DNA of 59,535 nt, from NCBI GenBank assembly GCA_025128025.1, contig JAHLYR010000003.1:1-59535 (forward strand). The letters are read 5' to 3'. Of this stretch, positions 1 to 59,535 are shown in pieces. The stretch comes from Synechococcus sp. CS-1330 (GTDB taxonomy: Bacteria; Cyanobacteriota; Cyanobacteriia; PCC-6307; Cyanobiaceae). Position 1 is the stretch's first letter. The number at the start of each line of letters is the position of its first letter. A program made the translations under genes and the position numbers. The notes below the pieces were generated by a model. It was given only the letters and a program-made list of their open reading frames with translations, searched no databases and had not been told where the DNA came from.

Positions 1-67
1 CCCGTTTGGTCTGCTTCTTGGCTGTGGTGAGCTCGTAATCAGAGAAGCCAAGCTGCTTGCCGCCCAT
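1..67 (-). mobile_element. IS5-family transposase, N-terminal fragment at window edge
   Basis: Read on the minus strand from the ATG at 67, the sequence encodes MGGKQLGFSDYELTTAKK and then runs out of the window after 22 codons. This N-terminus is characteristic of IS5-type DDE transposases, so the body of the element lies to the left of base 1. The 107 bases between this start and the stop of the next gene should contain the element's end; I could not identify its terminal inverted repeat or a target duplication. Whether the transposase is intact cannot be judged here. Confidence 0.75.
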
Positions 68-174
68 CAACCCAGTCCTGGCCTGCGATCACAGGGTTAT
101 TGTCCCGCAAACGGCCTCGGTTTTCCAGAGTCTCCCTAGGCAAATCTGCCAGCTGGATTGCTATCCAACATAAT

Positions 175-1035
175 TCAGGCTTGAAGGCGCCGCTGCCAGC
201 TCAGAAATGGAATCGATAGCAGCACAGTCATCAATAAATAAACCAGGATGCCAAGTTTGACCGCGGGCACTTCCGGGGCATAAATGCCAGCCAGCAACAA
301 GGCAAGACCAGGGTTACGCATCGATGTTACTAATGCCAGGGTGACCCCTAAGCAGGGATCCCGGTTAGTGAGGCCATAGCCCAATGCCAGGCTGATCAAC
401 ACCAGAGCGGCCATCACCGGCAGGGCAATCAAATTGGCGCCTAGATAGGAAACCAAAAGCGGTGCCGTTTTCCACAGAACCACCAATACGAGCAGCAGCA
501 GCAAACCATTAGCAACGCGATCGAGGGGGTTCTCCAGTCGGCTTGCCCACCTAGGCGCAAAGCGCCTGAATAACAAGCCCAACAACAGGGGCAGCAGCTG
601 AACCAGGGCCACCTGCGCGGCTACGTGGTGCGACTGAACCTGCCAACCCTCGACTCCAAAGATGCGGGTGAAGCCACTCGCCAGCAGGGGAATGGTGATG
701 ATCGCCGCCAGGGCTGCGGCCACCTGGAGCAGGGCAGCCAGTATGCGATCCCCCCCCTGCTTGCCTGCCTTGCGCATCAGCAGGGGGGCACTGGGGCAAA
801 CAGCCATCAGAGCGATAGAAAATCGAGCCGGCTGCGAGAGGGCCATGGTTGGTGGCAACAACAGCAGCAAAGCTGCTGCCACCGGCACGAGCAGGCAGGT
901 GCCGATGAGACCACGCAGCAGCAGACCCCGGTGCTGCTGCCAGCGACTAAAGCCATCGAGGGGCAAGCCCACCCCCAGGGCGAACATGATCGCGAACAGG
1001 GTTGCAGAAACCAGCAGGGGGGGGGATTGAGCCAT
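175..1035 (-). CDS. Bile acid:sodium symporter (BASS) family transporter
   Basis: This 286-residue protein is almost entirely hydrophobic, with about eight or nine membrane segments, and has the length and spacing of the BASS/SBF-like family (N-terminal FALGVGLPLDGF, a central PSAPLL stretch, and a late TSMRNPGLALLLAG segment resembling the conserved crossing region). Members import organic anions with sodium; in cyanobacteria the family includes the bicarbonate transporter SbtA only distantly, and the substrate here cannot be read from sequence. Its 3' end lies about 107 bases from an IS5-type transposase start, yet the protein looks full length. It may be first in a minus-strand group but is separated from DUF202 by about 50 bases. 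Confidence 0.75.
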   Translation of the reverse strand: MAQSPPLLVSATLFAIMFALGVGLPLDGFSRWQQHRGLLLRGLIGTCLLVPVAAALLLLLPPTMALSQPARFSIALMAVCPSAPLLMRKAGKQGGDRILAALLQVAAALAAIITIPLLASGFTRIFGVEGWQVQSHHVAAQVALVQLLPLLLGLLFRRFAPRWASRLENPLDRVANGLLLLLVLVVLWKTAPLLVSYLGANLIALPVMAALVLISLALGYGLTNRDPCLGVTLALVTSMRNPGLALLLAGIYAPEVPAVKLGILVYLLMTVLLSIPFLSWQRRLQA

Positions 1036-1085
1036 CGGAGCAAGGCGCTGAACAGCAGATCAAAAAAGAGCAAGTTGGCTGGCGC

Positions 1086-1466
1086 CTAGCTGCCGGCGCG
1101 GGCAGCAATCAGCCCCAGTGCCAGCACGCCGATCAAAGTGAGCATCACAGCTGTAGCAGCAGCTATGTGGGGCTTATCTCGGTAGATGTAGTCGTCTTGT
1201 TGGAGACGGCGCAGCTCTTTGCGGTATTGGACCGTGGCTCCGGCCATGGCGAGAATCCCAGTGATTGTGAAAGCCGCAGCCACCAACTGCACCCCCCACT
1301 CCACTTGGGCACCTTGGCCACCGGCGGCACGATCAATTGCTTCGACGATCTTGTCTAAGCCGAAGCCAAAACTAATCAAGGAGAGACAGGTACGGATCCA
1401 GGCCATCAGGGTGCGTTCGGCCGCATCCCGGTTGCGTTGCTTGGCCAGTTCGTTGGTGAGATTCAT
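1086..1466 (-). CDS. DUF202 family small membrane protein
   Basis: The 126-residue product starts NLTNELAKQRNRDAAERTL and continues with AWIRTCLSLISFGFGLDK, the hallmark of DUF202 (YidH-like) inner membrane proteins. Three membrane segments can be seen, at about residues 25-45, 60-82 and 95-118. Function is unknown in the family. Its start overlaps the stop of the DUF1622 gene by four bases, which indicates one transcript and probably translational coupling. Confidence 0.8.
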   Translation of the reverse strand: MNLTNELAKQRNRDAAERTLMAWIRTCLSLISFGFGLDKIVEAIDRAAGGQGAQVEWGVQLVAAAFTITGILAMAGATVQYRKELRRLQQDDYIYRDKPHIAAATAVMLTLIGVLALGLIAARAGS

Positions 1467-1897
1467 GGGCGCCCCTCCGGGTTCAGGGATCGATGGGATG
1501 CTTCAGCCTCCAAATCACGGGCCAAAAACACATTGAGCAAGGTGCGGATCACTGCCACCACGCCCAATTGCACCAGATGAGCACCGGTAGGGGAAGTGGA
1601 GGTGGCAACGATGTCTGCCCCGAGCTGAAACTCCAGGGCCATCGCCAACCAGCTGCCGAAGGTGAGCCTCACCGCCTGAAAAGCACTGGGGCCGCGCCGC
1701 CGGGCACCCCAGCCCTGCCAGGCTTGGCGCAGGGTGATCAACAAACCGAGCACCACCGTGGCGAGCGAGAAGGCCTCAAGCACGCTGCGCAGGGCCATGG
1801 CCAGCGTGGCCAGTCCCTGATCAAAAACAAGCAAAAAGCTTGGCTCGGAGCTAGGCATCGAAGTCAGCTGGCAAGCATGGGTGCATTCGCTTTCCAA
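1463..1897 (-). CDS. DUF1622 family membrane protein
   Basis: The central part, with a first membrane segment followed by RQAWQGWGARRRG, then FGSWLAMALEFQLGADIV and VAVIRTLLNVFLARDLE, matches the DUF1622 family of small three-helix membrane proteins of unknown function. The first about 33 residues upstream of the membrane segment are less typical. The ATG at 1897 has a weak GGAA upstream; the ATG at 1858 is an alternative start. It is the upstream partner of the DUF202 gene with a four-base overlap. Both belong to families often annotated near stress or ion-related functions, but nothing here fixes a role. Confidence 0.75.
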   Translation of the reverse strand: MESECTHACQLTSMPSSEPSFLLVFDQGLATLAMALRSVLEAFSLATVVLGLLITLRQAWQGWGARRRGPSAFQAVRLTFGSWLAMALEFQLGADIVATSTSPTGAHLVQLGVVAVIRTLLNVFLARDLEAEASHRSLNPEGRP

Positions 1898-1986
1898 AAG
1901 CTAAGGAGCACTGCCGATGCCGTCTGCTGCGTTGACGCTTATGCAAAAGGCTGCGTTTAGGGGTTGCCTTGATATGTATTCGGGAA

Positions 1987-2475
1987 CTACTCCGCCGCCG
2001 CACAGCTGGGGCAGAGGGCCCGAACGTTGAGCACGCACTCAAGCAAGCGAAAGCCATAGCCAGCCGCGGCCCGCTCACCCGCTTGGAGAACCGCAGAATT
2101 TTCAAATTCCTCAGTGCGGCCGCAACGCACACACACCAGATGGTGATGGTCGCGGTGGGCATCACTGGCCAGCTCAAAGCGGCGCCCACCCTCGGGTAGC
2201 TCCAGCTCCTGCAACAGCCCCATGGAGCTCAACAGCCGCAGGGTGCGATACACGGTGGCGAGCGACACCCGCTCCTCGCTGCGCAGCAGGCGCTGGTGCA
2301 CCTCTTCAGCGCCCAGGTGGCTGCCTTCACCAATGCGCTCAAACAGGGCCAGCACCCGCTGGCGCTGGGGCGTCAGCCTCTGGCCGCGATCGTGCAGGCT
2401 GGAGCGCAGGCCATCTCCACCAGCGGGAAGGGTTGCGGGCGGGGGCTGGGCTCCAGGGCTGAGTCGGGCAGTCAC
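1987..2475 (-). CDS. Fur-family transcriptional regulator
   Basis: This 162-residue protein has the Fur layout: an N-terminal winged helix (about 25-100, with LTPQRQRVL and the recognition-helix stretch SLATVYRTLRLL) and a metal-binding dimer domain. His-rich residues H110-H112 and two CxxC pairs, C115/C118 and C155/C158, supply regulatory and structural zinc sites. Family members are Fe, Zn or peroxide sensors (Fur, Zur, PerR); the sequence alone does not decide which. It is divergent from a D-2-hydroxyacid dehydrogenase with about 49 bases between starts, so it could control that gene and itself; I did not find a convincing Fur-box palindrome. Confidence 0.85.
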   Translation of the reverse strand: MTARLSPGAQPPPATLPAGGDGLRSSLHDRGQRLTPQRQRVLALFERIGEGSHLGAEEVHQRLLRSEERVSLATVYRTLRLLSSMGLLQELELPEGGRRFELASDAHRDHHHLVCVRCGRTEEFENSAVLQAGERAAAGYGFRLLECVLNVRALCPSCAAAE

Positions 2476-2524
2476 AGCGTGATCCCATGCTTCTCAACAA
2501 TAGATGCAGTTGCGAAGAGGTGCC

Positions 2525-3433
2525 ATGAGCAAACCCCGAGCCGTCTTCCTCGATGCCCTCAGCCTGGGCCCGGTAGACCTGGCCCCCCTGGAGCGTCATG
2601 CCGAACTGATCTCCTGGCCCAGCACCCCGCCGGAGCTACGCCTAGAGCGGCTGCAGGGGGCCGCGATCGCAATCACCAACAAGATCCGGCTGGATGGGGA
2701 GCAGCTGCGGCAACTGCCCCAGCTGCGACTGATCTGCGCAGCTAGCACCGGCACCGACCAGATCGATGGCCAGGCCTGCAGCGAGTTGGGTATCGCCGTG
2801 CGCAATGCCGGTCGCTACAGCACGGCCTCGGTGGTGCAGGTGACCTGGGCGCTGATCCTCGAGCTGGTCTGCGATCTGCAAACCCGGCGGCGCCAGGTGC
2901 TGCAGGGCGACTGGCAACGCAGCCAAGTTTTTTCCCTGGTGGAGCCGGAATTTAATGAACTAGCCGGCCGCACCCTCACCGTGGTGGGAGCCGGCACCAT
3001 CGGCCGAGGCGTGGCGGCCGTTGCGGAGGCCTTCGGGATGGAGGTGCGCCTGATCACCAGCCGCAGCAGTGCCGGCGAACTCGAAGCCGCCCTGCGCCAG
3101 GCAGATGTGCTGAGCCTGCATGCGCCGCTCACCCCGGCAACCCGGGGCCTGATCAACGCCGAGCGGCTGAGCTGGTTGAAGCCTGCGGCCGTGCTGGTGA
3201 ATCTGGGCCGGGGCGGCCTGATCGAGCTGCCGGCCCTCATTGAAGCCCTGGTGCAGGGCCGCCTGGCTGGAGCGGCCCTCGACGTACTTGAAAAGGAGCC
3301 CCCAGGCGCAGAGTTGGAGTCCCTTAAAAAGGTGCCAAACCTGATCCTGACGCCCCACATCGGCTGGGCTTCCCGCCAAGCCCGCCAGCGACTGGTGGCC
3401 GCACTTGCCGGGCATCTGAGAGAGGCAGACTGA
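2525..3433 (+). CDS. D-2-hydroxyacid dehydrogenase (NAD-dependent)
   Basis: The 302-residue product is a typical D-isomer-specific 2-hydroxyacid dehydrogenase. It has the NAD-binding motif VGAGTIGRGV at 154-163 and the catalytic residues Arg229 (GRGG), Glu258 (EKEP) and His278 (TPHIGW). It reduces or oxidises a 2-keto/2-hydroxy acid; hydroxypyruvate/glycerate in photorespiration is a plausible cyanobacterial substrate but is inference. The ATG at 2525 was chosen because an AGAGG Shine-Dalgarno lies about five bases before it; a longer start at 2504 has none. The arsM gene follows after 27 bases on the same strand. Confidence 0.85.
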   Translation: MSKPRAVFLDALSLGPVDLAPLERHAELISWPSTPPELRLERLQGAAIAITNKIRLDGEQLRQLPQLRLICAASTGTDQIDGQACSELGIAVRNAGRYSTASVVQVTWALILELVCDLQTRRRQVLQGDWQRSQVFSLVEPEFNELAGRTLTVVGAGTIGRGVAAVAEAFGMEVRLITSRSSAGELEAALRQADVLSLHAPLTPATRGLINAERLSWLKPAAVLVNLGRGGLIELPALIEALVQGRLAGAALDVLEKEPPGAELESLKKVPNLILTPHIGWASRQARQRLVAALAGHLREAD

Positions 3434-3460
3434 CCCCATCTCCCCAGGCCGCGCGCTGCC

Positions 3461-4525
3461 ATGCCCACCCAAGCCGCCGTTCAGGCCTATTACGGTCAGG
3501 AGCTCACCAGCACGGCCGACCTCAAGACCAGCGCTTGCTGCGATGCCGATGGGGTGCCGGACTGGCTGCGGCCGCTGCTGGCCCGCATCCACCCCGATGT
3601 GCTGGCGCGCTACTACGGCTGCGGCCTGGTGTGCCCGCCCCTGCTGGAGGGCTGCCGCATTCTCGATCTGGGCTGCGGCACGGGCCGCGACGTCTACGCC
3701 CTGGCCCAGCTGGTGGGGCCGAGCGGTTCGGTGGTGGGCGTCGACATGACGGCGGAGCAGCTGGCGGTGGCCCGCGAGCACCTCGCCTTCCATGCCGAGC
3801 AGTTCGGCTACGCCAACGTGTCGTTTCTGGAGGGCACGATCGAAGCCCTCGAGGCCCTGCCCCTGAAGCCGGGCAGCTTCGACGTGATCGTGAGCAACTG
3901 CGTGCTCAACCTCTCCACCGATAAAGCGGCTGTGCTGCAAGGGGTGAAACGGCTGCTCAAACCCGGCGGGGAGCTGTACTTCTCCGATGTGTACGTGGAT
4001 CGGCGCCTGCCGGAGTCGGTGCGGCGCGATCCGGTGCTCTACGGCGAATGCCTGGGCGGAGCCCTCTACTGGAACGACTTCCTGCGCCTCGCCAAGGGCG
4101 CCGGCTTCCCTGACCCGCGGCTGGTGAGTGACCGCGAAATCAAGATCACCGAGCCGGCCCTGGCGCCGCTGGTGGGCGAGGCCCGCTTCTATGCCGCCAC
4201 CTACCGCCTCTTCCAGATCGCCGAGCTGGAAGATGCCTGCGAAGACCACGGCCAGGCCGTGATCTACCGCGGCACGATCCCCCAGCACCCGCACCGCTTC
4301 GACCTTGATGGCCACCACGCCATCGAAACCGGCCGGGTGTTCCCGGTTTGCGGCAACAGCTTCCGGATGCTGCAAGCCACCCGGTTTGCGCCCCATTTCA
4401 CGTTCATCGGCGACTTCAGCCGCCACTACGGCCTGTTCCCCGGCCGCGGCAACAGCATGCCCTTCGCGGATGTCGCCGCAACCAAAGAAACCACAGGCGT
4501 GGTCGACTCAGGAAGCTGCTGCTGA
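3461..4525 (+). CDS. arsM: Arsenite S-adenosylmethionine methyltransferase
   Basis: The 354-residue protein has the class I methyltransferase core with SAM motif DLGCGTGRD at 69-77 and acidic D95. Cysteines 72, 147 (SNCVLN) and 197 (YGECLGGALYW) correspond to the conserved As(III)-handling cysteines of ArsM, and a Cys pair at 26/27 precedes the domain. The C-terminal about 110 residues (GNSFRMLQATRF..HF) resemble the extended ArsM of the arsenosugar pathway. The expected role is methylation of arsenite in the cytosol as detoxification or as the first step to arsenosugars. No arsS, arsR or arsenite pump is in the window. Its last 100 bases overlap the 3' end of the convergent Coq4-like reading frame. 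Confidence 0.88.
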   Translation: MPTQAAVQAYYGQELTSTADLKTSACCDADGVPDWLRPLLARIHPDVLARYYGCGLVCPPLLEGCRILDLGCGTGRDVYALAQLVGPSGSVVGVDMTAEQLAVAREHLAFHAEQFGYANVSFLEGTIEALEALPLKPGSFDVIVSNCVLNLSTDKAAVLQGVKRLLKPGGELYFSDVYVDRRLPESVRRDPVLYGECLGGALYWNDFLRLAKGAGFPDPRLVSDREIKITEPALAPLVGEARFYAATYRLFQIAELEDACEDHGQAVIYRGTIPQHPHRFDLDGHHAIETGRVFPVCGNSFRMLQATRFAPHFTFIGDFSRHYGLFPGRGNSMPFADVAATKETTGVVDSGSCC

Positions 4526-5505
4526 CGCCTCGTCCTCCCAGAACAGGTGATCCACCGAGCTGAGCCGATGGGGCCGGCACACGTTGAACTGCTGCCGCAC
4601 CTCCGATAACGGCAAGGGTGCCAGGGCGAAATGGTCCACCAGGGAGAAATCGGCGCTGCAGGCACTGCACGCTTGAGTTCTGAAGCCAGCAGATAGGCCG
4701 CCGAAGGGCTGTCCAGGCTGGAGTGATCGGGCGCCAGGGTGGGATTGGCGCTCACAAAGCCCGCTTCGTGGGTCACCAAAGATGCCAGTAGGGCACTCTC
4801 ATTGATGGGGTTGTCCTGCATCGCCCACTGAAAAGCGCTGAGGGCGATCTCGCCGGCACTGGTCGCCGCAATCCCCGCAATCACGTGGGTCATGTCGTGG
4901 GCCAGGTAGAGGTGATTGAGGGCGCAGGCATCCCGCCCGGGCAGGGGGAAACCGAAGCGGTCGTAGTAAACGAGCAACGCCCGAGCCAGGCTGGCCTGCG
5001 GGAGCTGGGCGAAGCCCTCAATCCGCGCCACCAGCGCCGGTTCTGGCTGGTCACCAGAAGCCAGCGGATCCGCCAGACCGGGCTCACTCCGCAAGGGCAG
5101 GAAGGTCGTGAAGATCCTGCCCACATCCGCCGCCGCCTGGTCGACCCCCTGGCGCAACCAATCACGGCTCACCTCCAGGGCCGCGCTGCTCACCCCCAAC
5201 GCCTCGGCATAGGCCCAGCCCAGCGCGAGCTGAGCATCCGTCTGCGGATGTCGGCAAAACTCGAGGGTCATCTGCAGCAGATGGGCCACCCGCCGCGTCG
5301 GCAGATCATTAAGCGCTGCCGCCAGTTCTTCAGGAGCGATCGGCTCCAGCGCTGAAACGCGCAGGTCTGGGCGCTCCCAAAGGTGGTTGAGCAGTGCCTG
5401 CAGTAGACGCCGCTGCTCCACGGTCGGGCCGCCGCTGCAGGAGATAGATCCCAGCAGGCCCCGGGCCACCGGCTCTACCAACGATCCATCCAGCAGCAAG
5501 CCCAT
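4426..5505 (-). CDS. Coq4-family protein with 3' frameshift
   Basis: The protein contains HDMTH followed by eleven residues and Glu (HD-x2-H-x11-E), the zinc-site signature of Coq4, in a helical context (LNHLYLAHDMTHVIAGI...AGEIALSAFQ). Coq4 acts in ubiquinone synthesis in eukaryotes and proteobacteria; cyanobacteria make plastoquinone, so the substrate here is unknown. After about residue 279 the natural C-terminus jumps to another frame: from 4651 downward that frame reads DFSLVDHFALAPLPLSEVR and ends at a stop at 4508-4510. The open frame instead runs on to 4426 with an unrelated Arg/Ser/Trp-rich tail. One missing base between about 4652 and 4671 explains this. The ATG at 5505 starts four bases after the UPF0104 stop. 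Confidence 0.72.
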   Translation of the reverse strand: MGLLLDGSLVEPVARGLLGSISCSGGPTVEQRRLLQALLNHLWERPDLRVSALEPIAPEELAAALNDLPTRRVAHLLQMTLEFCRHPQTDAQLALGWAYAEALGVSSAALEVSRDWLRQGVDQAAADVGRIFTTFLPLRSEPGLADPLASGDQPEPALVARIEGFAQLPQASLARALLVYYDRFGFPLPGRDACALNHLYLAHDMTHVIAGIAATSAGEIALSAFQWAMQDNPINESALLASLVTHEAGFVSANPTLAPDHSSLDSPSAAYLLASELKRAVPAAPISPWWTISPWHPCRYRRCGSSSTCAGPIGSARWITCSGRTRRQQQLPESTTPVVSLVAATSAKGMLLPRPGNRP

Positions 5506-5509
5506 CTCC

Positions 5510-6508
5510 CTAGGCCGACGCCTGAGCCCGCCTCGGCCCATCCAGCCTGGCCGTGAGCGCCGCCAGCAGATCGGCAATGGTCACCACCAGCCGGTAGCTG
5601 ATCGCAATTGCCAGCAGCGGCGCCTCGGGAATGGCGAAGCCGAGGCGAAGCAGCAGCACCGACTCGAACACGCCCAGGCCGCCGGGGGCGCCGGGCACCA
5701 CCAAGCCAGCGGTCCAGGCCAGGGCGAAGCCTGCCAACCAGCCGCCCCAGCTGAGGCTGTAGGAGAGGTCGAAGGCCTGCACGCAGCAGGCAAAGCCGCC
5801 AAAGCGCAGCAGCACAAATCCAAACTGCACCAGCAGCGGCGGCCAGGGATAGGAGCGAATCGGCGCAGTGGCGGCCGCCTCGATGTCCATGGCCAGCGCC
5901 GAGACCTTTCGGCGCTCCAGGCGATTGAGCAGGGGGTTGAGCCAGCGGGGCCAGAGCAAGACCAAGGGCAACAACCCCAACAAGGCCAGGCCCTGTTGCC
6001 AGCCGCCCGCAGACATCAGCGCCAGGGCCGCCACCGCCGCCACCAAGGGGTCCAGCAGCACCGCCACCAGGGCCAGAGCGCCCGGGGCCGGGGCCGCCAA
6101 GGGCGCCTCAGCGCTGCGCAACAGCTCCACGCGACTGCTGAGGTGCCAGATGCCACCGGGCAGGAATTTGCGCAGGTTGGTATCGAGGTAGGCCCGCACC
6201 AGTTCGCCCCAGCGGGGGCGCAGCCCGAGCCAGCGCAACACCACGCCGAAGGCCAGGCCGTTGGCCACCAGGCTCAGCAAACTCACGCCCACCCCCAGCA
6301 GCAACCACAGCCAGCCCTGACGATCGAGGCTGAGCTGCAGCAGCTGGCGCCCGTGGCCCACTAGGGCCGCCAGCAGAAAACCAAAACTCAGCAAGCTGAT
6401 CCACAGCTTCAAGCCGCCGGGCAGGGGCGGCAAGCCCTCCCACCAGGCGGCCAAATGAATCAGCCCGCGGCGGCAGCGCTGAAGCAGGGCTTGGGCAAAA
6501 GGCGGCAT
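5510..6508 (-). CDS. UPF0104 / LPG synthase-type TM domain protein
   Basis: This 332-residue integral membrane protein has about eight hydrophobic segments and the family hallmarks NLRKFLPGGIWHL (about residue 112) and the late PGAPGGLGVFESVLL loop. These mark the UPF0104/YbhN group, related to the membrane domain of lysylphosphatidylglycerol synthase; members are thought to handle or flip lipids or polyprenyl-linked compounds, but this one is uncharacterised. It has no aminoacyl-transferase domain. It follows larC after 17 bases and precedes the Coq4-like gene by four bases, so both belong to the same operon. Confidence 0.8.
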   Translation of the reverse strand: MPPFAQALLQRCRRGLIHLAAWWEGLPPLPGGLKLWISLLSFGFLLAALVGHGRQLLQLSLDRQGWLWLLLGVGVSLLSLVANGLAFGVVLRWLGLRPRWGELVRAYLDTNLRKFLPGGIWHLSSRVELLRSAEAPLAAPAPGALALVAVLLDPLVAAVAALALMSAGGWQQGLALLGLLPLVLLWPRWLNPLLNRLERRKVSALAMDIEAAATAPIRSYPWPPLLVQFGFVLLRFGGFACCVQAFDLSYSLSWGGWLAGFALAWTAGLVVPGAPGGLGVFESVLLLRLGFAIPEAPLLAIAISYRLVVTIADLLAALTARLDGPRRAQASA

Positions 6509-6525
6509 GCTTGGGGCTGGTTGGC

Positions 6526-7767
6526 TTAGGGCTCGCTGGGCAAGTTGGCGTCAGGCTGGGCCTCGAGGGCCTGCTGCACAACCAACCGCACCTGATCAAT
6601 CCCCAGTGTGTGCTGGCGCGCAAGAGCTGCCAGATCGTCGTGTTCCGGCTTGCTACGCCAGCGGCCGTCGGGCAGCTGGGCCTGCTTGAGCCGCACCGGC
6701 CCCAGCGGAGTAGCCAGCTGCCGGCTGCGGCGCGGCAGCACCCAGCGGGTTTGGGAGTGTTCGCGCAACCCCAAGGTGCTGCTGTGACGCCACCACACCA
6801 GGCGCAACCTCTCGGCCTGCTCGGGGGCTACAAGGGCCGTAAGCAGCTGGGCGGGGCGCCCTTTCTTCATGGCGATCGCCTGGCTGAACACCTCCAAGGC
6901 CCCGGCCTGGCGCAGTTCCTCAGCCAGGAAAGCCAGATCCTCCGCCGTAGCATCGTCGATCTGGGCCTGCTGCACCAGCACGGTTTCTAGATGCACGGTT
7001 TCGAGCTGAACGGTTTCTTGCTGCGCAGGATCGGAGCCGCCGCGATCGGCCAGGGTGAGCCTCAGCAGGTTGGGGCGATACAGGCTGCGCGAGCCCAGCC
7101 CCACGCCTACCCGCTTAGGCACGTGGGTGGGTGGATGGCCAAAGCGCGTCGCCCAGCAGGCCGCTAGAGCCAGACCGGTGGGGGTGGTGAGTTCGCCCGG
7201 GGGGAAGCCCTCGGCTGAGGCCAGGGGAATCGCCCGCAAGCGGGCCAGCTCCAATACGGCAGGCGCCGGCAGGGGCAGGGTGCCGTGGGCCGTAGCCACC
7301 AGGCCATGACCCGCCGGCGGCGGACTGCACACCAGCTGCTCCACCCCGAAGTGCAGCAGCCCGGCGCACACTCCCACCACATCCACCAGGGCATCAAGGG
7401 CGCCCACCTCGTGGAAGTGCACCTGCTCGGGGCTGTGGCCGTGCACCGCCGCCTCAGCCGCCGCCAGCAGGCCGAACACCTCCAGCACCCGCTGCCGCAA
7501 GGGCTCGGGCCAGGGGGCGTCTTGCAGCTGGCTCCGCAGATCGCCCCAGAGCCGATGGGCCGGCTGGCGCTCCAGGCTCAGCACCTCCAGATGCATACCC
7601 CGGAGGCCGCCGCTGCGGCGCTCTTCAAGCTCCAAGCGGTAGGTCCCGGCCAGGCCGAGGGCGGCCAGGGGGCCATCGATCTCCGCCTGCGGTAGCCCCA
7701 GATCCAACAGGGCTGCCAAAAGCATGTTGCCAGCTAAGCCCGTGGGCGCATCCAGCAGCGCCAGCAC
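6526..7767 (-). CDS. larC: Nickel pincer cofactor biosynthesis protein LarC
   Basis: The 413-residue product belongs to the LarC (DUF111) family that inserts nickel into the pincer nucleotide cofactor of lactate-racemase-like enzymes. Visible hallmarks are the N-terminal DAPTGLAGNMLLAALLDLG, the EQVHFHEVGALDALVDVVG block, PLPAPAVLELARL, GELTTPTGLAL and GVGLGSRSL. The GTG at 7767 is chosen because GGGGAGG lies nine bases upstream and the family starts right before this segment; a longer frame begins at 7827 inside the protease gene. larB and larE, which make the nucleotide, and a LarA enzyme are not in the window. It lies four bases after the M41-like protease gene. Confidence 0.88.
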   Translation of the reverse strand: MLALLDAPTGLAGNMLLAALLDLGLPQAEIDGPLAALGLAGTYRLELEERRSGGLRGMHLEVLSLERQPAHRLWGDLRSQLQDAPWPEPLRQRVLEVFGLLAAAEAAVHGHSPEQVHFHEVGALDALVDVVGVCAGLLHFGVEQLVCSPPPAGHGLVATAHGTLPLPAPAVLELARLRAIPLASAEGFPPGELTTPTGLALAACWATRFGHPPTHVPKRVGVGLGSRSLYRPNLLRLTLADRGGSDPAQQETVQLETVHLETVLVQQAQIDDATAEDLAFLAEELRQAGALEVFSQAIAMKKGRPAQLLTALVAPEQAERLRLVWWRHSSTLGLREHSQTRWVLPRRSRQLATPLGPVRLKQAQLPDGRWRSKPEHDDLAALARQHTLGIDQVRLVVQQALEAQPDANLPSEP

Positions 7768-7771
7768 CGCC

Positions 7772-8416
7772 TCAGGCCTCCCCAGCCAGGGGGCGCCCCA
7801 GCCTTGGCGCCAATGCCAGCAGGACATCGGCCTCCGCCTGCAGTTGCTGCTCGCTGGCGCGCAACTGGGCCTCTACCTCGCGGCGGGCCCGGCGCTGTTC
7901 CCGCTGGGCGGTATCAACGTCTTGGCCGGAGAGGCCCCAGAGCCGCCCCAGCAGGGCCCGGTCGTCGTTGCCGCCCACGCTCTGGCCGTAGATCAGCTGC
8001 TCGGCCACCATGCCCGCCTGCAGCACCCGGCTCCAGCGCCGCAGCTCCTCGGCCGGCAACTTGGCATGGGCCGGTGGCTCGAGTTCGGTGCTGCCGCTGG
8101 TGTTGAGGCCGGCCCGCAGGCAGGCCAGGGAACCCACCAGCACCTGACGCACCGCCATCTCCTCCTGACGCGCCACCAACAGGTGACCCGCCTCATGAAT
8201 CGCAATCCGCCGCAGGCGGGCGCGGCCACCGGGCAGAGCTTCGGCCAGAACATGGCCGCCGCGGCCACCGAAGCGGGCCGCATCCAAGGTGAGGCCGCCC
8301 AAACCCAGGCCCGCTATCAAGGTCACAATCCAGGGCGATAGGCCCAGGGCGGGGCCAAGAATCGCCGCCAGGCTGATCAAGCCCACGGACAGGCCAGCCG
8401 CCAGGGGTTGGGTCAT
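7772..8416 (-). CDS. Membrane M41-type zinc protease without AAA domain
   Basis: The 214-residue protein has one or two membrane segments at about 8-45 and then the zinc motif HEAGH at 74-78, with a GGNDD stretch near 148-152 where FtsH-type enzymes have their third metal ligand. It therefore resembles the peptidase M41 domain of FtsH but has no AAA ATPase. Such stand-alone M41-like proteins are known in cyanobacteria and plastids, with substrates unknown. The C-terminus is Arg/Glu/Gln-rich and probably coiled. The ATG overlaps the stop of the upstream gene by four bases (ATGA), and its end carries the ribosome binding site of larC. Confidence 0.8.
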   Translation of the reverse strand: MTQPLAAGLSVGLISLAAILGPALGLSPWIVTLIAGLGLGGLTLDAARFGGRGGHVLAEALPGGRARLRRIAIHEAGHLLVARQEEMAVRQVLVGSLACLRAGLNTSGSTELEPPAHAKLPAEELRRWSRVLQAGMVAEQLIYGQSVGGNDDRALLGRLWGLSGQDVDTAQREQRRARREVEAQLRASEQQLQAEADVLLALAPRLGRPLAGEA

Positions 8417-9123
8417 GGCCGGCGCGGGCCGCCCTGAGCAGCCGCCGCCGGCCGTGCCTTGCCGCCCTTACCGCCCTTGCTTGCTGCACCATCGCGGCGC
8501 CCCTTGCCGCCACGGTTGCCCCGCTGGGCCACCGGACCAATCACTTCAAAACTCTCCAGCTGCAACTGCTGGGCCTGGCGGCGCAGGTTGAGCGCCACGA
8601 AGTGGCGCAAATGCTCGAGGGGCACATCACCCTTGAGCTGCAGCTTGAAGGGCACGGGCCGACTGCCATCCGGGCGGGGCATCACCCGCACCTTCACCAC
8701 CAGATCGCCGGTTTCAGGGCGGGTGTAAATCAATTCACCGCGCACAGAGAAGTAGTCATCGCCCTCGGGCAGGGCGTCTTCTGAGCTACCGGCAGCAGGA
8801 CTATCGGCAGCAGGGGATTCAGCTTCCTCGCCCGCGGCCAGGGTGCTGGGCTCCCACACACCCACCATCTGCAGGTGCAACCCCTCCTCCTCCCGCGAGC
8901 GGGGGTAAACCACCCAGAGATGGGGCTCTTCGAGGTTGAGGTGGCGGCGCATCAAAGTGAGCAGCCGGCCCAGCACCACGGCCTCCAGCTCGGTGCCATC
9001 AGCCGTGCGGATCACCCCCCGGGTGAGCTGCTCGGCATCGGTGGGTACATAAACGCCTCGCACCACGCCAATGGCCCGGTATTGCGTGGGTTCGGTTACC
9101 GGAGAAATCGGGTGTTGGCGCAT
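8413..9123 (-). CDS. Conserved cyanobacterial protein with basic Gly/Lys/Arg tail
   Basis: I do not recognise a named family. From the ATG at 9123 the 236-residue product begins MRQHPISPVTEPTQYRA and has an N-terminal domain (YRAIGVVRGVYVP..., LLTLMRRHLNLEEPHLWVVYPR), a low-complexity acidic/Ala linker at about 110-135, a second domain (GDDYFSVRGELIYTRPETGDLVVKVRV) and a basic tail rich in Gly, Lys and Arg. The tail suggests nucleic-acid or ribosome contact, which is inference. A longer frame to 9330 would extend into the divergent TPR gene and looks non-coding. It heads the five-gene minus-strand operon. Confidence 0.65.
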   Translation of the reverse strand: MRQHPISPVTEPTQYRAIGVVRGVYVPTDAEQLTRGVIRTADGTELEAVVLGRLLTLMRRHLNLEEPHLWVVYPRSREEEGLHLQMVGVWEPSTLAAGEEAESPAADSPAAGSSEDALPEGDDYFSVRGELIYTRPETGDLVVKVRVMPRPDGSRPVPFKLQLKGDVPLEHLRHFVALNLRRQAQQLQLESFEVIGPVAQRGNRGGKGRRDGAASKGGKGGKARPAAAAQGGPRRP

Positions 9124-9196
9124 GGGCTGAACTTTAAGTGCCCCCAGGGCAAAGGGACAAAGGGCAGACTGGCAACCCACCGCAGGCCGCCTGCCA

Positions 9197-10036
9197 ATGC
9201 CCGCCGCTCCCAACCGTTCCGGGATCTGGACTGGGCTCGCCATTGCGGGGGCTGGAGCGCTGTGCATCGCCGCTGGCTGGTGGCTGGGACAGCTGCAGGG
9301 CGGTTCGGCTGGATCCGATCCCTCCCGCACGGCCCTGGAGCGTCAGGCCTCCTCCCTGCAGCAGCGGCTCAACCAGGGCGAGGCCAGCCAGGCCGAACAG
9401 CAGCGGCTGCTGGAGCTACTAGTAGCTCTGGACCGCAAAGCGGAGGCCACAGCGCTGCTGGAGCGCCTGGCCGACCAGCAACCCCAGCAGTGGTCGCTGC
9501 GGCTGCTGCTAGCCGAGCTGCGCCGCGACCAGCAGGACCGGAGCGGCGCTGAGCGGGAGGTGCGCCAACTGCTCAACCTGCGGCCCGACCAGATCGAGGG
9601 CCTGCAACTGATGGCCCTGCTGCAACTTGAAATGGGGCGTGGAGCCCAGGCCCAGAGCCAGCTGGAGGCGGCGCTGCAAAGGGCTAGCAAACCCCAGCTG
9701 AAGCCTGAGGCCCTGCCGATCGGCCTGCTGCTTGCCAACCTGCTGCAGAAGCGGGGTCAGCCGGGCCAGGCCGAGTCCCTGCTGCTCAAATTGGCCGCAG
9801 AATTCCCCACCGACCAACGCCCCCTGCTGGCGCGGGCGATGCTGCAACAGGAGCGCGGCGACATCAAAGGAGCCCAGGAGTCGCTGGCTCTAGCCCGCTC
9901 CCGTAAACCTGGCCGCAGCGATCCGCGCCTGGATCAGGTGGCAGCCGCCTGGGGTTTGGCTCCTCTCAGGGACCCTTCACCGTTGCAGCCGGAGAAGCCG
10001 ATGCCGGCACCGCAGGCGGAGAGTGGAAATCCCTGA
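9197..10036 (+). CDS. TPR-repeat membrane-anchored protein
   Basis: A single membrane segment at about residues 10-28 (GLAIAGAGALCIAAGWWLG) anchors a helical, Gln/Leu/Glu-rich body. Repeats of the form LL..L...A.A...L resemble tetratricopeptide repeats, e.g. RKAEATALLERL, EGLQLMALLQLEMGRGAQA and RAMLQQERGDIKGAQESL. TPR proteins serve as scaffolds in membrane protein or pilus assembly, but no partner can be named. The Pro-rich C-terminus overlaps the 3' end of the small secreted protein on the other strand by 71 bases. It is divergent from the operon starting at 9123. Confidence 0.7.
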   Translation: MPAAPNRSGIWTGLAIAGAGALCIAAGWWLGQLQGGSAGSDPSRTALERQASSLQQRLNQGEASQAEQQRLLELLVALDRKAEATALLERLADQQPQQWSLRLLLAELRRDQQDRSGAEREVRQLLNLRPDQIEGLQLMALLQLEMGRGAQAQSQLEAALQRASKPQLKPEALPIGLLLANLLQKRGQPGQAESLLLKLAAEFPTDQRPLLARAMLQQERGDIKGAQESLALARSRKPGRSDPRLDQVAAAWGLAPLRDPSPLQPEKPMPAPQAESGNP

Positions 10037-10322
10037 GGGCCGCGTCCACCGCATCGCCAGGGGTGGTGGCGTCATCCATGGCGGTGGCCTTGCGCAGCTT
10101 GTTCATCAAGTCGATTGGGTTGGCGGAATCGAGCACCGATCCACCTCGATTGGTTCCGGTGCCGTAATCGAGCTCCCGCTCCTGCTGAGGGCTGCTGATC
10201 GTTTGGCCGTAGCCCTTTTCCTGGGCCCTGGCCGCTCCAACTCCAGCTACCGAAGCGACTCCAGCTGCCAAAGCAAGCGTTGCGCCGAGGTATCCCAGGA
10301 AATTCGATCCCAGGGCTTTCAT
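9966..10322 (-). CDS. Small exported protein, unknown function
   Basis: From the ATG at 10322 the 118-residue product begins MKALGSNFLGYLGATLALAAG with a signal peptide ending near GAARAQ (cleavage after about residue 34). The mature part contains a QERELDYGTG stretch and DSANPIDLMNKLRKATAMDDA and is Ala/Pro-rich at the end. I do not recognise a domain. Its final 71 bases overlap the convergent TPR gene. The upstream 127 bases up to xth contain no clear promoter that I could call. A longer start at 10361 is possible but would bury the signal peptide. Confidence 0.6.
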   Translation of the reverse strand: MKALGSNFLGYLGATLALAAGVASVAGVGAARAQEKGYGQTISSPQQERELDYGTGTNRGGSVLDSANPIDLMNKLRKATAMDDATTPGDAVDAALRDFHSPPAVPASASPAATVKGP

Positions 10323-10449
10323 AGTGCGTGGGCGGGGAAGCGGCGAACTATCAGCGGCCATGGGTTATGTACTCCGTTGCTCTCCAAGTCCCATCCTAGG
10401 TGCGTTCCCCAGGGTGGGTTTCGGCCGCCTCCCTGCTGACCCCTTACCT

Positions 10450-11268
10450 ATGAAGATCGCCACCTGGAACGTCAACTCGGTGCGCACCCGCCTCGACCAG
10501 GTGCTGGCCTGGCTGCAACAGGAACGCCCAGAGGTGCTTTGCCTGCAGGAAACCAAGGTGACCGATGAGCTGTTTCCGCGTGAAGCCTTTGAGGCCATGG
10601 GCTATGCGGTGGCCATCAGCGGCCAGAAGGCCTACAACGGCGTCGCCATCCTCAGCCTGCTAGCCCTCGAGGACGTGCAGATCGGCTTTGAGGCCTTACT
10701 ACCCGCCGACCCGGAAGCCGCCGGTCTCAGCGAGCAGAAACGGGTGATCAGCGCCCTGATCGACGGCATCCGGGTGCTGAATCTCTATGTGCCCAACGGC
10801 AGCTCGCTCAAGAGCGAAAAGTACGCCTACAAACTTGAGTGGTTGGCCTGCCTGCGGCGCTACCTAGAGGAGCAAGAGAGCCAGGGAGACCCCCTCTGCA
10901 TGGTGGGCGACTTCAACATCGGCCCCGAGCCCCGCGACATCCACGATCCGGAGCGACTCAGCGGCGGCATCATGGCTAGCGAGGCGGAGCGCTCAGCCCT
11001 GCAGCAGGTGCTGGGCGAGCGGCTCACAGACGTGTTTCGGGTGTTCGAACCAGAGGCCGGGCACTGGAGCTGGTGGGACTACCGCACCGGCGCCTGGGAC
11101 CGGGACCGGGGCTGGCGTATCGACCACATCTACCTCTGCGAACAACTGCTCGCCTGCGCCACCGGCTGCGTGATCCGCAAGGCCACCCGCGGCCATGAGC
11201 AGCCCAGCGACCACGCCCCGGTGGTGGTGAATCTGGTGTGGCCACCTGAAACCGACGACTGGAACTAA
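10450..11268 (+). CDS. xth: Exodeoxyribonuclease III
   Basis: The 272-residue product is a standard exonuclease III / AP endonuclease. It begins MKIATWNVNSVRTRL, followed by CLQETKV (metal-binding Glu), LYVPNGSS, MVGDFNIGPEP, and the C-terminal WRIDHIYL and SDHAPVVV blocks that carry the catalytic Asp and His. It removes 3' blocking groups and cuts at abasic sites in base excision repair in the cytosol. The ATG at 10450 is the family start; the frame is open upstream but not conserved. It converges on glcD with only six bases between stops. Confidence 0.92.
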   Translation: MKIATWNVNSVRTRLDQVLAWLQQERPEVLCLQETKVTDELFPREAFEAMGYAVAISGQKAYNGVAILSLLALEDVQIGFEALLPADPEAAGLSEQKRVISALIDGIRVLNLYVPNGSSLKSEKYAYKLEWLACLRRYLEEQESQGDPLCMVGDFNIGPEPRDIHDPERLSGGIMASEAERSALQQVLGERLTDVFRVFEPEAGHWSWWDYRTGAWDRDRGWRIDHIYLCEQLLACATGCVIRKATRGHEQPSDHAPVVVNLVWPPETDDWN

Positions 11269-11274
11269 GCCCGG

Positions 11275-12756
11275 TTAAAACACCACCGCTTCATCGGGCA
11301 GCGCCTGGCCCTGGGCCTGCAGCACCGCCACCCTGCGGGCAGATTCGCCGCAACTAGTTGGGGTAGGGAAGATCTTGCCGGGATTAGCAATATTCAGCGG
11401 ATCGAAGGCACGGCGCACCAGCTGCATCGTGGCCAGGTCATCGGGGCTGTACATCCAGTCGAGGTAGCAGCGCTTATCGCTACCCACGCCGTGCTCGCCG
11501 CTGATGCTGCCCCCCTCATCCACACACAGCCGCAGAATGTCGGCGCCTAGGGCCTTCACCCGCTTCTCGATGCCGGGCTCTTGCGCCGAATAAAGGATCA
11601 GGGGGTGCAGGTTGCCGTCTCCGGCATGAAAAACATTGGCCACCGGCAAGCCGTAGCTGGCGCTGAGCTGCTCAATCGCCGCCAGCACCCGGGGCAGGGC
11701 ACTGCGGGGCACGACGCCGTCCTGGAGGTAGTAGCTGGGGAAGCGCCGGCCCAGAGCGGAGATCGCCGACTTGCGACCCTTCCAAAGCAGCGCCCGCTCC
11801 TGCGCATCGGTGGCCTGGCGCACAGTGCGGGCTCCCGCCTGGGAGCAGAGCTGGGTGGCGAGCTGCACCGCCGCGACCACCTCCCGCTCCTGCCCGTCCA
11901 GCTCGATCAACAGCAGCGCCGCCGCATCGCGGGGGTATTCGTCAACGCCGAAGTAGTCGTTCACCGCCTCGATCGTGAGGCGATCCATCATTTCCATGCC
12001 AGCAGGCAGCATCCCGGCGGCAGTCACCTGACGCACCGCCTCGCCTGCCGCTTCCATGCTGGTGAAATCGGCTAGCAGCACGGCCACGCTCTGGGGCGCC
12101 CGCAGCAGCCTCAGGGTGATCGCCGTAGCGATACCCAAAGTGCCCTCACTGCCTATAAATGTGCCCCGCAGATCGAGTTCGGGGGTTTCGTCGAGCTCGC
12201 TGCCAAGGCAGGTAACGCTGCCATCTGGCAGCACCACCTCCAGGCCCAGCACGTGGTTGCTGGTCACGCCGTACTTGAGGCAGTGGACTCCACCAGAATT
12301 TTCTGCCACGTTGCCGCCGATGCTGCAGGCCACCTGGCTGGAAGGGTCTGGGGCGTAATAAAAGCCATCGCCGGCCACCGCCCGCGTCACCCAGCTGTTG
12401 ATCACACCGGGCTGCACCGTGATGCGCTGGTTTTCCAGGTCTATGGCCAGCACCTGGCGCATGCGACTGGTGGCGATCACCAGGGACTCGATCTCGGCTA
12501 CGGCCCCGCCGGAGAGGCCCGTGCCACTGCCCCGGGCCACAAACGGCACCCCCTGCTGGTGGCAGAGCTTTACCGCGGCAGCCACTTGGGCCGTCGTCTC
12601 AGGCAGCACCACCAGGGGCGGCTGGTGCCGGCTCAGGGTGAGGCCATCGCAGTCGTAGACAAGCAGCTCCTGGCGCGCCGACACCACGGCGCGGGGTGGC
12701 AGGAACTGGCGTAACTGCCGCTCCATCTCTGGCCAATTGATGCCCAGATGACCCAT
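11275..12756 (-). CDS. glcD: Glycolate oxidase subunit GlcD (FAD-linked)
   Basis: The 493-residue protein has the PCMH-type FAD domain of GlcD: FVARGSGTGLSGG near residue 75, then YYAPDPSSQVACSIGGNVAENSGG near 133-156 and GTFIGSEGTLGIATAITL. The C-terminal domain ends with GGSISGEHGVGSDKRCYL and IANPGKIFP. It oxidises glycolate to glyoxylate in photorespiratory salvage; a D-lactate substrate cannot be excluded from sequence. GlcE and GlcF are not adjacent, which is common in picocyanobacteria. It is divergent from hemL with an 87-base gap that must hold both promoters. Confidence 0.88.
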   Translation of the reverse strand: MGHLGINWPEMERQLRQFLPPRAVVSARQELLVYDCDGLTLSRHQPPLVVLPETTAQVAAAVKLCHQQGVPFVARGSGTGLSGGAVAEIESLVIATSRMRQVLAIDLENQRITVQPGVINSWVTRAVAGDGFYYAPDPSSQVACSIGGNVAENSGGVHCLKYGVTSNHVLGLEVVLPDGSVTCLGSELDETPELDLRGTFIGSEGTLGIATAITLRLLRAPQSVAVLLADFTSMEAAGEAVRQVTAAGMLPAGMEMMDRLTIEAVNDYFGVDEYPRDAAALLLIELDGQEREVVAAVQLATQLCSQAGARTVRQATDAQERALLWKGRKSAISALGRRFPSYYLQDGVVPRSALPRVLAAIEQLSASYGLPVANVFHAGDGNLHPLILYSAQEPGIEKRVKALGADILRLCVDEGGSISGEHGVGSDKRCYLDWMYSPDDLATMQLVRRAFDPLNIANPGKIFPTPTSCGESARRVAVLQAQGQALPDEAVVF

Positions 12757-12843
12757 CGCAAGAGATCCAATTTACCGAGCAAGCACTACGGGTCTGTTTT
12801 GGGTCAGGATGGTTGACGGTTTTGTCCCTCTGCGGGTTCCGCT

Positions 12844-14172
<1,329 letters not shown>

Positions 14173-14183
14173 GCACGGCTCCC

Positions 14184-15395
14184 ATGAAGCGTCGACTTGC
14201 ATCCAGCCTGGCCGCCCTGCTCTCTGCTGCGGCAGCACTCAGCGCCTGTCAGGGCTCAGAGGATCAGGGTCCAGTCAATCTCAGCAAGGGCGTTCCCGTT
14301 GGGGCCGTATTGGCACTCACCGGCAATGCCAACGTCTACGGCCAAGACCAGAAAATCGGCATCGAGCTCTCCCTGGCAGCCCTCAATGGCGCCGGCGGCG
14401 TTAACGGCAAACCGCTATCCCTAAGCATCGAAGACGGGGGCAGCGCCGAGCCCAGTGCCAACGCTGCCGTCTCCTTGGAGATCAACCGGGGCATACTTGC
14501 CCTGATCGGCCCCACCCTCTCCCAGCAATCATTTTCTGCCGGTCCTATCGCCCAGCGCCGGGGCGTGCCCTTGGTGGCTCCTTCTAATACCGCCACCGGC
14601 ATTCCGGAGATCGGCTATTTCATTAGCCGGGTATCAGCCCAAAGCTCGGTGATCGCGCCGCTCTCGATTGCCAAGGCCCTGCAACTCAACCCGGGCATCC
14701 GCCGGGCAGCGGTGTTTTACGCCCAAGACGACGCATACAGCACCGCCGAGACGGTGATCTTCCAGCAGGCCCTCACAGCCAAGGGACTCAAGCCAGTCAC
14801 GGTGCAACGCACCCAGCTCAACGACCAGGACTTCCAGAGCCAGATCACCGCCGCCCTAAATCAGAAGCCTGATCTGGTGGTGTTGTCGCTGCAGGCCATG
14901 GATGGCGGCAACCTCATACGCCAGCTGCGGGAGCTCGGCTACCGCGGCGCGATCGTGGTGGGCAATGGTATGAACACGCCAAATATCTACCCGATCTGCC
15001 AGAAGTATTGCGACGGCATCTTGATCGCCCAGGCCTACAGCCCGGAGCTGCAGACGCCAGCCAACCAACGCTTTACCGCAGCCTTCGCTGCCGCCCAGGC
15101 CCGCAATCCCAAGGTCAGCCCGATCCCACCCCAGCTCACCGCCCAGGCGTACACCGCCATGCAGGTGATCGGCGAAGCGCTCGCCCGCCTTGATCGCAGG
15201 CAACCGCTCAAGGGCCTCCCGCTGGCCCAGGCCCGCAAGGCCCTGATGGCTGAAATCCTCGGCGGCACCTACCAAACCCCCCTCGGTGAAATCCGCTTCA
15301 CGCCGGAGGGCGAGGTGATTCAGAAAAACTTCTTTGTCGCCCAGGTGCGCATGAATGCTGGGGGCAAAAGCGGACGCTTTAGCCTGCTGCCGTAG
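14184..15395 (+). CDS. Branched-chain/neutral amino acid ABC transporter, binding lipoprotein
   Basis: The 403-residue product starts with a lipoprotein signal (KRRLASSLAALLSAAAALSAC, lipid-modified Cys22) followed by a Leu/Ile/Val-binding-type periplasmic fold: GAVLALTGNANVYGQDQKIG, LALIGPTLSQQSFS, VPLVAPSNTATGIP and AVFYAQDDAYS. It captures amino acids outside the inner membrane and delivers them to LivHM. In cyanobacteria similar Nat systems prefer neutral or acidic amino acids, and related Urt systems take urea; the substrate cannot be fixed by eye. The ATG at 14184 gives the signal peptide, and the longer frame at 14151 overlaps hemL. Confidence 0.85.
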   Translation: MKRRLASSLAALLSAAAALSACQGSEDQGPVNLSKGVPVGAVLALTGNANVYGQDQKIGIELSLAALNGAGGVNGKPLSLSIEDGGSAEPSANAAVSLEINRGILALIGPTLSQQSFSAGPIAQRRGVPLVAPSNTATGIPEIGYFISRVSAQSSVIAPLSIAKALQLNPGIRRAAVFYAQDDAYSTAETVIFQQALTAKGLKPVTVQRTQLNDQDFQSQITAALNQKPDLVVLSLQAMDGGNLIRQLRELGYRGAIVVGNGMNTPNIYPICQKYCDGILIAQAYSPELQTPANQRFTAAFAAAQARNPKVSPIPPQLTAQAYTAMQVIGEALARLDRRQPLKGLPLAQARKALMAEILGGTYQTPLGEIRFTPEGEVIQKNFFVAQVRMNAGGKSGRFSLLP

Positions 15396-15404
15396 GGAAG
15401 CGGC

Positions 15405-16337
15405 ATGGAAGGCCTGCTGCAACTGCTGTTCAACGGGCTTTCGGTAGGAGCTGTATACGCCCTGTTTGCCCTTGGCTACACCTTGGTGTTTTCAGTGCTG
15501 GGGGTTATCAACTTCGCCCACGGGGCGATCTTCACCATGGGGGCCTACTTCACCTATCTGCTGATTGGGGGCGCGGTGGGTGCCAATGGTTTGCTGGCCG
15601 GCCTGCAGTTTCCCTTTGCCCTGCCCTTCTGGCTGGCGCTGCCACTGGCGGGCATAGCCTCAGCCGCCGTGGCCTTAGTGGTGGAGCGCATCGCCTTCCG
15701 CCCCCTGCGCGATCGAGGCTCGGATCCCCTGCTGGCCCTGATCACCAGCCTTGGGGCCGGTGTGATTTTGGTGAACCTGATCCAGCTGCTGGTGGGAGCA
15801 GAGAGCTATTCGATTCCTGTGGGCACCCTTGGCTCCCTGCCGGCGGCCCTGAACATCGCCGGCGCCAAGGTGCGCACCGTGCAGGTGATGCTGCTGGCCA
15901 TCTCAGGCCTGCTGCTGGCAGCCCTCTCGATCTGGATAAACGGCAGCCGCAGCGGCAAGGCGCTGCAAGCCGTTTCCGAAGACCCGATCACGGCCCAGCT
16001 GCTCGGCATCAACAGCTCACGCGTGATCCAGATCGCCTTTGGCATCAGCGGCTTCCTGGCCGGCATGGCCGGCGGCCTGGTGGGGTTGAGCATCAGCATC
16101 GCCGGGCCTTACTTCGGCATTGGCTACGGGCTTAAGGGACTGGGAGTACTGGTGCTGGGGGGGCTCGGCAGCGTGCCTGGGGCCGTGCTTGGCGGCTTGA
16201 TTATCGGCCTGGCCGAGGCCTGCGTACCCGCCGATCTATCGGGCTACAAAGATGCGGTCTCCTTTGGCTTCCTGTTCCTGGTTCTGTTGATCAGGCCCCA
16301 GGGTCTGCTGGGCCGACCCCAGTCCAACAAGGTTTGA
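15405..16337 (+). CDS. livH: Amino acid ABC transporter permease LivH-type
   Basis: The 310-residue permease has about eight membrane segments and the LivH signatures NGLSVGAVYALFALGYTLV at the N-terminus, VINFAHGAIFTMGAY, and the C-terminal GGLGSVPGAVLGGLIIGLAE coupling region. It forms the membrane channel with LivM and is driven by LivG and LivF. It starts nine bases after the binding-protein stop, and its own stop overlaps the upstream region of livM, all on one transcript. Confidence 0.88.
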   Translation: MEGLLQLLFNGLSVGAVYALFALGYTLVFSVLGVINFAHGAIFTMGAYFTYLLIGGAVGANGLLAGLQFPFALPFWLALPLAGIASAAVALVVERIAFRPLRDRGSDPLLALITSLGAGVILVNLIQLLVGAESYSIPVGTLGSLPAALNIAGAKVRTVQVMLLAISGLLLAALSIWINGSRSGKALQAVSEDPITAQLLGINSSRVIQIAFGISGFLAGMAGGLVGLSISIAGPYFGIGYGLKGLGVLVLGGLGSVPGAVLGGLIIGLAEACVPADLSGYKDAVSFGFLFLVLLIRPQGLLGRPQSNKV

Positions 16338-16342
16338 TCAGC

Positions 16343-17251
16343 ATGGACGCCGGCCTGCTCGAACAAATGCTGCTAGGGGCCCTACTGGGCCTGTCTGTGT
16401 ACCTGCCCCTGCGCTGCGGCCAGCTCTCCCTCGCCACCCCGGGCTTCTTCGCCATCGGCGGCACGGTGGCAGCCCTGCTATCTACGCGAGTGCCCGCCCT
16501 AGCTGGCAGCGGCAGCACCTACCCAATCACTTCAGTTTTGCTGGAGATGGCGCTAGCGGCCCTGCTCACAGGCGTGCTGGCCCTGGGCCTGGGCAGGGTG
16601 GTGCTGCGGCTGCGGGGCATCTACCTAGCCATCGCCACGATCGCCCTGGTGGAGATCCTGCGGGTTGTCACCCTCAACCTTGAATTCACTGGCGGAGCCC
16701 TGGGCATCTTCGGCATCCCCCAGCCCTTCGATAGCGCCGCTGGCTACGCCGCCTTCACCCTGGCGCTGTTGGCCCTGATCTGCTGGCTATGCGACCGGCT
16801 CGAAAAGAACCGGCCCGGCCGGGCCATGGCCGCCATCCGTGACGACGAACTGGCCGCCGCCAGCCAGGGCATCAACACCGCCGACACAAAACTGCTCGCC
16901 TTTGTACTGAGTGCCCTGGTGGCGGGAATCACCGGCGTGGTTGCGGCCCACTTCCTCAACTCCTGGAACGCCAAGCTGGGCAACTTCGACGCCAGCATCA
17001 CCACCTTGGCGTTCGTGGTGTTCGGGGGATCGCGCACCTGGCTAGGGCCCGTGTTTGGCGGCCTGCTGCTCACCGCCCTACCTGAACTACTGCGCCCGGT
17101 CGGCGACCTGCGCCTAATCGTATTTGGCGCCGTGATTCTGGTGGGCCCCCTGTTCTTTCCCAAGGGAGTGATCACGCCGGAGCTGTTCAAGTCGTTCAAG
17201 CGACGAATACGAGGCACCCCCACGGCAGCAGCGCAGGGGGTAAAGCCATGA
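16343..17251 (+). CDS. livM: Amino acid ABC transporter permease LivM-type
   Basis: This 302-residue membrane protein shows the LivM motifs LRCGQLSLATPGFFAIGG, VLRLRGIYLAIATIALVEILRV and FGGSRTWLGPVFGGLLLTALPELL. It is the second permease of the importer. The ATG at 16343 is preferred; a TTG at 16334 overlaps the livH stop and is less likely. Its last codons overlap the livG ATG by four bases, consistent with translational coupling. Confidence 0.87.
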   Translation: MDAGLLEQMLLGALLGLSVYLPLRCGQLSLATPGFFAIGGTVAALLSTRVPALAGSGSTYPITSVLLEMALAALLTGVLALGLGRVVLRLRGIYLAIATIALVEILRVVTLNLEFTGGALGIFGIPQPFDSAAGYAAFTLALLALICWLCDRLEKNRPGRAMAAIRDDELAAASQGINTADTKLLAFVLSALVAGITGVVAAHFLNSWNAKLGNFDASITTLAFVVFGGSRTWLGPVFGGLLLTALPELLRPVGDLRLIVFGAVILVGPLFFPKGVITPELFKSFKRRIRGTPTAAAQGVKP

Positions 17252-18012
17252 CCCTGCTCCAGCTTGAGGATGTGGGGGTGCGCTTTGGAGGCCTGCAGGC
17301 CTTGCAGGGTGTCGATCTTGAGGTGAAGCAGGGCGAGATTTTTGGCCTGCTCGGCCCCAACGGTGCCGGCAAGACCACCCTTTTCAACGTGATTTCTGGC
17401 CTCACCGCCCCCAGCAGCGGCACCGTGCGCTGGCGGGGGGCAAGCCTTGATGGCCTCAGCAGCCACCGCATTGCCCGCCTCGGTATCGCTCGCACCTTCC
17501 AGAATCTGCGGCTATTCAGCAGCATGAGCTGCCTTGAAAATGTGCTCGTGGGACTGCATCAGCACGCCAGTCAGCAGCCCCTTGCAGCCCTGCTGCAAAC
17601 CCAGTCCTTTCGCCGCCGCGAATCCCAGCTGCAGCAACAGGCTCTAGCGCTGCTTGACCTATTTCAACTAGAAGACACTGCCCACCAAGACGCCGCCAGC
17701 CTCTCCTATGGAGACCGGCGCCGGCTGGAGATAGCCCGGGCCCTGGCCAGCCGTCCCCAGCTACTGCTGCTCGATGAGCCGGCCGCTGGCATGAACCCAT
17801 CAGAAAAAGATGAGCTGCGGGAGCTGATCCGGCGCATCCGGGACCAGTTCAAGCTGACGGTGTTGATCATTGAGCACCATGTGCCCTTGATGTTGGGCCT
17901 GTGCGACCGGCTGGCGGTGCTCAACTTCGGCCAACGCATCGCCCTGGGCAGCCCCGACCAGGTGCGGCGCGACCCGGCCGTGATCGAGGCCTATCTGGGC
18001 GGTGGCGCATGA
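17248..18012 (+). CDS. livG: Amino acid ABC transporter ATPase LivG-type
   Basis: The 254-residue ATPase has Walker A GPNGAGKTT (near residue 36), a Q-loop region, the signature SYGDRRRLEIARALA, Walker B LLLLDEPAAGMNP and the LivG-type C-terminus IEHHVPLMLGLCDRLAVLNFG. It powers LivHM from the cytosolic side as a partner of LivF. The signature Ser-Tyr-Gly-Asp replaces the commoner LSYGQQ form but is normal for this branch. It overlaps livM and livF by four bases each. Confidence 0.9.
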   Translation: MTLLQLEDVGVRFGGLQALQGVDLEVKQGEIFGLLGPNGAGKTTLFNVISGLTAPSSGTVRWRGASLDGLSSHRIARLGIARTFQNLRLFSSMSCLENVLVGLHQHASQQPLAALLQTQSFRRRESQLQQQALALLDLFQLEDTAHQDAASLSYGDRRRLEIARALASRPQLLLLDEPAAGMNPSEKDELRELIRRIRDQFKLTVLIIEHHVPLMLGLCDRLAVLNFGQRIALGSPDQVRRDPAVIEAYLGGGA

Positions 18013-18737
18013 ACGGCCCCCAAGCGCCCCTGCTCGAGCTTCGCAACCTGGTGGTGCGCTACGGCAGCATCACGGCCCTGCATGGCATCAATCTGACGGT
18101 GCAAGCTGGCGAGTTGGTGACCCTGCTGGGGGCCAATGGCGCCGGTAAAAGCACCACCCTGCGAGCCATCTCCAGCCTGATTCACCCCGCCAGCGGCGAG
18201 ATCCTCTGGCATGGCGGCTTGATCAATCGCCTGCGCACCGAGCGCACCGTGAAGTTGGGCATCAGCCACTGCCCGGAGGGCCGGCGCGTGCTCAGCCGCC
18301 AGTCGGTAGCCGACAACCTGGCCCTGGGCGCCTGGTTGCGCCGGGATAAAGCCGCTATCGCCACAGATCTGGAGCGCTGCTACGCCTTATTTCCCCGCCT
18401 GGCCGAGCGCCGCAGCCAACTGGCCGGCTCCCTCTCCGGAGGAGAGCAGCAGATGCTGGCCATCAGCCGCTCCCTGATGGCCAGGCCCACCCTATTGATG
18501 CTGGATGAGCCGAGTCTGGGATTAGCGCCCCGGCTCGTAGCCGAGGTGATGGCCGCTTTGTCCCAGCTGCACCGAGACGGGCTCACCATTCTGCTTGTAG
18601 AGCAAAACGCCCAGGCCGCCCTGACCATTGCCGATCGTGGCCTAGTGCTGGAGGCGGGCAGCATCAGCGCCGGCGGCAGCGCCGAACAACTCCTGGCCGA
18701 CGACAGCCTCCAGGCTTCCTATCTGGGGGCGAACTGA
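18009..18737 (+). CDS. livF: Amino acid ABC transporter ATPase LivF-type
   Basis: The 242-residue ATPase has Walker A GANGAGKST, GISHCPEGRRVLSRQSV typical of LivF, the signature LSGGEQQMLAISRSLM, Walker B LLMLDEPSLGLAP and VEQNAQAALTIADRGLVLE. It completes the importer. The ATG at 18009 overlaps the livG stop as ATGA; the frame is open further upstream but that part is out-of-frame livG. Downstream, a weak 7-bp hairpin (arms ACTGAGC and GCTCAGT from about 18734) overlaps the stop and may help end the operon transcript. Confidence 0.9.
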   Translation: MNGPQAPLLELRNLVVRYGSITALHGINLTVQAGELVTLLGANGAGKSTTLRAISSLIHPASGEILWHGGLINRLRTERTVKLGISHCPEGRRVLSRQSVADNLALGAWLRRDKAAIATDLERCYALFPRLAERRSQLAGSLSGGEQQMLAISRSLMARPTLLMLDEPSLGLAPRLVAEVMAALSQLHRDGLTILLVEQNAQAALTIADRGLVLEAGSISAGGSAEQLLADDSLQASYLGAN

Positions 18738-18889
18738 GCAGCTGCAGCTCAGTCGTTCTCAGTAGCTCAAAAGCAATGCATCAGGGCATCGCCCCAGCTG
18801 TTGATTGCCGCTAGCTCATGGTCCTAGGCGCGGCATAGCAGGCCAAACCATGACGAGCTCGATACTTTGAGGCGAGTGTCAAGGCAGCA

Positions 18890-20260
18890 ATGGCCCGGGA
18901 ACGCTTCTTCCTTGAGCTCGATCCACCAGATAGCAGTCTCAAAAGCCAGCCCCACGTGGTGGTGGTTGGCGGGGGCTTCGCCGGGCTCAAGGCCTGCCAT
19001 GCCCTGATTGGCAAGCCGGTGCGCGTCACCCTGATCGATAAACGCAACTTCAGCCTGTTCCAACCCCTGCTTTATCAGGTAGCGACAGGACTGGTTGCCG
19101 AGGGGGATGTGGCCTCACCGCTGCGTCATCTGGTGGGGCAGGCCCCGAATGTGCAGGTGCTGCTGGGGGAAGTGGGGGAAATTGACACCGCGGCTCGGCA
19201 GATCGTGTTCAACGAGCGCCGCTACGGCTACGACCAGCTGATTCTGGCGGCGGGCTCCGGTAGCAGTTACTTCGGCCACGACGAATGGCGCGAAGCGGCG
19301 CCACCGATGAAGATTCTCGAGCACGCCGATGAGATCCGCCGGCGCGTGCTGCTGGCCCTGGAAGAAGCAGAACAGACCCCCGATCCGGCGCGGCGGGCCT
19401 TTCTGCAGTCAGCGGTGGTGGTGGGGGGCGGCCCCTCGGGTTGCGAACTCTCCGGCTCCCTGATGGAGCTGATGGCCCATACCCTCGGCCGCGACTTCAA
19501 ACAACTCGATCCAAAGCAATGCAAGGTGACCCTGGTCGATCCTGGCGATCGAGTGCTGCGAGCCATGGACCCCAGGCTCTCGGCCGCCGCCGGCAGCTAT
19601 CTGCAGTCCGCAGGTGTAGAGCTACTGCTAGGTGGACGGGTTCAGACAATTGAAGCGGAGAAAGTGGTTGTTAACACCAGCGAAGGTGCCCGCACCCTGG
19701 AAGCCGCCACCATCTGCTGGACCGCCGGCGTGAAGGCCTCCCATCTGGGCCAGGTGCTGGCCGATGCCAGCGGTTGCACCGTCGACCGGGGCGGACGGGT
19801 GGTGGTGGAGCCCGACTTCTCGATACCAGGCCATCCAGAGATCCGCGTCATCGGCGACCTCTGCTCCTACAGCCACACCAGCGATGGCAAACCCCTGGCG
19901 GGCATGGCCGGGCCCGCAGTGCAAATGGGCGGCTGGGTGGCGGCCGACATAGTGGCCAAAATTGAAGGCCGCGCCCACAAAGCCTTCCAATTCACCGATT
20001 TCGGCACCATGGCGGTGCTGGGTCCACTCCATGCGGTCGCCGACCTGCGCGGCCTCAAGGTGAGCGGCCTGCCTGGCTGGATCCTCTGGGGTCTAGCCCA
20101 CTTGATGTTCATGCCCGCCAATGAAAATCGGCTGACCCTGCTCACCAAGTGGTTGTGGGCGATTGCCACCCGTCAGCGGGCCTCGATGCTGATCACCGGT
20201 CGCCCGAATCAGCACCTGAATGTGGAGGTGGGCCTGGAGAGGCCGCTGAACGCTCCTTGA
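18890..20260 (+). CDS. Type II NADH dehydrogenase (NDH-2)
   Basis: The 456-residue flavoprotein has two Rossmann motifs, VVVVGGGFAGLKAC near residue 22 for FAD and AVVVGGGPSGCELSG near 175 for NAD(P)H, plus LFQPLLYQVATG and IRVIGDLCSYSH blocks typical of NDH-2. It transfers electrons from NADH to the quinone pool at the membrane without pumping protons; cyanobacterial members (NdbA/B/C) may also act as redox sensors. The C-terminal about 60 residues contain the amphipathic/hydrophobic region used for membrane binding. The last 68 bases overlap a convergent hypothetical reading frame. Confidence 0.85.
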   Translation: MARERFFLELDPPDSSLKSQPHVVVVGGGFAGLKACHALIGKPVRVTLIDKRNFSLFQPLLYQVATGLVAEGDVASPLRHLVGQAPNVQVLLGEVGEIDTAARQIVFNERRYGYDQLILAAGSGSSYFGHDEWREAAPPMKILEHADEIRRRVLLALEEAEQTPDPARRAFLQSAVVVGGGPSGCELSGSLMELMAHTLGRDFKQLDPKQCKVTLVDPGDRVLRAMDPRLSAAAGSYLQSAGVELLLGGRVQTIEAEKVVVNTSEGARTLEAATICWTAGVKASHLGQVLADASGCTVDRGGRVVVEPDFSIPGHPEIRVIGDLCSYSHTSDGKPLAGMAGPAVQMGGWVAADIVAKIEGRAHKAFQFTDFGTMAVLGPLHAVADLRGLKVSGLPGWILWGLAHLMFMPANENRLTLLTKWLWAIATRQRASMLITGRPNQHLNVEVGLERPLNAP

Positions 20261-20495
20261 CCTGCTGCTCAGCCTGCAGGGTGTAACGACTGATCAGCAA
20301 GCCCCTGACGATGGCCAGTCCTGGTTGATGAAGCTGCCGAGAGATGCGAAACATGCTCGCCACAAAGATGGCGCCTGTGGCAAATAGGGGCTTCCAAAAG
20401 CTGACCTCAAAAAGCCGCGATCTGCGGGTTGCATCTGCAATGAGATCAAATACAAAAGTAATCAGCCCCATAGCAATCATAAAGTGCACAACCAT
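20193..20495 (-). CDS. Hypothetical small membrane protein
   Basis: I do not recognise this 100-residue product. It has two likely membrane segments (FMIAMGLITFVFDLIA at 5-20 and PLFATGAIFVASMF at 36-49) and a polar Pro/Ser tail that overlaps the NDH-2 gene. The ATG at 20495 lies inside a perfect 18-bp hairpin (20490-20530), so translation from it may be restricted. Internal ATGs at 20480 and 20471 lie outside the stem. The local base composition is more AT-rich than its neighbours. It may be a real gene, or a gene truncated by the hairpin sequence. Confidence 0.4.
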   Translation of the reverse strand: MVVHFMIAMGLITFVFDLIADATRRSRLFEVSFWKPLFATGAIFVASMFRISRQLHQPGLAIVRGLLISRYTLQAEQQVKERSAASPGPPPHSGADSGDR

Positions 20496-20530
20496 CCCTT
20501 GGATGGATGATGTCCATCCAAGGGATGGTT
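20490..20530. repeat. Perfect 18-bp inverted repeat, 5-base loop
   Basis: The arms AACCATCCCTTGGATGGA (20490-20507) and TCCATCCAAGGGATGGTT (20513-20530) are exact reverse complements around the loop TGATG. There is no T-run on either side, so it is not a classic intrinsic terminator. It covers the first start codon of the small minus-strand ORF. It may be a miniature mobile element, a protein-binding palindrome or an RNA structure. Confidence 0.9.
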
Positions 20531-20717
20531 ATGGTCGTTGAGCGGCGGTAGCAGCTCAAGCATGGCGCCCATGCCAAATACGCTTGATCTCAGCGCTGCA
20601 AAAAGCCATCCAGCAATGCCAAAAGCTGTGATGCTTTGCTACATAGCCATGAGCATTTCCTGACAGCGAGACCCTTATTCCTCAGCGATTAGTGTTGCTT
20701 AAATTGCTTTTGTATCG

Positions 20718-21236
20718 GTGACAGTTCCTGCTTCTCCTGCCCTGCGCTGGGTCACCGCAGCCCTGCTGTTTGCTGCGGCCGGGCTGTCGGTGGTGCTGCC
20801 ATTTGTCTCGGCCACCTTGCTCACCATCGCCGTTGGGGCCGTATCAGTGATTGCCGGGGTATCCCAAATACTTCGTCTCACTGGCGAAGCCGATATCAAA
20901 GGGAAAATCTTCCGCCTGTTCTCCGGCCTGCTTTATTTGGGCGGCGGCGTTTGGGTGCTGGCATTCCCAGTTGCCAGTGAGGTGAGCTTGACGCTGTTTG
21001 TCGGCTTCCTGCTTGCTTTCGAGGGCGTGATGGAGCTAGCCGCCGCGGCCACCGGCCAGGGAGCGGCTCGAGGTTTGGTGCTGATTGACGGCATCGTCAC
21101 CGCCGTACTCGGCGGCATGCTGATTGCGGAATGGCCCTCCGACAGCATCTGGGCGATCGGCATGTTGTTTGGCATTGGCATGGCGTTTTCCGCCATCAAC
21201 CTGCTTACGGCCCCACCAAGCCAGCCGGCCAGTTGA
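20718..21236 (+). CDS. HdeD / DUF308 family membrane protein
   Basis: The 172-residue product has six hydrophobic segments in three paired repeats, with LLYLGGGVWVLAFP and LVLIDGIVTAVLGGMLIAEWP as the recognisable HdeD repeats. HdeD proteins are linked with acid or stress tolerance in enterobacteria; in cyanobacteria their role is unknown. The start is a GTG at 20718. Its 3' end overlaps the convergent ggt gene by 32 bases. The 187 bases upstream, back to the hairpin at 20490-20530, hold no other gene that I can see. Confidence 0.8.
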   Translation: MTVPASPALRWVTAALLFAAAGLSVVLPFVSATLLTIAVGAVSVIAGVSQILRLTGEADIKGKIFRLFSGLLYLGGGVWVLAFPVASEVSLTLFVGFLLAFEGVMELAAAATGQGAARGLVLIDGIVTAVLGGMLIAEWPSDSIWAIGMLFGIGMAFSAINLLTAPPSQPAS

Positions 21237-23025
21237 GCGGCAATTCGCCAATGGCAGCAGCATCGAGGCGGCGGGGATCAGCCACCCCCAAGCTGCCGCC
21301 CTCCGGCAACACCTCAACGCTGTTTGCCGATCCCATGGCGGCCGTAACAACTACTCGGTGGCCTTTCGCCTCCAGTAGCCCCACGGTGTCAGGGCTGAGT
21401 CCCTGCTCCACGCTGATCTGATCGGGCCATAGCTGGGAGTGGATGCGGGGGCTGGCCACCGCCGCCGCCAAATTCAAGCCATGCACCAGGCGGTTGAGCA
21501 GCACCTGCAACACGGTGGTGATGATGCGACTGCCGCCAGGGCTGCCGGTAGCCAGCCAGGGCCGGCCATCGGGGCGAAACACCAAGGTGGGCGTCATCGA
21601 GCTCAATGGTCGCTTGCCCGGGGCGATGGCATTAGCTCTGCCCTGCACCAGGCCGTAGGCATTGGCCACGCCTGGCTTGGAGGTGAAGTCGTCCATCTCG
21701 TTGTTGAGCAGGAAACCGGCACCAGGAACGCTGATGCCACTGCCGTAGGCGAAGTTGAGGGTGGTGGTGAGGGCCACCAGCCCGCCCTGAGGGTCGGCCA
21801 CTGAAAGATGGGTTGTATTGGTGCCGCCAGCCTGGAGGCCCTGGGCCGCTAGCTCACTGGCAGGGCGATGGCGCTGAAGCTTGATCTGGGCCCGCAACCG
21901 CTCCGCATGGGCCGCACTCAGCAAGCGCTCCAACGGCATCGCCACTTGGTCGGGATCGCCTAGCCAGTGGTTGCGATCGCGATAGGCGAGGTTCATCGCC
22001 TCCACCATCCGGTGCAGGCTGGCGGCACTGTTGAGACCCAGCTCGGCCAGGGGCATGGGCTCGAGCACCTGGAGCAGTTGCAGCAAAGTGACGCCACCTC
22101 CACTGGGGGGCGGCATGGTGAGCACCGGATGGTCGCGGAATCTCGCCTGCAAGGGGCGCACCAGCTGGGCCCGGTAGCCCTTGAGGTCGGCATGACTAAT
22201 CAGACCGCCCCGTTGGCGCATCAAGGTCACCAATGCGTCAGCGATCGGCCCCTCGTAGAAGCCCGGCTCGCCCTGGGCGGCGATACGCCGCAGGCTGGCG
22301 GCAAGCAGGGGCTGGCGCCACAGCTGGGCCGGCCGCAGGGGGCGCTTAAGAAACAGCTCGCTGGAGGTGGGGTCTAACTGCAGCAGGGGTGTGGCCTGGC
22401 GCAGGGAATCGGCCAGTTCCTTGCCCACAGGAAAACCGCGGCTGGCCAGGCGGATCGCCGGCGCCATCACCGCGGCCCGAGAGAGCCTGCCGTAGCAGCG
22501 CTGGCTCAGCAACAGACCGGCTGGGCTGCCAGGAACGGCCACACTCAACAGGCTGCGGGTGGCCCGCTCACGATCCACCTCGCCTTCGGCGCCGAGGAAC
22601 ATCCCAGCGGTGGCTGCCAGGGGCGCCGTCTCGCGAAAGTTCACGGCCACCGCCGTGCCGCGGCCAAGGCGCAGCTCCGGTGCGCTGGGGCAGCCCCGAG
22701 CCGCCGCCGGTGATGGTCCGGGCAACCACAGCAGCAAAAAACCACCGCCGCCGAGGTTGCCCGCCTGGGGCAGGGTGACCGCCAGGGCAAAGGCCGTGGC
22801 CACCGCCGCATCCACCGCATTGCCGCCGCTGGCCAGGATCTCAGCGCCCGCCAGCGATGCCCAGCGCTCCTGGCTGGCCACCATGCCGGCAGCAGACCAC
22901 TGGGGGTGGAAGCGCTGGCTGCGCTCCTGCAGCACCTCTGCCTGGGCTGGTGAGGCCAGCACCGCCGCCAGCGCCAGCCACGACCAATTCACCCGATTCG
23001 ACCAATTAATGGCAACAGCGCTCAT
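21205..23025 (-). CDS. ggt: Gamma-glutamyltransferase (glutathione hydrolase)
   Basis: This 606-residue precursor has an N-terminal export signal (SWLALAAVLASPAQA) and the GGT blocks GGNAVDAAVATAFALAV and NLGGGGFLLLW. The TTHLSVAD site has Thr404 as the expected autocleavage point and nucleophile. GSPGGSRIITTVLQ lies near the C-terminus. It cleaves glutathione and other gamma-glutamyl compounds in the periplasm. Its ATG overlaps the stop of the 5-oxoprolinase gene by four bases, so the two are co-expressed; together they recover glutamate from gamma-glutamyl compounds. Confidence 0.92.
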   Translation of the reverse strand: MSAVAINWSNRVNWSWLALAAVLASPAQAEVLQERSQRFHPQWSAAGMVASQERWASLAGAEILASGGNAVDAAVATAFALAVTLPQAGNLGGGGFLLLWLPGPSPAAARGCPSAPELRLGRGTAVAVNFRETAPLAATAGMFLGAEGEVDRERATRSLLSVAVPGSPAGLLLSQRCYGRLSRAAVMAPAIRLASRGFPVGKELADSLRQATPLLQLDPTSSELFLKRPLRPAQLWRQPLLAASLRRIAAQGEPGFYEGPIADALVTLMRQRGGLISHADLKGYRAQLVRPLQARFRDHPVLTMPPPSGGGVTLLQLLQVLEPMPLAELGLNSAASLHRMVEAMNLAYRDRNHWLGDPDQVAMPLERLLSAAHAERLRAQIKLQRHRPASELAAQGLQAGGTNTTHLSVADPQGGLVALTTTLNFAYGSGISVPGAGFLLNNEMDDFTSKPGVANAYGLVQGRANAIAPGKRPLSSMTPTLVFRPDGRPWLATGSPGGSRIITTVLQVLLNRLVHGLNLAAAVASPRIHSQLWPDQISVEQGLSPDTVGLLEAKGHRVVVTAAMGSANSVEVLPEGGSLGVADPRRLDAAAIGELPLNWPAGLVGP

Positions 23026-26000
23026 GGCCTGCTGGGGGCGCCGTAGCCCCCACCTCCGGGGGTCTCAATGCGCAGGGCTTCACCTGGCTGGATCTCCAGC
23101 TCGCAGCAGCCGTCGAGCTGCCGGCTCGTGCCATCAACCCCGATCCAGGTGTTACGGCCGCAGGCGCCCGGCAGCCCGCCGGCCAACCCCGCGGGAGCCA
23201 CCCGCCGCGCACCGGAGATCAGGGCAACGGTCATCGGGGCCAAAAAACGCAACTGCCGCACCGCCCCATCGCCTCCCCGAAACCGCCCATCCCCGCCCGA
23301 TCCGGCCCGGATCCCAAAGCGCTCCAGCCGCACCGGAAAGCGCGTTTCCAAAATTTCCGGGTCGGTGATTCGGGAGTTGGTCATGTGGCTCTGCACAGCG
23401 GCCGCCCCGTCAAAGCCGGCACCACCGGGGCGGATGCCAGCACCGCTGCCTCCACCGATCGTTTCGTAGTACTGGCATTGGCCATTGCCAAAGCTGAGGT
23501 TGTTCATCGTGCCCTGGGCGGCGGCTTGCACCCCCAGCGCCGCAAACAGAGCGTTGGCTGCCGCTTGGGAGATTTCCACATTGCCGGCAACCACCGCCGC
23601 CGGCGGATTGGGATGCAGCAGGGAGCCCGGCGGCACGATCAGCTCGATCGGCTCGAAGCAGCCAGCATTGAGGGGGATCTGTTCGCCTACTAGGCAGCGA
23701 AACACGTAGAGCACCACAGCCTTGGTTACAGCTAGAGGGGCGTTGAGATTGCCGCTGTGCTGGGGCGAGGTGCCGCTGAAATCAACCTGAACCCGGCGAG
23801 CCTCAGCGTCGATGCGAACAGCTACCTGGATGAAGGCGCCGTGGTCGAGCTCGACCCTGGCAGAGCCGTCGCTGAGGTGCGCCAGCGCCCGAGCCACCGC
23901 CTCGGCACCGTGGGCTTGCCCGTGGGCCATGTAGGCCCGCACCTCGTCGAGGCCATGGCGCTCAATCAAGCGCCCCAGCTCCTGAACACCCAGCCGGTTA
24001 GCCGCCGCCTGGGCCTGCAGATCGGCAAGCAACTGGTCGGGGTTGCGTACTGGATGACTACCTGCGGCTAGTCGCTGCCGCCACACCGCCTCATCAAAGT
24101 TGCCAGTACTCAAAAAGGGCACGTTGTCGAGTAACAGGCCCTCATCGTCGATGCTGCGACTGAAGGCCGGCATCGAGCCAGGGGTGATGCCGCCAACATC
24201 GGCGTGGTGGCCGCGGCAGGCCACAAAAAACAAAGGGGCCATGGCCTGGGAGTCGCCCAAGCCAGGGACAAAAACCGGCGTAATGGCGGTGATGTCGGGT
24301 AGATGGGTACCGCCGTTGTAGGGATTGTTTGACAACACCACATCGCCAGAAGCCAATGGGGCGCTCTCGCCCCGGGCGATAGCGGCAAGCAGGCTCACCA
24401 CGCTGTCGCCCATCGAACCGAGGTGCACCGGGATATGGGGGGCATTGGCTACCAGCTGACCCGCAGCATCGAAGAGGGCGCAGGAGAAATCGAGCCGCTC
24501 GCGGATGTTCACCGAGCGGGCGCTCTGCTGCAGCCGCCCACCCATCTGTTCAGCGATGGCCGCAAAGCGGTGGTTGTAGAGCTCAAGCAGGGTGGGATCG
24601 GGCCCCTGCTCCACAACTTCAACAGCCTGATCAACAGCCTGGCCAACCCCGCTGCTGGCCGCCGCCGCGCCGTCCCGCTCCAACAGCAGGGCTCCATCGG
24701 CCAGCACCAGGGCTTGCCAGCCAGGCTCCAGCACGGTGGTGGTGGTCGCATCGACAACCAGGGCTGGACCCTCGAGCCTTTGCTGGGGCTGCAGCTGGGA
24801 GCGCTGCCACAGCGGCACCGGCTGCCAGCCGGCCGCCTCACCCAGCCACAGGGGAGTGGTTGGGGCAAGCGGGGCTCCAGCCACCGCCTGGCCTCCAGCA
24901 ACAGCCTGCTCTGCAACCAGCGCCGGTGGAGCTAGCTCCACCAGCAGGCGCTCCACGATCCAGTCTTCGCCCACCGGGCGATAGCCGAAGCGCTGCAGAT
25001 GGGCGGCGCTAAAAGCACGCTGCAGGTCTTCCACCCCTTGCTCGTCTGGCAACCACGCCACCTCCAGACCCCGCTCACTACCGGCGGCCCGCAGCTCCAG
25101 CTGCACCCCAATCCGGCCAGTTGCCCCCTCGGCCAAATCCCCCAGCCGGCGCAGGTCGGCGAGGCCCTGCTGCTCCAGCTCGGCGCAGCGCTGACGCAGC
25201 AGGGGCAGGCTGTCGGAGCGCAGCGGCAACCGCGGCGAGCACTCCAGCAGCAGCCTCTGCTCGGCCATGCCGAGGCCATAGGCGGAAAGCACCCCCGCCA
25301 AGGGGTGGAGCAACACCCGCGTCACAGCCAGCACCTCGGCCAGGCGGCAGGCATGCTGACCGCCAGCCCCGCCGTAGCTCACCAACAGGGCCTCGCGCAG
25401 GTCGTGGCCGCGTTGGATCGAGATGCGGCGCAGGGCTTCCGCCATCGTTTCAATGGCGATCTGCAGGGCCCCTGCCGCCAGCCGCTCCGGACTGATCCCA
25501 GGTGCCACCGCATTCATCTCAAGCGCCAGCTCCGCAAACCCCCGCCGCACCGCTTCCCCATCAGCGGGTTGGTCTCCCTTGGTGCCAAACACCGCTGGCA
25601 GGGCGGCAAGCGGCAGGCGGCCCAGCAGCACGTTGGCATCGGTGATGGTAAGCGGCCCGCCGCGGCGGTAAGCCGCCGGACCGGGATCAGCTCCTGCAGA
25701 AACAGGCCCAACCTGCAGCCGCCTGCCGTCAAAGCGCAGCAGCGAGCCGCCGCCAGCAGCCACGGTGTGAATCGGCAACATCGGAGCTTGCAATTCCAGC
25801 CCAGCGATCTCGGTGGCAGGGCTGCGCTCCCAGGCCAGATCACCGCCAGCATTTGAGAGGCAGCGGTCATCGAAATGGAACACATCGGTGGAGGTGCCAC
25901 CCATGTCGAAACCAACAATCGGCTGCGGCGGCAGCCCAGCGGCAGCAAGGGCCCTCCTTGCCACTGCCACGGCGCCCACCATGCCTCCGGCCGGCCCCGA

Positions 26001-26825
26001 GAGAATCGTGTCTTTGGCCAGCAGCAGTTCAGGCGCTGCCAGAGCCCCACTGGATCGCATCACCCGCAGCCGGGTTTCTGGTCCCAAGGCCCGCTGCACC
26101 TGGCGCAGGTAGCGGCCCAGCACCGGCGCCACCGCCGCCTCCACCAGGGCGGTCTGGCCGCGGGGTACCAGCCGGGGCTGGCCACTGAGCCGATGGGAGA
26201 GCACCACGGCCTCGAAGCCCATGGGTGCGAGCCACTGGTCCAGCTGCAGCTCCTGGCTGGGATTGCGGGTGCTGTGCAGCAGGGCCACCGCGCAACTGCT
26301 GTAGCCGTCGGCCTGGGCTTGCAGCAGCTGCTGCTGCAAATCCTCTCCCCACTGGAGCGGTGCAAGCTCGAATCCCTCCGCATCCAGCCGCCCCTCCACC
26401 TCCAAGACCCGCACCCGCAGGGGGTTGGGCCGCTGAATGGCCAGGGCAAAGAGGTCGGGGCGGTGCAGGTCGCCGATGCTCAGCAGGTCGGCAAAGCCGC
26501 GGTTGATCAGCAGCACCACCCCGGCGCCGCGCTGCTCCAGCAAGGCATTGGTGGCCACGGTGGTGCCGAGCCTCACCTCCCGTACCAATCCCAGCGGCAG
26601 GGGGCTACCGGCCACAACGCCGGGCTCCCGGCTCAGCAGCGCAGCTATGGCACGCACGGCCGGGTCCCCCGGGCACTCCGGCTGCACCGACAGCACCTTG
26701 CGCACCAGCAGCTCACCGGCGGGGCTGCAGCCCACCACGTCTGTGAAGGTGCCACCCCGATCAACCCAGAACCGCCAACCAGGGGCGGAACAAACCGGCT
26801 GCACCGGCTTAGCGGTAGTTCTCAA
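23022..26825 (-). CDS. 5-oxoprolinase, fused hydantoinase A/B type
   Basis: The 1267-residue protein has the full 5-oxoprolinase layout. The HyuA-like ATP-grasping half (about 18-690) begins FWVDRGGTFTDVVG and contains GTTVATNALLEQRG and GFDMGGTSTDVF. The HyuB-like half (about 740-1260) has LYNHRFAAIAEQMGG, LSNNPYNGGTHLPDIT, GGGSGAGIRPGGAGF and the C-terminal ETPGGGGYGAP. It hydrolyses 5-oxoproline to glutamate using ATP. An N-methylhydantoinase activity is the main alternative. Its start overlaps yajQ by 17 bases and its end overlaps ggt, so it sits in a yajQ-oxoprolinase-ggt operon. Confidence 0.88.
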   Translation of the reverse strand: MRTTAKPVQPVCSAPGWRFWVDRGGTFTDVVGCSPAGELLVRKVLSVQPECPGDPAVRAIAALLSREPGVVAGSPLPLGLVREVRLGTTVATNALLEQRGAGVVLLINRGFADLLSIGDLHRPDLFALAIQRPNPLRVRVLEVEGRLDAEGFELAPLQWGEDLQQQLLQAQADGYSSCAVALLHSTRNPSQELQLDQWLAPMGFEAVVLSHRLSGQPRLVPRGQTALVEAAVAPVLGRYLRQVQRALGPETRLRVMRSSGALAAPELLLAKDTILSGPAGGMVGAVAVARRALAAAGLPPQPIVGFDMGGTSTDVFHFDDRCLSNAGGDLAWERSPATEIAGLELQAPMLPIHTVAAGGGSLLRFDGRRLQVGPVSAGADPGPAAYRRGGPLTITDANVLLGRLPLAALPAVFGTKGDQPADGEAVRRGFAELALEMNAVAPGISPERLAAGALQIAIETMAEALRRISIQRGHDLREALLVSYGGAGGQHACRLAEVLAVTRVLLHPLAGVLSAYGLGMAEQRLLLECSPRLPLRSDSLPLLRQRCAELEQQGLADLRRLGDLAEGATGRIGVQLELRAAGSERGLEVAWLPDEQGVEDLQRAFSAAHLQRFGYRPVGEDWIVERLLVELAPPALVAEQAVAGGQAVAGAPLAPTTPLWLGEAAGWQPVPLWQRSQLQPQQRLEGPALVVDATTTTVLEPGWQALVLADGALLLERDGAAAASSGVGQAVDQAVEVVEQGPDPTLLELYNHRFAAIAEQMGGRLQQSARSVNIRERLDFSCALFDAAGQLVANAPHIPVHLGSMGDSVVSLLAAIARGESAPLASGDVVLSNNPYNGGTHLPDITAITPVFVPGLGDSQAMAPLFFVACRGHHADVGGITPGSMPAFSRSIDDEGLLLDNVPFLSTGNFDEAVWRQRLAAGSHPVRNPDQLLADLQAQAAANRLGVQELGRLIERHGLDEVRAYMAHGQAHGAEAVARALAHLSDGSARVELDHGAFIQVAVRIDAEARRVQVDFSGTSPQHSGNLNAPLAVTKAVVLYVFRCLVGEQIPLNAGCFEPIELIVPPGSLLHPNPPAAVVAGNVEISQAAANALFAALGVQAAAQGTMNNLSFGNGQCQYYETIGGGSGAGIRPGGAGFDGAAAVQSHMTNSRITDPEILETRFPVRLERFGIRAGSGGDGRFRGGDGAVRQLRFLAPMTVALISGARRVAPAGLAGGLPGACGRNTWIGVDGTSRQLDGCCELEIQPGEALRIETPGGGGYGAPSRP

Positions 26826-27300
26826 ACTGCAAAGGCACTTCCACGTCCTGGGCCTTGAGCAGGTTGATCGCTTGCTGCAGGTCGTCCTTGTTTTTGCCGG
26901 TGATCCGCAGGCTTTCGCCCTGGATCGAAACGGTCACCTTCTTGAGCTCATCGCGCACGGTTTTGCTCAGCTGCTTGGCCAGCTCAGAGCTCAGCCCTTT
27001 GCGCAGTTTCACCACCTGCTTGACCCGGTTGCCCCCCACGGGTTCGGGGCTCTGGAAGTCAAAAATCTTCAGCGAGAGGTTGCGCTTGGTTGCCTTCTGG
27101 CGCAACACGTCCTCCACGGCCTGGAGGGTCATGTCGCTGGCGGTGGTGATGGTGAGGCTCGTCTCCTCCACCTCGATTTCGGTGTTGGAGTCCTTGAGGT
27201 CGTAGCGGGTGCCCACGTCGCGGCGCACCTGATCGATTGTGTTGACGAGCTCCTGGCGATCGAAATCGCTCACCACATCGAAGGAATAGGTGTCGGCCAT
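26809..27300 (-). CDS. yajQ: YajQ family protein (nucleotide-binding)
   Basis: The 163-residue product begins MADTYSFDVVSDFDRQEL and has the paired alpha/beta domains of YajQ, with KRNLSLKIFDFQSPEPVGG in the middle and VSIQGESLRITGKNKDDLQQAI near the end. Members bind nucleotides, and one in Xanthomonas is a cyclic di-GMP receptor; the cyanobacterial role is unknown. It is the first gene of the operon with 5-oxoprolinase and is divergent from the MAPEG gene by about 85 bases. Confidence 0.92.
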   Translation of the reverse strand: MADTYSFDVVSDFDRQELVNTIDQVRRDVGTRYDLKDSNTEIEVEETSLTITTASDMTLQAVEDVLRQKATKRNLSLKIFDFQSPEPVGGNRVKQVVKLRKGLSSELAKQLSKTVRDELKKVTVSIQGESLRITGKNKDDLQQAINLLKAQDVEVPLQFENYR

Positions 27301-27385
27301 GGGGCGCAGTTTGGAGGTCGGAAGCGTTCACGGATCGTAGGGGCGGCCTGTCAGCCTGACCAAGCACCGATTGCGCCTGCAGTTC

Positions 27386-27802
27386 ATGACCTCCGCCCTC
27401 GCCCCTTTCGCCTGGTCGTTGCTGCTGGCAGCTGGCGTGGTGGTGTTCAGCACTGTGCCTCTGGGCGCCGCCCGCTCCAAGGCCAATTTCCAGCTGGCCG
27501 ACCTGGCCGCCCCGCGGGCCATGTTTGAGCGGCTGCCGGCCTGGGGAAAGCGGGCCGCCTGGGCGCACCAAAACTGCTTTGAAGCCTTCACCCTGCACGC
27601 CCCCGCTGCCCTGCTGTGCCTGGTGGCTGGTGTCAGCAGTCCGATAGCGCTCGCCGCGGCCTGGATCCATCCCCTGCTGCGCCTGGCCTACATCGGCATG
27701 TATGTGGGCAACGTGCCAGCGCTGCGCGGCCTGTGCTGGGCGGGCGCCCTCACCTGCAGCGGCATCCTCTACGTGGAGGGGCTACGGGCCCTGATCGGAT
27801 GA
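27386..27802 (+). CDS. MAPEG family membrane protein
   Basis: The 138-residue protein has four membrane segments and the MAPEG signature region AAWAHQNCFEAFTLHAPAALL. MAPEG proteins include glutathione S-transferases and peroxidases of the membrane; bacterial members are mostly uncharacterised. The link to the neighbouring gamma-glutamyl/glutathione genes is suggestive but is only inference, since it is on the opposite strand. The ATG at 27386 is preferred to a TTG at 27371. Confidence 0.78.
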   Translation: MTSALAPFAWSLLLAAGVVVFSTVPLGAARSKANFQLADLAAPRAMFERLPAWGKRAAWAHQNCFEAFTLHAPAALLCLVAGVSSPIALAAAWIHPLLRLAYIGMYVGNVPALRGLCWAGALTCSGILYVEGLRALIG

Positions 27803-27909
27803 CAACGGCAGCCCCCCGACCTAAACCGGGGGCTGGATTGCAGCCACCACCGATGAGCCGAGGGGTTGGACGGAGCGAAAGGACTTCAGGGCGCTGGAGG
27901 AGTAGCAGC

Positions 27910-28530
27910 ATGGCCCTGGTCACAACAGCCTTGCTGTCAGTGGCCACAACGCCCCTGCCGACACTCTCCGCGACGGCCAATCCGTCCCACGGGAGCAGCA
28001 ACCATGGCACCAAGAACCCGGATTACTGGAAGCGCGATTCCAACCGCTGGCACAGCACCCGCTGGAATCCCAACGAGCAGTACAACCACTGGAACCGTCC
28101 GGTGGACTATCGCCGGCAGCATCCCGGCTGGGCTCGCCACGACTGGCAGCGGCACCGGCCCTGGAAGCACGGCTGGTATGGACGGGGCTGGTACGGGGGA
28201 GCTCCCTCCTGGGGATGGTGGGGACCCCGGTCCACGGCCTGGGGCATCACCGGCCTGGCCACCGCCGCCACGATCAACGCAGCGGTGAGCTCCGCCATCG
28301 ACGCGAAACAGACCACGATCGTGGTGCCGGAAAGCACTTACCAGCTGGATTACGGTTCGCTAGAGGCACCGAATGACCACGTGGTGACCTTCGTGGTCGA
28401 CCGTGACGGCCGCAGCTTCAGCATGGATGCAGACTGCGCAGATGGCGAGCTGAACGGCTACGCCCCCACGATCGCCGCCGAAGGCCAGTTGCTCAATGCT
28501 GCCTGCCAGGTGGCCTTCGGCAGTCCCTGA
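27910..28530 (+). CDS. Secreted Trp/Tyr/Gly/His-rich protein, unknown function
   Basis: The ATG at 27910 has GGAGG nine bases upstream and gives a 206-residue protein with a signal peptide (ALVTTALLSVATTPLPTLSA). An ATG at 27853 in the same frame would add a basic N-terminal stretch. The mature part opens with an aromatic, basic, Trp/Arg/His/Asn-rich region (about 30-95, including GWYGRGWYGG), then a hydrophobic GITGLATAATINAAVSSAID segment. The C-terminal domain (TTIVVPESTYQLDYGSLEAP, with Cys residues in DADCADG and LNAACQV) may form a disulfide. I know no function. Confidence 0.6.
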   Translation: MALVTTALLSVATTPLPTLSATANPSHGSSNHGTKNPDYWKRDSNRWHSTRWNPNEQYNHWNRPVDYRRQHPGWARHDWQRHRPWKHGWYGRGWYGGAPSWGWWGPRSTAWGITGLATAATINAAVSSAIDAKQTTIVVPESTYQLDYGSLEAPNDHVVTFVVDRDGRSFSMDADCADGELNGYAPTIAAEGQLLNAACQVAFGSP

Positions 28531-28565
28531 ACTTCTCAACTGAGCTTCTCAGCTGAGAAGTTCAG
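28527..28565. terminator. Nested inverted repeat between convergent genes
   Basis: The arms CTGAACTTCTCA (28527-28538) and TGAGAAGTTCAG (28554-28565) pair perfectly, and inside them CTGAG/CTCAG (28540-28552) forms a second small stem. The structure covers the stop codon of the secreted protein gene and the stop of the opposite SLOG-fold gene. It has no T-run, so bidirectional termination or mRNA 3'-end protection is inferred from position only. Confidence 0.55.
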
Positions 28566-29074
28566 TCGAAGAACATCACACTGACAACCTTGCCCATGTC
28601 CTCCGCGACCCGGCAGCTGGCTAGCAGGGTTTCACTGTCGTGGAAGGCGTAACAAATCAGCTGATCGCAACGACTTATGATGTCATGGTTGCAGAGGCTG
28701 CTTGCCATCGGCAGGGGCAGCTCATCGTGCTCTGGCTTATCGACCAGATGCAGCACTCGCTCCAATTGATCTCGAGACTCTCCGGGTTGGCGATCAAGGC
28801 TCTGGGGCAAAAGTACGGTGAGCCTGGCCGGATCAATCTCCAGCACGCTGCGAATCACCGCCGCATTAACGCCCTGGGATCCAGAGGTGATCAGATTGTG
28901 ACCCTCCTGAGCCAGGGAGCGGGCTACTAATTCGACCAGATGGATCGAAACCACGGGCACATGGCGACTGCCCAAAATTGCAATCCGACGCTTGCTGCGG
29001 TCCTGGAGCATCGCCAGTTCCTGGGCCAGGGTGTCGATACGATCAATCGACGGAAGATCAAGGGACCGCGACAC
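28562..29074 (-). CDS. SLOG/Rossmann-type protein (DNA recombination-mediator-like)
   Basis: The 170-residue protein has a Rossmann-like core with AILGSRHVPVVS near residue 33 and GHNLITSGSQGVNAAVI near 58-74, a pattern shared by the SLOG superfamily (DprA/LOG-like nucleotide-binding proteins). It lacks the rest of DprA. Similar cyanobacterial proteins are annotated as DNA recombination-mediator-like, but an activity is not known. The gene converges with the secreted protein gene across a nested hairpin, and it lies 36 bases downstream of the DRTGG protein gene's stop on the opposite side of its own start. Confidence 0.6.
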   Translation of the reverse strand: MSRSLDLPSIDRIDTLAQELAMLQDRSKRRIAILGSRHVPVVSIHLVELVARSLAQEGHNLITSGSQGVNAAVIRSVLEIDPARLTVLLPQSLDRQPGESRDQLERVLHLVDKPEHDELPLPMASSLCNHDIISRCDQLICYAFHDSETLLASCRVAEDMGKVVSVMFFD

Positions 29075-29110
29075 CAGTAGCCACCTGCCAGTCCTTTGAA
29101 ACTAGCAGCG

Positions 29111-30208
29111 TTATTTCATTAACGCGGGCAACTGCAACCGAGCAAACAGGCGCTCGAAATTGCAATGCTCTTCCACCAGCCGGAAGGCAAAGCTTGCCTT
29201 CACCACTTCGTGCAGACGCACATGACCAAAGGCCTGCTCAATCACTTCCACCGTAGTGAGGGTGTCGTGCTCCACCTTGAGCAGGGGCACCTCCAGCTCC
29301 TCGGCCCGGTTGAGCAGCTGGGGCAGCGGGTCTCCAGCACCAGTGAGAATCAGGCACTGGGTTGAGGCCTCCAAGGCTGCCAGCTGAATATCGGTGCGAT
29401 CAGCGCCAGTCACCACCGCCATGTTGCGGCGGCGCCGGAAAAACTCCATTGCTGAGTTGACGTTCATGGCGCCAATTGAGAGAGTTTCAACCAGGAGATC
29501 AAGCCGTTCCGGGCAGCACAGCACCTGGGCACCGAGCCGCAGGGCCAGCTCCTCCACCGTGACACTGCGCAGCAGAGGGCTTTGGGGCATGACGCCAAGC
29601 ACCGGCAAACCAAGTCGCTCTAAGGCAGGTACCACTTCGGAGCACAGCTGGGCCACAAGCCCAGGCTTAACGGCATTGAGCACCACCCCCGCCAGATGCT
29701 CACCCAACTCGGCCTGAGCCGCCAGGAGCGGGTCGATGCTGCAGCTATTGATCCAGGGATGCACCAGCAACACCGATGCCTCCAAGCCCCGGGCCAGCTG
29801 GGCCAGGCTGAGGCCGTAAAGCAATCCCTCATGCAAGCTGCCGGCGGCTTCCAGCAGGGTGAGCCCGTCGCTGTCGGCGGCCAGCTGCTGACGCAGCTGC
29901 TCAAAACCCGAGCCGGGATCCAAGTCACCCTGCAGCAGCCGCCGCTCTGCCGTGAGCGGATCGAGCACATGCAGGGAGGGAATCAGGTTTGCTTCCGGAA
30001 GCCCCAGGGTGGCGCCGATGAAACGCACATCCGCATCCAGCAGAGGCGCCTGGCTGGCAGCATCCGCCGGACTATCGAGGCTGGTGGCTAGGGGCTTGCC
30101 AAAACGCACCGGCACTCCCTGACGAGCCAGCTGGCGGGCCAAACCAAGCACCACCGCCGATTTACCACTGAAGGATTCGCAGGAGCCGATCAGCAAGGTG
30201 GGGGCCAT
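29111..30208 (-). CDS. BioD-like/DRTGG phosphotransacetylase-family protein
   Basis: The 365-residue product starts with a P-loop of the BioD type (LLIGSCESFSGKSAVVLGLA, residues about 4-23) and continues with the Rossmann-like domain of dethiobiotin-synthetase-like proteins. The C-terminal half has a DRTGG-type domain (LSIGAMNVNSAMEFFRRR, AVVTGADRTDIQLAALE). This arrangement matches the N-terminal portion of long phosphotransacetylases, but the catalytic PTA domain is absent. A regulatory, nucleotide-sensing role is likely but unproven. Confidence 0.75.
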   Translation of the reverse strand: MAPTLLIGSCESFSGKSAVVLGLARQLARQGVPVRFGKPLATSLDSPADAASQAPLLDADVRFIGATLGLPEANLIPSLHVLDPLTAERRLLQGDLDPGSGFEQLRQQLAADSDGLTLLEAAGSLHEGLLYGLSLAQLARGLEASVLLVHPWINSCSIDPLLAAQAELGEHLAGVVLNAVKPGLVAQLCSEVVPALERLGLPVLGVMPQSPLLRSVTVEELALRLGAQVLCCPERLDLLVETLSIGAMNVNSAMEFFRRRRNMAVVTGADRTDIQLAALEASTQCLILTGAGDPLPQLLNRAEELEVPLLKVEHDTLTTVEVIEQAFGHVRLHEVVKASFAFRLVEEHCNFERLFARLQLPALMK

Positions 30209-30244
30209 CGGTCAACCTCGCTTGGGGGTGTCTTGAAGCGAAAT

Positions 30245-30637
30245 TTAGGCGGCGCTGCCCACTGCTTCGGTAGCAAGGGGCGGCTGACCCAGCAGCAGCC
30301 ATTGCCAGAAACTCGCGGGCAACTGCTCCCCTTCCCGATCCATCAACCATTGGACCAGCTGGTGACAGGGCAGCTCGAAGCTGTACTGCACCTCTGGTAA
30401 ATCAGGAAAAATTAAATCGCAGTGGAGAATTTCCTGGGGTGCTGTTTCACCACTCCAGCTCAACCGCAGCACGTGACTACGCCCCCCCTGCAGCAGGCGC
30501 TTACCGGCCCAATCGCCTTCCAGCAGGATCTCCAAAGCACCCTCTAAAGACATCAGCCGTCCCAGCCCACCGCAGTAGGGAGCAAATAGGGGCACTAGGG
30601 GAGCAACGGACTCAGGGATCATGCCAGTGGGCATCAA
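30245..30637 (-). CDS. Conserved cyanobacterial protein, possibly EbsA-like
   Basis: The 130-residue soluble protein has no membrane segment and no motif that I can assign firmly. Features are LVPLFAPYCGGLGRLMSLEG, an acidic HCDLIFPDLPEVQYSFEL stretch and a Trp-rich end. It resembles small cyanobacterial proteins annotated EbsA, which assist type IV pilus assembly and biofilm suppression, but I cannot confirm this. Starts at 30637 and 30622 (IPESVAPL) are both possible. It lies 36 bases upstream of the DRTGG protein on the same strand, probably co-transcribed. Confidence 0.55.
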   Translation of the reverse strand: MMPTGMIPESVAPLVPLFAPYCGGLGRLMSLEGALEILLEGDWAGKRLLQGGRSHVLRLSWSGETAPQEILHCDLIFPDLPEVQYSFELPCHQLVQWLMDREGEQLPASFWQWLLLGQPPLATEAVGSAA

Positions 30638-30701
30638 GGCGGCGTATCCGTCAACTATGTCCGACCATGCTGAAGCGTCAGCCGCCGTTTATGCCAGGCA
30701 G

Positions 30702-31442
30702 ATGACCAATTTTGATGGATGCCGGATCGCGGTTACCGGTGCGAGCGGCAGCCTGGGTCGGTCCCTGCTCCAGGAACTAGCCCAGCAAGGCGCCTCACTG
30801 GCAGCCCTCACCAGCAGCAGCGAACCCTTGCTGCTGCTCGATCCTGCTGGCACAGCAATTCCCCTAGAGCAGGTCTGCTGGCAATGCGGCCAGGAGCAGG
30901 AGCTGCGCGGGCTGCTGGAGCGGGTAGACATCCTGGTGCTCAACCACGGCATCAACCAGCTACAGCTACGCAGCCGCTCAGCCACGGCGCTTGCCCTGGA
31001 GGTGAATGCCCTGAGCAGCTGGCGACTGCTGGAGCTGTTTGCCGAGGTGGTGCAACAAAGCCCCCGTTCAGAGAGGCCTAAGCCGGAGGTGTGGATCAAC
31101 ACCTCGGAGGCGGAGATCCAGCCCGCCCTCAGCCCCCTCTATGAATTGAGCAAACGGCTGTTAGGCAATTTGGTGAGCCTGCGGGCCCTGGATCTCTCTG
31201 GTGCAAGCGGGCCCCTGCGCATCCGCAGGCTGGTGCTGGGGCCATTCCGCTCCAGCCTCAACCCAATCGGGGTGATGGGGCCGGGATTCGTGGCCAATCA
31301 GGTAGTTGCCCAGGCCCGGCTAGGGCTCAGCCTGATCATCGTGACCCCAAACCCACTCACCTACGTGTTAATGCCGCTAAGCACCCTGGCGCGTTGGGGC
31401 TACTTCAAGCTGCTGACTCGGCCAAGCCCCGGCCAGCCCTAG
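30702..31442 (+). CDS. Short-chain dehydrogenase/reductase (SDR)
   Basis: The 246-residue product has the Rossmann nucleotide motif VTGASGSLG near residue 11, VLNHGIN in place of the usual NNAG, and a YELSK active-site-like stretch (Tyr-x3-Lys). The C-terminus is hydrophobic ([16 protein letters not shown]) and may attach to the membrane. The substrate is unknown; it resembles the reductase part of cyanobacterial sterol-desaturase/SDR proteins. The ATG at 30702 fits the family start; ATGs at 30657 and 30621 would overlap or approach the divergent gene. Its 3' end overlaps map by four bases. Confidence 0.7.
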
Positions 31443-32296
31443 AAATCGCGATCGGTCAGGATTTCGCAACCGTCGCTGGTTACGGCGATGGTGTGCTCCC
31501 ACTGGGCCGACCAGCTGCCATCAACGGTCACCACGGTCCAGCGATCCTTGAGGGTGCGGCAGGCCTTGCTGCCGGCATTGAGGATCGGCTCCACCGCCAG
31601 AGTCATGCCCGGGCGCAGCTTCATGTTGGGCAGATCTCGGGTGCGGAAATTGAACACCGAGGGCTCCTCGTGCAAATTGCGGCCCACTCCATGGCCCGTG
31701 TAGTCCTCCACCACCGCAAAACCGTGGGCCTCGACGTGGTCTTGGACCGCTCCAGCGATGTCGAGGAGTGTGTTGCCCGCCTTGATCTGGCGCAGCCCTT
31801 GCATCAGCGATTCCTGGGCCACCCGGCAGAGGGTCTGGGACTCCTCGGTGGCGCCTTCACCTACGCAAAGGCTGACGCAGCTGTCGCCGTGATAGCCGTC
31901 GAAGTAGGCACCGGTGTCGATCTTCACCAGATCGCCGGCCTGAATAACCCGTTTGCTGTTCGGGATGCCGTGCACTACTTCGTTATTGATCGAGGCGCAA
32001 ATGCTGGCCGGGAAACCGTGATACCCCTTGAAGCTGGGGGTAGCACCCATCTCGCGGATGCGCTTTTCAGCATGGCGATCGAGGTCGCCGGTGCTCATGC
32101 CGGGAGCCGCCAGCTCCAGAATTTCGCGCAGCACCGTGGCCACAATCCGGCTGGCCTTGCGCATGGTGTTGATCTCGCGGGCCGACTTGATTTCAACGCC
32201 GCGCCGTCCCTTCTGGATGCGTGGACCGGTTTCAACGGTGGGGGAGGCAACCGCCGCGCCCTTGGTGCTGGCCAGTAGGTCGGCAAACAGATTCAT
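31439..32296 (-). CDS. map: Methionine aminopeptidase, type I
   Basis: The 285-residue enzyme removes the initiator Met from nascent proteins. The metal ligands are visible in [16 protein letters not shown] (two Asp), [13 protein letters not shown] (His), AVEPILN (Glu) and WEHTIAV (Glu). The about 35-residue N-terminal extension ([15 protein letters not shown]...) precedes the catalytic domain, as in many cyanobacterial Map proteins. It is divergent from rplS by 149 bases, and its 3' end overlaps the SDR gene by four bases. Confidence 0.93.
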
Positions 32297-32445
32297 TCAA
32301 TGACCCACCGGCAGCTATCCGGCAGCGATGTAGGGCAGAACTGAAAGCTACCAATGGGACTGGACCGCTGTGGCAAAGGCGGAATAGCAAAAGGGGCACC
32401 ACGAGCCGGTACACTGCATCTTTGGCCAGGCGTAGCGGAGCTGAG

Positions 32446-32928
32446 ATGGCAACGGAGTCGACAGAAAATCAAGCGGTTGATCAGGTGGTAGATGCCACCG
32501 TGAGCACTGCAGCTCCTGCGGCCACCGCGGTGCAAGAAAAACCCGCCGCCGCGAAGGCCAAAACCGGCAAACTCAGCGCCCAAGAGCTGATCCGCGCCTT
32601 TGAGGCGGAGCAACTCAAGGATGAGCTGCCCGACATTTACGTCGGCGACACTGTCAAAGTGGGTGTGCGCATCCGCGAAGGCAACAAGGAGCGCGTGCAG
32701 CCCTACGAGGGCGTGGTGATCGCTAAGCGCCATGGCGGCCTAAACGAAACCATCACGGTGCGCCGGATTTTCCAGGGCATTGGCGTGGAGCGGGTCTTCA
32801 TGCTTCACAGTCCTCAAGTTGCCTCCGTGAATGTGGAGCGCCGCGGTAAGGTGCGTCGGGCGAAGCTCTTTTACTTGCGCGACCGGGTGGGTAAAGCCAC
32901 ACGCGTCAAGCAACGCTTCGACCGCTGA
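32446..32928 (+). CDS. rplS: 50S ribosomal protein L19
   Basis: The 160-residue protein has the L19 core ([51 protein letters not shown] and [18 protein letters not shown]). An Ala/Thr/Val-rich N-terminal extension of about 45 residues is typical of picocyanobacterial L19. The ATG at 32446 has GGAG six bases upstream. A TACACT sequence at 32410-32415 is a possible -10 promoter element. A hairpin follows the stop at 32946-32983. Confidence 0.94.
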
Positions 32929-32945
32929 GGTTGCCAACGCAACGT

Positions 32946-32983
32946 CAGCCTGCCGTCTTGGGATCCCTCAAGACAGCTGGCTG
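32946..32983 (+). terminator. Candidate rplS terminator hairpin
   Basis: The sequence forms CAGCC (32946-32950) with GGCTG (32979-32983) and, inside it, GTCTTG (32955-32960) with CAAGAC (32969-32974) around an 8-base loop. It starts 18 bases after the rplS stop and lies before tRNA-Trp. No T-run follows, so termination is inferred from position only. Confidence 0.4.
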
Positions 32984-33020
32984 ATTAGCCGCGGCCTCCT
33001 GATTACGGGGCATCGGCCAT

Positions 33021-33093
33021 GCGCCGTTAGTTCAGTTGGTAGAACGCAGGTCTCCAAAACCTGATGTCGGGGGTTCAAGTCCTCCACGGCGCG
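33021..33093 (+). tRNA. tRNA-Trp (CCA)
   Basis: A complete cloverleaf can be drawn. The acceptor stem pairs GCGCCGT (33021-33027) with ACGGCGC (33086-33092), with discriminator G33093. The D arm contains AGTTCAGTTGGTAGA, the anticodon loop TCTCCAAAA carries CCA, and the T arm is GGGGGTTCAAGTCCTCC-like. The CCA tail is not encoded. It lies between rplS and a small conserved gene. Confidence 0.96.
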
Positions 33094-33128
33094 TTCGATG
33101 CCCCAATTTGCAGTTTGCTGGTTTGAGC

Positions 33129-33317
33129 ATGGAGTTGGATTTACAACCCGGAGATGTGGTCAAGGTGCTCGAATCAGCCGCTCTGGGCTGGGTTCGAGCT
33201 CGGGTGATCCGGGTGAAATCCGGTGGCAGGGTGGTTGTGCAGAGCGACCAAGGTCGTGAATTCACAGCCCGAGGCAATCAGGTTCGTTTGATTGAACCAG
33301 CAGGGTTTAGGCCCTGA
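33129..33317 (+). CDS. Small conserved KOW/SH3-like protein
   Basis: The 62-residue product is rich in Val and charged residues and has the alternating pattern of a small beta-barrel (LQPGDVVKVLESAALGWVRAR, GGRVVVQSDQGREFTA). Similar short proteins are widely conserved in marine and freshwater Synechococcus without known function. The ATG at 33129 is the first plausible start after tRNA-Trp; a longer frame runs through the tRNA and is not coding. It ends about 127 bases before tRNA-Asp. Confidence 0.6.
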   Translation: MELDLQPGDVVKVLESAALGWVRARVIRVKSGGRVVVQSDQGREFTARGNQVRLIEPAGFRP

Positions 33318-33372
33318 GATTTATGCGGCTTTAATGCCGATCCGCAATGCCGGTCTGCCCTAAACCAATTGG

Positions 33373-33402
33373 TTGACGAGCGGACCGGCCATCACGGATA
33401 CT
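33373..33402 (+). promoter_or_regulatory. Candidate promoter for tRNA-Asp
   Basis: TTGACG (33373-33378) and GATACT (33397-33402) are separated by 18 bases, fitting a sigma-70-type promoter, with the tRNA-Asp start about 42 bases downstream. The -35 element is a good match and the -10 element is moderate. No experimental support is available. Confidence 0.45.
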
Positions 33403-33444
33403 TTCAAAGTCGCCACGCGACACAGTTAGCTTAAAAAGCTGCCT

Positions 33445-33518
33445 GGGACTGTAGTTCAACCGGTTAGAGCACCGCCCTGTCACGGCGGAAGTTGCGGGTT
33501 CGAATCCCGTCAGTCCCG
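33445..33518 (+). tRNA. tRNA-Asp (GTC)
   Basis: The acceptor stem pairs GGGACTG (33445-33451) with CAGTCCC (33511-33517), with discriminator G33518. The D arm contains AGTTCAACCGGTTAGAGC, the anticodon loop CCTGTCACG gives GTC, and the T arm is GCGGGTTCGAATCCCGT. CCA is not encoded. It lies 26 bases before gltX. Confidence 0.97.
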
Positions 33519-33544
33519 TTCCATTTCAATTAGGAGTTGCCCCT

Positions 33545-35026
33545 GTGGATGCTGCGCAGTCCGTAGCAGGGCAACCATCTTCAGATCGGCCGGTTCGGGT
33601 TCGCCTCGCCCCGAGCCCAACGGGCACGCTGCACATAGGCACGGCGCGAACAGCAGTCTTCAACTGGCTTTACGCCCGCCGCCTGGGCGGGCAGTTTTTG
33701 CTGCGCATTGAAGACACCGACAAAGAGCGCAGCAAGTCCGAATACACCACCAACATCCTCGAAGGGCTGCAGTGGCTGGGGCTGCAATGGGACGGCGAAC
33801 CCGTAATTCAGAGCGCTCGCATCAGCGAGCACCGGGCCGCCATCGAGCAACTGCTTGCATCCGGCCACGCCTATCGCTGCTATGCCAGCGAGGCGGAACT
33901 CACCGCCATGCGGGAGCAGCAGGCGGCCAGCAAGCAGGCCCCCCGCTACGACAACCGCCACCGCGACCTAACCACTGAGCAGCAACAGGCCTTCATCGCC
34001 GAGGGGCGCCAAGCCACCATCCGCTTCCGCATCGACGACGACGCCACGATCACCTGGAGCGACCTGGTCCGAGGCGAAATGCGCTGGGCCGGCGCCGACC
34101 TAGGTGGCGACATGGTGATCGCCCGCCGCGCCGCCGCCGACCAGATCGGCGACCCCCTCTACAACCTGGTGGTGGTGGTAGACGATGCCGCCATGGCGAT
34201 CAGCCATGTGATCCGCGGCGAAGACCACATCGCCAACACCGCCAAACAGCTGCTGCTTTATCAGGCCCTTGGCGCCGAGCCACCGGTGTTTGCCCACACC
34301 CCCCTGATCCTTAACCAGGAGGGCAAAAAGCTCTCCAAGCGCGATGGCGTCACCTCGGTGAGCGACTTTCGGCAGATGGGCTACTCCGCTGAAGCCTTAG
34401 CCAACTACATGACCCTGCTGGGCTGGTCGCCGCCGGAAGGGATGGGCGAGCGCTTCAGCCTGGCTGAGGCTGCGGCCGCGTTTTCTTTCGAGCGGGTCAA
34501 CCGCGCCGGCGCTCGCTTCGACTGGGACAAGCTCAACTGGCTAAACGGCCAGGTGCTGCACGAGCTGGACCCCGAGGCCCTGCGGCAGCAGCTGCTGCCG
34601 CTCTGGGCCGCCGCGGGCTGGCCGGCTGATTCCAGCGGCATCAGCGCAGACGCCGCCTGGCAGCTTCAGCTATGTGAGCTACTCGGCCCCTCCCTCACCC
34701 TGCTGGCCGACGGTGTCGACCAGGCCCGGCCGTTCTTCACAACCCCAGCCCTCAACGAAGCTGCCAGCGCCCAGCTCGAACTCGAGGGTGCCCGCCCAGC
34801 TCTGGCAGCCCTACTGGAGCAGTTGCCGCCAGGCGCCCTGGAGCCAGATCAGGCCCAGGCGCTGCTTGGCGAGTCCGCAGCTGCCGCCGGCGTCAAGAAG
34901 GGCGTGATCATGAAGAGCCTGCGAGCAGCGCTACTCGGCAGCCTCCAGGGCCCAGACCTACTGGCCACCTGGCTGCTGCTGCACCGATGCGGCGCCGACC
35001 GCCCCCGCATCGACCGCTGCCTCTGA
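33545..35026 (+). CDS. gltX: Glutamyl-tRNA synthetase
   Basis: The 493-residue class I synthetase has [17 protein letters not shown] (HIGH motif), [21 protein letters not shown] and the KMSKS-type GKKLSKRDG. In cyanobacteria this enzyme charges both tRNA-Glu and tRNA-Gln and supplies Glu-tRNA for the C5 heme pathway, thus feeding HemL. The GTG start at 33545 has AGGAG about ten bases before it. Its 3' end overlaps the convergent antiporter by 69 bases. Confidence 0.94.
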
Positions 35027-36208
35027 GAGGCCCAGCCAGCGGGCCAGGGGCCCGGCGCTTAGGCCCTGCAGCCCCACGGTGAGCAGGATCGTCAGAAACA
35101 CCAACCCCTGAAGACGGCCGGCCCCCACCACTCCCGCCTGCTCAAGGCGAATCGCAAACAGACTGGCCACTGCCGCCGTAACGATGCCGCGGGGCGCCAG
35201 CCAGCTCATCAGGGCCCGCTGGGGCAGGCTGAAGGCGAGGCCCCAGGTGGCCAGGCCAATGGCCACGGGGCGCACCAGCAGCATCAAACTCAGCACGCAG
35301 GCCACACCTCCCCAGCCCAAGGGGCTGAGTTCGGCCCAGCTCACATCGGCCGCCAGCAGGGGAAAAAGCATCGTGATCGCCAGCTGGGCCAACTGACGAA
35401 TCAACTCATCGAGCTCAGCGGCATCAGTGTCGGGCCGGCGACCCACCACCACGCCAGCCGCCACGGCCGCCGGCAAGCCCGACTCGGGCAGCAGCAGCTC
35501 ACAGCCGCTGAACATCAGGAACAGGGTGCCCAAGGTGAGCTGGAGCCGCAGGGCACCGGCCGGTTGGGCGGGAATGCGGCGCAGGGCTTCGGCCAGCAGC
35601 CAGCCGCAGAGGGCACCGATCGCCACACCGCCACCGAGACGTTGCAGCAGACCCAGGGCCAGCTCCCGCCAGCCATGAAGGTCGCCAAGGGCCAGCTCCA
35701 AAAGCAGTAGCGCCAACACTGCACCAATAGGCTCCAAGATCAGGCCCTCCCCCTCCAGCACCTCGCCCAGGGGCGGCGCCAGGCGGATCTGCCGCACCAG
35801 CGGGGTTACCACGGTGGGGCCAGTGGCCAGCACGATGGCGCTGAACACCGCCGCCAGCGACCAGTTCAGCCCCGCCAACCAGTGGGCTGCCAGCAGGCCA
35901 GCGGCGAGGCCGAGCACCAGGCGCACCAGCACGATGCGCAGCACCGCCTGCTTGGTGGCATCACCGGGCAGGCGCAGGTTGATGCCACCGTCAAACAGCA
36001 CCAGGCTGACCAGCAGGCCCACCACCGTGCCCAGCCCCGCACCCAGGTCGAGGGGTTCTACAAGGCCAAAACCGGAGCGTCCGATCACCAGGCCGGCGCT
36101 GAGCAGCAGCACCACCCCAGGCAAGCCGGTGAGCCAGGCCAGGGCCTGAGCTGTGGCCCCGGCAAAAACCGTGACCCCCCAAAGCAGGCCCAGTCGCTCA
36201 GGAGTCAT
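34958..36208 (-). CDS. Cation:proton antiporter (NhaP/CPA type)
   Basis: The 416-residue membrane protein has about twelve hydrophobic segments with antiporter motifs [40 protein letters not shown] and [13 protein letters not shown]. At the usual acidic pair of CPA-type exchangers it reads [12 protein letters not shown], with Glu where many relatives have Asp (EGxxxDPxGA). It probably exchanges Na+ or K+ for H+ across the cytoplasmic membrane. The 3' end overlaps gltX by 69 bases, and the ATG overlaps the preceding gene's stop by four bases. Confidence 0.82.
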
Positions 36209-36447
36209 TCATCGAGGGCGTTGAACTTGGGCTCCACATGGATGCCAATCACGCCGATGGGTCGCACCACCAGATACTCGCCCTCCAGGTCGCCGATCGG
36301 CACATTCACGAAGGCGTCTGGGGCGGAGGCGGTGAGAACCCCGCCATACCACTGCTGAAACGCCTCCAGGGTGGGGAAATTGACGGTTTCGGTCTGGCCG
36401 CCGCTCATATGCAGGTGAACGGCGTAGCGGCGGGGGATACGGGACAT
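36205..36447 (-). CDS. Small conserved protein, unknown function
   Basis: The 80-residue product from the ATG at 36447 reads as a compact soluble domain (RRYAVHLHMSGGQTETVNF, FQQWYGGVL, NVPIGDLEGEYLVVRPIGV). I do not recognise a named family, although its even hydrophobic pattern suggests a conserved cyanobacterial fold. The first 43 bases overlap the DUF1643 gene in another frame, and the stop overlaps the antiporter ATG by four bases, so the three genes form an operon. Confidence 0.65.
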   Translation of the reverse strand: MSRIPRRYAVHLHMSGGQTETVNFPTLEAFQQWYGGVLTASAPDAFVNVPIGDLEGEYLVVRPIGVIGIHVEPKFNALDE

Positions 36448-37004
36448 GGGCGCGCGCCAGGCAGCGAAACGGTCGTGCCCACAGGATGCCCCAGGGTCTG
36501 TTGGTTGCGCCAGGTGAGTGGCTGCAGCGCAACATCGCTGGCCACATAGAGGGGATGGCGGGGCTGGCCGGCAGCGGTGAGGCCCAGGGCCCAGAGACCA
36601 CGCCCCTGCAACAAGGCCAGCACCCCCTGATCGCGCCCCCGCCAAGCACCCTGGTTGCCCCAGCCCAGCCACACCAGCGCCTGGGGATTGGCTGCCAGCC
36701 GTTGCTGCATCCAGACATCGGCCTCGGCGCCCACCGGATCGGCGGCGCGGCGCAGGGCCGCCGGCGATGGGCTGATGCTCGCAAACAGGTTGAGCACCTC
36801 CAGGCTGCCAAAACCCCAACGGCGGCCAAAGCCCACCAACCGCCACAGGGTGGGATCGTCCCGCTGGCCATCGGCCCGCGAGGGATTGAGACCAATGAAG
36901 AGCAGCCGTGGCGCTGCCGGCTGCCACACCCGCTCCAGCCACCAGCGGCAGTGCCTGCAGGGGCTGAAGGCGGCGGTGCCGCTGACGATGTCCTCCTGCA
37001 GCAT
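36405..37004 (-). CDS. DUF1643 domain protein
   Basis: The 199-residue protein shows the DUF1643 motifs LLFIGLNPSRADGQRDDPTLWRL, FGRRWGFGSLEVLNLFA and VWLGWGNQGAW. Family function is unknown; the fold is related to nucleotide/uracil-glycosylase-like enzymes. A Cys/Trp cluster, CRHCRWWLERVW, lies near the N-terminus. The ATG at 37004 is preferred; the frame is open upstream but crosses the divergent MNT gene. Its end overlaps the next gene by 43 bases. Confidence 0.75.
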   Translation of the reverse strand: MLQEDIVSGTAAFSPCRHCRWWLERVWQPAAPRLLFIGLNPSRADGQRDDPTLWRLVGFGRRWGFGSLEVLNLFASISPSPAALRRAADPVGAEADVWMQQRLAANPQALVWLGWGNQGAWRGRDQGVLALLQGRGLWALGLTAAGQPRHPLYVASDVALQPLTWRNQQTLGHPVGTTVSLPGARPCPVSPAATPFTCI

Positions 37005-37021
37005 CGGCCTAGCATTAAACA

Positions 37022-37360
37022 ATGCCCAGCCTGGCTGCCATTCGCGAACAGCGCCAAAGTGCCCGCCTAACTGCGCTGCGCGCAAGCGCCGCAGATGTTG
37101 CTGCCAACCATCCAGGCGGCGAAGTTTGGCTGTTTGGCTCGCTGGCCCGCGGCGACTGGGATGCCTGCTCCGACGTTGACCTGCTGGCCATCGCCCCCAC
37201 CCAGCAGCAGGCGGATGCCCTGGCCGATGCCCTGCTGGGCGCCCGTATGGGAGACGACGTGCTGGCCCTAAGCCAGGAGCGCTGGCAGCAGCTAAAAGGA
37301 AGCGACGATCCCTACTGGCGAGCCATCGGCCGGGACGCCCTGCGCCTGGATCAGCCGTGA
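37022..37360 (+). CDS. Minimal nucleotidyltransferase (MNT) domain protein
   Basis: The 112-residue protein carries the nucleotidyltransferase signature GSLARGDWDACSDVDLLAI (Gly-Ser, then two catalytic Asp in SDVDLL). Small MNT proteins are usually the antitoxin partner of HEPN proteins and in characterised pairs add AMP to the toxin. It starts 17 bases from the divergent DUF1643 ATG, and its stop overlaps the GTG of the HEPN gene (GTGA), so both are translated together. Confidence 0.85.
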   Translation: MPSLAAIREQRQSARLTALRASAADVAANHPGGEVWLFGSLARGDWDACSDVDLLAIAPTQQQADALADALLGARMGDDVLALSQERWQQLKGSDDPYWRAIGRDALRLDQP

Positions 37361-37749
37361 CGCCCCGGGTTGAAGCCTGGATCCGCCAGGCCCAAAACGA
37401 TCTGGAGGCAGCGCGCTTCACCGCCGGCCAGGAGTTTCATGCCCAGGCCTGCTACCTGGCGGGTCAGGCCGCCGAAAAAGCCCTCAAAGCCTTGCTGCTG
37501 GCGGCCGGGATCACCCCGCCCTACAGCCACTCCCTCGAGAAACTGGTGGAGCTGCTGCAACAGCAGGGCCTGGATCTCCCAGCCCTGGCTGAGCTGCACC
37601 TCAAGGCGCTTACGCGCATGAACAGCGCCAGCCGCGACCCCCAAGGCGATGAGGCGCCTGCTGATCTCTTCGATGCCAAGGACAGCACCACTGCCCTGGG
37701 CACCGCGGAGGCCGTGGTGCGGATCGCCATGACCCAACTGCAAGCCTGA
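37357..37749 (+). CDS. HEPN domain protein, partner of MNT
   Basis: The 130-residue helical protein has the HEPN core EAWIRQAQNDLEAARF, CYLAGQAAEKALKALLL, SHSLEKLVELL and ends with a SRDPQGDEAPADLF region matching the RYPD-type C-terminal block of PF05168. The RNase-type R-x4-6-H motif of toxic HEPN proteins is not evident. This leaves it as an MNT partner, either a toxin with a divergent site or an inactive regulator. It is followed by polA after 40 bases. Confidence 0.82.
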   Translation: MTPRVEAWIRQAQNDLEAARFTAGQEFHAQACYLAGQAAEKALKALLLAAGITPPYSHSLEKLVELLQQQGLDLPALAELHLKALTRMNSASRDPQGDEAPADLFDAKDSTTALGTAEAVVRIAMTQLQA

Positions 37750-37789
37750 GCTCTGGCAGGCTGACCCGACCATCACCTCTTGCAGCAAC

Positions 37790-40792
<3,003 letters not shown>

Positions 40793-40803
40793 CCAGCAGC
40801 TCA

Positions 40804-42252
40804 ATGACCCTGCGCCTCACCAACACCCTCACGCGCCGCATTGAACTGTTCGAGCCGCTGGTGCCCGGCCAGGTGAGCATCTACTGCTGCGGCGTGACGG
40901 TCTACGACCTCTGCCATCTGGGCCATGCCCGCAGCTACATCGCCTGGGATGTGTTGCGCCGGTATCTGATTTGGAGCGGCTACCAGGTCACCTTCGTGCA
41001 GAACTACACCGACATCGACGACAAGATCCTGGGTCGCGCCGCTGAGGAGGGCAGCTCGATGCAGGCGGTGAGCGAGCGCAACATCGAGGCCTTCGTGGCC
41101 GACATGGCGCGGCTAAATATCCTGCCGCCGGATCGCATGCCGCGGGCCACCCAAAGCCTGGACGCCATTCGCAGCCTGATCACCGAGCTGGAAGCCAAGG
41201 GGGCGGCCTACAGCGCCGATGGCGATGTCTATTTCGCCGTGATGAAGCATGCCGGCTACGGCAAGCTCTCCGGCCGCGACCTAGCCGAGCAGCAGGACAA
41301 TGCCGCCGGCCGGGTGGCCAGTGCAGAGGAGGACCGCAAGCAGCACCCCTTCGACTTCGCCCTCTGGAAGGGCAGCAAACCAGGCGAACCCAGCTGGGAA
41401 TCGCCCTGGGGCCCAGGGCGGCCTGGCTGGCATATCGAGTGCTCAGCAATGGTGCGCGAGGAGCTCGGCGACACGATCGATATCCACCTCGGTGGCGCCG
41501 ACCTGATCTTTCCCCACCACGAAAACGAAATTGCCCAGTCGGAGGCGGCCAGCGGCCACGAACTGGCCCGCTACTGGCTGCACAACGGCATGGTCAATGT
41601 GGGCGGCCAGAAGATGTCCAAATCTCTGGGCAACTTCACCACCATCCGCGCCCTGCTCGATTCCGGCATCACGCCGATGACATTGCGCCTGTTCACCCTG
41701 CAAGCCCACTACCGCAAGCCGCTCGACTTCAGCTCCGAAGCCCTTGAGGCCGCCGCCACCGGCTGGAAGGGCCTCAACGCGGCCCTGGGCCTGGCAAGCA
41801 CGCTGACGCTTGGCGCCGCCCCTGCCTGCCCCCCGGCTCTTGCCGCATCCCGCCAGCGCTTCGCCGCCGCCATGGACGACGACCTCAACACCGCCGCCGC
41901 CCTGGCGGTGCTGTTCGAGCTGGCCAAGCCCCTGCGCGCCCTCGCCAATCGGCTGGAGCGCGGCGATAGCAGCGCCGCCGAGGAGGCCCAGGCGCCAGAG
42001 CTGGTGGATCAAGGGCAGCTGCTTCTGGAGCTTGCCGGAGTGCTCGGCCTCCAGAGCGAAACCGAGGCCAAAACCACCACCACGAGCCCCGGCCCCAGCG
42101 ACGCCGAGATCCAAGCCCAAATCGAACAGCGTCAGGCCGCTAAGGCCGCCAAGGATTTCCCTGCTGCCGACGGCATCCGCGATGGCCTGAGGGCCCAGGG
42201 CATCGAGTTGATCGACAGGCCTGGCGGCATCACCGAATGGCTGCGGGGCTGA
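40804..42252 (+). CDS. cysS: Cysteinyl-tRNA synthetase
   Basis: The 482-residue class I enzyme has the zinc Cys and HIGH motif in [57 protein letters not shown] and KMSKS in [12 protein letters not shown]. An Ala/Thr-rich C-terminal helical domain ([15 protein letters not shown] linker) completes it. It charges tRNA-Cys. It follows polA after 11 bases and is likely co-transcribed. Confidence 0.94.
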
Positions 42253-42279
42253 GTGCCCCTCTGCAGGGCAAGCCCCTGT

Positions 42280-42504
42280 TCAGTCCTCGCTCGGCTCGGG
42301 TGCCTGCCGGCCCTGCATCATCCGCTCGATCTTGCGAATCCGCTCCAGGGTGGTGGTCCAAACCTCTTTTTGAAAGCCCGGCTCACAGCCATCCACTAGG
42401 GCCTGCAGATCCTCCTGCTGCTCGAAGGCATCCCAGAGCTGGCGCTCGAGCTTGGCCCGGTCGATGAAGTTCCAGCGCTGCAGCCACACGGGCAGTGCCG
42501 CCAT
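42280..42504 (-). CDS. Small conserved cyanobacterial protein
   Basis: The 74-residue product contains PVWLQRWNFIDRAKLERQLW and DLQALVDGCEPGFQKEV, predicted helical, ending in an acidic tail. I do not recognise the family. It has the composition of a genuine coding sequence and lies between cysS (converging, 27-base gap) and the RluA-type pseudouridine synthase (19-base gap), so it is probably the last gene of a minus-strand unit. Confidence 0.6.
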   Translation of the reverse strand: MAALPVWLQRWNFIDRAKLERQLWDAFEQQEDLQALVDGCEPGFQKEVWTTTLERIRKIERMMQGRQAPEPSED

Positions 42505-42523
42505 GGGAAAAGTTCAACTGGGC

Positions 42524-43204
42524 TCAGTTAAGGGGATCCACCCCCACCAGCCCATCGCCAAAGCAACGGCTGCGTAAATGCAGCGGCTTGCCCGTGGCCG
42601 GATGCAGCAGGTGCAGTCCGGCGGCATGGAGCTGCAGCCGTGGCGCCGGGACGGGGTCGCCGTAGAGCGGGTCGCCGTAGAGGGGGTCTCCCAGCACCGG
42701 ATGGCCCAGGGCAGCCAGGTGCACCCGCAACTGGTGAGAGCGGCCGGTGCGAGGTTGCAGCAACAGCAAACTCGAGCCCTCGAAGCGCCGCAGCAGGCGC
42801 CAGCGGGTGAAAGCCGACTTGCCACCGCACTCCAGCGGCACCACCCCATAGCGGGGCGGCCGAGTGGCGATCCGCGCTAGCGGCTGATCGATAATCCCGC
42901 CCCGATCCGCAGGCAGCCCCTGCACCATGGCCAGGTAGGTCTTGCGCACCCGCCGCTCGGCGAAAGCAGTACTCAAGGCCCGATGGGTGATGGCGTCTCT
43001 GGCCAGCAGGATCAGCCCCGAGGTATCGCGATCGAGGCGGTGCACCAGCCTTACCTCCGGCCACTGCTCCTGGGCCCTACTGATCAGGGAATCGGCCAGC
43101 TCGGGCCCAAGCCCCGGCTGACTAAGCAGGCCCGAGGGCTTCACCAGGGCCAGCAGCCAGGGATCGGCATAGAGCACACAACAGCCGGGATCACTGCGGG
43201 GCAT
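42524..43204 (-). CDS. RluA-family pseudouridine synthase
   Basis: The 226-residue enzyme has the catalytic motif VHRLDRDTSGLILLA (Asp in RLDRDT), RKTYLAMVQG, and the C-terminal PRTGRSHQLRVHLAALGHPVLGD. No N-terminal S4 domain is present. It converts uridine to pseudouridine in rRNA or tRNA; the exact target is not clear. The duplicated stretch GDPLYGDPLYGDP near residue 173 results from a 15-base tandem repeat. It is divergent from dxr by 44 bases. Confidence 0.85.
   Translation of the reverse strand: MPRSDPGCCVLYADPWLLALVKPSGLLSQPGLGPELADSLISRAQEQWPEVRLVHRLDRDTSGLILLARDAITHRALSTAFAERRVRKTYLAMVQGLPADRGGIIDQPLARIATRPPRYGVVPLECGGKSAFTRWRLLRRFEGSSLLLLQPRTGRSHQLRVHLAALGHPVLGDPLYGDPLYGDPVPAPRLQLHAAGLHLLHPATGKPLHLRSRCFGDGLVGVDPLN
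42656..42691. repeat. 15-bp tandem repeat inside pseudouridine synthase
   Basis: Two near-identical units, GTCGCCGTAGAGCGG (42656-42670) and GTCGCCGTAGAGGGG (42671-42685), and a partial third lie in frame and encode repeated Gly-Asp-Pro-Leu-Tyr. The family normally has one copy of this loop, so it is a small in-frame expansion. Confidence 0.8.
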
Positions 43205-43248
43205 CCTGCAGGGTCAATGGGAGACTTGCTACCACCTGAGTTGCCGCC

Positions 43249-44499
43249 GTGAAAGCCCTCTCCGTGCTCGGCTCTACCGGCTCGATCGGCACCCAAACCC
43301 TCGAACTGGCCGAGGAATTCCCAGACCGCTTCCAAGTGGTGGCCCTCACGGCCGGCAACAACCTCGATCTATTGGTGAGCCAGATCCAGCGCCATGCGCC
43401 GGAAGTGGTAGCCATGGCCAATGCCGAGCGCGTCAGCGAGCTGCGTGAGCGGCTGCAGGCCCTGGAGCCCGCCGCCCGGCCCGCCCGCATGCCCGAGCTG
43501 CTGGGGGGATCTGAGGGCCTCTGCGCCGCCGCCGCTTGGTCCACGGCCGATCTGGTGGTGACCGGGATCGTGGGCTGCGCAGGCCTGCTGCCCACCCTGG
43601 CCGCCATCCGCGCCGGCAAGGACCTGGCCCTGGCCAATAAGGAAACCCTGATCGCCGCCGGCCCCGTGGTGCTGCCGGAGCTGGAGAAGAGCGGCTCGCG
43701 CCTACTGCCGGCTGATTCCGAGCACTCGGCGATCTTCCAGTGCCTGCAGGGCACCCCCTACGCCGAGACGGCGCGGCTCTCCACCGGCAGCCCCACCCCG
43801 GGCCTGCGCCGCATCCAGCTCACCGCCAGCGGCGGCGCCTTCCGCGACTGGCCGGCGGCAGACCTCCACAAGGCCACCGTGGCCGATGCCACCAGCCATC
43901 CCAACTGGAGCATGGGCCGCAAAATCACCGTGGATTCGGCCTCTCTGATGAACAAGGGCCTGGAGGTGATCGAGGCCCACTATCTGTTTGGCCTCGACTA
44001 CGACCACATCGAGATCGTCATCCACCCCCAATCGATCATCCATTCGATGGTGGAGCTGGCCGATTCCTCGGTGCTGGCCCAGCTCGGCTGGCCCGATATG
44101 AAGCTGCCCATTCTTTATTGCCTCAGCTGGCCCGAGCGCCTGAGCACCCCCTGGCGCCGGCTCGATCTCACCGAGGTGGGCCAGCTCACCTTCCGCGCCC
44201 CCGACCCGGCCAAATACCCTTGCATGCAGCTGGCCTACGCAGCCGGCCGCGCCGGCGGCACTATGCCAGCGGTGATGAACGCCGCCAACGAACAGGCCGT
44301 GGCCCTCTTCCTTGAGGAAAGGGTCCACTTCCTCGATATCCCGACATTGATCGACGGGGTGTGTGATCGCCACCAAGTCGACCTCATGGCCAATCCCTCC
44401 CTAGACGACGTGCTGGCCGTAGACGCTTGGGCTCGTCAGGCGGTGCATGAGGCTGCAGCCCGGCTCAAAGCCAAGGCGCCAGCTGCGCTGCCGGCGTGA
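43249..44499 (+). CDS. dxr: 1-deoxy-D-xylulose-5-phosphate reductoisomerase
   Basis: The 416-residue enzyme has the NADPH motif [50 protein letters not shown] and [20 protein letters not shown]. It commits the MEP pathway to isoprenoids for chlorophyll side chains, carotenoids and quinones. The GTG start at 43249 is close to the family start. Its stop overlaps the next gene's GTG by four bases. Confidence 0.94.
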
Positions 44500-44834
44500 T
44501 CTCGCACCACCTACTGCTCTGCGCCACTCCCAGCAAGGCGCTCTGCTGCCTCGATCCCGCCGTAGGCGCCGCTAGCTGGGATGCGCTCAAGCGCCTGGTG
44601 CGCGAGTTAGGCCTCGAGGATCCGGCCCGGCCCGAGGGGATCGTGCTGCGCACCAAGGCCGACTGCCTGCGCCTCTGCGCCGGCGGCCCAATCCTGCTGA
44701 TCTGGCCGGAAGGCACCGTTTACGGCGGCGTCAGCCAGGAGAGGATCGAGCCAATCCTGCGGGAGCACGTGATCGGCGGCCAGCCGATTGAGCAGTGGAT
44801 CCTCAAGCGCATGAGCTTCAAGGCTGCCGCTTGA
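44496..44834 (+). CDS. 2Fe-2S ferredoxin-like (thioredoxin-fold) protein
   Basis: The 112-residue protein has the pattern [11 protein letters not shown] and later [12 protein letters not shown], followed by [12 protein letters not shown], which fits the thioredoxin-like [2Fe-2S] family (NuoE C-terminal type). Such small proteins likely carry electrons; the proximity to dxr may be meaningful, since late MEP enzymes need reduced ferredoxin, but this is inference. The GTG overlaps the dxr stop as GTGA, so the two are coupled. Confidence 0.8.
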
Positions 44835-45726
44835 GCCAGGTCGCCACCAGCTGATCGCCCCAGCAGCTGAGTGGCTGATCACCCACCCCGTGGAAGCCGT
44901 TATGGCCGCCATGGGAAGTGAGGACTACCTCAATGCCGGCCAGGTCCTGCTGGGCCAATAGCTGGGCGCCACTGGCCGGCACCCAAGGGTCGTCGAGGGC
45001 GTGCAGCAGCAGGCTCGGCGGCAAGTCGGCCGCTGCTGAAAGCAGACGCGGCAGGGGCGAAGCCTTCCGGTAGTAATCGTCAACGGAGGCGTAGCCCCAG
45101 CGAGGGGCGGTGATAGCTGCATCGAAGCCGCGAATCGTGCGGGGCCGCTCTGGCCCCTGCAGGGCCTGACGCTCGGCGTCGCTCACCCCAAATGGATCGG
45201 CCAGGGTCTGGGCGCAGAGCCGGCGCAGCAGCCAGCGCTGATAAACCCGGTTGCGGGGCAGCTCGATCTGCTGCGAGCACAGGGCCAAATCAAGCGGGCT
45301 GCTGGTGCACACCACACGATCCAGCACCCCCGGACTAGCCAGGCAGGCATTGAGCAGCATCGTGCCGCCCAAGGAAATCCCCACGCCAAATAGGGGCAGG
45401 CCACCTGCCCGCTTTCGGGCTAACTCCAGCACGGGCAGCAGGTCGCGATCGCAACGGGCTGCATAGGTGCCGGGCGCCAGGTGCCGGCCCGGTCCGGCAC
45501 CCCGCAGATTGAGGCGCCACACCGAGAAGCCCGCGGCTTGGAGGCTGAGGCCCATGCGCCGGAGCCCCTCCCGTTCGCTCGACCCACCCAGGCCGTGCAG
45601 CAGCAGCACAAGTGCCCTTGGTGGCCCAGCAACTGGCTGATCAACCAGCGCCAAAAGGGAGGCCTCACTGTCCACCACAATGACAAGCGGTTCACCCCGA
45701 TCTAGGGGCAGCTTTGGCGGCCTCAA
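44818..45726 (-). CDS. Alpha/beta hydrolase, YheT family
   Basis: The protein has LLLHGLGGSSEREGLRR, VWRLNLRGAGPGRH, the nucleophile elbow GVGISLGGTMLLN, DDPWVPASG and SHGGHNGFHG, all as in YheT-like hydrolases. The substrate is unknown. TTG at 45726 is the first conventional start. However, in the same frame upstream the sequence still reads WPWIGPDLQTLRDTL, a typical N-terminal family segment, back to a stop next to pntB. Translation may therefore start at a CTG at 45795, or at 45810 overlapping the pntB stop. The 3' end overlaps the 2Fe-2S gene by 17 bases. Confidence 0.8.
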   Translation of the reverse strand: MRPPKLPLDRGEPLVIVVDSEASLLALVDQPVAGPPRALVLLLHGLGGSSEREGLRRMGLSLQAAGFSVWRLNLRGAGPGRHLAPGTYAARCDRDLLPVLELARKRAGGLPLFGVGISLGGTMLLNACLASPGVLDRVVCTSSPLDLALCSQQIELPRNRVYQRWLLRRLCAQTLADPFGVSDAERQALQGPERPRTIRGFDAAITAPRWGYASVDDYYRKASPLPRLLSAAADLPPSLLLHALDDPWVPASGAQLLAQQDLAGIEVVLTSHGGHNGFHGVGDQPLSCWGDQLVATWLKRQP

Positions 45727-45806
45727 GGTGTCGCGCAGGGTCTGGAGATCGGGGCCGATCCAGGGCCAGCGCTGCTTAAAAACCGGGAGTGTCAGGGCGG
45801 GCTGCT

Positions 45807-47234
45807 TCAGGCGGCCACCTTTTTACCCACCCCCATGCTGCGCAGCTCGGTGAGCAGGCCATTGAGCACCGCCTTGGCATCACCAAACACCATGGCCGTC
45901 TGGGGCAGCTCAAACAGGGCGTTTTTAATGCCCGCATAGCCGGCGCCAAGGCTGCGCTTGACCACAAACACCTGGCGGGCTTGGTCCACCTCAAGCACGG
46001 GCATGCCGTACAGAGGGCTGGTGGAATCGGTCTTGGCGTCTGGGTTAACTACGTCGTTGGCTCCCAGCACAATCACCACATCGGTGCGGGGGAATTCAGG
46101 GTTAACAATGTCCATCTCCAGGAGTTGCTCGTAGGGCACATCGGCCTCTGCCAGCAGCACATTCATATGACCAGGCATGCGCCCAGCCACCGGGTGGATC
46201 GCATAGGTCACCTCGACGCCGTGGTTTTCGAGCAACTTGGAGAGTTCGCGCAGGGCGTGCTGGGCCTGGGCCACTGCCAGGCCGTAGCCGGGCACAAACA
46301 CCACACGCTCAGCGGCCTCGAGTGCAAGGGCGCATTCCTCAGCGCTGCAGCTGGTGATACGGGTGTAGCCGGCCGCCTCGCCGCCCCCGCCCACCGGTGC
46401 CGCCCCACCAAGGGCGCCTCCAAACAGCACGCTCACCAGGGAGCGATTCATGGCGGTGCACATCACCTGGGTGAGGATCAGGCCCGCAGCACCCACCATG
46501 GCGCCGGCCACAATCAGCAGCTGGCTGCCAACCACGAAACCGGCAGCAGCTGCGGCAACTCCGGAATAGGAGTTGAGCAGCGAGATCACCACAGGCATAT
46601 CTGCCCCGCCGATCGGCAGGGTGACGCCGATACCGAGCAGGGAAGAGGCCACCACCAGCAACCAAAGAGGTGATCCCGCCATATCACCAGGCAGGGCAAT
46701 CGCACCGGCGAGACAGGCCACCGCCAAGGCAATGTTGACGGCATGCCGAAGGGAGCTCTGGGTCCAGCTGGGGGTATCAATCCAGCCCTGCAACTTGCCC
46801 ATCGCAACGATCGAGCCGCTGAAGGTGATCGCGCCAACGAACACCGAAATCACGATCGAGATCTGCTCCACCAGCCCGGAGGAGCCCTCCCCTGGGCTAA
46901 ACAACGCCACCCCAAGAGCCACCAGCAACGACGCCATACCGCCGCAGCCGTTGAACAGCGCCACGGTTTCGGGCATGGCAGTCATCGGCACCCGCTGGGC
47001 CGTAATCAGGCCGAGCACACCGCCCAGGCCAGTGCCAATGGCCACCCAAAGCCAGGCTTGGGGGGAGAGGGGCTGCTGAATCAGCAGGCCCAGCACGGCC
47101 AGGCCCATGGCCAGGGCAGCCAGACCATTGGCGGAGCGAGCGGTGCTCACCTTGGAGAGGCCCTTGATACCGAGGGCTAGCAACAACACCGCGCCCAGGT
47201 CGATCAGGGCGGGCAAAAGTTCAAGTCCAGCCAT
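45807..47234 (-). CDS. pntB: NAD(P) transhydrogenase subunit beta
   Basis: The 475-residue protein has about nine N-terminal membrane segments, then the NADP-binding domain with PGYGLAVAQAQHALREL, IHPVAGRMPGHMNVLLAEADVPYE, VIVLGANDVVNP and GYAGIKNALF. It uses proton flow to reduce NADP+ with NADH, with PntA. A one-base overlap (TGATG) with pntA2 indicates coupling. The YheT-type hydrolase follows in the same direction. Confidence 0.94.
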   Translation of the reverse strand: MAGLELLPALIDLGAVLLLALGIKGLSKVSTARSANGLAALAMGLAVLGLLIQQPLSPQAWLWVAIGTGLGGVLGLITAQRVPMTAMPETVALFNGCGGMASLLVALGVALFSPGEGSSGLVEQISIVISVFVGAITFSGSIVAMGKLQGWIDTPSWTQSSLRHAVNIALAVACLAGAIALPGDMAGSPLWLLVVASSLLGIGVTLPIGGADMPVVISLLNSYSGVAAAAAGFVVGSQLLIVAGAMVGAAGLILTQVMCTAMNRSLVSVLFGGALGGAAPVGGGGEAAGYTRITSCSAEECALALEAAERVVFVPGYGLAVAQAQHALRELSKLLENHGVEVTYAIHPVAGRMPGHMNVLLAEADVPYEQLLEMDIVNPEFPRTDVVIVLGANDVVNPDAKTDSTSPLYGMPVLEVDQARQVFVVKRSLGAGYAGIKNALFELPQTAMVFGDAKAVLNGLLTELRSMGVGKKVAA

Positions 47235-47539
47235 CAGCGGGGCCCTCCGGTGCGGGGTGATTTACGCGAAAACATGGCCAGCATGCGGTCGGTGACCAGG
47301 AAGCCGCCAACGACGTTGAACAGGGCAAAGCCCAGCGACAGTGAACCCAGCACCAGCAGGGGCAGCTGGTCATTGGCCTGGGCGATCAGGGTGAGTGAGG
47401 CCAGCACGGTGATGCCGCTGATCGCATTGGCACCACTCATCAGCGGGGTGTGCAGGGTGGGAGGCACCTTGCCGATCAATTCGAGTCCCAACAGGCTGCC
47501 CAGCAGGAGCACCCAGAGGGCTTGGGTCAAGGCACTCAT
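47234..47539 (-). CDS. pntA2: NAD(P) transhydrogenase alpha subunit, membrane part
   Basis: The 101-residue product has three membrane segments (ALWVLLLGSLLGLELIGKVP, GITVLASLTLIAQ, LGFALFNVVGGFLVTDRML) and matches the C-terminal membrane domain of PntA as a separate polypeptide, the three-gene arrangement known in cyanobacteria and Rhodospirillum. It lies between pntA and pntB with one-base overlaps on both sides. Confidence 0.92.
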   Translation of the reverse strand: MSALTQALWVLLLGSLLGLELIGKVPPTLHTPLMSGANAISGITVLASLTLIAQANDQLPLLVLGSLSLGFALFNVVGGFLVTDRMLAMFSRKSPRTGGPR

Positions 47540-48672
47540 CAGTTAGCTCCGGAAACGAGGTCAGGGAAACGGCAGGCGCCGTCGTGAGTGAACAGGCAGC
47601 CGGCCACGATCGGGTCCTCCTGATCGAGCTGGAAGCCCTCATCGCCCAGCACGTGCTCCACCAGGGCCGCCAGGTTGCGGGCGTAGAGGGCGCTGGCGTG
47701 GTTGGCAACGGAGCTGGGCAGGCCATCGCCACCAATCAGCCGCACGCCGTGGCGCTCCACGGTTTGGCCGCAGACCGTGCCGGCGCAGTTGCCGCCCTGG
47801 GCCACGGCCAAATCCACAACTACTGAGCCGGGGCGCATGCCCGCCAGCATCTCGTCGGAGATCAGCAGGGGCGCTCGCCGGCCCGGCACCTGGGCGGTGC
47901 AGATCACCATGTCGGCCAGGGCCAGCTGATCGGCCAATTGCTGGCGCTGGGCAGCCAGGAAGGCTTCGCTAGCCGCCTTGGCGTAGCCGCCGGCTTCAGC
48001 GGGGCGCTCCTCCTGCTCGGGTGGGGAAAGGAACCTCCCGCCCAGCGATTCGACCTGCTCCTTCGCCGCAGGCCGCACATCGCTCACATAAACCACCGCG
48101 CCAAGACGCCGGGCCGTTGCCAAAGCCTGCAGCCCCGCCACCCCTGCGCCCAGGATCAGGGCCCGCGCCGGCTGAATTGTGCCCGCCGCTGTCATCAACA
48201 TCGGCACGTAGCGATCTAGGGCGGCCGACGCCAGCAGCACCGCCTTATAACCGGCAATGTTGGCCTGGGACGAAAGCACGTCCATGGACTGGGCCCGGCT
48301 GATCCTGGGCAGCAGCTCCAAGGCCAAGGCCGACACCAGCCGGGCCTGAAGCTGCTCCACTAGAGCGATGGCGCCATAGGGGGATAGCAGACCCGCCAGC
48401 AGGGCGCCGGGCCGCAGCTGATCCAGCACCTCGGCAGCGGGTGGATTGACGCACAGCACCGCATCGACGCCAGCGCCCAGGTCGGGTCCTGGGGCAACAA
48501 GACGGGCTCCAGCCGCTTCGAATTCATGGTCGGCATAGCCGGCCGCCAAGCCAGCGCTTTGCTCAACTTGCAGCGTCAGCCCTCGGGCCAGCAGCCGGCG
48601 AACGGTTTCAGGAGTTGCGGCAACGCGACACTCCCCCGGGGTGCGTTCCCGCAGGATCAATACTTCAGCCAA
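47539..48672 (-). CDS. pntA: NAD(P) transhydrogenase alpha subunit, NAD-binding part
   Basis: The 377-residue product starts at TTG 48672 (LAEVLILRERTPGE, the family start); an ATG at 48804 is upstream of the conserved part. It has the alanine-dehydrogenase-like fold: RVAATPETVRRLL, PRISRAQSMDVLSSQANIAG, LILGAGVAGLQALATARRLGA for NAD binding, and GGNCAGTVCGQTVERHGV. It binds NADH in the soluble domain and works with the two membrane subunits. Confidence 0.93.
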   Translation of the reverse strand: MAEVLILRERTPGECRVAATPETVRRLLARGLTLQVEQSAGLAAGYADHEFEAAGARLVAPGPDLGAGVDAVLCVNPPAAEVLDQLRPGALLAGLLSPYGAIALVEQLQARLVSALALELLPRISRAQSMDVLSSQANIAGYKAVLLASAALDRYVPMLMTAAGTIQPARALILGAGVAGLQALATARRLGAVVYVSDVRPAAKEQVESLGGRFLSPPEQEERPAEAGGYAKAASEAFLAAQRQQLADQLALADMVICTAQVPGRRAPLLISDEMLAGMRPGSVVVDLAVAQGGNCAGTVCGQTVERHGVRLIGGDGLPSSVANHASALYARNLAALVEHVLGDEGFQLDQEDPIVAGCLFTHDGACRFPDLVSGAN

Positions 48673-48775
48673 GAGGGTTCCCGGAGGCCATATGTCTATT
48701 AGGGGGTGTCTCCCCTCGCCTGAGCAACACAACTGCGGCAAATGTGCGCAGTTGCCCATCCAAGCCAGGTGGAGC

Positions 48776-48964
48776 TCAAAACAGGGGAAGTAACTCCTGT
48801 TCAACGCAGCTGGCCTGCGGCAGGGCGCCCTGGTGACGCAGCTGGCGCGCCCGCAGAATCATCGGATCGATGTCGCATTCAAGGGCCCAGCAGCGATTTA
48901 GATGCCAAAGCTGCAAGGCGGGCGCCCAGGCCCAGGCATCCGGATCGGGGCAGGAGTTCGCCAT
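48776..48964 (-). CDS. Small conserved protein, unknown function
   Basis: The 62-residue product begins ANSCPDPDAWAWAPALQLW and contains LECDIDPMILRARQLRHQGA, predicted helical, with three cysteines. It resembles a short protein seen near pnt genes in related picocyanobacteria, but I cannot name it. The ATG at 48964 fits; the longer frame upstream is non-coding and runs into the helicase. It lies upstream of pntA on the same strand with a gap of about 100 bases. Confidence 0.55.
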   Translation of the reverse strand: MANSCPDPDAWAWAPALQLWHLNRCWALECDIDPMILRARQLRHQGALPQASCVEQELLPLF

Positions 48965-49065
48965 AGGGAAAACAGCAGGGGACCCGGGGGTTGAACTGAA
49001 ACTAGGCACGCTGGGCCATAAGCCCATAGGCCAGATCACCCATTTGCAGCCCTGGCCACAATGGC

Positions 49066-50526
49066 GTGATGGGATTTCCTTCCTTCGACCTGGGCATCCC
49101 GCCGCCCACAACAACCGCCGTGCGTCCCAGGCAGTGGCAGAGCCGCCTGATCCAGCTGCTGCGGGCCCGCCTGCTCAACCACCAGCCTGGCGGCCATGAC
49201 GTACTGATCCATGCAGGACCGGGTGCGGGCAAAACCCTGGGGGCCCTGCTCAGCTTCCTCACCCTGCAGCGGGAGGGGAGGCTCGATCGCTTTTTTATCT
49301 TCTGCCACCGGAGCTCAATCGCCCGTCAGTGGCTGGGCGCTGCGGAGCGCCTCAACCTGCGCCTGCTGGAATGGGACCCGGAGCAGGGGCTATTAGCCCT
49401 CGAAGCAAATTCGAGCTGGGATGGCCTGCTACTCAGCTATCAGTGCACGGCCCGGCACCGCCTTGCCCTCGAGGCAGCCCTACCCCGCATAGCCCTGGGT
49501 AAATGGCTGGCCATTGCCGATGAAGTGCACCATTTGGGCCTAGATCCGGATGAACCAGAGGCGGCGGCCTGGGGTTTCGCCTTCAGCCAGCTCACCGCTC
49601 CAGCCCAGCTGCGACTTGGCCTCACCGGCACCCCTTTCCGCGCCGACAACCTGGCCTTCTGCGCCGCCCGACGGGTAAAAGTGCGCGAGGGAGATCAGGT
49701 GATCGAACGCATCGCCCCCGATTTGAGCGTGGAACCCCGCCAGCTGATTTTGGCCGGAGATGTGCGCCCCTTGGAATTTCGCTTTCAGGACGGCTGGGTC
49801 GAGCACGGCAGGCCCCAGGCCTCCGCCGACACCGAAACCTCGCCCCTTTCAGCTGAAGCGCGGGAAAGCTGGCGAGCCCGCAACTTGCGCCGCGCCATTC
49901 AACTCGGAGATGCCAGCAGCATCGCCCTACGGCTACTGCTTAAGGCCCGTCAACGGCTTGAGCGGGTGCGGGCCAGCCACCCCGAGGCGGGCGGGCTGGT
50001 GATCGCCCGCGACATCGCCCACGCCAGGCGCATCACCGGGCTGCTGGAAGAGGAGGGCGACCGGGTACACCTGGTGCATTCCCAGGACCCGGAGGCCAGC
50101 GTCCGCCTGGCCGCCTTCCAGGCCGGCGAGGCGGACTGGTTAGTGAGCATTGATATGTGCGCCGAGGGCTTTGATGCCCCCCGACTGAGGGTGGTGGCTT
50201 ACCTCACCACCGTGGTAACTCGCAGCCGCTTTGTACAAGCCATCACCAGGGCTGTGCGCATGGATGGCCAACGCGCCGCCGTGGAGACCGTGCCGCGCCA
50301 GCCTTCCTATGTGTTCGCCCCAGCCGACCCATTACTGATGAGTTACGCCCGCAGCTGGTCCCTCAGCGAGCCCTACCTGATCAAGCCGAAGCAAGTGGCT
50401 GCGGAGCCGGAGGCAGCCGGTAGTGGCAGGGGAGGTTCCCTACCGCTGCAAGCAGTCGAAGCAAGGATCGGCGAGGTGATCCGCATGGGGCCGGAGCTAC
50501 CTAGTTTTCTGCAGCGAACGGCCTGA
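49066..50526 (+). CDS. DEAD/DEAH-type superfamily II helicase
   Basis: The 486-residue protein has a Q-like start, RPRQWQSRLIQLL, Walker A HAGPGAGKTLGALLS, the Walker B variant IADEVHHLG (DEVH), motif III LGLTGTPFRAD, and C-terminal motifs DMCAEGFDAPRLRVVAYL and RFVQAITRAVRMDG. It matches the ResIII-like helicase fold and probably remodels DNA or RNA with ATP. It lacks extra domains. The start is at 49066 or the next ATG at 49069. Confidence 0.82.
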   Translation: MMGFPSFDLGIPPPTTTAVRPRQWQSRLIQLLRARLLNHQPGGHDVLIHAGPGAGKTLGALLSFLTLQREGRLDRFFIFCHRSSIARQWLGAAERLNLRLLEWDPEQGLLALEANSSWDGLLLSYQCTARHRLALEAALPRIALGKWLAIADEVHHLGLDPDEPEAAAWGFAFSQLTAPAQLRLGLTGTPFRADNLAFCAARRVKVREGDQVIERIAPDLSVEPRQLILAGDVRPLEFRFQDGWVEHGRPQASADTETSPLSAEARESWRARNLRRAIQLGDASSIALRLLLKARQRLERVRASHPEAGGLVIARDIAHARRITGLLEEEGDRVHLVHSQDPEASVRLAAFQAGEADWLVSIDMCAEGFDAPRLRVVAYLTTVVTRSRFVQAITRAVRMDGQRAAVETVPRQPSYVFAPADPLLMSYARSWSLSEPYLIKPKQVAAEPEAAGSGRGGSLPLQAVEARIGEVIRMGPELPSFLQRTA

Positions 50527-50638
50527 AACCTGCTTTAGCGATACAAGGTTTAAGCGCAAATGTGCGACGTTGTGTCAACCAATACCTTCCCAGGGCACGC
50601 AGCCCGGCAGCGTGGTGAAGTCCAAGGGAGAGGGGAGC

Positions 50639-50875
50639 ATGGATGCCGCAGTGAATCGCCGCCTAACCGTTGCTGTCAGCTGGGCTTTGGCCCGCCGAGC
50701 CACCCTCGACGCCCTCGAACATTTCGAAGAAAGCTTTGCGGTCACGGAGGAATTCCGAGAATGGCTGCTCTGCCTGGAAGAGCACCCGGAACTCCTTGCT
50801 GCAAGCGTGTTGATGGTGCCAAACGACCTGGGCCAGGGCATCCGGCCCGCCAGCGACGGCATCCTGGAAATCTGA
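50639..50875 (+). CDS. Small conserved helical protein
   Basis: The 78-residue protein (DAAVNRRLTVAVSWALARRAT, ALEHFEESFAVTEEFREWL) is helical and soluble, with no recognised family. The ATG at 50639 follows GGAGAGGGGAG, a strong ribosome binding site. It lies between the helicase and NTRC; a separate promoter appears to drive NTRC, so the link is uncertain. Confidence 0.6.
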   Translation: MDAAVNRRLTVAVSWALARRATLDALEHFEESFAVTEEFREWLLCLEEHPELLAASVLMVPNDLGQGIRPASDGILEI

Positions 50876-50904
50876 GCCGATTTGAGATGCAAATCCGCAG
50901 CAAA

Positions 50905-50960
50905 TTGCACTTAATTCTAAAGTAAATCTAAAGACTTTTGCGCCCAATTCTCCTGGGCGC
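50905..50960 (+). promoter_or_regulatory. Candidate NTRC promoter and leader hairpin
   Basis: TTGCAC (50905-50910) and TCTAAA (50927-50932), spaced by 16 bases in an AT-rich stretch, form a weak sigma-70-like promoter. Right after it GCGCCCA (50940-50946) pairs with TGGGCGC (50954-50960) around a 7-base loop. The NTRC ATG is at 51019. The hairpin could be part of the leader or end the upstream transcript. Confidence 0.35.
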
Positions 50961-51018
50961 TCCTTCGCGCTGACGCGCCGATCTCCTAGGCTCAACTCAT
51001 AGTCAATCCGCTTAAGCA

Positions 51019-52398
51019 ATGACGGTTTCGGGGCTTTCAGTCGAAAACCTGGTGATCGTGGGTTCAGGGCCCGCTGGCTACACCGCCGCCATTTACGCCG
51101 CCCGGGCCAATCTCAGCCCCGTGCTGATCACGGGCTTCCAGGATGGTGGCATCCCTGGCGGTCAGCTGATGACCACCACTCACGTTGAGAACTTCCCCGG
51201 CTTTCCCGACGGGATCATGGGGCCGGAGCTGATGGACAAAATGAAGGCCCAGGCCGTGCGCTGGGGCACCCGTCTCATCGAGGCCGATGCCACCGCTATC
51301 GACCTCTCCCAGCGGCCCTACCGCATCACTGCCGAAGGCCAAACCATCGAAACCCAGGCCGTGATCCTGGCCACCGGCGCCAGTGCTAACCGGCTAGGCC
51401 TGCCTAGTGAGGAGCGCTTCTGGAGCCAGGGCATCAGCGCCTGTGCGATCTGTGACGGCGCGACGCCCCAGTTTCGACAAGCCGAATTGGCCGTGGTGGG
51501 TGGGGGCGATTCCGCCTGCGAGGAAGCTGTTTATCTGACCAAATACGGCAGCCAGGTGCACCTGATCGTGCGGGGCGACAAGCTGCGGGCCAGTGGCGCC
51601 ATGGCCGATCGGGTGCTCGCCAACCCCGCCATCACCGTGCATTGGAACCGCCAAGTGGCAGAAGCCAGCGGTGGCGACTGGCTCGAAGCAATCACCCTCA
51701 GGGATCCCAGCAGCGGCACTAGCGAGGAGCTGCCGGTGAAGGGCCTCTTCTACGCCATTGGCCACACCCCCAACACCCGCCTAGTGCGGGGCCAATTGGA
51801 GGTTGATAGCCACGGTTACCTGGCCACCCAGGCAGGTCGCCCAGAAACCAGTGCTGCCGGTGTATACGCCGCTGGCGACGTGGCCGATGCGGAATGGCGT
51901 CAGGGCATCACCGCCGCTGGCAGTGGTTGCCAGGCAGCCCTAGCAGCTGAGCGCTGGCTCACCCATCACGACCTAGCCGTCACGGTGAGCCATGAACCAA
52001 TAGAACCGGCCACCGTCGGCGAACCGGTGCGCACTGCCACCAGTGATGCCGGCAACTATGACGCCGAAGCCCTTTGGCAGAAAGGAGGGTTTGCCCTGCG
52101 CAAGCTGTATCACGACAGCAGCAAGCCCCTCCTAGTCGTTTACACCTCGCCGACCTGCGGTCCCTGCCACGTGCTTAAGCCCCAGCTCAAGCGCGTGCTC
52201 GATGAGCTGGGCGGAGCTGCCCAAGGCGTGGAGATCGACATCGAGGCCGAGCAAGAAATTGCCAGCCAAGCCGGTGTTACCGGCACCCCAACGGTGCAGC
52301 TTTTCCACAACAAGGAGCTCAAGCAGTCCTTTAAGGGCGTCAAGCAGCGCAGCGAATTTAAAGCCGCGATTGAAGCCCTCCTAGGCGTTGCGGTCTGA
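51019..52398 (+). CDS. NADPH thioredoxin reductase-thioredoxin fusion (NTRC)
   Basis: The 459-residue protein is an NTRC-type fusion. The reductase part (1-320) has VGSGPAGYTAAIYAA for FAD, VVGGGDSACEEAVYL for NADPH and the redox pair C142-AI-C145. After a linker (320-350) the thioredoxin part has C380-GP-C383. It moves electrons from NADPH to 2-Cys peroxiredoxins and other targets in the cytosol. The combination is typical of cyanobacteria and plastids. A direct repeat lies just after the stop, between it and infA. Confidence 0.92.
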   Translation: MTVSGLSVENLVIVGSGPAGYTAAIYAARANLSPVLITGFQDGGIPGGQLMTTTHVENFPGFPDGIMGPELMDKMKAQAVRWGTRLIEADATAIDLSQRPYRITAEGQTIETQAVILATGASANRLGLPSEERFWSQGISACAICDGATPQFRQAELAVVGGGDSACEEAVYLTKYGSQVHLIVRGDKLRASGAMADRVLANPAITVHWNRQVAEASGGDWLEAITLRDPSSGTSEELPVKGLFYAIGHTPNTRLVRGQLEVDSHGYLATQAGRPETSAAGVYAAGDVADAEWRQGITAAGSGCQAALAAERWLTHHDLAVTVSHEPIEPATVGEPVRTATSDAGNYDAEALWQKGGFALRKLYHDSSKPLLVVYTSPTCGPCHVLKPQLKRVLDELGGAAQGVEIDIEAEQEIASQAGVTGTPTVQLFHNKELKQSFKGVKQRSEFKAAIEALLGVAV

Positions 52399-52410
52399 TG
52401 GCCCGCCAAT

Positions 52411-52459
52411 AGGTGCGCTTAACGACGCCGTCGCACCGAAAGGTGCGCTTAACGACGCC
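52411..52459. repeat. 19-bp direct repeat at the infA 3' end
   Basis: AGGTGCGCTTAACGACGCC occurs at 52411-52429 and again at 52441-52459, exactly 30 bases apart. The second copy includes the infA stop codon and last codons (minus strand). The first copy lies outside, in the 3' spacer, so a partial duplication of the infA end seems likely. Confidence 0.9.
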
Positions 52460-52715
52460 TTGGCCCACCAGGGCGGTTGCCGCCGGGACGGGGGCCGGCA
52501 GCCGCATTGCGCTCCCGGTAGGTGATGCGGCCGCGGGTGAGGTCGTAGGGGCTGATCTCAACCAGCACCTTGTCGCCGGCCAGCAGCTTGATCCTGAATT
52601 TGGTCAGCTTGCCTGCCGCCCGGCAGAGACATTGGTGACCAGCCGGCTGTTCCAGGGTCACCAGGTAAAACCCGTTTCCCTGTTCTTTTTCAATCACACC
52701 GGAGGTCTCGATCAT
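52449..52715 (-). CDS. infA: Translation initiation factor IF-1
   Basis: The 88-residue product has the IF-1 core of the S1-like fold: IETSGVIEKEQGNGFYLVTL, KFRIKLLAGDKVLVEISPYDLTRG and RITYRER, followed by a Gly/Arg/Pro-rich tail (AAAGPRPGGNRPGG) longer than usual for IF-1. It blocks the A site in initiation. It converges with NTRC across the 30-base-spaced direct repeat. Its upstream neighbour on the other strand begins about 200 bases away. Confidence 0.88.
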   Translation of the reverse strand: MIETSGVIEKEQGNGFYLVTLEQPAGHQCLCRAAGKLTKFRIKLLAGDKVLVEISPYDLTRGRITYRERNAAAGPRPGGNRPGGPRRR

Positions 52716-52912
52716 GCGGGGGCGCTGTCTGGAGGTTCAATCGTTCCAAATAGCTTAATTGCCGCCCGACAGGCGATAGGGTCAGGCTCAACTGTGCCGT
52801 TTTGGCTTCACCATGGTTTTGCCGCCGCTTTCGTTGGATCTGGGGCTGCTGCTGATCTCCATCGGTGTGGTGAACCTCTGGAAAGCCCGTCAAGCCAGCT
52901 GAACTCAGGCCG

Positions 52913-53596
52913 CTGACCACCATTCTTTTCCATAAGCCCTACGGGGTTTTAAGCCAGTTCACGCCAGAAGCCGGCTGTGACTGGGGTTGCTTAGCTGAGT
53001 TCATCCCGATTCCGCAGGTTTACGCCGCCGGCAGGCTCGATGCCGATAGCGAGGGATTGCTGCTGCTCACCAGCAATGGACGCCTGCAGCAGCGCCTCAC
53101 CGACCCCCGCTTTGGCCACTGGCGCCGCTATTGGGTGCAGGTTGAAGGAGAGGCAGCTGCCCACCCGGAGGCTTTGGAGCTGCTGCGCAGCGGCCTTTCA
53201 ATTCAGGGGCAGCGCACTCTGCCGGCTCGAGCCCAGCCGCTCCGCGATCCAGGCCTGCCAGATCGCACCCCGCCGATCCGTCAGCGGGCCGCCATTCCCA
53301 CCAGCTGGCTGCAACTGGAGCTGCAGGAAGGCCGCAACCGTCAGGTGCGTCGCATGACGGCCGCCGTAAATCTGCCCACCCTGAGGCTGCTGCGGGTCGC
53401 CATCGACCTGATGGACGGAGCCGCCCCGCTCGAGCTCAATGGCCTGGCAGCGGGGCAATGGCGCGAGGTGGACGGAGCCGAAAGCCAGCGACTCGAGCAG
53501 CTGCTTAAGCCGTCGCGAGCCATAGGAAGAATCTCACCTGGTCGGGGCGGCCGTGCCGGCGGCGGGAAATCAGGGCGGGGCGCTGGGGGCGGATAG
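52913..53596 (+). CDS. RluE/RsuA-family pseudouridine synthase
   Basis: The protein has the catalytic GRLDADSEGLLLLTSNG, RYWVQVEGEA and the C-terminal GRNRQVRRMTAAVN motifs of RsuA-type enzymes. It has no S4 domain, as in RluE. The conserved N-terminus (LFHKPYGVLSQFTPEAG) continues upstream of the first TTG at 53057, back to CTG at 52913 (CTG ACC ACC ATT); an in-frame stop lies before it, and there is no ATG, GTG or TTG in between. So CTG is the likely start of a 227-residue protein. The Gly/Arg-rich tail is unusual. Confidence 0.82.
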   Translation: MTTILFHKPYGVLSQFTPEAGCDWGCLAEFIPIPQVYAAGRLDADSEGLLLLTSNGRLQQRLTDPRFGHWRRYWVQVEGEAAAHPEALELLRSGLSIQGQRTLPARAQPLRDPGLPDRTPPIRQRAAIPTSWLQLELQEGRNRQVRRMTAAVNLPTLRLLRVAIDLMDGAAPLELNGLAAGQWREVDGAESQRLEQLLKPSRAIGRISPGRGGRAGGGKSGRGAGGG

Positions 53597-53602
53597 GGCG
53601 GC

Positions 53603-53818
53603 TTAGCCGAGCACGTCCTTGAGCTCCCGCACCGCCTGCAACTGGCCGTAGTAGTAGTTGGCACGAGCCCGCCGGTCAGCATCATCGAGACCATCGAAGG
53701 CATCGAAGCCCAGGGTTTGCCATAGCTCGTGGCCGCAGGCCCTATTGAGCTCTTCGGTGGCCTCAGCCTCAAGGTTGGCCAAGCGGCGCTGCAAATTTTT
53801 GATCTGGGCAACCGACAT
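53603..53818 (-). CDS. Small conserved protein, unknown function
   Basis: The 71-residue product (SVAQIKNLQRRLANLEAEA, ELWQTLGFDAFDGLDDADRRA, YYYGQLQAVRELKDVLG) has an N-terminal coiled-coil stretch. It resembles a short conserved cyanobacterial protein that I cannot name. It converges on the pseudouridine synthase with seven bases between stops, and it is downstream of ycf39. Confidence 0.65.
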   Translation of the reverse strand: MSVAQIKNLQRRLANLEAEATEELNRACGHELWQTLGFDAFDGLDDADRRARANYYYGQLQAVRELKDVLG

Positions 53819-53883
53819 TCACTCTCCCAAGCAACAAGCTAATAGTACAGGCGAACTGGAGGCCGCGTCTCCGGTGCCAGGGC

Positions 53884-54846
53884 TTAGAAGGGCAGCTTCT
53901 TCTTGGCTTCCTTATCAAGGTCAGTCTCCATCTCGCGCAGGCGGCGCAGGATCGTGTCGTAGTACTCCTTGAGGTAGCCCTCCAGGCCGGTGGTTTCAGC
54001 CGGATCTAGCCCGAAGGCCTCGTAGCTGGCCTCCATTGGTGCATCGAGAGCTGAGCCCCCACCGGTGACCGCTTCAAAAGCCAGCCGCTCGGCCACGTTG
54101 AGGCTGGCTTCAAAGAAGCCGGTTACAGAACGCATCAACCCCAGCAAGGCGGGCGGCACCCGAAAAGTGCGGGCTTCTTTACCCGTGAACCGCTCACAGA
54201 GCTGGGTGATTTCGCTGGTGGTCCAGGCCCGGGGACCCACCACTGGAAAAGCTTGGCGAATGGTTTGGTCTCGCTCCAAAGCCGCTACGGCAAAGCGGGC
54301 CATGTCCTGGGTGTTCATGTAGGCGATTGGGGTGGGCGAGCCACTCACCCAAACCGTCTGGCTTTCCAGCACGGGAATCGCAAACTGACTGATAACCCCC
54401 TGCATGAAGGCAACGCCGCGCAGGATTGTGTAATCAAAATCCGAGGCCATCAACCAGTCTTCGGCGCAGGCCTTGATGTCCATCAAGGGCACGTCGCGGT
54501 GCTGGTGCGCATCTAGCAGGGACACAAACACCAACCGCTTCAGCGAAGCGGCCTGGCAGGCGGCGAATAAATTCTGGTTGCCTTTCCAGTCGATGTCGTA
54601 GGCGCTGGCGGAATCCGTGGCGCGGGCGGTAGCCGTATCAATTACTGCGTCCTGACCTTCCAGGGCATAGGCGAGACTCTCGGGTTCGAGCAGGTCGCCG
54701 CGGGTGAGCTCGCAGCCCCATTCCTGCAGGAAAGCTGCCTTGCGAGGAGAGCGCACCATGCAGCGCACCTGATGGCCTGCATCGAGGGCACGGCGGGCAA
54801 CTTGCCGGCCCAGGGTGCCCGTTCCGCCAACCACCAAAACCTGCAT
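53884..54846 (-). CDS. ycf39: Ycf39-like atypical SDR, PSII assembly factor
   Basis: The 320-residue protein starts QVLVVGGTGTLGRQVARRAL, the NAD(P) motif of the atypical SDR (NmrA-like) family, followed by RCMVRSPRKAAFLQEWG and DAVIDTATAR, and ends in a Lys-rich helix. Ycf39 helps D1 assembly and chlorophyll delivery in photosystem II. ATG 54846 is the start rather than the TTG at 54852. petM is 82 bases upstream. Confidence 0.88.
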   Translation of the reverse strand: MQVLVVGGTGTLGRQVARRALDAGHQVRCMVRSPRKAAFLQEWGCELTRGDLLEPESLAYALEGQDAVIDTATARATDSASAYDIDWKGNQNLFAACQAASLKRLVFVSLLDAHQHRDVPLMDIKACAEDWLMASDFDYTILRGVAFMQGVISQFAIPVLESQTVWVSGSPTPIAYMNTQDMARFAVAALERDQTIRQAFPVVGPRAWTTSEITQLCERFTGKEARTFRVPPALLGLMRSVTGFFEASLNVAERLAFEAVTGGGSALDAPMEASYEAFGLDPAETTGLEGYLKEYYDTILRRLREMETDLDKEAKKKLPF

Positions 54847-54928
54847 TAGCAACCTTCAAGCGGGCCCGAGCCTAGGTGTCCGGCGGGTCGAGCCGGGAGC
54901 AGAGGGGGATCTAACTGGCCTTTGGGGC

Positions 54929-55030
54929 TCAGTCGTTGTCGGCCAACTTCAACAGCAGGGCACCGCCGGCAAGACCAACGGGGATCAGTATCCAAAACAA
55001 AGCTGCGGTACCGAAAATTTCAGCAGCCAT
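54929..55030 (-). CDS. petM: Cytochrome b6f subunit 7 (PetM)
   Basis: This short gene encodes 33 residues beginning [19 protein letters not shown] and ending LLLKLADND, a single membrane helix matching PetM, the small subunit of the cytochrome b6f complex. It lies between ycf39 and trm1 on the minus strand. The gene is too short to be found by simple length filters. Confidence 0.9.
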
Positions 55031-55053
55031 GGCGAAATGAATGGAAGTCCATC

Positions 55054-56286
55054 CTATTTAGCAGTGCCAGTGGCCATTCCAACCAACTGAGCGGCGGTCT
55101 GCAGGATCTCGCCCCAGGTTGCATCGCTGCGCAACTGACCCGGCATCACCCCACTGACCTGGGCAGACCAGCCCCCCGCCCGCAGGGCCGCCACCAAGCT
55201 GAGCATCGGTGGCGGCCCCCCCTTAAGGCGGCGCGCGATTTCCGCCATTGGCCAGCAGCGGGCCGGTAGTCCCCCATCGGCAAGCAGACGGACAAGCAGT
55301 CGAGCCCCCTCCGAACTGAGGCTTGCCCCTGGATCAACCTCAGCGAACGCCTGCATTTGTGCCAGCAGCTCAGGCTGCTGCAGCGGGCCGATCCAGAGAG
55401 GACCGCTGATCGCCAGCGGCGCAATCTCGCCGGCAGGGCAACGGCAGGGCTGCCACTGACGCAAGCGAATCAATGGCTGCACCTGCTGATCGCCGCAGCC
55501 ATGGCAGTGGGCCAGCATGCCTAGGAGCTGCTCCTCCCCTGGCTCGCTGCGGCGGCGCAGGCGCACCGCGCTGCGAAAGGTGCGCCCTTCACTGAAGCTA
55601 AATAGGGGCTCGATGCCCCGGCCCAAGGCCCAGGCCGCTCGAGCCACGCTGCCAAGTTGCAGGCGCAGGGCCAGCTCCCAGCTGGCGGGATGGGCCCGGG
55701 CCGCCGCCCCCAGCAGCCGAATCGCAGCCGGGCGGTCGTGGCCGGTGGGGGAGCGGCCATCGGTGCTAGCTAGGTAAAGCACACCGCCGAAGGACACCGC
55801 CTCCAGGGCTAGGGGCAGCAGGGCCGCGGGGCAGCCAAAGCCATCCAGGTCTAGGAGCTCGAAACGCTCCTGGCGCTGCAGGCAAGCCGCCAGCAGGTGC
55901 TGGGCAGTAAGGGCGCTGCAACGCAAACCCGCCAGAGATGCCAGGTTTTCACGCAGCAAGGGCAGACGATCCGGATCAGCGTCGTTAGCCCACACCGCCT
56001 CGGCTCCAGCCTCCAGGCCATAGCGCAAGGCCCGGATGCCGCAGCCGGCCATGGCATCGAGCACCCGCAAGGGGCCGCGGGCCGCCAGCGTGCGGGCGAG
56101 CAGCACCCCCAGATCCCGTGAAGGACGCGACTCCGGCCTAAAAAAACCGGCGCCGGGCAACAGGCGAGCCCGTCCTTCGCAATAGTGAGCGTCGGTGTGC
56201 TGGCTCAGGAGATCAACCGTGGCTGCAACAGTCCAGCCTGCACCTCCACCCGCTGCGGACTGCAGCTCAGGGGCGGAGTGGGGCAT
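55054..56286 (-). CDS. trm1: tRNA N2,N2-dimethylguanosine-26 methyltransferase
   Basis: The 410-residue protein has the Trm1 signatures [22 protein letters not shown] near residue 38, a SAM-binding [24 protein letters not shown] and DLDGFGCP, and a C-terminal zinc-like Cys group (CHGCGDQQV and CRCPAG). It methylates guanosine-26 in tRNA, an enzyme rare in bacteria but seen in picocyanobacteria. The ATG at 56286 is the only good start before the conserved block, and it overlaps the divergent hydrolase start by 68 bases. Confidence 0.85.
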
Positions 56287-57193
56287 ACACGCCGATTGGC
56301 TCTGGCGAGGTGAGCGCTGCCACTGGCGGGTGCTGGGGGAAGAAAATGCCCCGGCCCTGCTGCTTGTGCATGGCTTCGCCGCCGGTAGCGGCCACTGGCG
56401 CCACAACGCTGCGGTGCTGGCTACAGCCGGCTGGCGGGTGTATGGCATTGATTTAATCGGCTTCGGCGCCTCAAGCCAGCCGTCCCTGCGACTGGACAAC
56501 CGCCTCTGGGCCAGGCAGCTGCAGGCCTTCCTCGAGCAGGTGGTGCAGGGGCCAGCCGTGCTGGTAGGCCATTCCCTCGGCGGCCTGGTGGCCCTCAGCT
56601 GCGCCGTGTTTTTTCCCCGGCTGGTGCGAGCCGTCGTGGCAGCCCCCCTACCCGACCCAACCTTGCTGCTGGCGGACAGCAGCAACCCACCCCGCCGGCG
56701 GCCCTGGCAACGCCGGCTGCAGCGCTGGCTCGTGACCCTGCTCTGCCGCCTGCTGCCCCTGGAGCTACTGGTGCCCCTGATTGCCCACTCGCCCCTGCTG
56801 GATTTAGGCATTCAGTCGGCCTACAGCGAAGCGGTGATCGGCGACAGGGACCTGCACCGGCTGATTGCCAGGCCAGCCCGACGGCCTGGAGCGGTGCGGG
56901 CCCTGCGGGCGATGAGCATCGCCATGGCCCTGCGTCCCCACGGGGCCACCGCCCCAGCCCTGCTGCGCAGGCTGGGCCGCCCCCTGCTGTTGATCTGGGG
57001 GCAGCGCGACCGACTGGTGCCCGTTCAGGTGGCCCAGCAGGTGCGGCGACTGCGGCCCGAGCTACCCCTAACGGTGCTGCCTGGCAGTGGCCACTGTCCC
57101 CATGACGAACATGCCGATGCATTTAATGCCGCCCTACTTCAATGGCTTGGTCAATTGCCAGCCGCCGAGACCCTTGCTGGGCCTGGGCGGTAA
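56219..57193 (+). CDS. Alpha/beta hydrolase
   Basis: The 324-residue protein has LLVHGFAAGSGHWRHNAAVL, YGIDLIGFGASSQPS, the nucleophile elbow LVGHSLGGLVALS (Ser), an Asp in LIWGQRDRLVP and the His in SGHCPHDEHAD, the full hydrolase triad. It resembles plastid/cyanobacterial hydrolases of uncertain substrate. The GTG at 56219 has AGGAG seven bases upstream, so it is preferred to the GTG at 56195. It overlaps trm1 at the 5' end by 68 bases. Confidence 0.82.
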   Translation: MAATVQPAPPPAADCSSGAEWGIHADWLWRGERCHWRVLGEENAPALLLVHGFAAGSGHWRHNAAVLATAGWRVYGIDLIGFGASSQPSLRLDNRLWARQLQAFLEQVVQGPAVLVGHSLGGLVALSCAVFFPRLVRAVVAAPLPDPTLLLADSSNPPRRRPWQRRLQRWLVTLLCRLLPLELLVPLIAHSPLLDLGIQSAYSEAVIGDRDLHRLIARPARRPGAVRALRAMSIAMALRPHGATAPALLRRLGRPLLLIWGQRDRLVPVQVAQQVRRLRPELPLTVLPGSGHCPHDEHADAFNAALLQWLGQLPAAETLAGPGR

Positions 57194-57229
57194 CTTGGCA
57201 TGTAGCCACCGCCGCGGGTCCCTCAGGAG

Positions 57230-57760
57230 ATGAAACACACCCTTTCGGTGTTGGTGGAAGACGAATCCGGTGCCCTCAGCCGCATCTCCGGCCTATTCGC
57301 CCGCCGCGGCTTCAACATTGAAAGCCTGGCGGTGGGTCCCGCTGAAAAGGCTGGCATTTCCAGGCTCACCATGGTGGTCGCAGGCGACGATCACACCCTC
57401 GAGCAGATGACAAAGCAGCTCGACAAGCTTGTCAACGTGCTGGGGGTGATTGATCTATCCCACATACCTGCCGTGGAGCGGGAACTGATGCTGTTGAAGG
57501 TATCGGCTCCCGCCGAAACCCGCAGCGCCATCTTGGATCTGGTGCAGGTGTTCCGCGCCAATGTGGTCGATGTGGCCGATGACGCCCTGACCCTTGAGGT
57601 GGTGGGCGATCCGGGCAAGCTCGTCGCCCTCGAACAAGTAATGGAGGGCTACGGCATCCTTGAAATCGCCCGCACCGGCAAGGTGGCCTTGGAGCGGGCT
57701 TCGGGCGTCAACACGGCTTTCCTGAAGGTCACCGCATCCAGCAAGCGGGTACCCGCTTAA
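57230..57760 (+). CDS. ilvN: Acetolactate synthase small (regulatory) subunit
   Basis: The 176-residue protein starts [19 protein letters not shown] and has the ACT domain ([23 protein letters not shown]) and the IlvN/IlvH C-terminal domain. It regulates acetolactate synthase with valine feedback for branched-chain amino acids; the large subunit IlvB is not in the window. It overlaps the convergent cyclophilin gene by four bases. Confidence 0.94.
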
Positions 57761-58518
57761 GGCTTGCCTTGCACCAAAGTTCCGCCCGACACCAGCGTGG
57801 CCGTAACGATCTTGTCGCCCTGGCGGATCTGGTCGACCACCTCCATGCCCTTACTCACCCTGCCGAAGACGGCGTAGCGGCCATCCAGTTCTGGCAGGGC
57901 CTGCAGGGCTATGTAGAACTGGGCGCTGGCGGAGTTGGGATCGGCGGAACGGGCCATGGCAACAGCTCCGCGTTGATGGGCCAAAGCCAGTTGGCGGGTA
58001 GCTCCTGGGGCAGTCACAGGCTCGCCGTAGCGAGGCTCTGCTTCGCCGCTGCGCTTGATCTCCAGAGGAATCAGACGAGGTATCCCCGTGGCTGGATCCA
58101 CAAAACTGCCCAGGCCGTGCTGGCTGGCTGGCACCTTTGGATCAGCGCTGGTGGGGTCGCCGCCCTGCACCACAAAAGGCACCGGCTCGCGCACAACTCG
58201 ATGAAATGCGGTGCCGTTGTAGACGCCACGCTTAACGAGATCAACGAAATTGCCCGCCGTCAGTGGCGCAGCAGCGCCATCTAGCTGCAGCTGCACCTCA
58301 CCCTTGCTGGTCTGCAAGGCGACGGTGGCCGTACCGCTGAGGCAGGGGGTGCTGGCGGTGCTGCAACCCACAGGGCTGCTGCCACCATCAGCCGCACAGG
58401 CGACCAGGGATAGGGGCGCTAGCAGCAACAAACCGCCCAGCAGCAAGCGACTCCACCAGTTGCCAGTCATCACATTGCCAGTACTCAAATTGCCAGTACT
58501 CAAATTGGTAGTCATCAA
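57757..58518 (-). CDS. Cyclophilin-type peptidyl-prolyl isomerase, lipoprotein
   Basis: The protein carries a lipoprotein signal ([21 protein letters not shown]) and a cyclophilin domain with [31 protein letters not shown] and [21 protein letters not shown]. It probably speeds protein folding in the periplasm or thylakoid lumen. The first 16 residues ([16 protein letters not shown]) come from 15-base repeats. The ATG at 58518 overlaps the ycf4 stop by four bases; the ATG at 58470 would give a normal signal peptide start. Confidence 0.85.
58459..58518. repeat. Four 15-bp tandem units at the cyclophilin start
   Basis: The four units are GTTGCCAGTCATCAC (58459-58473), ATTGCCAGTACTCAA (58474-58488), the same unit again (58489-58503), and ATTGGTAGTCATCAA (58504-58518). 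In the gene they encode four related pentapeptides (MTTN-, [15 protein letters not shown]). The outer two contain start codons, so the number of units changes the distance from the upstream ycf4 gene. Confidence 0.9.
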
Positions 58519-59066
58519 ACCCCCTCCAGGGGCACGCCCAAAAAGCGGGCAAGCTGGGCGCCTGACAACTCCAGATCGGCTAGGGGCATGGGCTCGCCAA
58601 CCCTGGTCAAGGGCATATCCCGCCTGCCCTGCACCTTGAGGGCTAGGCGACGCCGGGGATTAAGGCCATCACGCACCTCCACCTTCACAGCCTGAATCTC
58701 CCGTAAAGGGATATCCACCGTGATCGCCTGGCGAAAGCCGCGGCGACTAATAGTGGCCACACCAGCATCCCGATCAAAGCGGTTGCTACCGGCGCCAACG
58801 TCTATGCCGATCACAACCCAGAGGTAGGCACACAGCGCCATGGCGGCCAGCCCGTAGAGCCCCATCACCAAACCCTGGGGCAGCCAAGCCAGCTCGGCGG
58901 GGTGGCCGATCGGCAGCAGGTCGGTGCCGAGATAGCTGGAGACACTGGTGAGCAGGAAACCGATCCCGCCCGTGGTCACCACCAGGGCAACCAACACATT
59001 GGAAAGGCGCCTTGAGCCCAGCACCGGCAGCTCAAGCAAGGGGGCAGGAGCCTGGGGGGAGGCCAT
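58515..59066 (-). CDS. ycf4: Photosystem I assembly protein Ycf4
   Basis: The 183-residue protein has two membrane segments ([19 protein letters not shown] and [19 protein letters not shown]), the YLGTDLLPI-like loop between them, and the C-terminal soluble domain ([40 protein letters not shown]), all hallmarks of Ycf4. It assists assembly of photosystem I. The ATG at 59066 fits the family; a TTG at 59078 is possible. It shares a four-base overlap with the cyclophilin gene. Confidence 0.93.
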
Positions 59067-59295
59067 GACCTGGAGCAAGGAATGGAGCCATCCTGACCGG
59101 TCGGCGGGGGAGCTGGGCGGATCGAGACCAAGCGCTCAGAAGTGAAGCAAAAGACGGTCAGAAAACCGCTACGAAAGCCCAGCGAAAGGAAGCCATGTCA
59201 GCCCGTTTCAACCGGTCTCGCGATCCGCTTCAGCGTTGTTACGATCGCCCGGTAATCCCACAGCCTCCGCGGGTTTCCCGCACCGTTTCATCATC

Positions 59296-59535
59296 ATGAC
59301 GATCGCTGTAGGGCGCGCGCCAGCAGCACGGGGATGGTTCGACGTCCTCGATGACTGGCTCAAGCGCGACCGCTTCGTATTTGTGGGGTGGTCCGGTCTG
59401 CTCCTGTTCCCCACGGCCTATTTGGCCCTGGGTGGCTGGCTCACCGGCACCACCTTTGTCACTTCCTGGTACACCCACGGAATTGCCAGCTCCTACCTAG
59501 AGGGCTGCAACTTCCTCACCGCCGCCGTCAGCACC
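59296..59535 (+). CDS. psbD: Photosystem II D2 protein, 5' part
   Basis: From the ATG at 59296 the frame reads [38 protein letters not shown] and [15 protein letters not shown], the invariant N-terminus of D2. The gene continues beyond the window after 80 codons. It is divergent from ycf4; the 230 bases between hold its promoter, which I could not define. I see no ribosome binding site stronger than usual for cyanobacterial photosystem genes. Confidence 0.97.

Follow-up and report, generated by a model that had tools for sequence, protein, structure and literature searches.

A gene of a divergent Coq4-like family in Synechococcus sp. CS-1330 has lost one base relative to the copies in its relatives, and with it a conserved C-terminal segment, and in two related species only 3′ stumps of the same gene are left. 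From the comparisons below we infer that the strain truly carries the deletion and that this change is recent and abolishes function, and we put the probability of a real, recent and probably inactivating one-base deletion in a dispensable accessory gene at about three in four. The gene lies in the window (the whole stretch of 59,535 nucleotides that was analyzed), which is one contig of a draft genome of 2.51 Mb in 72 contigs, with a listed completeness of 99.91%. The features concerned are these, in window coordinates.

3461..4525, plus strand: arsM-like gene (arsenite-methyltransferase-like), convergent with the Coq4-like gene; the top NCBIfam hit falls short of its cut-off
4426..5505, minus strand: Coq4-like gene in its present reading, from ATG at 5505 to TAG at 4426-4428, 359 aa
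4508..4666, minus strand: relict of the C-terminal coding sequence, read in the other frame (SACSADFSLVDHFALAPLPLSEVRQQFNV...), ending with TGA at 4508-4510
4668..4669, minus strand: one-base deletion; GG in relatives and one G at 4668 in the window, by DNA alignment
5510..6508, minus strand: gene upstream of the Coq4-like gene; its MprF-like match is weak, with a score far under the cut-off
6526..7827, minus strand: larC-like gene (nickel pincer cofactor biosynthesis), next upstream of the gene with the MprF-like match and on the same strand

The frame break and the segment beyond it

Orthologues were located in genomes of the genus and in named records, i.e. Cyanobium sp. T1B-Tous, Cyanobium sp. 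FACHB-13342 and two MAGs. As assessed by alignment, residues 1-279 of the Coq4-like ORF are in the family frame, with a 64-90% match to the intact orthologues over these 279 codons, and the next 80 residues are unrelated. DNA alignment with five relatives places a one-base deletion beside 4668, inside the interval 4652-4671 to which the original prediction had confined the change of frame. At this site, the window reads GCGT-GC (CGTGCAGTGCC, with the missing base adjoining 4668), whereas all five copies compared carry one further base, a G (CGTGGCAGTGCC in L003, L006, and L176, CGGGGCAGTGCC in L004, and CGCGGTAGC in L005). Three of these copies belong to full-length genes (L003, L004, and L005) and two to 3′ stumps (L006 and L176). 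The gene is thus one base short of a continuous protein, as had been proposed. The present tail is common to none of the five orthologous copies, and a sixth, L113, is also in frame at the protein level; the frame break relative to intact orthologues is confirmed.

The C terminus of the orthologues (SACSADFSLVDHF...) carries on in the next frame of the window. This other minus frame reads S-A-C-S-A-D (4651) followed by FSLVDHFALAPLPLSEVR... up to the stop at 4508-4510, which the prediction had taken for a natural one. Beyond the deletion, the frame gives SACSADFSLVDHFALAPLPLSEVRQQFNVCRPHRLSSVDHLFWEDEASAAAS where FACHB-13342 has GSACSADFSLVDHFALAPLPLTEVRQQFNVCRPLQPSPVDHLFWGAETSAAAP, a match of 84% over 51 residues that is not due to chance; the conserved C terminus is 53 residues long in FACHB-13342. 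The new tail of 80 residues comes from reading the relict segment out of frame and then arsM antisense. In 24 homologues, four of which are orthologues, a single open frame runs through the C-terminal segment (this set omits the window locus L158, the stumps L168 and L176, the partial L175, and the distant L010 and L011). In a nine-sequence alignment, the lost segment holds 6 of the 24 invariant columns (G280, D286, F287, D291, L300, and R304).

The closest named relatives allow the surroundings of the break to be compared. The gene of FACHB-13342 (NZ_JACJRT010000015.1; L004/L111) is 88% identical over 280 residues and shows the same gene order, larC - membrane protein - Coq4-like - arsM. It also has the same convergent overlap (in L004, Coq4-like gene at 1501-2499 and arsM at 2482-3543), corresponding in place and length to the 18 bases inside the 3′ end of arsM (4508-4525) at which the continuous protein of the window had been predicted to end. 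Unlike in the window, the frame in FACHB-13342 is intact, encoding 332 aa from a TTG start. T1B-Tous (NZ_JAGQBE010000052.1; L003/L114) is 90% identical over 280 residues, but its gene is intact (335 aa) and an AraC-type gene stands between it and arsM. The T1B-Tous accession lies within the accession range of the study PMC9361551, which used Illumina reads and SPAdes.

Within its own genome, the window Coq4-like gene has a single match. The arsM-like gene overlaps the present Coq4-like frame by 100 bases and the relict frame by 18, and its name is provisional because its protein scores below the displayed NCBIfam cut-offs (best score 169 bits, against a cut-off of 263). On the other side, the gene with the MprF-like match ends with a stop 4 bases ahead of the Coq4-like ATG, and co-transcription of the two genes is likely. 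Elsewhere in the window, a minus-strand ORF at 36405-37421 has no third-position signal in its first 131-138 aligned codons when compared with the genomes G015 and G003, whereas the remainder has such a signal; its start may be wrongly placed, or it may overlap another gene.

Upstream of the deletion, the gene is under strong constraint, with a dN/dS of 0.151 relative to T1B-Tous and 0.136 relative to FACHB-13342, both taken over 280 codons; in the window, the frame has changed by the last of these. Four of the six window-specific changes after the site fall at codon positions 1 and 2, compared with 16 of 47 before it; this surplus fits relaxation, although it comes from only six changes and does not reach significance (Fisher p 0.18). 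A recent break is suggested by the strong constraint ahead of it, together with a relict that is still conserved after it.

Relationship to Coq4

The label of a Coq4-family gene given in the original prediction stands in part: it agrees with a metal motif and with distant similarity, but not with the Pfam cut-off for Coq4. The motif region of the window protein and of three orthologues matches PF05019 (Coq4) with E values of 0.0021-0.048, whereas the scores (15.9 bits for the window, 13.4-17.8 with the three orthologues) are below the gathering cut-off of 22.9. A distant homologue, L162, passes that cut-off at 23.7 bits. NCBIfam gave no match for the window Coq4-like protein. The HDxxH-x11-E motif, described for Coq4 in PMC9774615, which also describes Alr8543, is found at residues 203-219 (HDMTHVIAGIAATSAGE), and H203, D204, H207, and E219 are invariant in nine relatives. 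A nine-member profile matches two Coq4 homologues of solved structure, Alr8543 of Nostoc sp. (PDB 6E12) and PDB 3MSQ, around the motif (E 1.1e-6). This match covers about 74-80 residues, and these chains have 224-225 residues whereas members of the Coq4-like family have about 330. The profile match and the motif suggest that a Coq4-like metal site is probably used. AlphaFold models built from five-sequence alignments, with a mean pLDDT of 36.6 for the FACHB-13342 protein and the window product alike, are too poor for a comparison of folds. On sequence comparison, we regard the window gene as encoding a divergent Coq4-like protein and stop short of assigning it to PF05019.

The organisms that bear this Coq4-like family make plastoquinone, not ubiquinone. 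Among the matches listed for the literature on Coq4 in cyanobacteria and on Coq4/Alr8543, none gave a role for the intact family, and a literature search on frameshift pseudogenes in Cyanobium gave no papers.

Alternatives to the proposed loss

Decay, sequencing error and regulated frameshifting had all been offered for the broken frame, and among these decay is best supported, error is possible and regulated frameshifting has found no support. An error of sequencing or assembly would mean that the gene of the strain is intact and the contig short of one G, which we consider unlikely. It would fit a gene in which only a single base is affected and the rest, including the relict frame, is conserved, in a draft of 72 contigs, but the site is a two-base run and not a long homopolymer. 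Small indels were sampled by comparing 746,063 of the 2,512,619 bases of the window genome (2,599 of them N) with the first 1.6 of the 2.66 Mb of G015. The latter genome is a single contig, and its matched ORFs have a median identity of 96.6%. Among the 365,442 bases aligned, one-base gaps were not in significant excess (62 in the window genome versus 54 in G015; binomial p 0.52), and one- plus two-base gaps together numbered 81 versus 66 (p 0.25). Frameshift-like pairs were alike both ways (10 in 384 ORFs and 11 in 378) and in-frame stops numbered 26 in the window genome versus 17 in G015, these ORF, frameshift-like and stop counts all being inflated because overlapping ORFs, probably including spurious ones, were counted. 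Four of the 21 frameshift-like pairs were aligned individually and none proved to be a one-base deletion in the window genome; the check also returned 60 events of which many are compensated pairs. This sampled comparison reveals no clear excess of small deletions in the window assembly and makes a sequencing error less likely, although the gap totals (81 versus 66) and the stops leave a possible weak lean toward the window genome, and a single local error would look no different from a real deletion. In addition, the same gene has been lost in related species, which makes a real loss plausible.

The remaining explanations accept the base as missing. If the 80-residue tail were tolerated, the protein would be a functional C-terminal variant and the gene not a pseudogene. 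The first 279 residues, including the HDxxH-x11-E motif, are indeed intact and constraint is strong as far as the deletion site, but the segment that was lost is conserved in 24 homologues and holds 6 of the 24 invariant columns, and the tail is of relict and antisense origin; such a variant is very unlikely. We consider it extremely unlikely that the base is reversibly gained and lost in the population, or that the truncated allele is advantageous, with Coq4-like activity beside the arsM-like gene switched by mutation. Hardly credible is a programmed −1 frameshift joining both frames. The two frames do overlap at length, with the other frame open from 4798, but in four intact orthologues a single frame covers the whole protein. 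No heptamer of the form XXXYYYZ (searched in its strict form only) starts in any frame within 4810-4500, the stretch 4810-4641 contains no run of at least four equal bases except CCCC at its edge, and none of four Shine-Dalgarno-like motifs tested was found in 4810-4641. With no strict heptamer and no fitting homopolymer or Shine-Dalgarno-like motif in these stretches, and with the two-frame layout absent from the four intact orthologues, programmed frameshifting was rejected.

Stages of loss in the genus

The real deletion that we favor has a parallel in other genomes of the genus. Among 16 such genomes, three have an intact orthologue (G003, G008, and G010), one, that of the window, has a frameshifted gene, and two have only a 3′ stump, beginning at codon 231 in G015 and at about codon 271 in G014. 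In the other 10 no orthologue was found, an absence that is less certain for the four that are below 90% complete (G005, G011, G012, and G013, at 82-88%). Distant homologues, 27-30% identical, occur in G001, G002, G004, and G013, and also in G014. When 251 genomes were sampled family-wide, 26 gave a match at E 1e-20 or better, and the Coq4-like family is therefore patchy. Since some relatives retain the intact gene and others have only a stump, the window case looks like ordinary gene loss.

The two stumps differ in their surroundings. In G015 (L006 1501-1818), the order larC - membrane protein is retained, but 8.2 kb from the stump, and downstream of the stump lie an AraC-type gene, then arsM, then a dehydrogenase. 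An MlaD-like ORF of G015 (L006 832-1593; Pfam PF02470, E 2.9e-9) starts antisense inside the stump in a head-to-head overlap, as would be expected of a rearrangement that cut both genes. The stump of G014 (L176 1504-1701), with about 53 matched codons, is flanked by two mutually related genes, ∼32% alike over 125-132 residues; one of these genes closely resembles the AraC-type gene in T1B-Tous. The 3′ end of the gene or stump overlaps a convergent neighbor in five genomes. This neighbor is arsM in the window and FACHB-13342 (18 bases), and the AraC-type gene in T1B-Tous (L003 1333-1384), G015 (L006 1767-1818), and G014 (L176 1650-1701), with 52 bases overlapped in each. The gene that follows in L005 has the same orientation and does not overlap. 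Such an overlap may help 3′ stumps to persist.

In the proposed course of events, a one-base deletion would have struck the gene recently, after codon 279. Ribosomes that pass the deletion would go on out of frame, with 80 unrelated residues replacing the conserved C terminus, and the product would therefore most likely be misfolded or without function. Because the HDxxH-x11-E motif is intact and upstream of the break, residual activity is possible, and a complete loss of function is presumed. The gene would be an accessory, easily lost member of the Coq4-like family, with the window copy at the onset of decay.

It would be wrong to annotate the 359-aa ORF of the window as a full protein. The significance of the finding is slight, as it adds one further frameshifted accessory gene, an ordinary case. 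Taken together, the copies show how one gene is lost in stages among related picocyanobacteria, being intact in some, broken by a single base in one, and reduced to a 3′ stump in others.
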